In this document: piece after piece, positions 1 to 64,000 of the stretch | How the letters are laid out: each line of letters starts with the position of its first letter | Numbering within the stretch: the stretch's first letter is position 1 | Assembly (NCBI GenBank): GCA_033030425.1 | Contig: JAUFSD010000025.1 | Coordinates: 1 to 64,000 of the forward strand | Direction of reading: 5' to 3' | From: Verpa conica | Lineage: Eukaryota > Ascomycota > Pezizomycetes > Pezizales > Morchellaceae | Length of the DNA stretch: 64,000 bases | Position numbers and translations under genes: made by a program | Notes under the pieces: model-generated | Told to the model about the DNA's origin: nothing | Database searches by the model: none | Seen by the model: the letters and a program-made list of their open reading frames with translations, nothing else

Positions 1-1515
1 TGTTATACTATAGCAACAAGGGCAATATATGGAACCTTTGTTGAGTTGTCATACAGCGAGAAAAGACGGATATGTTACATGAGAGTTGTGGTTATACAGC
101 AACCGGAAACAGATAGGACCAGGTCTAAAGCCTGTTGTACAGGCAAAAAGTCCTCCTACACAGCTATCTAAAGACTACTGTGAGCCAGAGACTGCCCGGC
201 ATTATTTTCCTCAAAGGTTTCCAAATCCATTTCTTCAAAATATGGTGGAAACTAGAACACTGATATTGCACGGGCTGTACCGCGTACACGGGATTTCCCA
301 CGGATTTCTGAAGAGAACCAGGATCACCGCTTACTGCTGCTCTGTCCATTCATAATGTTTATATGGGATTTTGTCTATACGTTTCAACGAAACCCAAGCT
401 TTACGGAGGTGTGTTTTAAAGGGTCTTTTTGGCTGATTTCGGTGCGGGCAACGTTGATGGGATGCTGGATTTTGGGGGTTAAGCTTTTTTTAGGCCTATT
501 GACATTCCGGTCAAGTCGGATTTTCCGTACCACGTCTCAAACGTCTTAAAACTAACGAAGTATCTTTTGTACTATCTCCTAGTAGTAAAAATACTTCTTC
601 ATTGAAGTTGATATATCCAAAGGAAAAAAAATAATAAGCATGTTAGGGTGGAGCTATATTTAGTTATAATGACTTACAGGACGGTATCTATAGGACAGGT
701 GCCTATATTATTTATGCCAGTTTTTTAATATTTAATTGAGGGACGAGAGACAAGGGACTTTGTGTGGCTATTATAGATGATCCGAGGGGCAGGCGGGTAC
801 TGTGTGGCTCTATAATATGTAGACTGTGACTCCCATGAAGCGCCAGCCCACTGCAAAATCCAAGGGAAATAATCAATTCAGTATAATTTCTAATTCTATA
901 GGAAATATCTAATGTAACGTTTCAGCGCATATAATGCTCCGTACTTAGCGTGTGATGTTGATGGGACGTTGTATCTCTGAACTGTGTGCGAATATTATCT
1001 GACGTTTAAGGGGGGCAGGCGGGCACTGTGTGGCTGTGGTGGAGATAGGGTCACGGTATTGTTCAAGTATAATCAATATCTTTGGGACTTGTACTATAGA
1101 CAGTATGGGGTTACACTAAAAGGAAAATTTATATATAAGAAGGCACCACCCCCCTCCACCTCCGGTGGTTTTTTCTATTAAAAGCACCAAGTACAGGTAC
1201 GTGGATTTTCCTTCCTTATGATTTTATGACTTTGTGTTGGATATATTATATTCAACAAATATTTCGATGAAAATTAAAAAGCGTGGAGATATTGCCAATT
1301 TTACTTACATGGAATTAAAAACAGTCAAAAACCTAAATCTGAAAATCTTCATTTACCCTATATCTTGCAATGATCGCAATAAAAAAAGTTGAGTTTAAGT
1401 ATACTATACCATACTTAAACCCGTTCCGTGATTATGGTTACTACGATTCCGTTGTTATAGAGAACTTTACTAACTAGTGGTTGCCCGTTTAAGCTACGAC
1501 TGTACAGCCAAAAGA
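1..1515. other. Non-coding flank upstream of the LINE, no gene recognised
   Basis: Only short open frames occur here and none resembles a known family. The stretch is AT-rich. It contains one imperfect direct repeat of about 24 bp (about 785-808 and 1013-1036; shared core GGGGCAGGCGGG followed by ACTGTGTGGCT). The 5' end of the retrotransposon that follows probably lies in this stretch, but I see no target duplication that would fix it. Confidence 0.5.
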
Positions 1516-3271
1516 ATGAGTAGGGGACAACTTCACTCTGCACGCTTGGAGGACGGCCGTCTACTCCTTGCCGATAATCTTTTTGACCGGTATAATGCCT
1601 ATCTTTCATGCCCACAATGCCACCAAAAGGCACCGAACAAGGTTGGGACTTTTCGAAAAAGTAATGCCGGTAATGCCAATGATAAAGGGGAGAGATACCG
1701 CCGCTATATATGTTGTGCAGGTGGTATGGTCTCTCTTAAGAGCATTAGAGCCTCCAAGGGGTCCGAGCAGAAGCGGTGCACAAAAACACTAAGCACCACT
1801 GATTTTATAGCTCTTTGTTTGGAGGACGTCGGAATTGGAAAAGAGAAGGTTGATAGAATTAAAGATGGGCTACAATATGCCCCAGCATTGAATGGTAACT
1901 TGCCGCTATCAATCTATCCATTTGGTATCTTTATATTTAATTGTTTCTTTAGTTATAGTATCAACAAACCCCCCCACCAAAAAGCGAAAACTTAGTTTCA
2001 GTGGCTTTAACAATACTGGCGTTGGTATGTCTACAAAGTACCAGCGATCGAATGCTGCGAGTCTTTCCAGAAATATCCCTTCAGCTTCTACCACACCTCT
2101 TCCTCCCAGTCATGCAAGTCATGATTGTACTGAGCGGAACCATACAATGGGCTGCAACTAGAGTCCATAAGAAATGATATCCTTACGGCGCAGAAACTAC
2201 TTGCTACCGCGTTGTCATCTTTAGAAAGCCTGCAATCCTCTACTGCAGGCCGGGTAGCTACTGGTACTAGGAGTAATGGTGGAAACATGACAGCAGCTGC
2301 CAGTGGAAGTGAATCTCCGGATACCTATTTAAGCCCACCTCGCTGGTTAAGAGAAAGTAAAGGGAAGGGGAAGGAGAAAGATGCCAACAGGCCATCAACT
2401 ACTACAGGCTCACTTATAGATGGTAGGAACATTTCCGGTAAAGCCAAAGTGGTACCTGAAGCACATGTATCCCACCTATCCGCCCGAGCCGCCAGCTTCT
2501 CACCAATACTACAGCATCAACCTGGTAAGTCCTGCCAGATGAAGCCTGTTAATATAATTATATCCGTTGATAATTTCATTTAGACTCAAACGACAACGAT
2601 CCACCGATTGACGCTCTAAAATCTCTACCAGCATCAAAAGCATCGAAAGGAATGGATAGCTCCAAAGCGGTACCTGTCTGTCGGCATCTCTATGTCAAAG
2701 GCTTCAAACGGCAAAACCTAAGTAGTCTCAAACAAGTATTTCATGATACTTTAGGCTTGAAGCTACGACAGGTTCTGAATCTGAGTTGGATTGATGATTC
2801 AATTCTGGAAATGATTGTAATGGAGAAGCATGTGGCTGGCGTGACCACAAAGCTTAGCAAGGACCTAAGCTTTACTTTACTGGAGTCCTTCGACCCTTTG
2901 AATCCAGACTGTTATAAATGGGGCGATGGTAAAGTGGCCGGTGGAAGGAAGGGACAGGAGCAGGCTCTGAGAAGAGCACTTATCAAACGGCTGGCTCAGT
3001 CTTCTTCCACCACAAGTAACAGTAAAACAAAGCTGTACCTGTCACATTGGATAGAGAGACGGGGCTGGAGTAAGGAGTTCACCAAGTACTCCAAGGGAAA
3101 TGATATGGGGCTTCGAAGTAAAGTATCGAGTCAACCGGATAATGGTAAGCTGAACAATTCTGTTCCCTTTCAATATAAGAAGATAAGAGTTCTGACTACT
3201 CTGTACCACTAGATGACTCCGACAACGACTGTGTATGGATGGTTTGCTACAACGTCACTCCAGCGCATTGA
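1516..3271 (+). CDS. LINE ORF1, five exons
   Basis: Proposed exons are 1516-1894, 1953-2108, 2162-2524, 2584-3144 and 3213-3271; each junction is GT-AG and keeps frame, giving 505 residues. The first exon has a CPQC motif and further Cys residues, a possible metal-binding knuckle. A basic KKRK patch follows the first junction, then a heptad-like stretch around SIRNDILTAQKLLATAL. The fourth exon holds a globular region starting near VCRHLYVKGFKRQNL. An in-frame TGA at 3269 is followed by open frame in register to about 3537, overlapping the ORF2 start, so the TGA may be a C-to-T mutation of CGA. No family was recognised. LINE ORF1 proteins are usually RNA-binding, but that is inference here. 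A host gene captured upstream of the LINE is the alternative. Confidence 0.5.
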
Positions 3272-3446
3272 AGTTACTCTGACGGCGACGATGATGGTGG
3301 TGGGAATAGAACTCCACCTTCTGGTCAACCTGGTGGTAGTGGTACCAATATCTGGTCCCGCCGCTCTGTTCCCCTCTCCCAAGCCACTACTACTTCCCTA
3401 TCCTCATCCTCATCTAGTCATGACTCGGATTACTCAGATTTGAAGA

Positions 3447-6400
3447 ATGTTGATGGACCTTCAAATCGGATATGTGAATGTGCACTCCCTGCAGGACGGG
3501 AAGTTTTATCACATTCTGGGGATGTTGGAGAAGAAGTTTGATTTCATTTTTGTTGCGGAACACTGGTACACAAAGCATGCTAGCAGGCTGGCAAATACGG
3601 CGGTGATTGGGACGACGGTCCTACCTCGAGGCTACGCTCAACGACATCTTAAAGGGAGGTTTAGTGGTGGAATTTATTTGTTGGCATCAGACAGGTGGAA
3701 GGGGCAGGTTCTGGGTGTGGTGGGTGATCAGTATGGGATAGCGGCGAGGTTGAAAGGTTTTTCTTTTGCTGGTGTCTATTATCCTCCGACCTCTATGACT
3801 ACGGTGGCTATGGAACAACATCTCCTCAACCTGACAGGAATTGATCTGGTACTTGGAGATATTAATGTCAGGTTTCCAGGTCAACAGCCTGTTGGTCCTA
3901 TGGATAGAGTACAAGCCTTTCAACGTTGGCAAGCAGGAGGGAATTTTACTAGAATGGCACCTAGTTTTGGTGGTGGTAGTGGTGGTAGTGGTAGTGGTAG
4001 TGGTAGTCGTGGGATCCCATTGACGACAGATCATGCTTTCATCTCGAATGCCCCGGTGATGGTGAACAGTACTCTCACTCTCCATTCATGTCAGGAGTTG
4101 AAAATATATACCGATCATAAGTACATGATGGAGGTTGATATTGATGCTGTTGGGATCTTAAACGGTGGTAATGCTGGTGGTGGTGGTGGGGTAGATAGTG
4201 AAAATGATGGGGTTTTGAGGTTTCGGATTAATAGATTGAGGGGTGGTGAGGGTTTGGCTGCTGGGAATGGGGTAAAGAGAGGGAAGAAAAAAGATTATGG
4301 GAAATTGTTTCGGGAGTCTTGGAGCTTGATGCAGGATATGTGTAATTGGAAAGAGGGGTCGGAAGAGTATGATGTGGATATGTTGGACATGTTGCTGGTG
4401 GGGAAGTTGCAGTCAATATCGGAGGAGGTTTTGGGAATTGTTAGGCCAACAGTGGAACGGAAAGGTCCGGATAGAGTGGTGGGTGGGCTTTCAACCTCGA
4501 CTGATATCGACGCAGCTATTGGACTATTCAAAAGAATCCAGAGATCTTCCACTGCTGGTAAAACTATCATATCCGAACTGGACAGCAGTACACCCATGGA
4601 AGAGTGCGAGGCCAAGTATGAGAATGTCTACAACAGCTCCACATCTTCTTCCACGTCTACCACCAATGTGAGCGGTACTTCCAAGTCTAGCTCCAGTGTT
4701 CCATATGGTGAACCTCTGATGGATGATGTGGAGATTACCAGCGTGCTGCTAGATATGGTCTCTGAGAAGCGAGTCAAGAAGTTCATCTCTAGGTTTCCAG
4801 GTAGCAAATCTTGTGGCGAGGATGGTATTCATGCACTACAAATGAAGGCTCTGCTGGATACTTCATTTGTCACCGATCTCTCACTCCTCTTCCAGGCCTG
4901 CATACTTACTGGCTCTACACCTGAGCGGTGGAACAGATCGATTCTTTACCCTATTCGAAAGGACCCCAGTCTTCCATACACGGCAGCCAACACAAGGCCT
5001 ATCTCCATACTGGTAATGTTCAGGAGGGTATTTGAGAGCCTTATACTTCCTGCCTTTGAAGATTCCTCCCTTCCTTCAACACGGTTGATGCTGGGCAGGG
5101 TGGCTTCCGGAAAGGCTACTCCACTCTTACACATGCTCTCACTCTCCACCATTCTCTGGCGACAAAAGCTCTCCCCATCGCAGTGTTCCTTGATTTTGAG
5201 GCAGCGTTTGATATGGTCAGCAGAGATAGACTGGTGGAGGAGTTGCGTGCTCAGGGTATGCCGGCTCTGCTGGTACAACTGGTGGTCCAACTCATGTTCA
5301 CCTCCATGTCCTACAGCCTGATTGTCAATGGTGCCTCTTCTGGTTCCCATCGAAGGGTTGTTGGTATTCCACAAGGCTCCCCTCTATCTCCTGTCATGTT
5401 CAACAAGTTCGTCAACTCCCTAGTGGTGGCTCTCAATGCTACGGTGTGTGATGCCAGTGGACTGCCCTCTAGTCTCTTCTTTGCGGATGATGGGGTTCTT
5501 ATGTGTCGGGATTGGGTGAAAGCCACGGTGCTGCTCGACATATGTGAGCGTTGGGCTGTGGACCATGAGATGCGCTTCAAGGTGCCCAAGTGTGGTGTTG
5601 TTACTACCAAGACTATGCACAACAGATGGCATACCCCTCTCTCCCTCTATGGAAGTCCTCTGCCAGTGGTCGATACCTACCGCTACCTTGGCTTCCCTGT
5701 CACCTGTAATGGTATAGACTTTGACGCCCATCGGGACAGGATTGTTGAGAAGACCCTTAAGCTCAAAGGTTTCCTCCAGCTGAGCTCAGACTCTTGGACT
5801 CCTCGTGTCAGGCTCAATCTCTTTAAGGTCTACCTACGACCGATTATGGAGTATGGGCTGCCTCTCTTCGATGCTTGGGTCAAGTCTGGTGCCTGGCTAA
5901 AGTTCCTCAAGCCTCTGGAGCTGGCGTGGAATGAGTGCATGGTGTGGGTGGCTGGTGGTACCTCCAAGCGTCCCAAGCTCTTTGGCAACCTCTGTGGAGT
6001 CCTGGAGATCAGGCATCGAATGGAACACTTACGCTGTAGCTTCCAACACCATCTCTATACCATGGATGCTAGTAACCCACTTCGGAATATTGTTGGCTTC
6101 CTTCCTACTAGAAGGTCCAAGACTTTACTGGTTGGTCACCTGGCTTATGATAAGCTGTATGGGAGGTTCAGGGAGGAGACGGTGGGGCTTGTTGGACTCG
6201 ACGCTGGTAAGGTCAAGGAAAAGCTGGTGGAGTTTTTGGCGGTGGAGAAGAGTGCGGTGGTAGGAAAGAGGGATGATAAGACTGGGACTATGTTGGCTAT
6301 AGTGGAGCCGGAGGCTAGACTGGTTGGTCTTGACATGGTTGCTGTTCTGGGTATGTTTTAATATTTTTCTCTTATTGTATTTTTTTATTTTTTATTTTTA

Positions 6401-6829
6401 TTATTTTTTATTTATTTAATTTGTATTGTCCTGCTTGTTTGACTTGGAGGAGAGGTGGGACTGACACTGGAGTGCTTTAATCATTTAGGTATTCCGAATG
6501 GCAAGCAGCAGACTACTTTGTGGGATTGGAGACGGGGACTGTACGGCTTTGGTAGAGTTTGTTTGTGTGGGGTGAGATGGGATAGGGGACATGTTCGCTG
6601 TATGGCTATGAGTGGGATTCTGACTGGGGTTTTGACGGAGGAAGAAGAGGAGCTGATGGAACTCGACAAGGTGTTACACCCGCCTGACACCAAATACACC
6701 GTGATTGATTACCTCCTAAATATCCGGGCTCATGACAGGGCGTATGATATATTGGCTGAGTGGAGTAAGAGAATGGCTGATATGTTTGTTGCTGGTCGTG
6801 TGGCTGCTGCTAATAACGGGAGTGATTGA
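3447..6829 (+). pseudogene. LINE ORF2: endonuclease-reverse transcriptase, frameshifted
   Basis: The N-terminal endonuclease/exonuclease/phosphatase domain shows the expected order: NVHSL, AEHW, a YYPPTS segment, GDINVR, TDHAFIS and TDHKYM, so its catalytic residues appear intact. It is followed by a Gly-rich insertion and then RT blocks SCGEDGIH and NTRPISIL. The frame then switches near 5060-5090 into GQGGFRKGYSTL, FLDFEAAFDMV, GIPQGSPLSP and the catalytic FADDG. The switch lies in a CT-rich run and is best read as a 1-nt indel. At 6351-6488 a GTATGT...TTTAG interval removes an early stop and joins to a C-terminal segment with LCGVRWDRGHVRC, a Cys/His motif typical of LINE tails. The tail ends at 6829. 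Confidence 0.82.
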
Positions 6830-7285
6830 TCTTTTTATTCGATTAGTGCTTGTGTCGTCTTTGTGTTTTTTTGTTACTATGGATGCTTCTATTTATTTTC
6901 TCTATTTCTTTTATTTTGCTGGTCTCTTATAAATTTTGTTCTCTTTTACTTTGACGACACTAGTATTGATGGGGTGGTGTGGAGGACTGGGGCCGCATGG
7001 TGCTTGGTGCTGGGTATTCTGTACTTGGTACCTTGCCCTTAGTGGAGGGGAGGACTGGTGACTTGGTGGTGGTAGCTTGAGTTGGTAGCGTATCGCTAAG
7101 CTTGCCCCTCTTTGTGGATTGCAGCTGGCCGTACTACTCTCCTGTCTTACTGCTTCTCTTATTACTTGTCTCTTCTCTCTGCGCAATCGCAAGGGTGATA
7201 CTTAGTTTATACTTTGTACTTATCCTATTAGCTGGAGTTAATAAAATTCTTAATCACTAACCCTAACTAAACTAACCCTAAATAC
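6830..7285 (+). other. LINE 3' untranslated region with telomere-like tail
   Basis: No open frame is conserved here. The region is T/G-rich and ends with a simple tail of CTAACCCTAACTAAAC type at 7258-7283 rather than poly(A). Fungal LINE tails are often short tandem repeats, so this probably marks the element's 3' terminus. Confidence 0.55.
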
Positions 7286-7490
7286 GCCTTCCATACGCCT
7301 CCCACGGTGCTTTGGAACTCAATTGCAGTCCCCAAAGGCTGTATATATCGATTTTTCTCTAATTGGGGCCCGAGATGGACGGTCCTCCCCCCGTCCTTTG
7401 CTCAAAATCCGGAACCGCCCCGCCTTGTGGAGCGGTTCAGGGCAGTTTCTTGGCTCGGGCTGAAGGATCAGCGCCGCTTTAAATCAGTTG
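7286..7490 (+). repeat. Dispersed repeat R1, copy 1
   Basis: The stretch contains CATACGCCTCCCACGGTGCT, then AACTCAATTGCAGTCCCCAA, GGCTGTATATATCGATTT and CAAAATCCGGAACCGCCCC. The same ordered blocks recur at 19425-19612 and 24455-24605, and a related tail recurs at 18505-18712. It abuts the LINE tail directly. No coding sequence was seen. The family is unclassified; it may be an LTR-like fragment or a non-autonomous element. Confidence 0.7.
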
Positions 7491-7511
7491 CATAACCATA
7501 CTCCAATTCCT

Positions 7512-9232
7512 TCAATCCTTGCCAAATCTAGTGCTATATATCCCAAGATATCCCGGGCTGAAAGATCGACACCTGCCTCGGTGAGCGCTGGATTTCAGCA
7601 ACTCGTGTAGGACCGTCCGCCTGGAATTGTCCGTAGCTGAAATATCGGTGCCTTGCTCAAGTAGCAGTCTGGTGAACTTGATATTTCCACACTCAACGGC
7701 AACATTAAGTGCTGTTCGGCCTGATAGATCACAGGTAAATACATCCACCCCTCTCCTCAATAGCGGGAAGGTTGTTCCTCGAACGCACCAACCAGTGTAA
7801 TAAGGTCTGCCTAAAGTTGTCTCGGGCGGAGGTTTTGGCACCATTGTTAAGGAGTAGCTGAAAAGCCTTCATATGCTCATGAGCCGCCGCTAGGTGCAGT
7901 GGCGTTGCACCATTATTGTCCTGAGCTAAGATCTTAGCGCTGTTTTCAAGTAATAGCCACATATTCCACTTCCGCGCACAAATCGCTGCTAGATTTAATG
8001 CTGTTCGTCCTGTTTTATCTGGAGCGGAAACATCGACGCCTTTTTTAACCTATAATCGCATAGCACGAAGCTTGTTGTACGGTGGATAGGTCGCCGCTTG
8101 CACAGCTGTACATTCTTGTTTATCCTTAATAGAAACATCTGCACAATTCTCAGAAGTAGTTGTATCACCGGTCTATTGGCACCCACGTGTAGGACTGTCC
8201 GTCCACCGTGGTCCAGAGCCGAGATTTTGGCACCATACTTAAGTAATAGCTAGACTACTTTATCATTACCGCTACTCGCTGCTAGTTGTAGTGCTGTCTG
8301 GCCTCGTTCTTCCTAGACTGAAGATCGGCACCTTTATCAAGCAATATCGGAGTACTCTCAAACCCAACGAAGGAATTCGCCGACTCGTGCAATGGTGTCC
8401 TTCCACGTGTGTCTTTAGCCCAAATATCTGCACCACTATCAAGTAGTGATAGCTTTGCCGAGGCAGAAACTGTGTGTAGAGCCGTCCGTCCGTATATATC
8501 CAGGGCTGAATGGTCGGCACCATGGTCAAGTAAAATTTGTATCCCTTTAGTATTATGTTGACACCCGGTGGAGCGCTGTTCGCCCAAAAAACCCTCCTTT
8601 GATAGAAGTATCTGCCTCTTCTTTAAGCAGTAGCTGGACTACCGCCATGTATAACTCTGTCTCACCTTCTCGATCCTTCGAAATCTCGGCTCCGCCCTCG
8701 AGAAGTGCCTGTACCACACGTTCAAACCCGCCCTGCGTAGCGTAATGTAAGGCGGTCAATCCAAATGTATCGCGAATCGAAGAATCAACACTTTTTTTCA
8801 AGTAGGAGTCATCGCTTCTTGGCCACCGGTCGCTGCTAAGTGTAGTTTCATCTGCCCAGAACTGCTTAGCAAAAATATCAAAGCCCTTTTTAATTAAGAA
8901 CAGAACTATAGCTTCATGGCCATGAAACACAGCTAGCCCCATGGGTGTTTTACGCTCCAAGTAGGCCGATGCCCTAGCACCCTTATCGAGAAGTAGCTTG
9001 AACAATGTCCCATTCCCGCTCATTGCTGCTATATCTAATGCTGACATCTATTTTGTCTTTATTTTAATACCGAATTGGTCACGGGCTATTTGGGCCATGT
9101 AGGGGGTCCAGGTATCGAAGTTCACGTCCGCCCCTAATGCTAACGCTTGTCCGACTAGGCGCTCGAACCCGTTATACACAGCCCAAAGAAAGGCCTGGTC
9201 TATTCGAGGAGCCAGATGGGCAGCATGGTAGA
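7512..9232 (-). pseudogene. Decayed ankyrin-repeat gene
   Basis: On the minus strand at least eight ankyrin units can be read across several frames. Examples are ALDIAAMSGNGTLFKLLLD, FGLTALHYATQGGFERVVQA, YGRTALHTVS, RGRTPLHESAN, NGATPLHLAAAHEHMKAFQL and SGRTALNVAVECGNIKFTRL. The upstream unit near 9232 reads FLWAVYNGFERLVGQALALG and is cut from the next by an in-frame TAG. Frames change near 8580, 8280, 7960 and 7730. Ankyrin units mediate protein binding; in fungi long arrays are common in NLR-like and HET-linked proteins. No NACHT or HET domain is visible. The many breaks argue for a dead gene rather than introns alone. Confidence 0.8.
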
Positions 9233-10351
9233 ATTACGGTGTTAGGGGCACATTGAGGTGGTGGCTTATTTAAGGAAGGAGTTCAGGGGGTGTGGGGAGG
9301 TTATCGGCGATGACAAGGATAAGTTCGTTCGGGAGATTACTGAGTGGCATAATTAGATATAGGTGATGGAGGTTCGGTCTTTTTGCAAAAGAAGAGGAGT
9401 ATCGGTTATATAGAGTTAAAGAGCAGGTATTTGAGTCGGTGTACAGATGTATAAATACTACGCTAGAGGTTAGGGTTTATGTTGTCTATAAATAGATTTG
9501 GTAGAGTCTCTAGTGAAGAACAAGGGCGGCCAGTACCTACTACTCGAGGACACCGGTGGCCAGTTAAACTTCCAAACCCCGAGTGGGCTACTATCACACT
9601 AATTCTACCAGAAACTCTCTAATGTTTATTCAAGAACCCCTATTAGTCCAGAGAAAGATACACCTCTAGGCCCAAAGGAGCTACTGTACTTTCACCTAGG
9701 ATCATTCACTCAACTGAACACTACCCTTGTGTTTACTTCATCAGCTTTCGATGGAAGACAGCATAAAGGCAACTACAGGATATGCCAATATAAAGTTATT
9801 GGTTCTACGGTCAAAACACTCCATACAGCTCCGGGCAGAATTATTGTTGAAATTTGACTCGCAAGATAACCGGCCTTCTACGTTTTTGGCGGAGGTTTGG
9901 GTAATAGTATTGGCCGGAAGCCCCCCTGCTCGATAAACTTGTTTCTAGAATAATCTACCGGAGGCTGTAATTTTTGTAGTTTATAATACTAATATAGGCA
10001 CACTGTTGTCTAGCCAACTAGTCCGAGGCTTAGAGCCACCAGACAGGCTCCGTATAAGTAAATTCATAGATTATCACTCGATCCCACCGTGGTTCTCTTC
10101 TCTTCGGTTGGCCCCTACTAACGAGAGTGAAATTTACCTATGATACTATCGCTGACATGTCAAGAACGGAGTTGTTAACCTCTAGCACGCAATTGCTAGT
10201 ATAATACCGGTATGTGTAATAAGCGTTAGTCGGATGGGAGAAATAATACTGTGTTTCTATTTGTCACAACAAGTAGCCCCCAACCGTGCCCTACACTCTA
10301 CAGCTGTGGACCCATCTAAAGCCCCCCAGAAATAACTGAAATTTATTACGA
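9233..10351. other. Intergenic, no gene recognised
   Basis: Short open frames only. A broken plus-strand frame around 9520-9870 has protein-like composition (for example GSFTQLNTTLVFTSSAFDG) but matches nothing I recognise and is interrupted by stops. One TTAGGG-like motif lies at 9468-9479. Confidence 0.4.
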
Positions 10352-11706
10352 TCAACTACTATTAGACACGACTAGTCTTAATAGATCGTTAGTCAACGCT
10401 GGATAGTCTACTGAGATTCCGTTCATCTCTTCGCGATGCGTTGTATACAACTCTTTCAGCAATTTCCCCAACCCCTCCCTAAACTGTACCAAATCCTGAT
10501 CATTCTCCCAATCAGATAATAAGAGCTCCTTAGCATACGCCGTCTTCCAAAGGCGGATAACATCAATATCCGTGAGTTGTTTCATGACGTACATGAAGCA
10601 CCTCACTGATGCATCCACAAGCTGTTGACAATCATATTTAAACGCGATAGCATACACACCCACGTGGAATGACCCCTCTGCAAGATCACTCGAAGGAGTA
10701 TCTGACTCGGCTCCCTCTTTGGATCGGTAGGTATATGTATAGCTACCAGTGTACAGGAACTCGATTAAGGCTGAGACAATTTCCGGCTCGTCTTCTGGCA
10801 TGTTGATCTTCTTGTCTGAGGCTTCCTTAAATTGTCCATTGAGGGCCGCGTGGAAGAATGGCAGGCGGCATAATATACTCTGGGAGGCATGGAACCTGAT
10901 GCCTTCCGCTCCGACGATCAATGCGACAGTTGGAGACATGAGGTTCCTAGAGGGAATAGTGAGCGACACAGAAGGCTTGAGTAGTAAGAATTAACCTATT
11001 TTCTTACTGAGCAAACTTAGAAAGAGCTACTAGTCGTGGTGCATCAGGTTCAGGGTCAACTTGTTTTTCGTATTTTACAACCTTTGGAGGTTGGTCAAGG
11101 TTCAGATACGTGGCAAAGGTTGCCTTTAAGACACGGATATATGTGTCACTATTCAATTCTATATTAGCTCTGTCTCTGCGATATAGAATTAGTAGTAGTA
11201 CTAACGCTTTCCCACTGAGGTATAATAATCCCATATGTGGCCCAAATCCGCTCCAAGTGAATGAAGAGGCAATTGACTGCCCGTAGGGTCCCCATTTTGT
11301 TCCTAGGAAGCATAGATAAGTAACAGCCTACCGGTAGATGAGGGTTACATGCCCTTGCTTGTTACGAAGACTAGTTTAGAGATTGCACCACCGGAAAAAG
11401 TGCCTTCAACTGTTGTAATGAATTCGCCGGGTGCCAGGATGACATCACTCTGAGTGCCAACATTTCCACCACGGGCGATTGGGGTATTATCAGGATAATG
11501 CACCTAAAGCCTGGTGATTAGTTGTTTCTGGCCATAGGTATTACGCTGGTATATACCGTCAAAGAACGAATATAGGTGTCGTGCTTCACAATGATTCGGC
11601 TGATTACAGCTTTATTAAGGTCTTGAATACAGGTTATGTCATCAAAGTCTGTTGCACTCCCACTTCCGTGAGAGTCTGTTGCTGTGAGTTTCCTAGCCGA
11701 TGTCAT
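10352..11706 (-). CDS. Jacalin-like lectin fused to BTB/POZ domain
   Basis: Four exons on the minus strand: 11706-11557, 11503-11353, 11302-11008 and 10946-10352. They total 1191 nt (396 aa). Exons 1-3 give a jacalin-type beta-prism lectin: IIVKHDTYIRSLTVHYPD, IARGGNVG, APGEFITTVEGTFSGGAISK, LVFVTSKGTKWGPYG. Intron 2 (11303-11352) is GC-AG; using it restores the family motif TSKGTKWGPYG and the frame. Intron 3 starts inside what would otherwise be a CAG-TAA stop and joins directly to the BTB domain (NLMSPTVALIVGAEGIRFHA, LPFFHAALNGQFKEAS, EIVSALIEFLYTGSYTY). Jacalin folds bind mannose/galactose-type glycans; BTB domains dimerise and often recruit CUL3. A glycan sensor coupled to an interaction domain is inferred. 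The alternative is two adjacent genes with a 34-bp gap. Confidence 0.75.
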
Positions 11707-11922
11707 AAGTAGTTCACGTTAGTTGTTTGACGTTGATGGTTTTGAGGTTGGAATCAGCCGGAGGTGGCGTCGTCCCCCGCTTTCGATACTCGGTTAGCAG
11801 AGGTTATATGTGGCATGTAGCTGCGAGATACAAAAACTGCTGACTACACACGTTTTTAGACAAACACAGTGTGTTTGAGGAAAACCTGTCGCCGGAAACG
11901 AAAACGTATTTAGGGGTGGCAG

Positions 11923-12463
11923 TGCCCAGGGCTAAGCACCCAGTCAAAATAAAAGTTCACTTAAAAGCACTCAGAGAGGGCTGTTATTAGGTCAATATTA
12001 ACTGAAAGATTTAAAAATTTAATTCTTTTTATAGCTAGAGCTGTGGTTGTGAAGATACAGGTAAAATAATACTCTGACACACTACCTAAAGCCCGATTAA
12101 TCCTTTTCTTTCTCTAAAGAAGGAAAAGGGCAAACCTTATTTAGTGAGACTATTCAGGTAGATGATTTTATTTATTAGTTTTGTAGCACTTATATTATAT
12201 TGCCTAAATCCTCCTGGTTGCCAGTGTGAGGGTTGCAAGAAATCGCTTATTTAGCACTTTGTGATTACTACCAGGAGTGCTGCTGGCTGCATACACCTTT
12301 TTCTTTCATGGTAACCCAAACTTTTACTTTAATCTTTACCAGCACAGTTCTGTCTGAAAAAATATTTAAATGTTTAAAAATCTTGCTTAATGACCTAGTA
12401 ACAATCCCCTCTGAATACTTCCAAGTGAACTTTTATTCTAGCTGGGTGTTTAGCCCTGGGCTG
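11923..12463. mobile_element. Foldback element with arms of about 130 bp
   Basis: The left arm (about 11923-12055) begins CCCAGGGCTAAGCACCCAG and continues with AATAAAAGTTCACTT. The right arm (about 12335-12463) is its imperfect reverse complement (starting CCCAGGGCTAAACACCCAG when read on the minus strand). The loop is about 280 bp. The left end shows CAGTG, as in hAT-type termini, but I found no matching 8-bp target duplication. A minus-to-plus open frame across the element (12233-12688) is probably spurious. Confidence 0.65.
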
Positions 12464-12703
12464 AATCTGCGAAAAAAATCAAATTGGGCTTTTGTAGCTA
12501 GGTGCCGCCGTAATTACCAAATTAGTGAATATGGACTCCATATAAGAAAGAAAAGTTCATATGACATAACGAACTCAATCTATCTTTGGAATAGCTTCCC
12601 AGGGATCAAATATTATTCTCCTATATTACCACAACAAGCGATCCCCCGAGGAAACTTCGTACTCCGGCAAGAACTTGGAACTGAATAAAATCCTATGATA
12701 AAA

Positions 12704-13832
12704 GCTAGAGGCAGTGTGGTCCACGAGGTCAAGGCGCCTCAGGCCTCGCCTTGAGGTATCGGTCTCGAGGAGGGGCAGGGCCGGGGGGCCACGAGGCCGA
12801 GGTATCCCGAGGCTTTTTGCTGGGCTCACCGAGGTGGCTCGAGGTAAATAATAATATATTTTAAAACAAATTAGAGACTCTAGTAGGAGCAAACTGGTCA
12901 CCCTAACCATTCCCACCACAATTCGTTACCCACTATTAGTCAGGTTGACCCAAAGGTCATGAACTACATCAGACAGGTAATATTGTAGTGGGCAATAGCC
13001 AGGGAATTACACCAAGATACTTGTGGTGTTATTTAGTAGCTCTTAAATTATTTTTAAAAATAGCTCCATGACTCAAGGCTCCTTGAGGTACCTTGATACG
13101 GCGGACTGCAGCGACCACTCCGCCATAATTACGAAAGTGAAAAGCCAGAACCCTCCCCCCACTAAAACTCCGTCCAAAGTTAATGAGCCAATAAATACAT
13201 TTGAATTAACTTGCGCTCTCGATAAGTAAATACACTTTCTCTTACCTATAGCGCCCTAGAAAGCAAGTAGAAGAGGGATGAAAGTAAGGTTTTAGGATAG
13301 AGACCCTTGTCCTGAGACGCAATTGGGATATTGTGGGTGTAGAGATCTCTAAAAAGATTGTTCACAACCCCCCTCCCAAAATTTCTTTTTTTAAAAGAAT
13401 TTGTATGCCTAGCTGAGATATCCCTAATGGTCTATAAAGCTTCTGGGTAGCTGTAATCTCTCTAATTCAAGCCTGAGATGTCCCAATTGGGAAACAGGGT
13501 AAGGAGTTTACTTAAAAACCTCACTTCCACCCCTCTTCCACTTACATCCCAGGGTGATATAGGTAAAAGGAAGTTTATTTACTTATCAAGAGCACAAGTT
13601 AATTTAAATGTACTTATTGGCTCATTGATTTTGGGGGAAACTTTGGTGGGGGGGGGATTCTGGTCTTTCACTTTCGTAATTATGGCGGAGTGGTCGCTGC
13701 AGTCCGCCGTACCTTGAGGCCAGACTCCTAATTCCCAAGGCGAGCCAAAATCAGAGGCCTACAGAGCTGAGGCACATCGATACCACCCCCTACTTCGCCT
13801 CGAGCGGACTCGTGGATCACACTACCTAGTGG
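12704..13832. mobile_element. hAT-like non-autonomous foldback element with 8-bp target duplication
   Basis: The element proper is 12712-13824. Its termini are CAGTGTGGTCCACGAG at the left and, on the other strand, TAGTGTGATCCACGAG at the right. The flanks GCTAGAGG (12704-12711) and CCTAGTGG (13825-13832) agree at 6 of 8 positions, as expected for an old 8-bp duplication of the hAT superfamily. Inside lies a second, longer inverted repeat: about 13086-13345 against about 13475-13727. These arms share GGCGGACTGCAGCGACCACT and CCGCCATAATTACGAAAGTG. No transposase frame is present. Confidence 0.72.
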
Positions 13833-15079
13833 TAGTTGATACTATGGTCTACAAAATATACAAGTACTTCTAACAATCACTTCTCATTAAACTGTGTTAT
13901 TTGCAAACCTATAGTTTTTATTAGTACCACAGTGATGGTGGTAATCCAGCGCAGTCTAGGGTGGGCTGGACTTGCAAAGGATATCTTACCTTGAGAACTA
14001 TTACATTATCTAGGCTAAGCTATATATAGGCTTTTATTATATCGTTTATTTTATCTATAATTATACCTCCCCCATCTCGTATCGTATCGTATCCCGGGCA
14101 TACTTTGACCCAAGGGCTTTCGGGGAGATTTTAGTACTTAAGTTTATATAGAGTTATTAGATAATGACAAACACTATCTGGTAGGAGAAATCGCACCCAC
14201 TCCACAACCGTAACAAGAGGAGAATATAGATCCAAGACAATGCCTAGGAAAAATCAGAAACTGGTTCTGTACGATAGGAGCAGGTGAAAGGTGACATGTC
14301 CCAGTCACTCTTCAGGTACCAGCCGGTTCTATCCGGATCTTGTCCCTAAAAATACTCCCCTTGGGTTTCCACCAACTAAGATTTTCCAGGCGACGCTGCC
14401 TATTATAGATCTCGCTGGTTTTCTCAATACAGCAGAATTCACATTATCGACCAAAGCCTCTATCATGTCCTTCTGGAGATCCCCCGACTCTGCAACCATA
14501 TCTTTCCTAAATGGGACGCCGTTAGTCCCTACATTAGTGGACTATGACAGACTGGGCGCTAAATTAGTACTACCTTGTGAATAACTTATACCTTGATCCG
14601 CGATATTCCTCAGTTACCTCAATCTCAATACTCAAGTGCCGTATAAATTCAGTTAACACACAAGCCACTTCGCAGATGGACCTTTCCTGACGCCGCTGGT
14701 TGAACCGATTGCATGCCTTAATTGTATTCACATATACCTCTCCAGTCCTCCTACAACGCTTATAAGATTCTTGCGTGGGTCCCCTTTCCCGCACAAGGTG
14801 CACAACTACCCACATATCAGGAAGCTTGCCCTCGATCACCAGTGGGGGGGAAATGCTGTACATGAATTCTTCTACAGACCCAAACCCGCTGTAGATATTG
14901 TATTAACTAGCCGTGATAAATCGGTATTGTCAAGGGTTATCGACTTGAATAGATTTTCGCTACACGGGCCGATTTTATTGCCCCGCTACTTCGCTGTTGG
15001 CAAGCCACGAAATCCCTCTAAGAATGGAGATTAGACGAAAGCCCACATAAATGCAAAGAGGCTTTGGGCGTGTAGAAAA
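13833..15079. other. Gene-poor stretch with possible coding relics
   Basis: No intact gene. Minus-strand frames between about 14570 and 15079 may be the extreme 3' part of the membrane-protein pseudogene that follows, but they carry no motif I can assign. The rest is AT-rich. Confidence 0.4.
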
Positions 15080-16731
15080 TCTCAAGGGGCATCGGGTATG
15101 ACTGCCAATGCTGATTGGCTACCCTTAGTGTTGTACCCAACGATCCTGTGTCTTTCGAACTGAACCTTTTGCGGGGAGTAGAGGAATCACTGGTCAATTC
15201 GTAGGGGAGTTCAAGGACAATATCCAGTGCGTCGGAAGTGTCCTCCAGTGTTCCTAATAGGGCAGTCCGTCCGTTCTGAGCCTGAGGCCAGTAACACTGA
15301 CTGTTGCCCCAACTACTGTGATAGTTCCAGCAAAAAGCGAGTTACTATCGTCTTCAATATCCCGCTAAAAATAACGCCTAGAGGTAATAACAACGTTACG
15401 TTTTTCGCGCGCCAGAAGAACATAGGAATAAAAAATCTGATCGTTTGTAGTCCCTGCTTGCTGAAACCATAACATATGAAGGTCTGCCTCGTCTCCTCTG
15501 TAGATGCTTTCGGTAGTACCACTTTCGATAATGTAGCAACAGATCAGTATTCCCGTCACCAGAATAAGAGTCCCAAGAAAAGTCATAGGGAACGCGAAAA
15601 CTACCATATCCCTGTCGCCTTTCTTTTGCTTAATTCTGGGGTGGTATGTTATAAATCAGTCGAACACAAGTATAGACAACTGCAAAACCATTCCAATAAC
15701 TGCCACAATCTAGAGTTCCCCATCCAACACGGCCGTGCATATTGAGTGATATATTTGGGGGAGCCTCCCCCACCATATCATCTTTGGGCTTTGGAGATCC
15801 AAACTCGGAATGCGAGCTTTCAGCCAGGTGTTTTGACACACCTGAGGACCCCTGCTTTTCCAAATTGGCTACGGCTAGTGTGGTAGGCTTCCGAAATTTC
15901 AAAGGAAAGATGACTATGGAAGCATTAGTAAAGATACACTACCGCTACAAGGAATCTCTCACTCTTTGGCTTGAGCTTGTGTATCATCTTTTGGAAAGAT
16001 TTACTTTTAGAAACTGTTAGATATAACTCCAGCCGAAGGAATATGAATATCGAATACACCACCTACCTTTTTTTACCAGAATCTTTGCATCTTTCGCATC
16101 TTCCAAGATCAGACCATATGATGATTATCTATTTGAACCCCGCCTGTATTCCCGTTGCCCGTGGGATCTGTGAGGCGATGAGGATCATTAAATACTCCTT
16201 CACCATTGCTATTTTTAGACCTTGTACTCCAGGTTCTAGCTTTCTCCAGTCTTGATCTCAACATCAAATTCGACGGTATTCTAGGGCATTGGAGTCTTGG
16301 ATCCCCAGGGCGGTTTTCCTCACTAGTTCTGTATCTATTTTCGGCCGAATGTATATCAACTCTTTGATAGCTGGTGCCCTCATTATCCTCACTACATGCT
16401 GGCTATTGAACATCTCACAGACCTCATGTGATGTTGACGATATTAACTCTGCCTCAGCAAACGCACGATTCTCCTTCGCCCTATGAGCGCCTTTAGCCGC
16501 GTTGGTCCTCCGATCCGTATTGCGCTAAAACTGTTTTTATGACACCGATGGGCGCCATTGAGAAGATGATATTGTCGGCCCAGCCCATGGATTCCGCCAT
16601 AGACCCCTTTGCTAGTTGCTCTCCAAAGAGAGCCAGTAGCGGGGCAAGATCCGACAACAGATTGTTTGAAAATTCATCCCCAGGGTCCGAGTCTGGGAGT
16701 TTGAGTGAGTCTCCAGGCATTGTAAGATCTG
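15080..16731 (-). pseudogene. Decayed fungal multi-pass membrane protein (GWADN-IIF-MAP family)
   Basis: The N-terminal piece (16493-16731) reads SNNLLSDLAPLLALFGEQLA and MGWADNIIFSMAPIGVI, a signature of a large uncharacterised fungal family often found with ankyrin or HET genes. After a frame break, LKALIGR, NRAFAEAELISSTSHEVCEM and APAIKELIYIRPK follow. Further downstream (15902-15313) come APPNISLN-like and a membrane helix GTLILVTGILICCYIIESGT followed by LHMLWFQQAGTTNDQIF, which are family-like blocks in the right order. Several stops and frameshifts separate the blocks, so the gene is not functional. Function of the family is unknown. Confidence 0.6.
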
Positions 16732-17360
16732 ACTAGCGCCTTCGTCTCCGGCTGTGTTATAGATACTAGTCAAGGGAATCGATAAAGTTTGTTGGGATAA
16801 GTTAAGATCTTTTGAGGTACTGAGCCTCCCTAGGCACGAGAGTTTTAGAGCTCTATGTGGGGACGATATAAGTGGTAGGTTTCCTTAAATGAATTTGTCA
16901 GTATTTGGCCGGTTCCAGATCTCGTAGACCTAATCAATACCGATATATCTCACTTACCGATTACGGGTTACCGGTAATAAAAACTTGTCAAGACTAATTA
17001 ATAAACTCTTTCGCGACCATATTCGAGGACTACAGGTTAAAAGAATTCAAAAGTAACAAATACCATGAAAGAGCAAGCGGAGCCACCTTCTATTGTAGAG
17101 AATCCAAATATCCTAGGAATATATCTTGGCTGAGACTTGAGTATTACGCCTCATAGGAGCACTTTCTCTAAATGAAAATATGATATAGAGGGATAAGGAC
17201 CGTGCTTCGGCCTATGAACCCCGCTTCCCCATGCAGATAAATGACTACGTGCCAGTAGCGCGGCATTTTAAACTCCCGTATTCCTTGAAGCTTATGTACA
17301 GCGACCTGCAAAAGGATCGAGAAACCAGGGCAGAGGTTGAAATGGTCCGCCCCATTTAAT
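16732..17360. other. Intergenic, nothing recognised
   Basis: AT-rich sequence without a supported gene, repeat or RNA. Confidence 0.4.
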
Positions 17361-17474
17361 GATTTGGACCAGACCAGCACCCTTTAAGAGGGACCGGACC
17401 GGTCTATACCATAGTAATTAATTATTTGGTCCAGTCCGGGCCAGGCCAATCTTTAGACTGGTCCGGACCAAATC
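17361..17474. repeat. Small foldback repeat
   Basis: The ends GATTTGGACCAGACCAG and CTGGTCCGGACCAAATC are near-perfect inverted repeats of 17 bp. Between them are further GGTCC/GGACC palindromes (GGGACCGGACCGGTC). The total length is about 114 bp, MITE-sized, with no clear target duplication. Confidence 0.6.
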
Positions 17475-17555
17475 AACCTCTGAACCAGGGTTAGCGAGTG
17501 GCTGAGTGGCAAGAACAGTGGCAAGTGTTGTATTGACTATAGGAGACCTCCAGGT

Positions 17556-18024
17556 AGAGATAGAAGGTTCTAATAAAGACTTTCCTTTGGCTTCATTTTG
17601 CCAAGACTGTCACGCTGGCCCCTACCTGGGTCCTCCAAGGCCTCTCTAGGCCCCCCCCCAGGCCCCTCCTCCCACGGTTCGGGTCTCTGAAAACGAGAGA
17701 CATTCGCTGCTGCGACCGGTTATTGCCTCGGCACCCCCTCTGGGGTAAGGGCTTTCAGCTCTATTTACTTTTCTGGCCTTTTGGCCATGTATATTGGGTG
17801 CAATGCTATCATCTGCTCTGGAAGGGGATATGTGGTTGGTGACAGACCATAGTCACTATAATAGTGTTGATTTACTCAGGGGGACGCTTTTTCTTTGGCT
17901 TTTTTCTTTTGTTTGATGGAGATAAGTATTTTCAGGCCATAGGTTATAACTGCATGCCACATTTTGTACCCAGAAATCAATAATGATTTGACTTAAAAAA
18001 AAAAAAAAAGAGATAGAAGGTTCT
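17556..18024 (+). mobile_element. Poly(A) retroposon (SINE or truncated LINE) with 16-bp target duplication
   Basis: AGAGATAGAAGGTTCT occurs at 17556-17571 and again, identically, at 18009-18024. Between them is about 437 bp ending in 15 consecutive A (17995-18009). A perfect long target duplication with an A tail at one end is the hallmark of LINE-mediated retroposition. No RT motif is readable inside. An A-tailed SINE or a strongly 5'-truncated LINE are both possible. The perfect duplication indicates a fairly recent insertion. Confidence 0.88.
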
Positions 18025-18504
18025 GGTCGTTATTAAGAGAGCAAAGTTGATGATTGATAGCCTTTGAAAGACCCACGCGAATAGGTTAATTGTGGTTTTT
18101 GATATTCATCACTGTCTAGAGCCCTTGTTAAATGACCCCTTGTCTTTATATAATTGGGCAGTAACCACTACATATATGGCACTATTGTGTTACATGGGAT
18201 CTGGCATATTTTCTCTATAATTACTTCAACCGCAATATCACGTGACTCTGAGACCTACAAGTGGTAGCACAGAGCTTGTTATTAGTCCCTAAGACCTAAA
18301 GGCACTACTCGTAGTCGTCAAGCCTTTTCGGAATACGGTTGTGGGGTCGGGAAAAGCCTTGGCTCCATGAGTACCAGTAAAAGGTAGGTAGTTGAGGCCG
18401 GCCAATCTCTTAGGGCAATGAGTGTAGCGATGGGAGGGATAAATTGAAGTAGGTAGTATCGGGCCAGTTAGAGGACAATTTTTGTAGATCATGATTAGTG
18501 TTCG

Positions 18505-18712
18505 TCTTAGGTTAATTTGGGGCGGTTCCGAAATTCATAGAACCACCCCGGCCCGGGTTCGGGGCACAATTTTTGGTGAAGGAACCGCCCCAACGGACCT
18601 CCGGCAGTTAATTAGGTTAAAGGGGGATTTTTAAAGAGCAAACCCCCTTCGGGGAGGTTTCTTGGCACGGTTCCCCAGTTAGTTTAGGGGACCAACTCCC
18701 CCCCGTTCAGTT
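18505..18712 (+). repeat. Dispersed repeat R1-related fragment
   Basis: GC-rich sequence with TTGGGGCGGTTCC at the left and GGTTTCTTGGCACGGTTCCC followed by AGTTAGTTTAGGGGACC at the right. The right block is the same motif that ends the copy at 19425-19612 and appears inverted at 24262-24345. No gene. Confidence 0.6.
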
Positions 18713-19424
18713 CAATCTCGAGTCAAACAGGTCATAAATGTGGTGGTTGAATTCATGTCAGGTCCTGGACCCGAGATCAGTCTAAGTACAGGGGTGTTCT
18801 GTTGCTAGCGCCACAACACTTGGCCGTATGCCCGATAACCGACTGCGCCTATATTTATATGCGCAGTGCTGGGCTCTAACACACTGCTACTGGGAGCCTC
18901 ATTCGTAATAAATTATCCGAATCAAAAGCACAGCAGGCGATCTCTGGGTCGGATAATCCCGACTGCAAGGAAAAAAAAAAACATGAGCTGATAACAGAAG
19001 AAGCGAGGTTATGCTACACATCTCGCTTGATTGCCGGCCCCAATGCGCTTGAGATGAGACATCGAACATTTTATTTTGTATAGCAAGGCTAGGATTAGAT
19101 AAGACCCCACTAAAGAAGACGCGGCATCAACCTAGATTTTATCGGCACAGCTTTTAACATACGAAAGTGCGAGGTGGAAACTCTACTCTCCAGGGTGTCA
19201 AAGATGCCAAAGCTGTCACATTTGCGCAAGGGCCAAAATCAAATTGTTGGGGCGGTTCCCACTATGCATATACAGCACACTGCGGGGGAGTTCGAGAAAC
19301 TAGGGTCTGCTACTAGGGTATTGTGGCCAATCCGACCACCAGAATCTTCACCAAAAACCTAAAGAGCGAATAAAAACACTGCACTTCATGTCTCACGTTT
19401 CACGATCTTTTTTGCTGGCCACTG
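18713..19424. other. Intergenic, nothing coding recognised
   Basis: No supported gene. A short GGGGCGGTTCCCACTATG block near 19250 resembles the left end of the R1-related repeats. Confidence 0.4.
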
Positions 19425-19612
19425 TACTGCCATCCACAGGCCATTCATACGCCTCCCATACGACTCCCGCAGTGCTTTAGAGCTCAATTGGGGCCCTGAT
19501 ATGCATGGTCCTCCCCCCACCTTTTACTCAGGATCTGGAACCGTCCCATGGGCAGTTTGGGACGGTTTCTTAGCGGGGCTCCCCGGTTCGTTTGAGGGAC
19601 CGAGTTCCCCAT
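19425..19612 (+). repeat. Dispersed repeat R1, copy 2
   Basis: Ordered blocks ACTGCCATCCACAGG, CATACGACTCCCGCAGTGCT, CAATTGGGGCCCTGATATGC, ATGGTCCTCCCCCCAC and GATCTGGAACCGTCCC match copy 1 (7286-7490) and copy 3 (24455-24605). It ends with GGACGGTTTCTTAGCGGGGC, then CCCGGTTCGTTTGAGGGACC. It lies upstream of the CYTH gene; another copy lies downstream of the kinase gene. Confidence 0.7.
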
Positions 19613-20867
19613 GACTAACACTAGGTGCAAAAAACAGAATTCAGGATTTTTCCTAGGTATTCGAACTTTACAGTCCCTGTTATTCTTTGGTGAGATCTTT
19701 TCCTAGTGTAAAAGGAAAGAGTCCCAAAAGTAAGATAGCATAATGTAGGGAACTAAAGATCGGGGTTACTCCCTATCCTCAACTGCCACCCAGTCCCATA
19801 CACTCACAAATAATTCAAGTGGGACTGTGGAGTTCTTCCCTGTTCAACGTACACAGCACCCCAAGCTACCAGCCGAGCTCACATATCGGTTTAAGTCCCA
19901 TAGTTAATTATCCCAAAGTACTCTACTATGCATACTTATATTATTCAACTCGTACAGAACCATTTGATATATCTTTGCTTTAATTTAGGGAAGTGGGAAT
20001 TATATAACTTCATTTAGTAGTGTAATGTAATATACAGTGTACTATCATAGTAATATCTAACTAGGTTAAAGATATATCTAAGAGACAGCTTCTAATAAAA
20101 AAATAAAAGTTCAAGCTAGGACTAATTGCTTATAATGACTCAAGTATATCTTATAGAATTTACTGATACTGATCAGGAGGATATCACCTTCACTTGTAAA
20201 GACCTCTAGTGATATAACATGTCTTACTAAGTAATAATGAGATATAAATAGTTTACCCAGAACAGAACTAGATTAGTTATTTATCTTACGATTATCAATT
20301 ACCCCCGGTATGTAGCAACATCTTTGTATCTTGACAGTAACGCTCTAGTTACCGCAAAATTTCGTACGCCAGATTTAGAATTCCAAGAGGCAGAACCCTC
20401 ATCATGAGACGGAGTAGAAGGAGGCGAGAGGGAGTGGGGTAGGGAGATTTGTGAGAGGACCCGTAGGAGAGGAAGGGAACCAGCACTAAAAGGTGTCAAG
20501 TTTTTGCTTAGAATGTTTATTCTTGTTTTTGCTTTATCCTTATTCTTATTTTGCTTACCTTTGGTGTGTTGATCCAATGCCTTAGCTTTAGGGCTCTATG
20601 TCTTTATGACTAATTCATTTATTCATTCCTCATCATAGTATATCACTGTCTATCCCGTACTTTGTTTGCCGGGTAACAAACAATATCAAATATTTTCCCG
20701 CTGATCAACCTCCTACCAAATCTATTCACCTACTACGATACCGGCGACTCCTTTCAAAGTCAGTATTTCCCAATATAACACTATATTGGTAATCATAGCT
20801 TCCCTCAACACCTTAGAGATTTATATATACTAACATCTAGTAGATCTCCCTCAGTTTTACAACGACT
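19613..20867. other. Intergenic upstream of the CYTH gene
   Basis: AT-rich. One minus-strand open frame (20299-20577, 92 codons, starting MDQHTKGKQNKNKDKAKTR) is present, but it resembles nothing known and has no supporting structure. No repeat was identified. Confidence 0.4.
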
Positions 20868-21488
20868 ATGGCCCTTCTCGAGGTTGAAAGAAAGTTTATC
20901 TTTCTCCCCGACCTTATTTCGATCTTCAAATTGAATAAAGGCAACCCGAAATTTCAAAGTTTGAAGTACAACGGATCCTCTATCTTCCGCGATACCTACT
21001 ATGACACTTCAAATATGCTCTCTACCCATGGTATCTGGCTCCGCAAACGAGATAAAGCTTGGGAACTTAAGCGGCGTATCCATGGAAATTTCCAACAAGC
21101 ATCTTACGAAGAGCTCAAATGTCCGGAAAGAATACAGTCGCTGATCTCCAAGCACATTCCTTGGGCCTTGAGCAGCAGTGAGAACTATGGATTGGATGTT
21201 CTGTGCGACTATACTACTAAGCGGGAGCTTCATTTGGCTGACGAGAAGTTCTCAATTATGCTGGACCAAACGGACTTTGGTCACTCAGTCTGTGAGGTAG
21301 AGCTTCTTGCAAGAGATGCCAAGGCTGCGGAGGAGGATATCGACAGATTTAGGAGAAAGTATAGTTGGTTCTTCCGGGCTGATAGGCCAAAGGGGAAGAT
21401 ATCAGCTTATCTAGAAAAGTATGGTCCTGGGATTCGGAAGAATTATCATCCTGTCCTTCATGCGGAAGGAGATACTATAATAAACTAA
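20868..21488 (+). CDS. CYTH-domain triphosphatase, thiamine-triphosphatase-like
   Basis: Intact single-exon gene of 206 aa. Family motifs are all present in order: ExExK near the N-terminus (EVERK, residues 5-9), RDTYYDT (41-47), LRKR (58-61), ELK (66-68), MLDQTDFG (131-138), CEVE (142-145) and GKISAYL (176-182). These Glu, Arg and Lys residues line the metal-dependent tunnel of the triphosphate tunnel metalloenzymes. Order and length match animal thiamine triphosphatase (about 230 aa) more closely than RNA triphosphatase or adenylate cyclase CyaB. The enzyme hydrolyses a triphosphate to diphosphate plus phosphate; its substrate cannot be read from sequence. It is convergent with the UMP-CMP kinase gene (397 bp between stop codons) and lies 4 kb from the viperin gene, so a nucleotide-triphosphate role is worth considering. 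Confidence 0.9.
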   Translation: MALLEVERKFIFLPDLISIFKLNKGNPKFQSLKYNGSSIFRDTYYDTSNMLSTHGIWLRKRDKAWELKRRIHGNFQQASYEELKCPERIQSLISKHIPWALSSSENYGLDVLCDYTTKRELHLADEKFSIMLDQTDFGHSVCEVELLARDAKAAEEDIDRFRRKYSWFFRADRPKGKISAYLEKYGPGIRKNYHPVLHAEGDTIIN

Positions 21489-21885
21489 ATATCAAAAAAC
21501 TACTGTAGTAGGATCCCCTTCTCCAATACCAAAAGTTCACTATATATTCTGTATTTTTCTAAGATGAGCAGACGAAATAAACGCGATTTACTATATAAGT
21601 TTTGTATGTAACATAGCAACATCCGTGATCCAGGTACCCCGGTGTTAGAAACGAGTGATAATTCATGTGATAGTCATATAACTTGGTATAAGGCTCCATT
21701 ATAATTCCTAGCGCCCAGTGAACCTTCGCCTTTTGCAACCTATAAAAAACTATCCAATGAGGCCATTGCGCCTAATAATATATATGACCCTAATAAACTA
21801 GATTGCCGTAACGCTTAAGCTATAGAATCAGTTACCCCGCCAACTAAATCTTTCGCAGATCCTGAAGGCAGTGTTTCTTTGGAGT

Positions 21886-22755
21886 TTAAAATTTCCTATT
21901 TCGATTAATATTTGCCGACAAATATAAAAAGAAAGGACGGTTTACCTCTACTATTCGTCTTATTTCAGCATACCCACTGTCCAACGGACCTTCACAATTA
22001 ATCTTATTGAATTAGCTCGTGATATTTCAGATATCTGAATTATTATGCAAGGGATATGAGATGATATATACCGTCACCACTTGACCCCTCTTGCGGAAGT
22101 AGTCTAACACTGGCAGTGTATCAGACTTATACCCATTCCATCTAATCCAGAAAGCCTCCTCGTTATCATCAATCCGTTGTGATGTCTTCGCCCTCTTCAT
22201 AACTCGTTGTAGCATAATATCTGGCGAGCAATCGAAGAATAATGTAACTCTACTTTTACACACCTAGTTCTTATTAATTCAGCTCTTCAGCCCATAAACA
22301 AAGATTTCTTGCAGACCTCGCTCTCAAACGATAGCGCCTGCTCCATGCTTCTTGGAAACCCATCAACAAGGAATGTATTGAGTCCCTTCTCCATCTGTTC
22401 CAACATGGTACGTCTCATCAGCGTCAACGCTATCTTTGCTGGTACAATTGTACCTTGCCGGATATGTTGGTCAATAATGCTACCGACTGGGGAGCCGGGT
22501 TTGCTCATCTCCTCGCGAAGAAGATCGCCGACTGAGAAATGTGCGAAACCAAAGTCTTGGGCTAGTCTTTCGCATTGAGTACCCTTCCCTACACCAGGAC
22601 CGCCTACGTGGTGTTAGTACCCTTTATGGTTTTAAAACACCAGCAGAGGGATAATAAGAGAAGTATAAGGGGATACCAAGGATATATATGACTACAGCTT
22701 TGTCATTAAGTAGTTGCAAATCCTTACTGTCGACTGGTCCCTGGGGTTCTGACAT
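21886..22755 (-). CDS. UMP-CMP kinase-like nucleoside monophosphate kinase
   Basis: Four minus-strand exons: 22755-22677, 22603-22317, 22263-22072 and 22002-21886. They total 675 nt, 224 aa. The P-loop is GGPGVGKGTQ (27-36). The NMP-binding segment is FSVGDLLREE, followed by GTIVPAKIALTLM, the diagnostic FLVDGFPRS, then VTLFFDCSPDIMLQRVMKR and the lid region KTSQRIDDNEE with the DDN triad. The C-terminus reads VLDYFRKRGQVVTINCEG. All introns are GT-AG, 53-73 nt, and each junction restores a conserved block. Family members phosphorylate UMP and CMP with ATP. The closest pattern is eukaryotic UMP-CMP kinase rather than adenylate kinase. It is transcribed divergently from the viperin gene. A conserved lid Gly is replaced by Gln here; the effect is unknown. 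Confidence 0.88.
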
Positions 22756-23804
22756 CGTGTCGCTGTAGAGGGTACTTCTAGGAGGAATTGGGGGTGCCAC
22801 AGGTTCTCGTGATCCAACGAGGGGTAGAGTCTATATCTATGAGTGAGATGAGAGCCTCCGAGAGGTATAGATATCACAAGTATATGATAATTGATGGTTG
22901 AATGACGGAACGAAACAATGAATTAAGTATGGGGAGATTGGGAGGTATTACAGAAATACACGGATAACCCAACAGAAAGACAACAGGGGCCATTTATGTA
23001 AGCATATCCACACAGAAACCGAAGCCTTTCTCCGCCACCATTACTACAAGGGCAAATATCGCATATCTTTTGGAGCGCAATAATCCCACTTCATCTATAA
23101 TACCGCGGTTTGACGGGCATGACAAAGTGTCCCAAGACTTCTCTCAGGATGAAATCTCTGAGGCGTATGATACCTTAGGACTTCCGATATCAATACATGT
23201 TTGTCAAAACACTAGCTAGCACCATGGCTATTTAGAGTAGGTTGATACACGCAGGGGAAAAATTAGAGGCGGAAGAATAATCATGGCCATACTAGGTATC
23301 CCGGGCCACAGGACCTTTCCATATATCTCGGGGCTTTATAATACCGATAGGCCACAGGACAAAAATTCATTATGTCTCGTGTGCATCAAGTTCAGCTGCG
23401 CATGGATACCTACAAGCAAGCGGCATGCAGAAGCCCCGCCTTGACTGGTTTGTAGAGAGTTAAACATCAACAGGTTTGATCCTGACAGTTGGCTAAGATC
23501 GTAACTGAGACCACACACTTCCCCTAACAGATACCAACCACCACTTGCTCGTAATCGCACAACGTTTTGAGAACGGACTGCTATTGAATACATACAAAGC
23601 TCGTAGTTCCAAGACGATTCCAGAACGGCCTACTATTGCATACCATACGGAATTGTGGGCTTGGTTTGTTTTTTGTACGAGTAGATCCGTAAATCCATTT
23701 CCCCTAACGGGGTCTGCTAACAAGGTCTTATGCGGCCGAATTCAAACTGGCCGCCTAAATAAGGGAATGATCCGAGGGCTTATTAACATTGCCTCCCCAA
23801 CCCT
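22756..23804. other. Kinase-viperin intergenic, part 1
   Basis: No gene. A stretch at about 23545-23670 (TGCTCGTAATCGCACAACGT ... CGGCCTACTATTGCATACCA) is related to the foldback at 24690-24845, so it is probably a relic of the same repeat. Confidence 0.45.
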
Positions 23805-24104
23805 GTATACCAGCTGAAAGATAAAGTCTGTCACTTTGGGTACGAGTCGCAACAGGGCCTCCACACCAAAAAATGAAGCACTCGCGCAACAACCCAAGTA
23901 GTACATCTTAATGATAATATTCTATTAGTGGTCTTATTCCTACCATACCTCAGCTTCCTCTCCCAAGTCCCCTATAGTTTTTTTTATTCCCCGTATTTTC
24001 AGTGGCAATAAAATCAGACTAATGTAGGCACTTCACTTCTTGGTGCGGGGGCTCCGTTGCGACTCATACCCGAAGTGACAGACCTTATTTTTCAGCGGGT
24101 GTAG
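23805..24104. mobile_element. MITE with inverted repeats of about 65 bp
   Basis: Left arm from about 23807 (TACCAGCTGAAAGATAAAG, then TCTGTCACTTTGGGTACGAG, TCGCAACAGGGCC). The right arm, read on the other strand from about 24102, is CACCCGCTGAAAAATAAGG, then TCTGTCACTTCGGGTATGAG, TCGCAACGGAGCC. A TA dinucleotide flanks both ends, as in Tc1/mariner-like elements. There is no transposase. It sits between the kinase and viperin genes. Confidence 0.78.
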
Positions 24105-24261
24105 GCAGCTTAGCAGTATTCTAGACGGTTGACTAAGGTCTCTGGCCAGTTAGGACACGTCTATTTACAGATCACAGATCAATTTCCTTTTCTGAATGGG
24201 CAGCTTCAATTTGGCCACATGAGTACAGCCTTTGGTAGAAACATAAAGTTTAGGTTAGTGT

Positions 24262-24605
24262 TTGTCGCGGAGGATTCAGTCCCCAAACGAACCGGGAACC
24301 GCGCCAAGAAGATGCCCCGAACTACCCCACAGGGCGGGGCGGCCCGAGATTCTTCTCAAGGGGCAGCGTAACCACAGGGTACAACTCAATGGCAAGGTAA
24401 CTATCCGTGGGCGGTTCCCTGGCCGGGGGAAGCCCTGCTCTACACCCCCACGCATATACTGCCATCCATACGACTCCCACAGTGCTTTAAAACTCAATTA
24501 CAGTCCTCAAAGACTATATATGCCGATTTCGCTTTAATTGTGGCCCCGATATATATGCATGGCCCCGCCCCGCTCTTTGCTCAAAATCCGGAACCGCCCA
24601 GCCCT
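24262..24605. repeat. Dispersed repeat R1, copy 3, partly inverted
   Basis: The right half (24455-24605) repeats the R1 blocks ACTGCCATCCATACGACTCC, CACAGTGCTTTAAAACTCAA, GACTATATATGCCGATTT and CAAAATCCGGAACCGCCC in direct orientation. The left part (24262-24345) is the terminal GGTTCGTTTGGGG...GGTTTCTT-type block in inverted orientation. The copy is therefore rearranged or composite. Confidence 0.65.
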
Positions 24606-24689
24606 GAGACTTATTGCCTGCCCCTAGTGCCTATAATCGAGTGGCGTCTGGAAAACCGACCAGACTCGCATACCAACAAATACATAAAT

Positions 24690-24845
24690 CTCAATACTCG
24701 TACTTGCAAGACGTTTCCGGATTGGCCTACTATTACATACCATACAAAAAGTATGCCAAGTCTACAATTTTTTGCGGTATGCAATAGTAGACTATTTCGG
24801 AAACACCCCGCAATTACGAGCACAATTAGTATGGTATACAGGTCT
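24690..24845. repeat. Foldback repeat
   Basis: CTCGTACTTGCAAGACGTTT followed by CCGGATTGGCCTACTATTAC and ATACCATAC (left) pairs with GGTATGCAATAGTAGACTAT, TTCGGAAACACCCCGCAATT and ACGAGC (right). The arms are about 60 nt and imperfect. The open frame 24540-24998 across it is a by-product. Confidence 0.6.
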
Positions 24846-25480
24846 AGTCGGTTTTCTAGACATCGCCCGATTACGAGCTCTTATCGCCAAAGACTAGCAG
24901 TGGCCAGCAACACTATTATAGAAACAATGATTTACAGGCAGGATCCTATGGCCAGTACCACTGCCAGGATCTTCGCCGAGAACCTAGAGATCCAATAGAA
25001 ACATTTACAACAATCTTGCCGGTCACTGTATTTAAGCCTGTGTTGGGATGTAGATCGTAGGTGTAGTCAGTGCTAAAAGCGCTAGCTGTCAGGCATTCCC
25101 AGGATTTAATTACAGAGACTTTGATTCTTTCCTATGAGGCCACCTTGTTAAATCTATATGGTTTCCAAATTCTAGAAATGGTCGTCGGTATAATATGATA
25201 GTAAACAAGATATAGTGCTCCTGGTAACTGTATTCCGAGAACGCTTAGAGCCAACGAGGTACCCCGCACTTCCCTAATATGATATAACTTTAGTCCAATC
25301 GACTTGCCGTAACCTGGATCTAGATCTATTTGCACAAAATCCTATAATCCGGCCCAAGTCCTTTACAAAAGGAAAAAATCCCTCAAGCTACTGAGAACTA
25401 CAACAAACTCTTAAACACTTTCGATTCTTTAGCTTAATCACTTACTCCAAGGCGAAATCCTTACTACGATCCTGCCCGGC

Positions 25481-26464
25481 ATGATTCTCGGATTGACATC
25501 AATCTTATTTGCCGTTCTGGGGGCCATCATATTCAGTATTCGTCGTCGTCGCAACTCCCGTGGCCCTATACCTGTCTCTGTCAACTACTTCTACACCCGA
25601 AAATGCAACTATGAGTGCGGTTTCTGCTTCCACACGGCGAAAACTTCATATATTCCACCCCTTGAGGATTCCAAACGAGGCCTTATGCTCCTAAAGGAGG
25701 CCGGAATGCGGAAGATCAACTTCGCCGGGGGGGAGCCGTTCTTGTACCCTAAATATTTAGCTTCTTTACTTGTCTTTTGCAAGGAAGAGCTAGGAATCGA
25801 ATCGGTGTCAATCATCACGAACGGAAGTCTCGTCACAGAGAAATTTCTCCACGAGTACGGAAAATATATCGATGTCCTTGGGGTCTCTTGTGACTCTTTC
25901 AACGAAGAAACAAATATCCTCATCGGCAGAGGTAAAGGCGGGCATATCGAAAAGTTCAAAAACATCTCGCGATTATGTAAGGAGTATGGCATCAAGTTTA
26001 AAGTCAACACGGTCATTAACCGCTTTAACTTCGATGAGGACATGAACGAAGAGATTCAAGCAATCGACCCCTTCCGTTGGAAATGCTTCCAGGTGCTTGT
26101 TGTTGACGGGGAGAACGACTCCCAGTCGACCCTTCGAGATGCTTCGAGATTTTGCATAACAGACGATGAATTCCAAAAGTTCTGCGATAGGCACTCCCAT
26201 AACAAGTTCTGTATCCCCGAGTCGAACAAAGTCATGAGAAGCTCGTATCTCCTTCTCGACGAGTATATGCGATTTCTCGATAAAGGTGCTAAGCTAACTA
26301 GCGAGTCGATATTGGATGTTGGGGTAATGCCTGCTTTGGCAAAGATAAAATGGGACGAGGAGAGCTTTTCCATAAGAGGGGGAATTTATGATTGGAGCAA
26401 GGAGACCAAGAGTTCTGACTCAGATAGCGCTTGCTCATCCCCAAACCCAAAACTTGAATGGTAG
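25481..26464 (+). CDS. RSAD2-like: Viperin-type radical SAM enzyme (ddhCTP-synthase family)
   Basis: Intact, intronless, 327 aa. Residues 2-19 form a hydrophobic N-terminal segment (MILGLTSILFAVLGAIIF) followed by RRRR, consistent with membrane anchoring. The SAM cluster motif is CNYECGFC (Cys 42, 46, 49), followed by FHTAKTS, the viperin signature. INFAGGEPFL (79-88) carries the SAM-binding GGEP. ITNGS, CDSFNEETNILIGRGKG, VNTVINRFN and LLLDEYMRFLDKG all match viperin positions, and SILDVGV follows. The chain ends in LEW; animal viperin also ends in Trp, the residue reported to recruit the CIA iron-sulfur machinery. Viperin removes the 3' hydroxyl of CTP to give the chain terminator ddhCTP. 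Here substrate and antiviral role are inferred. Neighbours are a UMP-CMP kinase (divergent) and a CYTH triphosphatase. Human viperin is 361 aa; the difference is mostly N-terminal. Confidence 0.96.
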   Translation: MILGLTSILFAVLGAIIFSIRRRRNSRGPIPVSVNYFYTRKCNYECGFCFHTAKTSYIPPLEDSKRGLMLLKEAGMRKINFAGGEPFLYPKYLASLLVFCKEELGIESVSIITNGSLVTEKFLHEYGKYIDVLGVSCDSFNEETNILIGRGKGGHIEKFKNISRLCKEYGIKFKVNTVINRFNFDEDMNEEIQAIDPFRWKCFQVLVVDGENDSQSTLRDASRFCITDDEFQKFCDRHSHNKFCIPESNKVMRSSYLLLDEYMRFLDKGAKLTSESILDVGVMPALAKIKWDEESFSIRGGIYDWSKETKSSDSDSACSSPNPKLEW

Positions 26465-29400
26465 TTTATGAAGAATATTAGAAAAGGTGTGTTTTGGCAT
26501 TAATAATTATTATCTATAAGAAATTCTAACCCGGGGTAGGTACTGTATTGGCGAGAGGCTTTCTTCTTAGACTTTTAGAGAGGTCTCAGTGTTTTAGGGT
26601 CCTTCAGATAGAGTTCAAGAGCTAAAGAGCAGCTCAAAGTGGTTTTCTTTGTGAATTTTCCTTTATGTACAGTTAGTACACACAAGTGTTGGTTATAGAA
26701 CAGTTCTCATACGGCGCTCCCATAAACAATTCACTGGGTCACATTTATCAAAGCTCAAAATTTACTAAATTATTTCTAGCCCTAGCATTTCATCTACCTG
26801 GACTACCATCTATAGGCTATACTTCCTGAGTTAATAGAATTAATTATGAATCAAGAATCTACCGTCTTATCTTACCTCGAAAAGCTTAATTAATAATACA
26901 TTTTTTATTTACTCTACAGGAACAATCAAAAAGCGCGTGAAAAATTTGTAAAACATAGAATAGACATAATCTCTTATGTTTAACAGACACTCTACGGGAA
27001 AACCAAGAGGAATATTGATCAGTTTCAACGTATTCGGCGGGGTTAAGGGGTCAGACCGACCTTTGTACGGAGGCCTATACCACCCAAACCGCCACTACAT
27101 AGGAAATATGAAATTAAGTAAACGGCCTACAATTAATAAAATAATAATAGGAATACAGCTTTGTATGGTATAAGCTAAACACTATCAAATAGTGTCAGAT
27201 TAGTGCTAACCTCTAGCCTCCATAGACTACTCTAATCTAGCGCAATCTCCAGGGTCCAGCAGGCGGGCCCCTAGCTAGCAGGTGCAATCCCAGTAGGTAA
27301 TTCTCCTCAGCACTTAAATTCCTAGCTAGTTAGGAGATCTTTACTTTTGCTAGGTGTCATGGAACGTGGCTCCAAGAATGTCTTGGCGTGTACCATAAGA
27401 GCCAAGTGAGGCTCTTAGACTAGATCATTATCAATAATATATGTCATATCTCTCATAAGCAGGTCTAAGTGCTGTTGGGAGCCAAGCTTTATACGGGGCG
27501 ATATCACACTAGGCCCAGGCCATAATTTAGATATTTACTAGACTTAGTTTAAAATCAATTACTAGCGCTACCTACAAGGCCTCTAAATAATATAGGCTAG
27601 TCAAATAGAAGACTCGAATGGTGTCTCTTTAGATGTTACATTATAGCATTCTCTTCCTATGTACGATTCCCAATTTCCAATCTTCCAAATTCTTTTTTAT
27701 TTTATTTATCTCCACTTTAGGCACTAAAAGCTACCCTAACCCTATCCCCTCCACCACCCATATTAGAGTAGTATTGGAGCCCCCTCTACTATAGTGGTAC
27801 TATAGCGGAGGGGTCTCAACAATAATCATTACATCTTGATCCAACAGTCATTGTTTTGTTGTTTATTTTCAATTTTCAATTGTAGTAGTGGTTTAGCTCG
27901 TATAGGCCTCCGTACATCCGGTCTATTCACGAATAGCCTAAGAAAATCATAATTTGATAGTGCATTTTTGGGTGCACTGGGGGTCAGGCATGGACTGGGT
28001 TAACGTCATCTGATTAACCGACTGCAGAATAGTATTCGAAGGGTTTGTCTGAGAGGTATGGGTTTTGATGTATTTTCTTCTAAGCTACTGAGAGTTATAT
28101 AGTACAAGACCTTGTCTAGATTATCATGGGATACACAAAGTGTCTTCTCTAAAGTATTATGTCAATACCAGTTCTATAAACGATTTTTAGTTGGTTCTTT
28201 TCCAGACCATTAGTCAATCGACTGGGTGAGTCAAAAGTTCATGAGGGGCGGTCCATTCGCAAAATCCCAATGTTGGCCTAGAACTGAATGGCCCAGAACA
28301 GGTACAGATAAGTGTTTCCGAGCCAGGATCTCACGATTTTGGAAATACTCAACCTTAAAGCCTAGAAATTTCTAGATATTCCTAGGCGATTTATGAATGA
28401 GTATTAAATAACACTGATGTTTGTACAAGACACGGCAGCATCACAGGATTCAAACGGCTGGCGAAGACGCAGAAAGAGGTATGGTACAATATTTTGTTGA
28501 GCGATTTTTGTTCTCATCTGGCAGGATAGGCGTTTTATGAATTGACAATGTTACTATACTGAACTTTCTGTTTGATAGTTAGTTGCGCACCTCGCTACAA
28601 TGAAAACCAAAACTTTTAACGTTCCTTCTACAATACTCCCGTCCGGATTAAACGAACCCATCCCAAGATACGGAATCAGGAAAGATGTCGGCGATCAGAG
28701 AGAACGGATCCGGAAATATACCCTCGAAAAAGAGAACTGAAATCTTTCCGGCGACATGGAGGTGATGAATTTTCTTAGAAATATCGGTACTGAACCAGCT
28801 ATCAAGCCTTTTGGTACGGCGGGTCTAGCTTAGCCTTTATCTAAGTATTCCTCAAGCTATTTAGATTACTTTTTCTGTGCGTGGTATTAGTTTCTTAGTA
28901 AATTTTATTCTACACTCTAATACTAAAGAGGAAGCAAAGGTATCATCTAACCTACTATATCCTGCTTTCCTCTCTAAACTATCTGTAGTTCATAGGCCAT
29001 ACAAGCATGCCTCACTAGCTATATGGGCATGTCTCTTGTGTATTCCCTGGTCTAACTGCTATATCTTACTTCGTTTAGTTTCATACAGCACGTAACCGTA
29101 AAGACTTCCTGATCGAAACCCAATGGTTCATTATGTAAGAAATCAGCAGATTATATCCTACGTATTACGGCCTATTGCACATGACCGGCCACTATAATTT
29201 AGCTTATTTATAACCCTTCAGCCATAGTTCAATAGCTCGGCAACCTTCCCCCTAATGCTATAGTAGCTCACCCTAAAGGTCCTGGTTATTTCTGTTATCC
29301 TATAAGGCCTATACCCTATTACATAGTTTTACGTGAATACTAGTTATAGATAAGTGGATTTAGAAATAGCACCATAGAAGAGAGTAGTGCGCCAATGATG

Positions 29401-32400
29401 ATTCTGCTGAGAAGTAGTTAAGAGCCAAATGTATTGTAGGGGGACAAAAGTACCCAGTCACCTACAAGCTAGGTAACGAAACGTTCGAGATGAGTATCAC
29501 TACAATAGATGAGAAACAGGGATTCCAACTAGAGAAAGAATATATTCATAGTTAGGGTTAGGGTTTACAATGTCGGGACCGGCCAAGGAAATTACCATGA
29601 CCCCAGAGACCGCACCGTAAGCAATACTTACATAACTCTTCCCATAACGGGTTCCTTACTAGTCTTTTAAGATCAGAAATGCACTTTTCCCTCTTAATAT
29701 AATTAAGGCTACTGGTTAACCAATCTAGACAATCATTGAATTTTATTTTAAAGGCCGTACGTGAAAGATAGGGGTTACTGGCTTACTCAGCTAAAACCAA
29801 CAAATAGGAAGAATGGTTTATGGATTTATAAATCCTCGGGCACTAGTTAGGCATCATCGCTAGTATATAACTCTAGATATACAGATCCCCTAAGCCTCAA
29901 GTTTATTGGCTCGACGGACCAGAGATACATCAAAAGAAGGCTACCCAAGCTTAATGTCAGAGTACATGCCGGATTTGACTTATGTCCCTAGGGTTTATTG
30001 ATACTTGGATAGTCATAGAACTGGGTAGAAAAGGTGCCTCACATAGCACCATAGCCAGCAAGTAAACTCTAGCGCCGTGCTCATCTATAAAATTCAGTTT
30101 TTTATATACTCTACTGGCCCATACCTCTCCAGCTGCTGGCATTTCCATGCAGCATTTCTAATAGCCATATATATGGTCCGAGAACCGTCTGGTGTTATTT
30201 ATAATCGGCCTGATCAGAAATCAATTAGTTATTCTCATCCGGCCCAGAGCTATGATCGAGTTGACCATATATGATGAGCTATACTGTCTCAATACAAACT
30301 CGTAAGATCCTGTTCTTCGTATATCGTGCCACAATACATAACTACCGCTATATATATTGCCATGCCCGCAGAAATAAGTGTCCAGTTAAGATTTGCCCCA
30401 CCGTACCCAAGAGGTCAGTGCCAATTAGACACTATAAATTAACCTATCCGCTCAGTTATAGCATTGTATACCTATGGGCAACTACAGGGTGTCACTTTTT
30501 AGGGGTGGGAATTTGGATTAGGCCTAGTAGTAGGAGTTCCTTGTTGTGGTGCTTTCCCAATAGAATTTCTAAGCTAACCTTACATATCTAGCTGTAACAC
30601 GACAGCCCTAACTCTATATATGTTCGCCCTAACGACATAAAAAAATAGAGCTGTCACCAGGCTCGGCTGGAAATGATGGAAAATCAGCTATGTTTTGGCT
30701 GATTGACTAATCTGACGGGTTATAATCTGACCTCGGGAATAACTTATATTGCGAAACACTTTTCTGAGCTATGTACGCCATGTGAAACAGGTATCGGGTC
30801 TGCGGGAGTAAGGGTTTTGGAAGGGGATGCTACAGCGCGGCCGGACATCTTTATTTCTCTTGGCCCCCGCGATCGTACCTAGTTTGAGTCCGGGGGAAGA
30901 TGGCATGCGAGAAATCTCGCTTGGGAAGCTCCGCGATCGAAACCGAGAGCTGAGATATGTTTTCGCGAGATCTCAAGGGCGTTCAGACCACATTAGAATC
31001 AAGCGATGTGATACCAGGTCTGCGGCGCACTATCACGATCGGCCTAGGCCGGCTTACCCCTTGGTCTAGACTTTTAAATAATTACCGAGCTGTATAGGCA
31101 TAAGGACCTTGGGTATTCTTTAATTAAGGTAGATTGAGGGATTCCTGTGTTAAGATGACTTGCTTCCGCTTTGTCTAACTAGATATCGTAGCCAATTAGG
31201 AAGTCCATAGCCAAAGTAGAAGACTTGCTTTTAGGGGGTTCATTATGAGTGACCTATGATCATAAGAACATATTTCGTGAGCTTTATCACACCTTCACTA
31301 GAGAGGTACTTCCTACCAGAATTCAACTATTATGGAAGAGTAGAGTCCTCGAACGCTCCCTCCATCCTCCCCCCGGGCAAGAGCGGAAGACAACTCTCAT
31401 TCACTACCGGCTAGAGAATACGCGGTGATGAACGTGCTCGGTCGGATTCACCGGTCGGAGGACTGGGGGGCCGATACTCCAGACACCATATATGCTACAT
31501 AGCGAGTGACCAACTATGCCCCAAGTTTTTCCAGCCGAATATCGGGGCTTAGGCACTGGCCGAGTGGATCGGAATTGCGGGGTCAGTCAACCCTGCCCAA
31601 CACTGACAGTTGTTTCCATGTACCAGCATACGCGTACCCTGTCCTGTATTACCTACATGCCCTGATCCTTTCGTATGCTAGCTTGGCAGCATATAACGGC
31701 TGATTCTGGTGCATGATGTGTCACTACTGTAGCCAAGGGAATGACTGCGCGGTGAGCGAGAGAATTCAGTGGATGTGCAGGAATGCTTATCAATTATCAA
31801 AAACAGCAATAGGTTCACTTTTTGTGGCGGATTGAGTGACCTGAGAGAATATTCGCAACTTTTTACACCATGCACGTACCATCAAGACGAACGATCCTCT
31901 TGTTTCAGGGCAGGATTTGTTTGTAACGCGAGTTTAAAGACTCAACCCCATCGCTGGAATCCCCGTGAAGGACAAGATTGCGCTGAAGATCTATGTTGGC
32001 GTCTGTGCACGCCTTGGTATTGCAGGCAGCGGCGATTGTGCCTTGCACATATTTTGTGCATGGGTATTTTTTTTATGATTGGCGAGAAAAGGGACATGGA
32101 AGAGAGCTGAGAACAGTATAAGGATCTGACAACAAAACACTTATCGGAACAAAATGGGTAAAAAGTTGAACTGGTTCTTGTTCGCGGGATAGGAAATCCG
32201 GACGCCTAAAAATAAAACCTCCACCGCAGATGAAAGCGACCAACCCAGGAAAAAAAGAGAGCAAGAGATAAGAAATTATCTATGCAAAATAAATGTCCGG
32301 GAGAAGGCCGCGGCCCGTTGCTCCCCCCGTGCATCTGAGAACGTATCCAAGGTGCCATCTCGTCACAAAAGCAATCACGCTCGTACAATACCAAATAAGA

Positions 32401-34141
32401 TAGAAAGACCGCTAAGAGTAAGCATAAGAATCCTTAAGAGGGAACAAAAATTATAGCAAATCATCTCTCTTGTGCCTCAGGAAACCCGGCAAAATAGGCC
32501 TGAGATGGTAAGAAATTGCCAGCGTGGCCAGCACTATAGCCCCCCAAGATACTATACAAAGCAAACATGAACAAAGATCCCTTATGGAAAGAATAGGAGA
32601 GATAAAAAACGAGGGTAATTTTTGTTGAATTAGTTCATTATGTACATGGCCCGAGAAGGCCGCTGCAAATGCTCTTCTGGGGTAGCAAAGTGGCAAGGAG
32701 ACTTACCTATTACGGCGATAAAATTCCTTATTTAGTATCAGTTTGAGCAAACACCTTTTTTTTTCTTTCTCCACCTTAATTTGTGGGGCTTCTCCCCGTC
32801 TTACTGCTGCAAATACTCATCGACTTCATCCAAACACCGGGGGAACGGCTTCGTACATTCGGTGGAAGAAATGTCACTTCATTACTTCGTGCCTTCACTT
32901 TGCATCTACATAAAGCCTTTTCCTCTAAGCTGATTCAAGAGAGATACGCGCGGCACCATGGCCTTGGGATAGTTTACGAGGGGCATTATCAAAGTAACAG
33001 GGAGGTCAATGCGAGAACATTGTTTCGAGGCCTAGTAGTGGAAGGGTTTATACTCCGACGATTCGTTGCTGGAAACGTACTATCTTTTGATACATTTTAT
33101 TTTACTGTCCCACCCTGCCAACATTTAATTCATACCTCGTTTGAAAGATCCGGAAGAAGCAGGAACATGATGAGTTCAGTGATATCTCGTTGTTGGCAAG
33201 GCCGCCGGCAGGCTTGTTAAGATGATGGGTTCGGCGGAAGAAGCGGGTGATATTTGAGGGTGTGTAGAATAAGAGATTTCTGGCGGGTGCTTTCGGGCAT
33301 GTAGTTATCTCCGGCGGGGGATATATCATCCCTCCAATCATTAGTCCTTTCAATAATTAAATGTAGAGTCTGTCTTAGGGCTGATTAGCTACATTTCCCA
33401 CACTTGGGCAAGAAGTTCCTATTCGAATGATGTGTTCAATCTGGGGGACGCACCCCAAAGAGGTGAGAGCATCAGCACTGGCCAGTTCTTCTCAGGTGAT
33501 TGTAATGTAGGATTTGTTTCTATTTGTTTCTCGCCTTTTCTTCTTAATCGAGTGATGTGGGGTGATGCCGAGCTATCTTGGGCTCCCCCGGACAAGTAGA
33601 GCACGTAGAAACAAAATTCAAATAAAGCAGTGATAAGATTTTTAATTATAGTCACTCAAGGCCGCAAGCCCAGTTTGGTACCAAATCTTAGAATTCTAAT
33701 CTCAACAGCCTAAGGGCCGAGGCAGAGAAAGCACAGGATTGGAAAGAATGTTAACTACTCAGCTGGATTATCCAATGGGACAAGATACCTACAATAGAGA
33801 AATACCCAGTCTAGCTTATATTGCAATGAGAAAAAGCAAACAAAAATAAAACCCTGAGTGCCTATACGCCGACGAGACCACAAAAGTACTTATGATTAAT
33901 TCATTCATTCACGAGAACACAGAATGGGGGGGAGGGAAATATACTGAAATAAGAAATGGTATCTTTATTTTAGATCTATGTAACCGTTATCCATACAATT
34001 ATAAATACAGAAGGTAAGTAATATATACAGCAATATTGTCTAATACAACTTCCGCCAGCAGGAGTTTGACATGCCTCGATCAAACCTCTCCAGAACTCCT
34101 GTAGCCGTTTTTTTTTTTAGAGATGACAAATGAAAAAATAA
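26465..34141. other. Gene-poor, repeat-like region
   Basis: Nearly 8 kb without a gene I can support. Open frames exist (for example 28877-29095, 30271-30591, 31769-32110, 32783-33220) but show no family motif, no splice-consistent extension and mostly biased composition. Telomere-like motifs occur at 27731-27749 and 29551-29567. An inverted repeat pair brackets 27052-27930. Decayed transposons are the likely content. Confidence 0.5.
27052..27930. repeat. Diverged inverted-repeat pair, possible decayed DNA transposon
   Basis: The left arm about 27052-27120 (CAGACCGACCTTTGTACGGA, GGCCTATACCACCCAAACCG, CCACTACA) and the right arm about 27870-27930 read on the other strand (TAGACCGGATGTACGGAGG, CCTATACGAGCTAAACCACT, ACTACA) match imperfectly. 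About 800 bp lie between, with no transposase frame. Confidence 0.5.
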
Positions 34142-35145
34142 TTATAAACTTCCTTTTCTACTACCCATACCCTCATGGTCTTCTATGCTTAGTCCCATAA
34201 CCTCTAGATCATCCCCCCTCTCAGAAGAGCCTGGACCTCCAAAGTCGAAGCTCCCCTCCTCATCCATAATAGCGCCAGGTGAATTTTGGCAAGGGTAAGG
34301 GAAAGGACATGAATTTGGGAGCCAAAACATTGATGCGGGATATAGTCTGGATGAAGGATTGACATGGCAGTTGGCGCAAAGGGGCACATATGGCGAGTTC
34401 TGGTTATTTGTAGCGTTTATCGGGATCACCCCCGATGGATATGCTTTTGATTGGTCGTAAATATCTGCGAATCGATTTCCCCATGGTTGAAGCATGAAGT
34501 TGCCCGAATCCGAGTCCTCGAAGTGTGGTCGGTGCTCGGGCACTGACATCACATCCGGGCTCTTGTTATAAAAGTAGTTTGAGGAAAAGTAGCTTTCGCT
34601 AGCTTCCGATTTGATCTTCAAAATGGTTAGCCCAAGTCAATAAACGCGGGGGAAAGGCTTTGCATACGAATTGTAGTCTGGGATCCAATTTGTCCTCTTC
34701 GGAGGAGATGTTGAATAACGGCGATGGGGGTAGAGAGTTTGGAGAGCTGGCAGCGCTACTTTCGGCCGAGGACGACGAGCTCGAGGTGTTTATCATCGCA
34801 GGAGGATTGCGAATGGTAGTGTTGGATCCATCCAGGTTCAGCGAGTTGCTAGCTGCCGGGCGTTTTTGTCTTGATAGGAATGCATTCGAAGCCTTGCCAC
34901 GCTTCTTCTGTTCGCGTTTGTACTCGCAATCCAGACCGAACACTAAGGAACCTGGGTATTAGTGGGGGGAATCTAGCTGTTGGAGATGGAACTAACTCCT
35001 TACCTACACAGTGTTCGCACGGGCTCTGTCCATCACATTTTGTGCGGAGTTGGTTGCAGCGATCGCAGGCTCTTGAGACTCTCTGTCTCGTGGCCGTGCT
35101 TTTTCTGCTTGTAATTCTTGAGCTGGTGCCGTGGAGTGAAATCAT
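34142..35145 (-). CDS. Short Zn2Cys6 regulator with XlnR-like DNA-binding domain
   Basis: Exons 35145-35004, 34942-34668 and 34615-34142 give 891 nt, 296 aa. The binuclear cluster reads [32 protein letters not shown], followed by [11 protein letters not shown]. This closely follows the XlnR/Xyr1 domain ([33 protein letters not shown]). Intron 1 splits the last Cys pair; intron 2 has a CTAAC branch-like box. XlnR proteins exceed 850 aa and contain a fungal-specific transcription factor domain; here only about 230 residues of Ser/Pro-rich tail follow, so that domain is absent. It is the nearest regulator to the starch genes, 2.5 kb away. It may be a local activator, or a dominant competitor for sites. 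Confidence 0.8.
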
Positions 35146-37694
35146 GTTGGATGAAGATACGTTGGATGAATCTATTTTGTTTCGGCGGATTCTGTCGACA
35201 AGATATATCACGGAAGGATGACCTTTAAATGAGTGAATGAATGATGAGGCTGCTGCGCACCGTACGTAATTTGTAGACAGTTCTCAATATGTCTAGGGAG
35301 ATGCCGGCCCCACCAAGCTGTGCAGCAGCCAGCCATCAAAGGTGGATGCAGCAGCGCAGCAGCAGCAGCAGCTAGCACTCTTTGCCAGTCTCGTATCACC
35401 TCGATAAGGTCGGTGGTCGAATTGCGGTTAGGCCGAGAATTCCTTATGCTCCAGTACCGGAAAAGAGCATGGGAAACGCCATTCGGAAATATTAAAGTAA
35501 AAAAATATTCCAGCAACGTGAGGATCTACTATTGGCTACGCCCCAGAAAAGGGATGATTTTTTTCTCATTATTCCAGCCCATCCTTGATTTTCTAGCATA
35601 AATGGTCTAACCCCTCCTAATTCCTGATGCATATTGCGTTTTGAGTGTTGTCTCCAAGGGACTTGAAAGTTGAGGAGAGAGCACATATATCAAAGTGCAA
35701 GTGGACGCATGGCGCATATACTGCTGATCCTAGGGGGCCGGTCTTAAATTCTTATTTGGCATTGAAGACCTGAAAGATACGACCGTTACGGAAGGGGGGG
35801 GGGGGGTGCAACATTCACTGCATAGATCCCCCTACAGCATTAGACAAGCGTACGGCGGAGGTTGTTAAACAAGTCCTAGTTTCACCCACAAGGAACGTAG
35901 TATTTTATGCATGTACGTGCGTCGATGATATATATAAGTCCACTCGGGGACCTTCTGGTCCCATAGGCACTCTGAGCTTCCTCACCCACCAAGACCTTGA
36001 ATATATTGGGTTGATTTCTCTTCGTAGACTGGTTGGACGAGCGGACGGTCGGTGAACTCTAGGTAGGTAAGGGTGTACTGGGGCCAGGCGCAACCCTCAC
36101 ACTCAGTGCATCCGCTGTCCTCGTTCCCCTTAGCTAGGGACGGGGCGTGCGTACGGTGAAGAATTAGGAGTCTTGCTTGAGGAGGGAGGGAGGGAGGTAG
36201 GGAGGCTGTGGAGAGCCAGGATTATTAACCGAAAAGAACTGAAAGCAGTATAATCTACGCCCAGGCCAACCTCGCTGTTTACACTTGATTTTCAGGTCTC
36301 GCGCCCAGAAGCCCACCACCAGGTCAGATAGGTAAGCACACCATAGGGACTATAGGCTGATTTGTACAGCTTAAACGAACGAACAGATAGCAGAGCTATT
36401 TACAGAGTCTGTTTTTTTTCTCTCTCCCTCTTTTCTTTTTTCTCATGGACCTGGATGAACACCCATACCCTACCCATACCCATACCCATATTGATACTCC
36501 TGAAATTCCGAGTACTCGTTCGTATACGGAGGATGGTACCTTAGAACGCCCCTCGCTCACCTTTACTCTACCCTCGCCCTCACTCTCACCCTCACCCTCA
36601 TTTTCAACCTCACCACCCCCCCCCCCTCTCACCCCCGGTCCCTGTACACAGATCACCGTTGCACTGTTGGTTGCAGCTGCAAGCGACTACGACTGGCCGG
36701 CCTACCGGAGCGGATGCGGCATTTCGGACAAACTTCGGTAACCTCGGCGAAAATATTTTCCTGCGGGGCCTTGCAGGAAGGAGAGATACTTAGGATACTT
36801 AGCTGTACATTTTCTACTTTGATCGATAGGTTTTTTGTTAGCAAAATCACATGGGAATAGCACCAGCTTTCGGTAGCGAGAGGCTTCTACTGGGTTCCCC
36901 TCCAATAATAAATTTTCCCGAAATTGACTGACGTTTCGTGATGTACACCAAGTACCTACATATACTATAGGTCTAATCCTGCTTGGTGTGCCTATCTTCA
37001 CCCCTCCCCTCCCCCCCCCCTCTCCCCTCCCCTGCAAGGGATTTCACGGGTCGAGCCACTTTCACCGCACCGCCCAGGTGCAGTGCATACATAAAAATCC
37101 CTCTCTGCTCCTCAAAGAATTGGGAACGTTAACATTGATGGTCTGGCCCACCTTGATATCTCCTTATATTTGGTTGGTCAATTAGGTCACCCTCAAACGT
37201 TGTTTCTGGGAAATACCGGCTGCTGAAAATGTAAGAGTCCGCAAAATCTCATGTTGTACATCGGGTGTCGCTCCCGGATTTGTCGTAGCCAAAGAAAGAT
37301 GCACATCGCTGAAAATCTTCGCCCCGACCGTACAACTGCGGGGTTCATTAATTCCACGCTTCTGTACTGCGGTCATGGGTGATCACTCGCGTAAAAGCCA
37401 TATGCAAAGATTTCCATTTTTGGAAAGTGCATATCGGGAACTAAATGCACTCGAGAAAGGAAGATTGGGTGGATGGAAGAAGAGAGAGTGGTAAACAAGA
37501 GAAAACCTCTTTTTTTTTTTCACCGCGAAACCTCCATCTCCCATCATATCATGCACATACACAAAAGAGGAAAATACAGTGGCACTCAATCACCTGTATT
37601 CGTCAGAAAAAAACAGGAAAGACTCGGAACGTTTCTCTACTCTATGTACTCTCGTGTACGTCTCTCATTGGTCCATTGCTATTCTACATACTAC
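35146..37694. other. Intergenic, low-complexity tracts
   Basis: No gene supported. The stretch contains a poly(G) run near 35795, a CCATACCCTACC-type microsatellite near 36465-36490, a (CACCCT)n tract near 36570-36615 and C-rich tracts near 37005-37030. The open frame 36445-36741 is a product of these tracts. Confidence 0.45.
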
Positions 37695-41162
<3,468 letters not shown>

Positions 41163-41343
41163 GATGACGGGCGCTCCCAGAAACTTCTCTAGCTGCTCTC
41201 TCCAATTGCTGCCTTGGCTGAATTGGTCGTCGAGCGCTGCTGTTTTAACTTTGAGCTTGCGCCCAGAATTCATACTGGAGTAGCCGTACATTAAATCGAC
41301 AATCGAGTATTTCTCACGAGAGACCCACGAGAACTCCGTGAAG

Positions 41344-41357
41344 CCGTGTGGGTTCCG
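41344..41357 (-). promoter_or_regulatory. CGG-N8-CGG motif upstream of GH31 gene
   Basis: On the plus strand CCG-TGTGGGTT-CCG, i.e. CGG-N8-CGG on the gene's strand, about 180 bp before the start codon. This is the consensus bound by AmyR-type starch regulators in Aspergillus. It is a short motif, so occupancy is inferred. Confidence 0.45.
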
Positions 41358-41591
41358 ACTCATAGAACGCGGCCGATTCACCGCGGGAGTATGCATAAAT
41401 ACACATATGGGCCATAAAATTACTTCTCCTGGCAACCTGCGTAGTGATCTACATAGTTTATTTCCTTTGTGCCTGTTTATTATTGAACAGGGTGGAACAA
41501 ACCTGGGGTTCGGAGTGACAACGAAGATCACAACCCCCCTCCAACCAAACCCTTTCCAGGGATAAACCGAGGATTCCCCGACATTTCGGTA

Positions 41592-41605
41592 CGGTAAATC
41601 TTCGG
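41592..41605 (-). promoter_or_regulatory. Second CGG-N8-CGG motif upstream of GH31 gene
   Basis: CGG-TAAATCTT-CGG, about 430 bp before the start codon. Same consensus as the site at 41344-41357. Confidence 0.4.
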
Positions 41606-43373
41606 GGTAACTTTGACCGGGTTTTACTTCGGATAATTTTCTAGCTTTGGCGTTTGAAAAACCGGTATCTTCGATTTAACGTTGTGATGAGCCTCGTGAA
41701 GGACGGAATTGATTCCCAAAATATGTTTGGTACTCGTCAGGTGTACATATAGGGGAAGCTAGCATAGCCTTTGGGTGTAAGTTTTCCTGCATGTTACGGG
41801 TGAGCATAGGCACATATGTCCTTGCGCAAAGGCAAATTCAATTATTGTCCGGCATCTAATTTCAAAGCGGTGCAAACTAGACCTAGCGCCTGAGAATACT
41901 TAATTTTGTCCTAAGTAAGTTCATGAACTAACCAATAATTATAAAGCGGGGTACGCTGGGGCACATATAATGAGTAGCATGAGAGCCTAGTCGTAATTGG
42001 AAGGCCATAATGTTATAATAGCAAGGGGCGGGGGGTAAATAAACTTATATTACGTATGTGCACCTAACTAGAGCCCCGCAATTTTCTTAGCAAAGGCCTG
42101 ATCTAGTAGGAATATGTAGCACATTACTACTCAAATCTCATGGTATCTAATGGGAATAAGCCACATAAAATCTATAGCAATTGTAGTTGTATTAATTATT
42201 GCTGCGTGAGCTTCCGCTTAAATACTAGATGATTGTTACTTCTTTGGGTATCTTATAATTACTGCTCTATGATATACCCTAACCCTGGAGTCTTATTTCT
42301 CGTGCCTTCCCGACTGGCTGGATATACTACTTGAAGTGGAAACATTCCCGGCGACCATGTAAACAATCAGACGGGGGTCTATGATCACTTCAGCCTTTTT
42401 ATAAAGATCGAGCACGCGGGCTTGGTACTGTTGCTGATCTTTCAAGGTGGTCTCCGATCGTAAAAAGGCCTATTATCTGACTATTGATTAATAATAGACT
42501 GAAGGCATTTATGTAGGTAAATAGTAAACAAGGAGATATTTTCAGCGTATCTATGACTTTCCTGCACATGTGCTTACAGCTTACACTAGAGATAGATCCT
42601 CACTCTGATGGGGCAGCTCAAGAGTAATGTTTGCTTATATATAATTATATATTATGGAGATAAACTTCAGTATAGGGCCACAAGCATTTAATTAGGCTAC
42701 AACTACATGTAGGATTGCGTACTAGGTTATGATGGATGACGATATCTACGCTACTGTGCGCATATCTATGAACTATCTTGGCACAGGTATTCTTTAACTA
42801 ATTATATCTTTTGACTGGTAGAATAAGCATTGAAGGCTTTTAACAGCTTCTCCCTTGTAGTTTCAACTCTCCTAAGCGAGTATTAATTAAATTGCAACCA
42901 GCTCCCGAGCTCTACTTCTACTTGGTGCGCAAGCCGCAATTAGGAAAAAGTGACGATAAATGACAATGGAGTCACAAGTGGTTGTAGCTCCATGAATAGA
43001 TTGAACAGATTTAAGGAAGTTATTATATAGATGTTTAGTTATAGCTTGCGTATGTGCCTTATACTAGTAGCATGAACTTGTGCTTATCACTGTTGAGAAC
43101 TTGGTCATGTGATCACGCGACATGTACCCGTTATAGGAACTTTTACTTTCTTCACCCTACTGGAAATCTGGTATCTAGGTCACACTTGTCAAGCTAACTC
43201 GCATGATATCTCGACATGTTGCAACTTTAGATACACACTTTTTCTCCAGGCTTTCAGCCCGATAACAGGACCCTCAAAGAACTAAGTTTACAAAAAAAAC
43301 CCTACATTTACCATACGTATACCCGTGTTCACTGCCATTGTAATCATCTCAATCTACTCGAAACTTCAAGACC
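41606..43373. other. Intergenic between GH31 and CBM21 genes
   Basis: No gene supported. AT-rich, with one telomere-like motif (ACCCTAACCCTGG) at 42275-42288. Confidence 0.45.
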
Positions 43374-43960
43374 TCACAATATACCAGTAATTTCCGCCAT
43401 CCGTGGCATCAGAGCAAGTGCCAGAGTCGTGGTAACGGTAACTGTACATCGAGTGCTGCTCGTAGTTGAGGAAGCTGCTGTGATTTGGTAATTGACATTA
43501 TTCCCGGGGTCGTAGTAACTGAGATAGTTTAGTATCTAGTCCTCAAACCAATCACCATTTTATAAGATACTTACGAGGTACCGCTAACATCGTACTTGAT
43601 GTAGAATTGAGTTGCGCCTGTTGCTGTGCCAGAGAAAGTCCATGTTTCGTAGCCATCCGAAGCTGGCCCACTGGAGTATGCGGCCGCAAACTTCTGACTA
43701 TCGGTCCAACTACTACCAACAGCATAGACGACAGTCACAACTTTGCTGTATGCAAGATTTTGAATCTTTGTAAAATTAATACTGAAGATTCAAGAAAATA
43801 AAGTAGAGTTTGCCATTACCTTAATGGACCCAGCTAGAACATTATTAGTGAAGGTATAGCTAATGACAGATACCTGAGTTGCACGTTTCTGAAGGTTCTC
43901 AGAAGCATAACAGCTAAGCATCAAAGCGCTGAGGATTGAGAATAATCTGAAGAACTTCAT
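43374..43960 (-). CDS. Secreted free-standing CBM21 starch-binding protein
   Basis: Exons 43960-43820, 43765-43575 and 43518-43374; 477 nt, 158 aa. A signal peptide (MKFFRLFSILSALMLSCYA) is followed by a Lys-Arg site (LQKR) that Kex2-type proteases could cut. The module follows the CBM21 pattern: SYTFTNNVLAGSIKIQNLAY, KVVTVVYAVGSSWTDSQKF, ETWTFSGTATGATQFYIKYD, SYYDPGNNVNYQI. A short Ser/Thr-rich tail with CTVTVTTT closes the chain. CBM21 binds raw starch or glycogen and is normally attached to glucoamylase or to protein phosphatase regulators. Here there is no catalytic domain. It shares a 1.3-kb divergent promoter with the amylase. A helper that coats or disrupts starch granules is a reasonable inference. 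Confidence 0.85.
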
Positions 43961-44315
43961 CGTAAAAGGTTGAACGGTGTGCAGTATGGGATCAGCGGTG
44001 TATTGCAGGTATGCCAGATAATTTCCCCAGGAGAACTTTGAGCCTTTATTTATTACAATATTCGGGGGGATGTGTGGAACATAGTGCATTAAAAAAAATC
44101 GGCCCGACAAAAAAATAGACTATCGTCAGAAACATCTCGCTTCGGAAATTTCATATCCAATATCCAAAGAATTAGACTATGGGGGGATAACCTAGTAGAA
44201 TGGAGCCCCGCGTTTGCCCCTGATTGCGCCAAAGGTGGGGGAACGGCATCGGCAACAAGTAAAATTCCCCTGAATCCAGGTTCTATTCCAGCCTAGTCGA
44301 TCAACGTCCGGGATG

Positions 44316-44329
44316 CCGCTGGGTCTCCG
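44316..44329 (-). promoter_or_regulatory. CGG-N8-CGG motif in CBM21/amylase divergent promoter
   Basis: Plus strand CCG-CTGGGTCT-CCG, 356 bp upstream of the CBM21 start codon. It matches the AmyR-type consensus read on the CBM21 strand. Confidence 0.45.
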
Positions 44330-44894
44330 GCGAATGCCGTGGCCGTACGGAGGGTAGGATTTAAAGGGACGGGATTTCCGGGAACCCTCCCGCAAGTTGA
44401 ATCTCGTGTTGGAATTGTTCTTTTGCTCTGGGTTCGCACAAAAACCTTTGAAATATAGTACTTTCTGTGGCAGCTGACTTGCATCTACACCCAAGGGAGT
44501 GTTATATCCCAACAGAGCCAAGACGGGTACCGGAGGAATTCGGTCCCTGAGGCTTGCATTTAGCTACTCTACTCGCTACTGGGATAGGCTGGTGGGGTAG
44601 AGCATGAGAGTTTTGTCGGAGTTCGGTGATTATTAGTATTCTACCCTTGTCCTTACAGCGAGATCATGGGCTAATGATATCATCCCAAGTACTTTAACTA
44701 CTACATAAATTACAAATGTGGCTTTTTAGTGCTACAAGTACTATACTATCACATGCCGTTCGTCCCCAAAGAGCCCTAGGATAGTTATAACCATACCACT
44801 TTTGAGTAACGATGTTTTTTCTCCGGTAAGGCTTTGGCCTGGAGAGTTTTTTCTCCGCAAGTACTTAGTCTCACACCTTCTATAGCGGAACTCT

Positions 44895-44956
44895 TACGGC
44901 CGGCCGGTTAATTTGCGGGGATTTATCTATTCTCTAGAGAACAGGCCGGCCGGAAA
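44895..44956. promoter_or_regulatory. CGG-N8-CGG motif between GGCCGGCC palindromes
   Basis: CGG-TTAATTTG-CGG at 44905-44918 lies about 320 bp before the amylase start codon. It overlaps GGCCGGCCGG (from about 44899), and a second GGCCGGCCGG follows at about 44944. A GGCTAA hexamer, the XlnR-type core, occurs nearby at about 44668. The arrangement suggests a binuclear-cluster regulator binding region; binding is not shown by the sequence. Confidence 0.5.
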
Positions 44957-45238
44957 GAAGGAAAAACTCGGCTTTACGCTTATTCCAGGTTGGCCCACGA
45001 CTCCACGTTGTATGGACCCATGTTGATGTGGGGATAAACTTTACAAGGGAATGCTTTCTGGCTCCCCTGTCAGTTTTTTGGTGTGACACTGTACCTGATT
45101 CTGAAGAAGCTAGGGGGATAGCTAGTCCTGGCAATTCCGATATAAAGTCAGTCAACTTTACCACTTTCTTAGTTTCACTACCACTGCCAATTCGGTTTTC
45201 CACGGACAAACGTTTAAACGTTACTGATATCGATCAAC

Positions 45239-46914
45239 ATGGTTAATCTACGCTCTAGTTTTGCCTGCCTCCTCGGGCTTCTTCTACCCTCAGTTGTCTA
45301 CTCAGCTGATAGTGAAGCATGGAAAACTCGTTCTATTTACTTTGTAGGTATCCCTTTTTAATTACGCCGTACTTCAATTTCATTAGTTTTAGCTAATAGA
45401 TCTTGTAGGTTCTGACGGACAGGTTTGCCAAAACCGATGTTTCTAGTGGTAGTGCATGCAGTAATCTCGGGTCTTACTGTGGTGGTACGTGGAAGGGAAT
45501 GGAACAAAAACTCGATTATATCAAGGAGCTGGGATTTGATGCTATTTGGATCACTCCTATCGTTGCCAGTACGTTATCTCTTTCATCTCTACTTCGGTGG
45601 CAGTGATTCTCAGATACTAAACAACTTTGTATAGACACCGATGGCGGTTACCACGGCTACTGGGCGAAAGATCTCTATGCAGTAAACACAAATCATGGTT
45701 CTGCTGCCGATCTGACTTCATTGATCACCGCTGCACACAATAAGGGGATGTATATCATGGTTGATATCGTCTGTAACCATATGGGATTCGGGTCCGTCAG
45801 TACCTTCAACCCCTTCAACAACGACGGATACTACCACACTTCCTGTGCAATTACCGACTACAACAACCAAGCGAATGTCGAGTACTGTAGAATTGCTGAC
45901 TTGCCTGATATCAAAACGGAAGATTCAGGTGTCAGAAGTATCTTCCAGAGCTGGATCAAGAATCTTGTCTCCACTTACCAAATTGATGGTCTTCGTCTGG
46001 ATACGGTCAAGCACGTTGAAAAGGATTTCTGGTCAGGATTCACCAGTGCTGCAGGTGTATTCACTATCGGTGAGGTCTACCAGGGAGATCCAGCGTATGT
46101 CGGTCCTTACCAGGGCTATATGAGCTCCCTCGTCAATTTCCCTATGTACTACTCAATCACCGATTCATATGCTCGTAAAGTCACGTTCCAGAGCCTTGTC
46201 AACCAGCACAACTCCGTCAGTAGTAATTTCGCCCGTCCAGAGCTTCTTGGGATGTTCATCGACAATCATGACGTCCAGCGTTTCTTGAACATTAATTCCG
46301 ATTGGACTCTTCTCAAGAACGCTCTCGCCTTCACCATGCTTTCCCGTGGTATTCCGATCCTTTACGGAGGTACCGAGCAGGCATTCACTGGTGGTAACGA
46401 CCCGGCAAATCGTGAAGACTTATGGCGCACCGGTTACTCTACCACCGGCGACATCTTCACTTTTATCAAGAAATTGATGGCTGCCAAGAAAGCTGCTGGA
46501 GGTCTTGGAGCAAATGATCACGCCCATCTTTACGTTACGGCCAATGCCTATGCATTCAGCAGACTTGGCGGAAAGGTCGTTGTTCTCACAACCAATAACG
46601 GTAGCGGAACCAGCGGACAATATTGTTTCAACACCAACGTTGCATCCGGCACCGTCTTCACCAGTGCTCTCGGGACTGCAACCTACACTGCAGGCTCGAA
46701 CGGAAATATTTGTGTGAATATCTCTAACGGACAACCTGAAGTTCTGCTAGCGTAAGGAGCCCTACAACCTGTTTAACTTCCTAGATTTTGCCCCGCTAAC
46801 CAAGAACGTGGATTGTATAGTGGCATAACTACTACAACCAGTGCTACTACCACAACTACAGCGGCAACAACTACTGGATCGTGTGTGACTGTTACAGCCA
46901 CTGTGTACGCTTAG
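45239..46914 (+). CDS. Secreted GH13 alpha-amylase
   Basis: Exons 45239-45343, 45409-45568, 45635-46751 and 46821-46914; 1476 nt, 491 aa. A signal peptide ([20 protein letters not shown]) is followed by SIYFVLTDRFA. The four GH13 regions are present: [18 protein letters not shown] with the Asp nucleophile, GEVYQG with the Glu acid/base, and [10 protein letters not shown]. The paired-Cys loop [16 protein letters not shown] is typical of Taka-amylase-type fungal enzymes. The last exon adds a Thr-rich linker and a short [12 protein letters not shown] end. In related amylases such a linker leads to a CBM20 starch-binding domain, which is missing here. The enzyme cuts internal alpha-1,4 bonds in starch; the CBM21 and GH31 neighbours complete the pathway. 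Confidence 0.95.
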
Positions 46915-48350
46915 TCCTTTTTGCTCGAGTGTTTTTTGAGAGACCTGAAGAATCGATACTAGGGCCGCTGTTTTTTTGTAAATAATATCATGGCTATACC
47001 ATCAATCCCGATTTTTAGTGTGATGGTGCAGTAACTCATAGCATATACAAGGTAAAAAAGTGACTATAGATATTTACTCGCGCATATGGCAGAACCGCTA
47101 TCATTACGTGGCCGTGGAATATTTATACCTAGCACTGAGATATACGGGTATTTGTGAGCTTAGAGGTTGTGTCGCATGTACCCGTGCAATACATATGTGG
47201 GGGGTGTTGAGCCGCAACCTTGGCTGCAGGGCCCTGGGGATTTACATTCGCGTATCTCAGCATAAACCACCCCGTACCCTTGCGCCCTCAAAGACTCATG
47301 TAATAGGGCTGTGGATGTTGCTCTGATAAGCTCACCGCCATGTGAGTAATAAGCTGCCTAAACCAACCACATGATGTGGTGAGGGGTAGTCTTAATTGCC
47401 CAGGGTTAGGGCTATTAATATTAGACACAAGGTTGCTTAGAGAGTACTGCATGCGCTATATGTACCACTTATACTGGTAGCTAGAGTGTATATAACTATT
47501 ATATGCGGGGATAATGCTCTCCAGGCATTTAAGCTATGCATAAGTGCCCAAACGACTTAGGGGTCAACTCAACTGATTTTAAATATAGCGAGGGAGATCT
47601 CCAAGCGGGACAAATTCCCCTTCCGAGAATGTTTTTTCAGGTTCCAACATCTCTCTCCTTGCTGCTCCCTGTTCCCCGCAATATTTACACCTTCTTTTTT
47701 ATAAAAAAAAAAAAAAAAAACTCTCTCAGGCTTATATGATAGAAGATCTCTTAGTGGTGGAACTTCAGAGCGGCTTGATAGCAAACCCCCCACACCGGTA
47801 ATACTCATACAAGGCATGACGGAGAAGATGTTTGATCTACTCTAGGAACAGCCTCACAGTATTGGTGCTGGTGCCATGTGAACACCGTAGTAGGATCAAC
47901 ACCTGGGAGTGATGTTTCTTCACGTTGGGGGTCCAGCGCACGAGGACACCACTATCTCTCCATAATTACAGCAGCAGATAGTGAGACATAAGGCGAATAT
48001 CTTGTTGGGTTTGGGGACGCTGCGGTTCAAATACTAAATGGGACTAGGTATGGCGAGCTTGAGTACAGGATGGCGGAATCGCCCCGGCTCGTTGCAACGA
48101 CCCCACGCGTTCCCTCCCAATACGCCATTATTCCCTTGCTTCGCATCACCATAGTCAAGGGAGGTAGCTAGATCACCTGGAGCTGTAATCAAAGCTTCCT
48201 TTTTGGCATGAGTGAGATCTTAATAGCTCAACCTTCCGTTGCTTCCATCATGGAGATACAAAACTACCTTCGTTTCCCGTTTGCTCACCGGTTTCGGCGG
48301 CCATCCTTACGAACTCTCCATCCGGTTTAAGGAAAGTCACTATTTCGATC
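46915..48350. other. Intergenic between amylase and transporter
   Basis: No gene supported. An A18 run lies near 47703-47720 after a T-rich stretch, but no target duplication is evident. A telomere-like motif (CAGGGTTAGGG) lies at 47399-47413. Confidence 0.45.
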
Positions 48351-50890
48351 ATGAAGCATTTCCACCTAGTTGATCAGGAGTCTAAACGGCCCTCGTCCTC
48401 TACTTCATCTTCATCGGCCCCTCTACTCTCGGAAAACAACGAGCGGAAAGATTCATATGATAGCTTTGAAAGTACTTCCTCCGTAAATGCTGATATCGGT
48501 GATCAGCTAGCATCGGGAGTACAACAATCTGTATTTGATGATCCCGTACTCGCACATTTCTACCAGCCCCACTATCTTTATGAAGGGCTGCACCGGTTCG
48601 ATCCCCGCGCGGACTGGACTAAGTCAGAGGAGGAGAAAGTAGTGAAGAAGATTGATGCGAAGATCATGAGTTGGTGTTGCGTTATGTTTATTGCACTGCA
48701 GCTTGATCGAGGGAATATAAGTATGTAACTGTCTTAAAGCGACTATACAGTTTCCCTAATAGTTAGATAGAGCAGGCCATGACAGATAATTTTCTTGATG
48801 ACTTGGGCATGAATACGAATGGTATGCTACAGGCTTAAACTCATGCATGCAACCAACTGCGTGCACTCATTTCAATTAGTACCACTAATATTAACCTACC
48901 TGTAGACTACAATATTGGGCAGGCTATATTCTATACCTCATTTCTATTTGCTGAGCTTCCTTCCCAGATGCTCAGTAAGATGATTGGACCACATAGATGG
49001 ATACCTATTCAGATGGTCCTATGGAGCATTGTGGCTGCAGCACAGGAAAGTGATCTAGACGCTTCATCATGTTCTCCTAATCTAACTCCCAACCGTTATA
49101 TAGTGTGGCTTAACCGGTCGGACATCTTTCTTTATCACCAGAGGCCTTGTTGGGATGATCGAGGGTGGATGTCAGTACCCTATTTACCTCTATACCACCA
49201 ATATTAGCTACTGACTATGCCAAATAGTTATACCCACGGCAATCCTCTACTTGTCATATTTGTAAGTGCCCCTTAAGAACTTCCTCGCTTCTTACGCTAA
49301 TTCACGGTGTCGCTAGCTACACGTCAAAGGTAACGATTCTTCGGTTTTAGCGACCTATGTTTGGCCAAGAGCTGATGGCCACCTAGGAACTTCCAGTCAG
49401 GCTTTCTTGGTTTTGGACCGGAACTGCTCTTACTGGGATCGCTGCTTCTTTCCTAGCTTGTGGTATCCTATCACTTCGGGGGTCATTCGGTTGGGAGGGT
49501 TGGAGATATCTGTACGTTTCCACTCCCCTACACCTACCCATGTTTAATCTACGAACTAACCAGGAGTCATCAAAAAGGTTCGTAATAGAAGGATCGGCTA
49601 CAGGGGTGAGAGAAAAATCAGTCCAAATCATTAAAAAAAATTGTTTCTAAATATCGGTTAGATCGTTGGTTTGATCAGTTGGTTTTACATGCCACCATCG
49701 CCAACCCAGACAAAGAGCAGATTCCGCGGTGAAGATGGATGGTGAGGGAGATCTACTCCTTTTATTTAGTAACGCAATATTGACTTCACATTCAAAACTC
49801 AGGTTTACTCCCAGAGAAGAAGTAATCATGGTAAACCGGATCCTACGCGATGATCCAACAAAAGGAGATATGCATAATCGCCAAGCCATCGGTGCCAGCG
49901 GGTTCTTAAAAAGTCTCATGGATTATGATCTTTGGCCACTATACTTGGTACGTCATACATCACTACACATATCGAGTAAGATGCTAAACAACTTTTTGAT
50001 ATAGGTTGGTGTTATGGCTTACATCCCCATGAACCCACCAATAAGTTACCTCACTTTAACACTGAGAGATCTTGGATTCGATGTATTACAGAGTAATCTC
50101 TTAACAATCGTATGTGACCGTTGCCGTTTCCTAAATATGGGCCTTCCTTGCTAACAATCTCTTCGAAAAGCCATCGACAATACTACTGATCTTTATGGTA
50201 AGAATCTCTATCAGCTATAATCTAGTCAACAATGGACTAACTTGGCACTGTAATAGCTACTAAAAATAACCAAACTTTCCGGGAGATATTCAGAAAAGAC
50301 ATTTATTGCATCTTTTGGAGTCTTATGGACCTTCCCACTATTGATTATTCTACGGCTACTTCCTTCTAATGCAAATCCTTGGGTTAAGTACGCAATTACT
50401 ACCTTAATATGTGGACACCCATATCGTAAGTTACCAAGAAACGGAGAAAGCTATATAAATCTGTGTGTATTCCCTAACGGAGCCCTCGTTTAGCGCATGC
50501 GATCCTCGTGGCTTGGAATTCCGCAAATTCCGGCTCTGTACGTACTCGAAGTGTTAGTGCTGCAATCTACAATATGGCTGTTCAGTCGTCGTCGATAGTA
50601 TCAGCGACAATCTACCGTGAAGATGACCGGCCCGACTGTAAGAATCCTACACGCCTCCGTAGTATTTCAACCCTAATGCTTTATCTATAGACCGCCGCGG
50701 GAACACTGTACTGATACTTATCGCGCTATTCGATATATTTCTCTTCATCGGTGTGAAGAAATACTATATCTGGAGAAATGAAGAGAAAGAAAAGATATGG
50801 GGGAAAATGGATACTACACAGAGAGCGAATTATCTGGCTACCACGACTGATGAAGGGAATAAACGTCTAGACTTTCGGTTCCAGCACTAG
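48351..50890 (+). CDS. MFS transporter of the Dal5/anion:cation symporter type, 15 exons
   Basis: Exons: 48351-48720, 48771-48821, 48906-49045, 49104-49170, 49228-49261, 49317-49329, 49387-49511, 49578-49605, 49662-49741, 49803-49947, 50005-50109, 50171-50197, 50257-50425, 50494-50637 and 50691-50890. They total 1698 nt, 565 aa. Recognisable blocks are [104 protein letters not shown] and [12 protein letters not shown]. These are the pattern of allantoate/nicotinate-type permeases, so uptake of an organic anion or vitamin is likely; the substrate is unknown. The junction between exons 3 and 4 needs a GA-AG intron (donor GAAAGT instead of GTAAGT) to keep frame, so splicing there may fail. The sixth exon is 13 nt. 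Confidence 0.85.
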
Positions 50891-52609
50891 TTTTCTTTAT
50901 CACGCGAATGGGCACTTTACGACAGTTACGACTTCAAGTTTTTGTAGCAGAGCGATTAGCGATTAGAGAGGATAAATATATAATGACAGCGGCTATTCTA
51001 AATTCGAGGAAACATGCACCGAGAATAACTCTTATGGTGGTGTTTGACCTCTAACTATTCATAGCAGGTTCATGCATTCAGTCGTATTCTCCCATAGGCA
51101 TCTAGCTGGGGTCTCCAGCGGTCTTTCAGGTACCTTAGAGCAGCCACGGCACGCAACCTAGCAAAACGTAGTTTTATCTGAAAATGAATAGAAATCGCCT
51201 TACCTGAACTGTTGAGTCTGACTGATTATATCAAGAATATTCAATTAAACATAACCTAATGCCAAGAATATATCGCTGTCGCAACGCAACCCTAACCCAG
51301 GCGAGTGCTGATTTGTGAATCATTTCTGCCTGCTGAAAGATTCCAACACCTTTCAACTGCTTACAAGTGTATCCCAGATTAGTAGCCGGATAAGAATACT
51401 TGTCCATGTTTCTTTGGCTAGATATAAGAGAGATGTTTATGCTAGGACTGAAAACTTAATTCAGCGGTTTTAGAAAATCGGAAAGTAGTTCAGTTTGAGG
51501 TGGGAAAGATATTTAAGCAGCTTCTTTAAGTAGTTACATTTGATACCTTTCTAAGCGAACCTTTCCACAGAGATGGAGTCAGTCAATGATCACCTAAATA
51601 GAGTAGAAGATGTCTGTCTTCTCAAGTTATGTGCATATCGCCCTAATACCATGCCAACTTTTATTGGATTGACTGTAGCCGATTTATCATTCTTGAAAGG
51701 TTCCTAAGCAATCCTATGCCTATATTGGTCTACTACTCCCTGTCGTATTCCATGGTATCTAAAGCTACCTATCCAGATTATAGATAGTGACTCCCAGTGG
51801 CCGGGGTGTGATTATGAGATACGCCCAATATCTTCAGTGAATCATGTAAGTTGAGCACTTGATGTCATTTTCTTTTACTTTATGGCCATCCACCTTTTGC
51901 GCCCGTGCATCTTTATTCGATCTAGCTGAAGAAATTAATAACATTGGTATTTACCAGCTGTGTGCAGAGTCCCACTAGATTTTCATACCTAATTCTTATC
52001 AGCTATAGAAGGTCTCCGAGCTCTGATCAGGATTCCAAGGGATCATGTGCTAGCCACTGCGGCCTCTGTGAGACGTGAAATACTTATGTATCACATTCAC
52101 TTCAAACTTGGCCATGTGCCCGTATTGCTGGTAGGTTAGAGATATACATCTTACTACTGAGAAGCAAAAATAGTACAAGAACTCTATGTAACATGATCGG
52201 TTGAATAATCTCGAATCCCCGGTGGAAGGAACATAAGGGCCAAACAAACCTCCATAGTTGTCATCCCAGCACAAAAAAGCTGTACATCAAACCTTAAACA
52301 CCTGTACAAAAAAATCCGAGCAGAGCCTCCTGAATACCAAAGACCACCAGACGAAGAAGAAAAAAAAACCTGCTTGCCTACCTCCCATGCAACAACCGAT
52401 TCGAATGCATTAATGCCCAGCAAGTATTTCGAGTCTTTGACGTATTATATAGAACTACGTGTTCGTCGGTGGCTACCCTTGCCGTCCGTTCCTCGGATTT
52501 TCTTGGTACCCGCGGCCTTTACCCAAAAAGACAAACAATTAGCCCTCAAATCTTCTGAAAAACTCCGGCTAGCTGCGCGGGCGCGATTTTTTTCTTGGGC
52601 TCGTGAGAA
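50891..52609. other. Intergenic, no gene supported
   Basis: One small open frame (about 51572-51706, starting MESVNDHLNRVEDVCLLKLC) looks protein-like but is too short to classify. A telomere-like motif lies at 51287-51302. Confidence 0.4.
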
Positions 52610-52882
52610 TTAAAGTACCTTGACTCCGGGTCTTCCAGTAATCGCCCCCTCAACCTTCATAGCTACACCAACAATCTTATCGGCGATGCCTGGCTTCCGC
52701 TTATGATGAGTAGCAGGGGCCTTTTTCTTGGTGGCCGTGGGCTTCGTAGTCCGCCCGCCGACAGTTCGCTTGGCCGCCGGCTTTTTGGCTGTCTTTCGGC
52801 TGCCTGTGTGAGTTTTGCGACCGGTAGCGGGTGTTGAAGAATTAGTTGTGCCTCGTGCGGACGAACGAGTGTTATAGGCCAT
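52610..52882 (-). CDS. Small basic protein, Ala/Lys/Thr-rich
   Basis: Single exon, 90 aa, starting MAYNTRSSARG. Residues 10-70 are Lys/Arg/Thr/Ala-rich with repeated KKPAAKR- and TTKPTATKK-like segments, resembling histone H1 tails. The C-terminal KPGIADKIVGVAMKVEGAIT followed by GRPG resembles the conserved end of small fungal proteins of unknown function (DKV.GA..K..G..TG.PG). The composition suggests nucleic-acid association, but function is not known. It lies between the transporter and the glycosyltransferase on the minus strand. No intron is needed. Confidence 0.7.
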   Translation of the reverse strand: MAYNTRSSARGTTNSSTPATGRKTHTGSRKTAKKPAAKRTVGGRTTKPTATKKKAPATHHKRKPGIADKIVGVAMKVEGAITGRPGVKVL

Positions 52883-54086
52883 GGCTATTTTCCTTGGGGT
52901 TTTATCTAGAGTCTAGCTACTGGAGAGTTATGTAGTAATCCCGAGGATATATAGAGCGCAAATAAGAATGGAGTATAGTATTGAGTGCTTTTGGTGAGTT
53001 CAAGAGATATAGGTAGTACTGTATGTGATATCTATAGCGGGGTGAAAGAAATATCCGTAAAAGAAGTGGAGAAGGAAGAAAACGCAAACATGGAGGGGCA
53101 TCCGCTCTTTATATACACATCACAAAACACACGAGATGGTCCTACCAGAACCAGAAAAAATAGGAATCCATATCTGATACATGGGAAAAGTTAAATGGCC
53201 GCAAAGTGGGCATGAACAAGTTACCAGCGCAGATCAGAGGGCCAGCGTCACCCCTGTTGACCAAGTCACGCACGTAAAAAACGTGGATTGGGGGAGTAAT
53301 GGCCAGTAACAGTGGTGCCTCCCCCGCCCGCGGCTCACATGGGTTAGGGGTACAGTGGACAAACTCCGGGCGCTGATTGGATTATCATATCGAAAACACC
53401 CTGCGTGTGATGTTCGAGGGTTGTGAACGCAGGGATGAGGGATAACTCGGTGTGGGGTGGGGATCTTCTCAGCTCGAAGTAATAATAACAACCAACAGCA
53501 CTGTGGATATATAAGCATGACCTGAAAAGACCGGCAATTAAACCTCTTCATGTCTACTATATCGCACACACTCTTGGGGAAAAAGCCGCATACCCCTTGG
53601 AGGTTCTTCCTTTCTGTGTTCACTTAGAGTATATACACAGCTCATGGTACTTTGCCATACTAATAAACCAACCCTTTTATATCTCACTCAAAACAGCGGG
53701 TCTCACCCCGAAGCCAAGCATTATAACTACCGCCCCTCCAATATTAGACCTTGGTAGAAAGCTCTGGTGCCTGAAACCTTATAGTAAACCCTAGCTCACA
53801 AAGATATACCACCCCCAGCTGGTAAATGATCGGTAAGAGGCGGAGTGACTTCATACTCAATCACTCGAGGTCTGCCAACGCATCCAAGCCTGCTTTGCTC
53901 TGCATAACTTAGCATGGATTTTACGCAGGTACAAGTGCTAACCCTCGCAGCAGCTAGAAATCGTGCCTAGTATTAACCAAATTGAATTTCCTACATATAC
54001 ATATTCCTAGATAGTATGTCTAGAAATCCTCGCCACCCACACACTCAAAAGCCATAATGGGCCTGAAAGCAAGTTAGCAGTAGTTT
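52883..54086. other. Intergenic
   Basis: No gene supported. The minus-strand open frame 53234-53623 has no recognisable motif. Confidence 0.4.
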
Positions 54087-55976
54087 CTAACGGGGGCTTT
54101 TGGGTTTATTTACCCAACTCTCATCATCCCCTACTTCCAGATACGAAGTCTTGCAACTCGAGTGCCATGTGCACCTAAGTTCATCAATCAGGCGGTTCCA
54201 CCCAGACTATTTCAAATATTAGTACCAAGAGGAGCAAATTTAACCGCTCGAACTATACTTACACCCCGGGTTCCTACAAAGTGTTCACATTCCAGTGCCA
54301 TTGTTAGTTGCAGCAGCCACTTTATCGTCATTTCTGTCCGGTTTCCAAAATGCTGGAGCTGCGTTTCAGGACCACTATTTAAACCTATCGAATTAATCCT
54401 GTCAGAATAATCTTAAAAGTGCGAGAATTCGCCACCCATATATCTCGCAAAGGCATGTTTAATAAGAAAGGCTATTACGTGGTATATTTGACCAGTACCA
54501 CTCCCAGCCTTTACGAGTCGAGACCGACAGCAGACTTGAGATGTTCTTCGCCTCTTCAATCACACCCGGATCCTCAGTAGACAGAAATGCGATCCGGCGG
54601 GAGGACATCGGATTTTTCAGGATATGTTCTTCAGCCTGGAGTACGTAATTCTGAAATTCAACCAGTTTCATCTCAATCCTACCAGAAACACCACCCGTCA
54701 ACATTAAGGCTCTTTCAGAGGCTATAATTCCAAGAAGATTAGAAATGCATACCCTTTATCTCCATGTCTCACGTGCATGCTGAACGCTCCCTCGGGCACC
54801 GGAAACGGCATTCTGAGCGGTGTTCCTGCTAATGGATGTTTTACCTTTGCTAAATGGAATCCCCCGTGCATCCCCGGATCCATCCTCAACTTTTTCAACC
54901 TTTGCATCGTAGCTCCGTTTGGCCGCATGATATACGCAGCTGCCTGGCCCCTCCACCAATATTTTACTGCGTCATGATTCATATCTGAAAAGTGGATTCT
55001 GAGTGCCTGTCCAAGCACCGGCGGTAAGGAAGTTGGGTGTGTCCTATAAAACACCTCGGGGGTTTGGGACTGCCATGGAAAGTAGACCTTATCAGTCGCT
55101 TTCGCCACATCGGCATGGGTACAGCTGGACAACTTCTGGAAGATGCAATCCAGTGACTGTCCACACTGATTGGGAGGGTTGTATTGGGAGTCCTGTGTTT
55201 CAATGAAATGCTTTCCTGGAGGATCAACAGGGTCGTATACGAGGATCCGGTTTGTCCGGATCGCGAGAGCAAGGTTTTGTGCGATGGATTGGATAGTTGC
55301 GCCGAGACCAAATGATTCGTCGTTAGGAAACTTTCGAACTACGAGGAACGATTTACCACTGCAGTCGACCGGGTGCTGATGTTTTTGAAGGTATCGTTGG
55401 GCGAATTTTGTGAGAGGAGCTAGACCCTATACAAAGATAGAGAAAATGACTTTTAGTAGTCTCTCAAATGGAAATACAAGAGCTATCACATACCTCTTCA
55501 TCAAGCCCATTAACATAGTTCTTCCAATCTTCTATCGTGTCCAGGTTGTAAAATTTGTTTATCCTCGCCCATTTTGACCCACCAGCTTCGGAGTATAGGT
55601 TTAATTCGTTTAGCAATTTTCTGTCCGAGTCTGCCATCAAAGCCTCGAAATCTTCCTTTTCCGGCGAGTCATTCCATACCCCTTCATACGGGTCGTTATC
55701 CCATCCTTTAAGCCTATTCATAGCCTTCCTCTGTTGCTTTACCTCTCCCCAAGGATCTCCCAGTAACTTGTCAACTATGCATACTGGCTTTTCTACCGAA
55801 GCCTGTGTAAAGGGAACCCATTGCCCTTCCGAGATCTTCGTGAAGGCGACGAAGAAGTAGACCGTCCCCAGTGCGACCACGGCCCACAAGGCCCGAACGC
55901 TGGAGTATCGAAATTAGATACACTACGAAAACATTAGAATTCAACAAACTTACCTTACATATGATTTAGTGAGCAT
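54087..55976 (-). CDS. Type II membrane glycosyltransferase, FUT8-like
   Basis: Six exons: 55976-55954, 55899-55494, 55426-54753, 54678-54479, 54411-54263 and 54206-54087; 1572 nt, 523 aa. The short cytoplasmic end MLTKSYVSVR is followed by one membrane helix (ALWAVVALGTVYFFVAF), the Golgi type II layout. Catalytic-like blocks: FGLGATIQSIAQNLALAIRT, GAFSMHVRHGDKGIEMKLVE, RRIAFLSTEDPGVIEEA and ALECEHFVGTRGSGWNRLID. The HVRHGDK block corresponds to the HVRRTDK donor-binding motif of alpha-1,6-fucosyltransferases (GT23), and GTRGS-NRLIDELR to their C-terminal motif. Transfer of fucose or a related sugar from a GDP donor is inferred. Other GT-B families with an HxRxGD motif are possible. Confidence 0.8.
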
Positions 55977-57612
55977 CTGGAAATTTCCCTACGTACAAAA
56001 AAAAGAGACTAGCTCTGGTACGGGTACCTGGTTAACTTTAAATCATCAAAAGCAAACTAGGCCAGTAAGCATAAATAAAAACCCCCTAAATCCCAATTTT
56101 TTCCTGGTAAAGATTCCTACAGTCATCGTAATAATTCGGACCGCTGTGCCATGAAGAGTAACACGAGTTATATCGGGACCACCTGTGCCGCGGGGCAGCT
56201 AAATCAAATGCCAATATGTGTTGATAAGTCTCGCCATATGTGATGAAAATGTGTCTGTGCTACTCCATGTACATCTAGATTCTCCCCCGTCCCATACTCC
56301 GAAGCCAAGACGATATATAGGAACTCTATACAATAACAGGGGTACTCGTGGGGAGAAACGCCGTATTCTATATTGAAATTCACAATAGATAGCTGGGTCA
56401 GTTCATCGCTACCCCAGAAGCACTAAGTTTAGCAACTTCTTGAAAAACCCTTAATTAGTATTTTGAGCTCGATAAATGTTTTCTGACGAGTAGTACTAAA
56501 GTAGAGATCTACTTTCTAGATCTTCGATTCACACGAGAGTCCTTAAACAGATTGATTCCCTCGGCCGGACGGTGAAAATCCCCTAGACTTTAGGGCACAC
56601 ATCTAGCTATCACTTGGCAATAGGAAGAACCTACCTACTTTGTGCTTATCATATGACCGTGCCTTCGGTTCACACTTAATTCCCTGAACCGAAGACTCGA
56701 TAACGATATTCATCCTTTTTGCCTAAGTAGGGCATCCCGATTGAGAGGGCAATGGTAGCGAGGACAGCTAGACGTAACACAAACTTGGAGCGTTTTCACC
56801 CTGGTTAGGAAGGTGCTGGCTGGTGAGCAGTTAATATCGGTCTTATGGATTTCTACATTCTCCACTATTGGGACTCTAGAGTTTTGCAGAATGGGATCAT
56901 GAACTATCTATTAGACTTTGATCAGCAAAAAAAACTCCACCGGAGTATTTTACCCCACACCATATACAACATTCCAGCTATTCTATTTTAACAGCTAGGC
57001 AACCATTCAAAAGGGTGGGGTTGAACACACTCTAGTTCAATTTTGGAAACTCCAGTTCCAGAAGAAAAAAAAATTGATTTGATGAATGCCTGATTACCGG
57101 GATAAAATTTAAAAATGACTTTTTTGGCGAGATTCACCCGGAAAATTAACCCACGGGTTTCTCTTATCCTGTCCAACCTAAATTCCACATACTATTTAAA
57201 TTGCCTTAAGATTATATAGGCTACTGGAATGCTTAATCCCCCATGACTTCAATCTACAAAACTTCATGCTGTGTAGAAGACCCACTCCTGCTATATCCTC
57301 CACTTTCAAACCCCGAACCATACTACAAATACCCGTACGAAACAATATAACTATATACCATAGCCTAAGGGCTTCATGTATTTATAATCAGTTCATTGAT
57401 TCAATATAACTATATCCTACATGAACCTCACTACGGAACACTTATAAACCCGAATCAACCGAACGAAGCGGCCAGCCTCCCAGCCTTCCAACGAGTGTAA
57501 ATCCAGGGGGGTGGCTCACCCCTTGCCCTCCACACCAAAGAGTTAAAATTTTTCACGACCGATAACACCTAAAACCGGCGAAAAAAAGATAAGATGCTTG
57601 AGTAACTCAGCA
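55977..57612. other. Intergenic
   Basis: No gene supported. A short hairpin (CTTCGGTTCA/TGAACCGAAG) lies at about 56660-56695. Confidence 0.4.
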
Positions 57613-57771
57613 CAGTCGTACCTCGCTATGCCGGGTCTCAATATGCCGGATCCCTTGCTGTCCCGTACGAAATGCCCTGACTAAAACATTTTTTCTACTA
57701 CAAAATAAATTTACTTATGCCGTACGAAATCCTCTGGATTCTTGGCATCCGGCATATCGAGGTGCGACTGT
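57613..57771. mobile_element. Pogo/Fot1-like MITE, 159 bp
   Basis: Left end CAGTCGTACCTCGCTATGCC (57613 on). The right end, on the other strand, is CAGTCGCACCTCGATATGCC (57771 back). Two mismatches occur in 20 bp. CAGT-G-ACCTC termini and a TA on the right flank are typical of pogo/Tigger-type Tc1/mariner elements; the left flank is CA. No transposase. A second internal inverted pair (CCGTACGAAAT at about 57663 and 57721) is in direct orientation. Confidence 0.85.
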
Positions 57772-58025
57772 AAATCCAAAGCTAACCTTACTGATACCCA
57801 TATCGATTAAGCCCCGATACTATGGAACTTTCCGTCCTCCGCGGGGTAGTCACATGCTACATACGCCGCCAAGATGTTATCTCAAAAACCGTTTTAATGA
57901 TCGTCCAAACACATGAACCGTGCATACCACCGACAATACCCCACGATACTAGAGCTTCCCCCAAAGATATATCAGAGTCCAGATATGCGATTTTGTATTA
58001 GCTCAAAATGTGAAATCGACAGGTT
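57772..58025. other. Spacer upstream of tRNA-Cys
   Basis: No gene or element recognised. Confidence 0.4.
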
Positions 58026-58098
58026 GCTCTGGTAGCTCAGGGGTTAGAGCATGCGATTGCAGATCGCAGGGTCGATCGTTCAAATCGGTCTCAGAGTT
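58026..58098 (+). tRNA. tRNA-Cys (anticodon GCA)
   Basis: A 73-nt cloverleaf without intron. Acceptor stem GCTCTGG/TCAGAGT (two G-U pairs), D arm GCTC-AGGGGTTA-GAGC, anticodon arm TGCGA-TTGCAGA-TCGCA with anticodon GCA, T arm GATCG-TTCAAAT-CGGTC. A-box and B-box elements are intact, with TTCAAAT in the T loop. The discriminator base is U, usual for tRNA-Cys. Confidence 0.92.
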
Positions 58099-58111
58099 TA
58101 TGTAACATTAC

Positions 58112-58129
58112 TTTTTGTCTTTTTTTTTT
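58112..58129 (+). terminator. Pol III T-run terminator for tRNA-Cys
   Basis: Two runs of T, five at 58112-58116 and ten at 58120-58129, begin 13 nt after the tRNA. Runs of four or more T end RNA polymerase III transcripts. Confidence 0.8.
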
Positions 58130-58947
58130 GAAGTTGGTACTTCTGGTTGGTTTTAGGCCCAAGACTACAAAAAGTCATTTGGGCCTGTGTGTAGTTTCCC
58201 GGGGGGCTTTCAGCACTTTTTGGCTTGATACTTTCCAATCGATCTTAAATGAACGCGGAGAAATCTTAGATTTGCTATAATAATGGCAGTAAAGCATCTA
58301 GCATTGGTGATTTAGCATAAGTACACCCAAGTATACGTATTCATGTACTTTTATAAAGAACTAGGCAACAAAATCTCTTAAATCTAAAAATTTACATAAC
58401 GCCCCTAGGGAGCATGACCGAATAGGATAACTCTACCCATCGCAATGAGGATCTGAGGGCCCCACACCCCTGATTACGGGAACATACTATAGTCGCTTAG
58501 CTACTCACTATGATCAGCAGACTATGAGGCTTCTGCAATTTCAAACTTCAGGAGATAACCCTAACCCTGGTAGAAGTTATACCCTCATGTATCATCACTC
58601 GGTATAAACAGATACCCACCGAGAAAACCAATGATAACTAACATTGGATAGCTAACGGGATCAGGTCCTAGTTATGCAGATCACCTAGGTTTTTCACTGC
58701 CGGTAATGATCGGAGGAAAGGTTTACGGAAATTGTAGCAAATAGATATCATAAGCCTAACTTGAACCTAGCACCAAAAAAAAACAAAAAAAAACCCAATT
58801 CACCGACACTCTCCAATAGAAAAGAGCGAATTTGAAATCAGAGAAAAAAAAAGATATAAACGCCATCAGATATTTGTTTTTTTGTTTTTGTTTTTTCCCC
58901 TTCACTTCTCCGACCAAAATAAACAACCTATACTCCTCCCATTGTAA
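58130..58947. other. Intergenic
   Basis: No gene. A telomere-like motif (AACCCTAACCCTGG) lies at 58557-58570. Poly(A)-rich tracts at 58775-58795 are probably 3' flank of the regulator gene on the minus strand. Confidence 0.45.
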
Positions 58948-61900
58948 TCATCCACTAAACCCCATCGCATAACCACCATGAGCACCTAATCCTACACCAT
59001 CAGGCCCTTCCCCAACCACTCCCGTGCCACTACCACCCCCAAACTCGTGCTCTCCCAGCCCCATATCCATCCCCAATGGCGGGAGTATACTATTCAAATA
59101 CGTAAAATCACTTTCCAACATAAACTCGCCTAGTTGTGCTCTGAACGGGCTTGTGTTGTAGCCGCCCACTGGCACACCTGAGCCTCCAACGACGCCTATG
59201 TTATGACCATTCATGTCGCCGGGGTTCGAGGTGTGGTTCATCCCACCGCTAGACGTGGCGGTAGTCGGTGTAGGTGTTTCGGGGTCTGTACGGTCGCCGT
59301 TGAGATTTGGGTTATATGTTGCGGAGAGAGGGTTAGATTGAAGGGTCCGGGGGGAGGATGTGACTGGTTTTGTGTTAGTTAAGGATAAGGCTGGGTTAGA
59401 ATTTAATTGTACCTAGTGGAGCGACATATTGCATTAGGTTCTTTAAGAAGAGCTGGCAACGGTTCGCGATGCGGTTGCCTGCGGCAAGAACCTCGATGTT
59501 CTCCATAGCCATTTCGAGATGTTTTAATAATGAGCTAGTCTCTGGGATGAAGTCGGTGCGGAGAGCGAGCTGGCGGACTTGTGAGAGGATTAAGACTTTT
59601 GAAACGAGTACAAGGGATGCATTGAATGCTGTAATACCAGTCAGTAGCTGCTAAGAAGGGCATCTTTACGAGGGGGGGACCCACTGTAATACAATGTAAA
59701 CCACCAGAATCCCAACAAGTCGCTCCGGTACTTGACCTTATGCACAATCTCCACAGTCTCAATGGCACTCTCCGCGCACACCTTGATGCTCGCCCACCCA
59801 AAGTTCCAAAAAAAGTCACCCTCAAACCTATTACAGCTTGGTCCACCTCCCCAAATCTCACTCAACCCCTTCACAACAAACTGCCGATGCAGTAACGCCC
59901 TCGTGTTATAATACCGCAAAGATAATATAATACTCTGTCTCCAGAACTTGCTCGGTGGACCACCACCAACCGGGATGTCCGCAGCAGACACAATAGTCAA
60001 CGCACTCGGCAACTGCTGCCGCCATATGGATAGCTTCTCCTCGATCTCTGCAACCCTCGCAACATCCGCAAACGTCGGTTCGACCTGATCTCCACCGCCT
60101 AGATTCCCCCCGTAGAGCGTGTCGATTATCATTCCGAGAAGCGAATATAATTTGATACTCAGTATAAAAAATGTAACGCTTGTCGGGCCACTGGTGGGTT
60201 GTACAGGCAAGGGTGACATATTTGTCTTGAACACATCGTCTTCGACATCGAGCGGGAGGTCGAGTTTCTCGGCATATCCAGCGATTGCGGAGGGTCGGCC
60301 AAAGGTCATGCAGAGGGTTCGATCGAGGAGGACACAGCCGTACCAGGCGCGTTTCCGAAGTTCGCGCTCAAGTGGGGGGAAGCGCTGAAGTGCCTGGTTA
60401 GAGTGGAGACCGAGCTGAAGGGCTATCCGCACTGCAAGACCGTGAGTGGTCCAGCACTGATTTGGTTTGCGGGTAGACTGTAGGTAGTGGCTCATTAAGA
60501 GGAGAAGATGTACTATAGCCGGAAAAAATTAGTATTTCGCTCCCACGATCCCCACCATGGCATTCGAATCTTGTTGAAAGACATTACCCACCAGAATCCA
60601 GACTCGCAAGCCTCAAAAAATGCCCATCGCATAGCCCAAATCCACGCTGATAGAACACCTCCGCCGTTTTGTATTTCTCCTCTGCACTCACCTCCCTCTC
60701 TGTACTCGCGCGACTCCCCATAGCCATCACCAGGTTCAATAAAGCCAGCCATGTCCGCCTTACTTTTGTAAACCCCGACCTCAGCGCTTCATCGTACGTC
60801 TCCAGAAAGCTCGGTTGGTGAAGATACGGGAACAGGATATTTGTGTTCTGGAAATACAAAGTCACGTAATGCAGGACCCTCTTCTTCGGGGGCAAAACAT
60901 AGATATTCACACTCCCCGTCCGAGTCTCGAATTCACTCCCACTATCCATGGGCGTGGGTGACGCACGAGCAGACAAGAATCGCGAGGACGAGGACGAGGA
61001 CTGCTCGAGCGCACGCTCAGTCCTTCTGAACTCCTTCGAGAACGCGGCAGTGACAGAAACCGATGTTGCTAGGGCGCGGGTAACGTGACCTATGAATGCG
61101 ATATTCGACGACGGGCCTACAACCACCATCAGCCTAGAGCCCACAGAGTTTCTGAAAGCCTGGGGAGGTAGAAACCAAAATAACCGTAATCCTCCTCATC
61201 ACCAAGATTCAGGGCGCCCATTCCGTCCAGTACCGTATCTGGCGCACTTGACTCATCCTCCAGCTGTCCCTGTCTGAGGTTCACGAATGTCTCCCCGCCG
61301 CTTGCGTCAACCGGCCCGTCAACCCTGAGACGCTTCTGCGGCTGCTGTAGTAGTTCCTCTGGACTGTCACTGGTCTCGTATTCATGGCCACTTATGTCTG
61401 TAGGTGTCTGGGGGGCGGTACCACGGAGCTGTGACATTGATGCTTGAGCCGCAAGGAGGTTCTCCACCGCAAGCAGTCGAGTTTCAAGACGTCCGATGTA
61501 GCTACAGGTAGTGAGGCGATAGTTTAGTACACCGCAGAATCATATGGGGGAGAGAGGGAGGAGTATATGGGAGGCGGACTCTTTCCCGACGATTGTATTT
61601 GAAGAGGAAGCAGACTGCTGGTAGACGCAGTCAAAGTCGAGGTCTGAAGAAACCCATTTGAGTCAGTTTGATACTGCAGAGATTGAAGCTCGCGGAGGAG
61701 AGGGAGAGGAAGGGGAGGGGGAGTTCAAACACACTCACCTCTACACATTGAACATTTCGGGCGTACTCCATCGCACTATTGGATATCCGTCAGCGTCGTC
61801 CCTTGCAGTAACAGCAACAGTAATAGTAAGAATAGTAGCAGTAGTAGCAGTAGTAGTAATCGCAGAGCTCTCTCACACCTTTGACTTCCTCGTCCTGCAG

Positions 61901-62091
61901 GCGTTACAGGCCAAAGACACCCTCTTCCTCTTACTCCCTCCTCCTCCTCCATTCGCGGTCTGGTCGTTCCCGCCACTGCTGCTGCCCGGATTACTCTGAG
62001 GAGGCGGAGAAAACTGGACTTTGTGCGCGCCACCTACACCGCCACCGCTGCTATCGTCTCGATCCTGCGAGTTGTCGCGGTCATGATTCAT
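58948..62091 (-). CDS. Zn2Cys6 transcription factor with fungal-specific regulatory domain
   Basis: Eight exons: 62091-61879, 61775-61739, 61643-61580, 61501-61176, 61116-60592, 60512-59685, 59628-59413 and 59363-58948. They total 2625 nt, 874 aa. The zinc cluster VSLACNACRTRKSKCDGVRP, KCSMCRDLDFDCVYQQ is split by two introns. A short coiled coil (YIGRLETRLLAVENLL) follows. The fungal-specific domain spans about residues 330-650, with LFPYLHQPSFLETYDEA, MSHYLQSTRKPNQCWTTHGL, AVRIALQLGLHSNQ and ELRKRAWYGCVLLDRTLCMT, typical of PF04082. The tail is Gly/Pro/Thr-rich. The target pathway cannot be read from sequence. In-frame codons continue upstream of the chosen start, so a longer N-terminus is possible. 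Intron 1 contains a TAC-type trinucleotide repeat. Confidence 0.92.
61795..61868. repeat. Trinucleotide microsatellite in intron 1 of the regulator
   Basis: Imperfect GTA/GCA triplets (GTAGCAGTAGTAGCAGTAGT and flanks) fill most of the first intron of the 58948-62091 gene. Confidence 0.75.
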
Positions 62092-64000
62092 CTCTGATAA
62101 TCCTCTTTTCTTTCTCCTTTTGCCTGTAGGTTCTCTTGGTGCCTGACTGACTACACCACACGGGGACAGCTGTTTGGACGGGACGGGGCAAGGTCGGCTT
62201 CTCTGGGGAAGAAGCGGAAAACTGGGGTAGTGTATGTAGGTCGCAGGCGGGGGGGAGGGGGTGGAGGGGGTGTGTGGGCGGATAATGGGATAATTGGGGG
62301 AGGTGGGTGAGAGATATTGAATAATTGGAAGAGACCGTGATATGGGGATGCGCAGTAGCTGCAAGTTTGCAGAGAAGCTATCTAGAGAATGGCAGAGTAA
62401 CTACAACAGGTACAAGAGAGAGAGCGCAAGGGAATTGTATTGAATAGTATTGCATGTACCGTACTGTCCTCAGAGCAGAATATTTGTGGTAGGGAGGCAG
62501 AGGCAGGCAGTCCCCCGGCTGATCACATCTCATCCCAGGACATCACCACCCTCCGACGGGGGGTCTCTGGACTGACTAATCTGCGCAGAGGCAGGATGCA
62601 GGTAAGACAGAGGGGTGCCGATAGTTCCGTTGGGAGTCTGCACCAGCTGTCTTGGCCTGTGAATGTCGTGAATGCCGTGATATATGTCTCTGAGTTTGTT
62701 TTTGTCTTGAACGCGTGGTGTGGGGGGGAGTACGTGAGAAAAGACGTTATCTCCCGTTATCCCAAGAGAGCAGAGTATTTACACCATAGCATTAGAACTC
62801 GTACTGGAAATCCTAATACAAGAAACGTGGGGAAATAAATTAACCCAGGGTCCCCCAAAGCTTTTCTCACCCTCTCCGTGTGGCAAGGAACGGACCGGAA
62901 GTCTTGCATATGTAGATGTATTTCTCTGCACGCGGGGGCCAGAGTAGGTACATAACGGCAATGATTTCCCCATGAGCTTTCTTGCAATACCGATGGGTGT
63001 TATCTTATCATGCCCATTCTCGGGTCGACTTCTCGCATCTGCGGTCAAATCCGTCCAGAGATCAATTGGCCAATACAAACTGTCAACACCGGTGTTACAC
63101 GAATACATAAAGACGACACGTTTGGGTCTTGTCCGACGCCAATAGCAACTTCGGGCCAAACATCAAGCTCGGTTCCCGATAAATATTCAAGTCGAACGGT
63201 TTCCGGTGATGCATCCTGGCCTGAGTGGGGTCCAAATTTATATTGCGTTGCCCGGTACGGGGGGTAGAGGACGGGATGGATCTTGTGTACTCTGCCATAC
63301 CGAGGAAACTTCTATTGCAGGAATAATAACTCAGTAAAGCAAATAAAAAGGGAGGAGAAGACTAGATAAGGTTATTTCTAGCGGACCAGATATTATATCT
63401 TCAGGGTGTTAATATACCCCCCCCCCCCACCCCCGGAGATTGTCGGGAAATAGAGTCAAGTCTACACGTAACTAATTTCTGTCATTGAGCCTATCTGGAA
63501 AACTATAGCTACTATGGAAGCCTGAGAGACTCTTAATCCCTAGCTAACAAGTTACTTAGCTGTCACCTGTATAAATCACTTATGCATATTCTACTTCATG
63601 AGACAAGTTACCTTATTAATCGTCAGGTGCACGGCATTATTCAATGGCTACTGTATACAGACATGACATAGGCTATCACTCGGAGTTCACTAGTCACATC
63701 AAGACCCAAAGCACAGAATAACCATCCAGATCATGACTTCCAAAGAATTGCTATAAACTATCTCCCAAGATTAAAAAGGGCATATATGAAAAGAGAACAG
63801 ACTCCCGCCCAACCAGAGCCATCACTCCCATCAAACCAACGGCTTGATACCAAAGAAGGAAAATAATAACCATACAACATCGAGACCTGCGGGAGCTCTA
63901 GATAAGAGAAGCAAGAGCAAGACACCCAAGATTGATCAACCCATTCTAAACAGCATCAGTAAAGGCATCCTATACATAACCACAAGAGATACACATACCT
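62092..64000. other. Regulator 5' flank and distal intergenic
   Basis: A C/T-rich region upstream of the regulator start (to about 62330) could be its 5' untranslated region. Beyond it no gene is supported. A C-run lies at 63417-63435. Confidence 0.45.

Follow-up and report, generated by a model that had tools for sequence, protein, structure and literature searches.

In vertebrates the viperin gene, RSAD2, neighbours CMPK2, which specifies a nucleotide kinase of the thymidylate-kinase family. A published study describes the activity of viperin as dependent upon synergy with CMPK2 and gives the frequency of viperin-kinase adjacency as 15% for bacterial viperins (PMC11249213). Activity on both CTP and UTP, with ddhNTP as the product, is reported for the fungal viperin of Thielavia terrestris (TtRSAD2) (PMC9642334). 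In searches of the open-licence literature, none of the titles examined concerned the gene neighbourhoods of fungal viperins, or viperin together with a CYTH protein.

Our own prokaryotic comparison comprised 80 of 94 confirmed viperin loci, with flanks that extended to 10 kb unless the contig ended sooner. A kinase gene adjoined the viperin gene, or lay in frame with it, at 18 of the 80 loci: at 15 a thymidylate-kinase-like gene shared the strand of viperin and was no more than 150 bp away, and at three the kinase was cytidylate-kinase-like, being adjacent in one case (L059) and in one frame with viperin in the other two (L061 and L065). No CYTH gene was found near viperin at any of the 80 loci; a CYTH profile built from fungal proteins gave a single match in the flanks (E 0.92), and one built from 21 prokaryotic seeds, which found all 24 control loci (21 of them its own seeds and three not), found nothing there better than E 1.8. 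Nor did we identify a clear adenylate-kinase-type gene in the flanks of the 80 loci. Of two profiles used for this family, the first was built from fungal fragments and had no control, and the second, for which 29 prokaryotic seeds were used, found all 30 control loci, 29 of which had served as its seeds; this second profile matched L059 (E 2.4e-6), whose kinase is cytidylate-kinase-like by Pfam, and L027 (E 1.6e-4), where the matching frame is on the opposite strand at a distance of about 2.7 kb.

A three-gene locus in Verpa conica

We analysed a 64,000-nucleotide stretch of the ascomycete Verpa conica (contig JAUFSD010000025.1, positions 1 to 64,000; hereafter the window). As the initial annotation had described, translations and family profiles confirm that three intact genes, each with its catalytic motifs, lie inside 5.6 kb, with the CYTH and kinase genes convergent and the kinase and viperin genes divergent:

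20868-21488, plus strand: predicted CYTH / triphosphate-tunnel protein of thiamine-triphosphatase type (206 aa, single exon, ATG at 20868, stop at 21488)
21815-22755, minus strand: predicted divergent UMP-CMP-type kinase of the adenylate-kinase family (233 aa, five exons, spliced model)
22755-22677, 22603-22300, 22252-22072, 22002-21946 and 21895-21815, minus strand: exons of the kinase gene, separated by four GT..AG introns
22756-25480, no strand: kinase-viperin intergenic stretch of 2.7 kb with several multi-copy repeats
23806-24103, no strand: one of these repeats, an element with 73-nt inverted ends (23806-23878 and 24031-24103, 84% complementary)
25481-26464, plus strand: predicted viperin (RSAD2-like radical SAM protein; 327 aa, single exon, ATG at 25481, stop at 26464)

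Judged by its sequence, the window viperin (P0001) is an ordinary fungal viperin. It scores 257.3 bits against NF038283 (cut-off 180) and 404 bits against the stricter model TIGR04278, under the cut-off of 450, and it contains a radical SAM domain (PF04055, 80.4 bits) and a hydrophobic N-terminus. The cysteines of its CxxxCxxC motif (C42, C46 and C49) are invariant in all 17 aligned rows, and its identity to the 16 other viperins in that alignment is 55-74%. The closest structures are 7n7i, which we take to be the Trichoderma virens enzyme, and 6b4c (E 2.6e-124), together with RSAD2 (5vsl, E 3.1e-109); identity to the T. virens protein P0082 is 59-61%. The 45.8-Mb genome contains one viperin match. 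Viral contigs yielded no relative of the viperin or of the CYTH protein in single-protein queries, which reach close relatives only.

When the stretch between the kinase and viperin genes was compared against the genome and 40 of the 240 candidates were scored, 98 matches resulted, a count that includes the query. Its sole open frame of more than 200 aa (24372-24995) matched no Pfam family. With several multi-copy repeats in these 2.7 kb, kinase and viperin have no compact promoter in common. No word of 8-10 bases was common to the 500-base upstream regions of all three genes.

Family assignment of the kinase and the CYTH protein

The splice model of the kinase is our own prediction, supported by a paralogue on contig C8 and by alignment to yeast uridylate kinase. 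The C8 model likewise needs four introns at matching places, with intron 2 off by a few codons, and the window protein aligns to the yeast enzyme across residues 18-207. We rejected a broken gene, as the four-intron model yields 233 aa whose alignment with the yeast enzyme extends to residue 207, and also rejected loss of a catalytic arginine, since both lid arginines are retained in the alignment. Among PDB structures uridylate kinase 1uky matches best (E 1.1e-54), and in alignment to it the window kinase keeps GGPGVGKGTQC, GDLLR, DGFPR..Q and the lid arginines, the active-site residues of the yeast enzyme. Its bit scores are 189 for uridylate kinase, 150 for UMP-CMP kinase and 148 for adenylate kinase isoenzyme 1, the last two being close. 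A shorter, 202-aa model scored 133 bits against PF00406 (cut-off 26.8) and 18.2 bits against PF02223, the thymidylate-kinase family, under the cut-off of 27.

The initial annotation proposed that the pairing present here is the same as that of vertebrate RSAD2 and CMPK2. The likeness extends to a viperin gene beside a pyrimidine nucleotide kinase gene; the claim is not supported in that form, since the window kinase falls in the adenylate-kinase/URA6 family (PF00406) and not in the thymidylate-kinase family. The window also adds a CYTH gene. Similarly, the window viperin matches the PADLOC pVip models and so shares its family with the prokaryotic viperins, whereas the kinases beside those are thymidylate- or cytidylate-kinase-like and no CYTH gene accompanies them in the 80 flanks. 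Because its kinase differs in family from both CMPK2 and the prokaryotic neighbours, the window pairing would be analogous and separately assembled.

The suggestion that the window kinase might be the genome's only housekeeping UMP-CMP kinase did not hold, because contig C24 carries a standard URA6-like gene. We also rejected the window copy as the housekeeping URA6 itself: in a tree, the window and C8 kinases fall outside a supported eight-row clade (96/95) that contains the C24 protein, yeast URA6 and a UMP-CMP kinase. Against the UMP-CMP family model TIGR01359 (cut-off 207.6) the window kinase scores 190.2 bits, and the C24 gene, scored as a 178-residue piece, 230.6 bits. Comparison of the window and C8 copies (dN 0.26, dS 1.9) gives a dN/dS of about 0.13, with dS near saturation, and shows purifying selection on the kinase. 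The C8 contig contained no viperin or CYTH gene in our genome searches. We classify the window kinase, on these comparisons, as a divergent, retained UMP-CMP-type paralogue of the adenylate-kinase family.

The CYTH protein is, by motifs and predicted fold, of thiamine-triphosphatase (ThTPase) type. It scores 26.5 bits against PF01928 (cut-off 23.2), and a structure-sequence search returned five thiamine triphosphatase chains (E 2.5e-8 to 2.5e-7), the next match having E 0.26. Its AlphaFold2 model (mean pLDDT 86.6) has the triphosphate-tunnel fold and matches best to the human (3tvl) and mouse ThTPases (TM 0.73). Twelve residues (E5, E7, K9, W57, R59, R61, K68, R119, D133, E143, E145 and K177) are invariant in 10 of 10 rows, these being the window protein and nine of its ten relatives (P0011 was left out). 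Among them are the ThTPase motifs ExExK (E5/E7/K9), WxRxR (W57/R59/R61) and ExE (E143/E145), as described in PMC8233210, where WxRxR is the signature of ThTPases. The protein thus has the motifs and fold of animal thiamine triphosphatase (THTPA), a CYTH-family enzyme, yet is 26-27% identical to the best-matching structures. According to a review, a specific ThTPase is yet to be identified in any fungus (PMC8615392).

Action on triphosphorylated RNA, which the initial annotation had entertained, is unlikely because the protein is ThTPase-like in its WxRxR motif and fold. A capping-type RNA triphosphatase was rejected as the most likely identity on the same grounds, and the RNA triphosphatase Pct1 (4pn1) ranks 47 and 50 in the fold-match list. 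A protein query of the genome for a second CYTH gene returned the window gene alone. A PF01928 scan of the genome failed to detect even the window gene, and the genome may therefore contain a divergent second CYTH.

Indirect evidence of linkage and its possible explanations

Co-localisation in other genomes, which had been put forward as a mark of a module, is indicated indirectly for pairs and was never seen for the triple. Matches to the CYTH protein and viperin lie on contigs of exactly equal size twice in other fungi (5916 and 7471), and matches to the CYTH protein and kinase once (6170); linkage is inferred here from this equality of contig size. With jittered sizes the chance expectation is a mean of 0.029 for CYTH-viperin and 0.004 for CYTH-kinase. 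Viperin-kinase matches on contigs of equal size numbered zero in other fungi. Outside the window no contig is known to hold all three genes, since the kinase matches include none of size 5916 or 7471, and among the listed viperins none has size 6170. Three of the four best viperin matches (P0013, P0014 and P0016) and seven of the ten CYTH matches had no equal-size partner among the matches listed. These data indirectly show that pairs of the three genes share contigs in related fungi.

We tentatively favour, at a level somewhat short of probable, a viperin-centred nucleotide cluster of one ascomycete lineage (probably Pezizomycetes), in which the kinase was independently recruited and the CYTH enzyme may clear triphosphates. 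Viperin would convert CTP and/or UTP to the chain-terminating 3'-deoxy-3',4'-didehydro-NTP (ddhNTP). The duplicated, specialised UMP-CMP-type kinase may make more pyrimidine di- and triphosphates available locally, or re-phosphorylate the ddh-nucleotide, and would so fill the job of CMPK2 from another nucleotide-kinase family. The ThTPase-type enzyme would clear unwanted triphosphates arising from the work of viperin and the kinase, its target being either ddhNTP itself, in which case it would act as an off-switch, or by-products, for example ThTP. In favour of this reading are the intact genes with conserved motifs, the retained kinase paralogue, the pairwise contig matches and the recurrence of viperin beside a kinase. 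Against it count the triple seen in the window alone, the relatedness of the linked species, the repeats, the upstream regions with no common motif, the kinase score below the TIGR01359 cut-off and the second kinase copy on C8. We infer the joint working of the three genes, the role of the kinase and the substrate of the CYTH enzyme; there are hints of a small antiviral nucleotide kit.

A serious competitor, though itself somewhat doubtful, is that the genes are neighbours with no joint function: viperin acting alone, an ordinary ThTPase-type CYTH protein, a kinase paralogue, and linkage that reflects inherited gene order. The linked species are relatives, whose CYTH proteins show 62-66% identity to that of the window and, for two of these proteins, 86% to one another, so inherited order may explain the equal-size matches. 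The single CYTH copy returned by the protein query, its ThTPase motifs, the repeats between kinase and viperin, the upstream regions without a common motif and the 0 of 80 prokaryotic viperin loci with a CYTH neighbour are all in keeping with this. However, a kinase beside viperin recurs in our prokaryotic loci and in vertebrates, and fungal gene order is often broken at such divergence.

It is very unlikely that the kinase and CYTH enzyme form a metabolite-repair pair apart from viperin, with ThTP, a by-product of the kinase, returned to the coenzyme by the CYTH enzyme. According to PMC8615392, ThDP and ADP are converted to ThTP by adenylate kinase, and a repair role for THTPA has been suggested; the WxRxR signature and the CYTH-kinase match at 6170 would fit. 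The same source places ThTP synthesis by adenylate kinase more than 1 million times below ATP synthesis, adenylate kinase isoenzyme 1 as a match of the window kinase ranks behind uridylate kinase and, narrowly, UMP-CMP kinase, and the two CYTH-viperin matches are left unexplained. Very unlikely, too, is a kinase-fold paralogue that serves as a regulator or is a decaying copy and not a nucleotide kinase, such that viperin, or viperin with the CYTH protein, alone matters. In its favour, the TIGR01359 score is under its cut-off, the P-loop has Val in place of the Ala of URA6, and in the C8 copy the P-loop Thr (GKGF) and the Gln that follows FPRSME are gone. Against it, the GxGKGT of the P-loop, DGFPR..Q and the two lid arginines persist in the window copy, and dN/dS between the copies is low.

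The viperin-centred cluster also has a bolder form, which we regard as unlikely, wherein fungi built their own viperin module, with a URA6-family kinase replacing CMPK2 and a ThTPase-fold hydrolase destroying ddhNTP after use. Few immune gene pairs are known to occur in both bacteria and vertebrates, and viperin with a nucleotide kinase is one of them. If true, a fungal version whose kinase comes from a different family would give independent support to a functional pairing, as opposed to one due to chance gene order. A dedicated triphosphatase would be relevant to how cells that make chain-terminating nucleotides limit self-damage, and a hydrolase that destroys ddhNTP would be an off-switch dedicated to a metabolite of viperin.

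The viperin locus and its surroundings

Three genes lie side by side within 5.6 kb of contig C25 (1.21 Mb, in a genome of 45.8 Mb and 25 contigs), whose initial 64 kb make up the window, as the initial annotation correctly observed:

20868-21488, +, CYTH gene
22755-21815, -, kinase gene, the middle of the three
25481-26464, +, viperin gene

By its sequence, the viperin is an ordinary fungal viperin. It scores 257 bits against NF038283 (cut-off 180) and 404 bits against the stricter model TIGR04278, under the cut-off of 450, and solved viperins match it across the radical SAM and C-terminal parts. When the protein was aligned with 16 of 120 listed relatives (2366 were found), at identities of 55-74%, C42, C46 and C49 were invariant in 17/17 rows, and, judged by eye, arginines follow a hydrophobic stretch at the N-terminus of the window protein and most of the others. 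The closest named relatives among the 120 listed of 2366 come from Wilcoxina mikolae, at 66%, and from Morchella sextelata, at 69%, which makes a Pezizomycete the likely source. The genome gave no viperin match besides the window gene.

The gap between the kinase and viperin genes holds fragments of several repeats that a genome search located on many other contigs, and its sole open frame of more than 200 aa matched no Pfam family. Among words of 8-10 bases in the 500 bases upstream of each gene, no motif shared by all three was found. The repeats and the lack of a common motif are points against a tightly regulated unit. One short element in the gap (23806-24103) has inverted ends of 73 nt and, among the matches listed, about 15 similar copies elsewhere in the genome; bits of additional repeats occupy 24100-25030.

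Elsewhere in the window, remains of a non-LTR retrotransposon were recognized by eye (3444-6358, +), and a short interior telomere-like run, TTAGGG twice, lies at 29552, far from the contig end; no other TTAGGG pair was found in the window, contig start included. Further features are:

3444-5318, +, longer upstream frame overlapping the reverse transcriptase frame, no Pfam match
5060-6358, +, reverse transcriptase frame (PF00078)
37698-38561, -, glycosyl hydrolase family 31 gene, with more pieces by eye up to 41675
45607-46752, +, alpha-amylase gene

A divergent kinase and a ThTPase-like CYTH protein

The nucleotide-defence module proposed for these genes presupposed that the kinase is not the genome's only UMP-CMP kinase, and this held: sequence comparison identifies a standard URA6-like gene on contig C24. 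Adenylate-kinase-family matches fall on five contigs (C25, C8, C5, C24 and C12). Against TIGR01359 (cut-off 207.6), a 178-residue piece from C24 scores 230.6 bits, the window kinase 190.2 and the C8 copy 169.6. In a tree of 32 rows, mostly exon-2 fragments, and limited by 114 columns, query-biased sampling and a midpoint root, C24 falls with yeast URA6 and one UMP-CMP kinase within an 8-row clade (support 96/95); the window copy, the C8 copy and the related proteins P0133 and P0135 fall outside it. GGPGVGKG and SVGDLLR are common to most of the kinase fragments P0134-P0145, which suggests that a wider divergent kinase group exists in fungi beside URA6.

Built by comparison with the C8 paralogue, the kinase gene model has five exons, four GT..AG introns and 233 aa, of which residues 18 to 207 align to yeast uridylate kinase. 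The two copies share 146/231 residues, with a dN of 0.26 and a dS of 1.9, close to saturation, and on these values are an old pair under purifying selection. In the C8 copy Phe replaces the P-loop Thr, such that it may be inactive, and Lys replaces the Gln after FPRSME. Because the window kinase retains both residues, it is the copy adjoining viperin, of the two, that appears competent for catalysis. The C8 copy occupies 42720-43600 on the - strand (loci L019 and L024). The contig starts 43 kb away, and a long frame, Copia-like by eye, lies at a distance of about 2.4 kb.

The CYTH protein scores 26.5 bits against Pfam PF01928 (cut-off 23.2). Its only clear sequence matches among solved structures are thiamine triphosphatases (ThTPases), which are also the top fold matches (3tvl and 5a64, TM 0.73) of an AlphaFold2 model with a mean pLDDT of 86.6. 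ExExK (E5, E7, K9), WxRxR (W57, R59, R61) and ExE (E143, E145) are invariant in 10/10 rows of an alignment of the window protein with nine of ten relatives. An excerpt of PMC8233210 describes W/YxRxR as a mark of ThTPases, in which the Trp stacks on the thiazole ring, and places it in one other subfamily only, without ExExK. Together, the motifs, the ThTPase matches and the Trp stacking make it most likely that the enzyme hydrolyses a small triphosphate with an aromatic ring, either ThTP or a nucleotide, for instance ddhCTP. The initial annotation, in which the enzyme could degrade ddhNTP, trim a precursor or act on triphosphorylated RNA, needs correction in that the enzyme is ThTPase-like. 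According to an excerpt of PMC8615392, fungi have yielded no specific ThTPase. None of the 10 CYTH relatives carries a source name, the search reaching only proteins that share exact words, so this fungal family may be under-annotated. Three of the relatives (P0006, P0007 and P0009) form a second ThTPase-type group, 45% identical to the window protein.

Possible linkage in other fungi

As a proxy for linkage, we compared the size of the longest contig reported for relatives of different window proteins across 10 CYTH relatives, 120 listed of 2366 viperin relatives and 26 kinase fragments (25 with a size). Two of the 10 CYTH relatives matched a viperin exactly (P0003/P0015, 5916; P0005/P0075, 7471) and one matched a kinase fragment (P0004/P0135, 6170, two contigs each); the remaining seven matched none of the listed viperins or kinase fragments. 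No viperin-kinase match occurred between the 120 listed viperins of 2366 and the 25 kinase fragments. For P0013, P0014 and P0016, all of them close viperins, no CYTH or kinase relative matched. With sizes jittered by up to 20%, chance gave means of 0.029 CYTH-viperin, 0.004 CYTH-kinase and 0.074 viperin-kinase matches, and at least two CYTH-viperin matches arose in 0.025% of 20,000 trials. We infer that pairs of the trio genes share 6-7.5 kb contigs in three other fungi. The strongest rival to a functional module is that inherited gene order among related fungi explains this linkage: two of the three fungi are mutually close (CYTH 86% identical, viperin 78%), and the third is farther off (CYTH 70% identical to P0003). 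Evidence on co-localisation in relatives, on which the module proposal also depended, is indirect and leans towards the proposal pair by pair; all three genes together are known in the window alone.

Proposed pathway and prokaryotic viperin neighbourhoods

Were the genes to act together, the window viperin would produce ddhCTP or ddhUTP, as reported for a fungal relative (excerpt of PMC9642334), the specialised kinase might supply CDP/UDP or rescue ddhNMP and, as the weakest step, the CYTH enzyme might clear accumulating triphosphate, ddhNTP or ThTP. The initial annotation's equation with the vertebrate viperin-CMPK2 pairing needs correction: in family terms the kinase counts as an analogue of CMPK2 and not as a homologue.

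We used the fungal viperin alignment to search prokaryote genomes and kept 80 of 94 relatives, with flanks of up to 10 kb. At 15/80 loci, viperin has a same-strand neighbour no more than 150 bp away that is thymidylate-kinase-like (profile E <= 1e-3), and all seven such neighbours run through Pfam exceeded the PF02223 cut-off; at L049 (1.1 kb) and L079 (0.8 kb) the match is farther away on the opposite strand. An excerpt of PMC11249213 reports that 15% of bacterial viperin genes adjoin a CMPK2-like kinase. At three further bacterial loci a cytidylate-kinase-like domain follows or is fused to viperin in place of the thymidylate-kinase-like one:

L059:10876-11430, +, adjacent cytidylate-kinase-like gene after viperin (Pfam PF13189)
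L061:1991-3424, +, viperin and cytidylate-kinase-like domain in one frame (Pfam PF13189)
L065:4207-5619, +, viperin and cytidylate-kinase-like domain in one frame (similarity to the L059 protein)

None of the 80 loci showed a clear neighbour of adenylate-kinase type (best E 2.4e-6 at L059, then 1.6e-4 at L027). The fungal CYTH gene likewise has no counterpart there: a profile search found none in the 80 flanks of up to 10 kb, although 20/39 tested genomes carry a CYTH gene somewhere and the profile recovered 24/24 control loci, 21 being its own seeds. Given the thymidylate- and cytidylate-kinase-like neighbours, prokaryotic viperins are joined with at least two kinase families, to which the kinase of the fungus would add a third.
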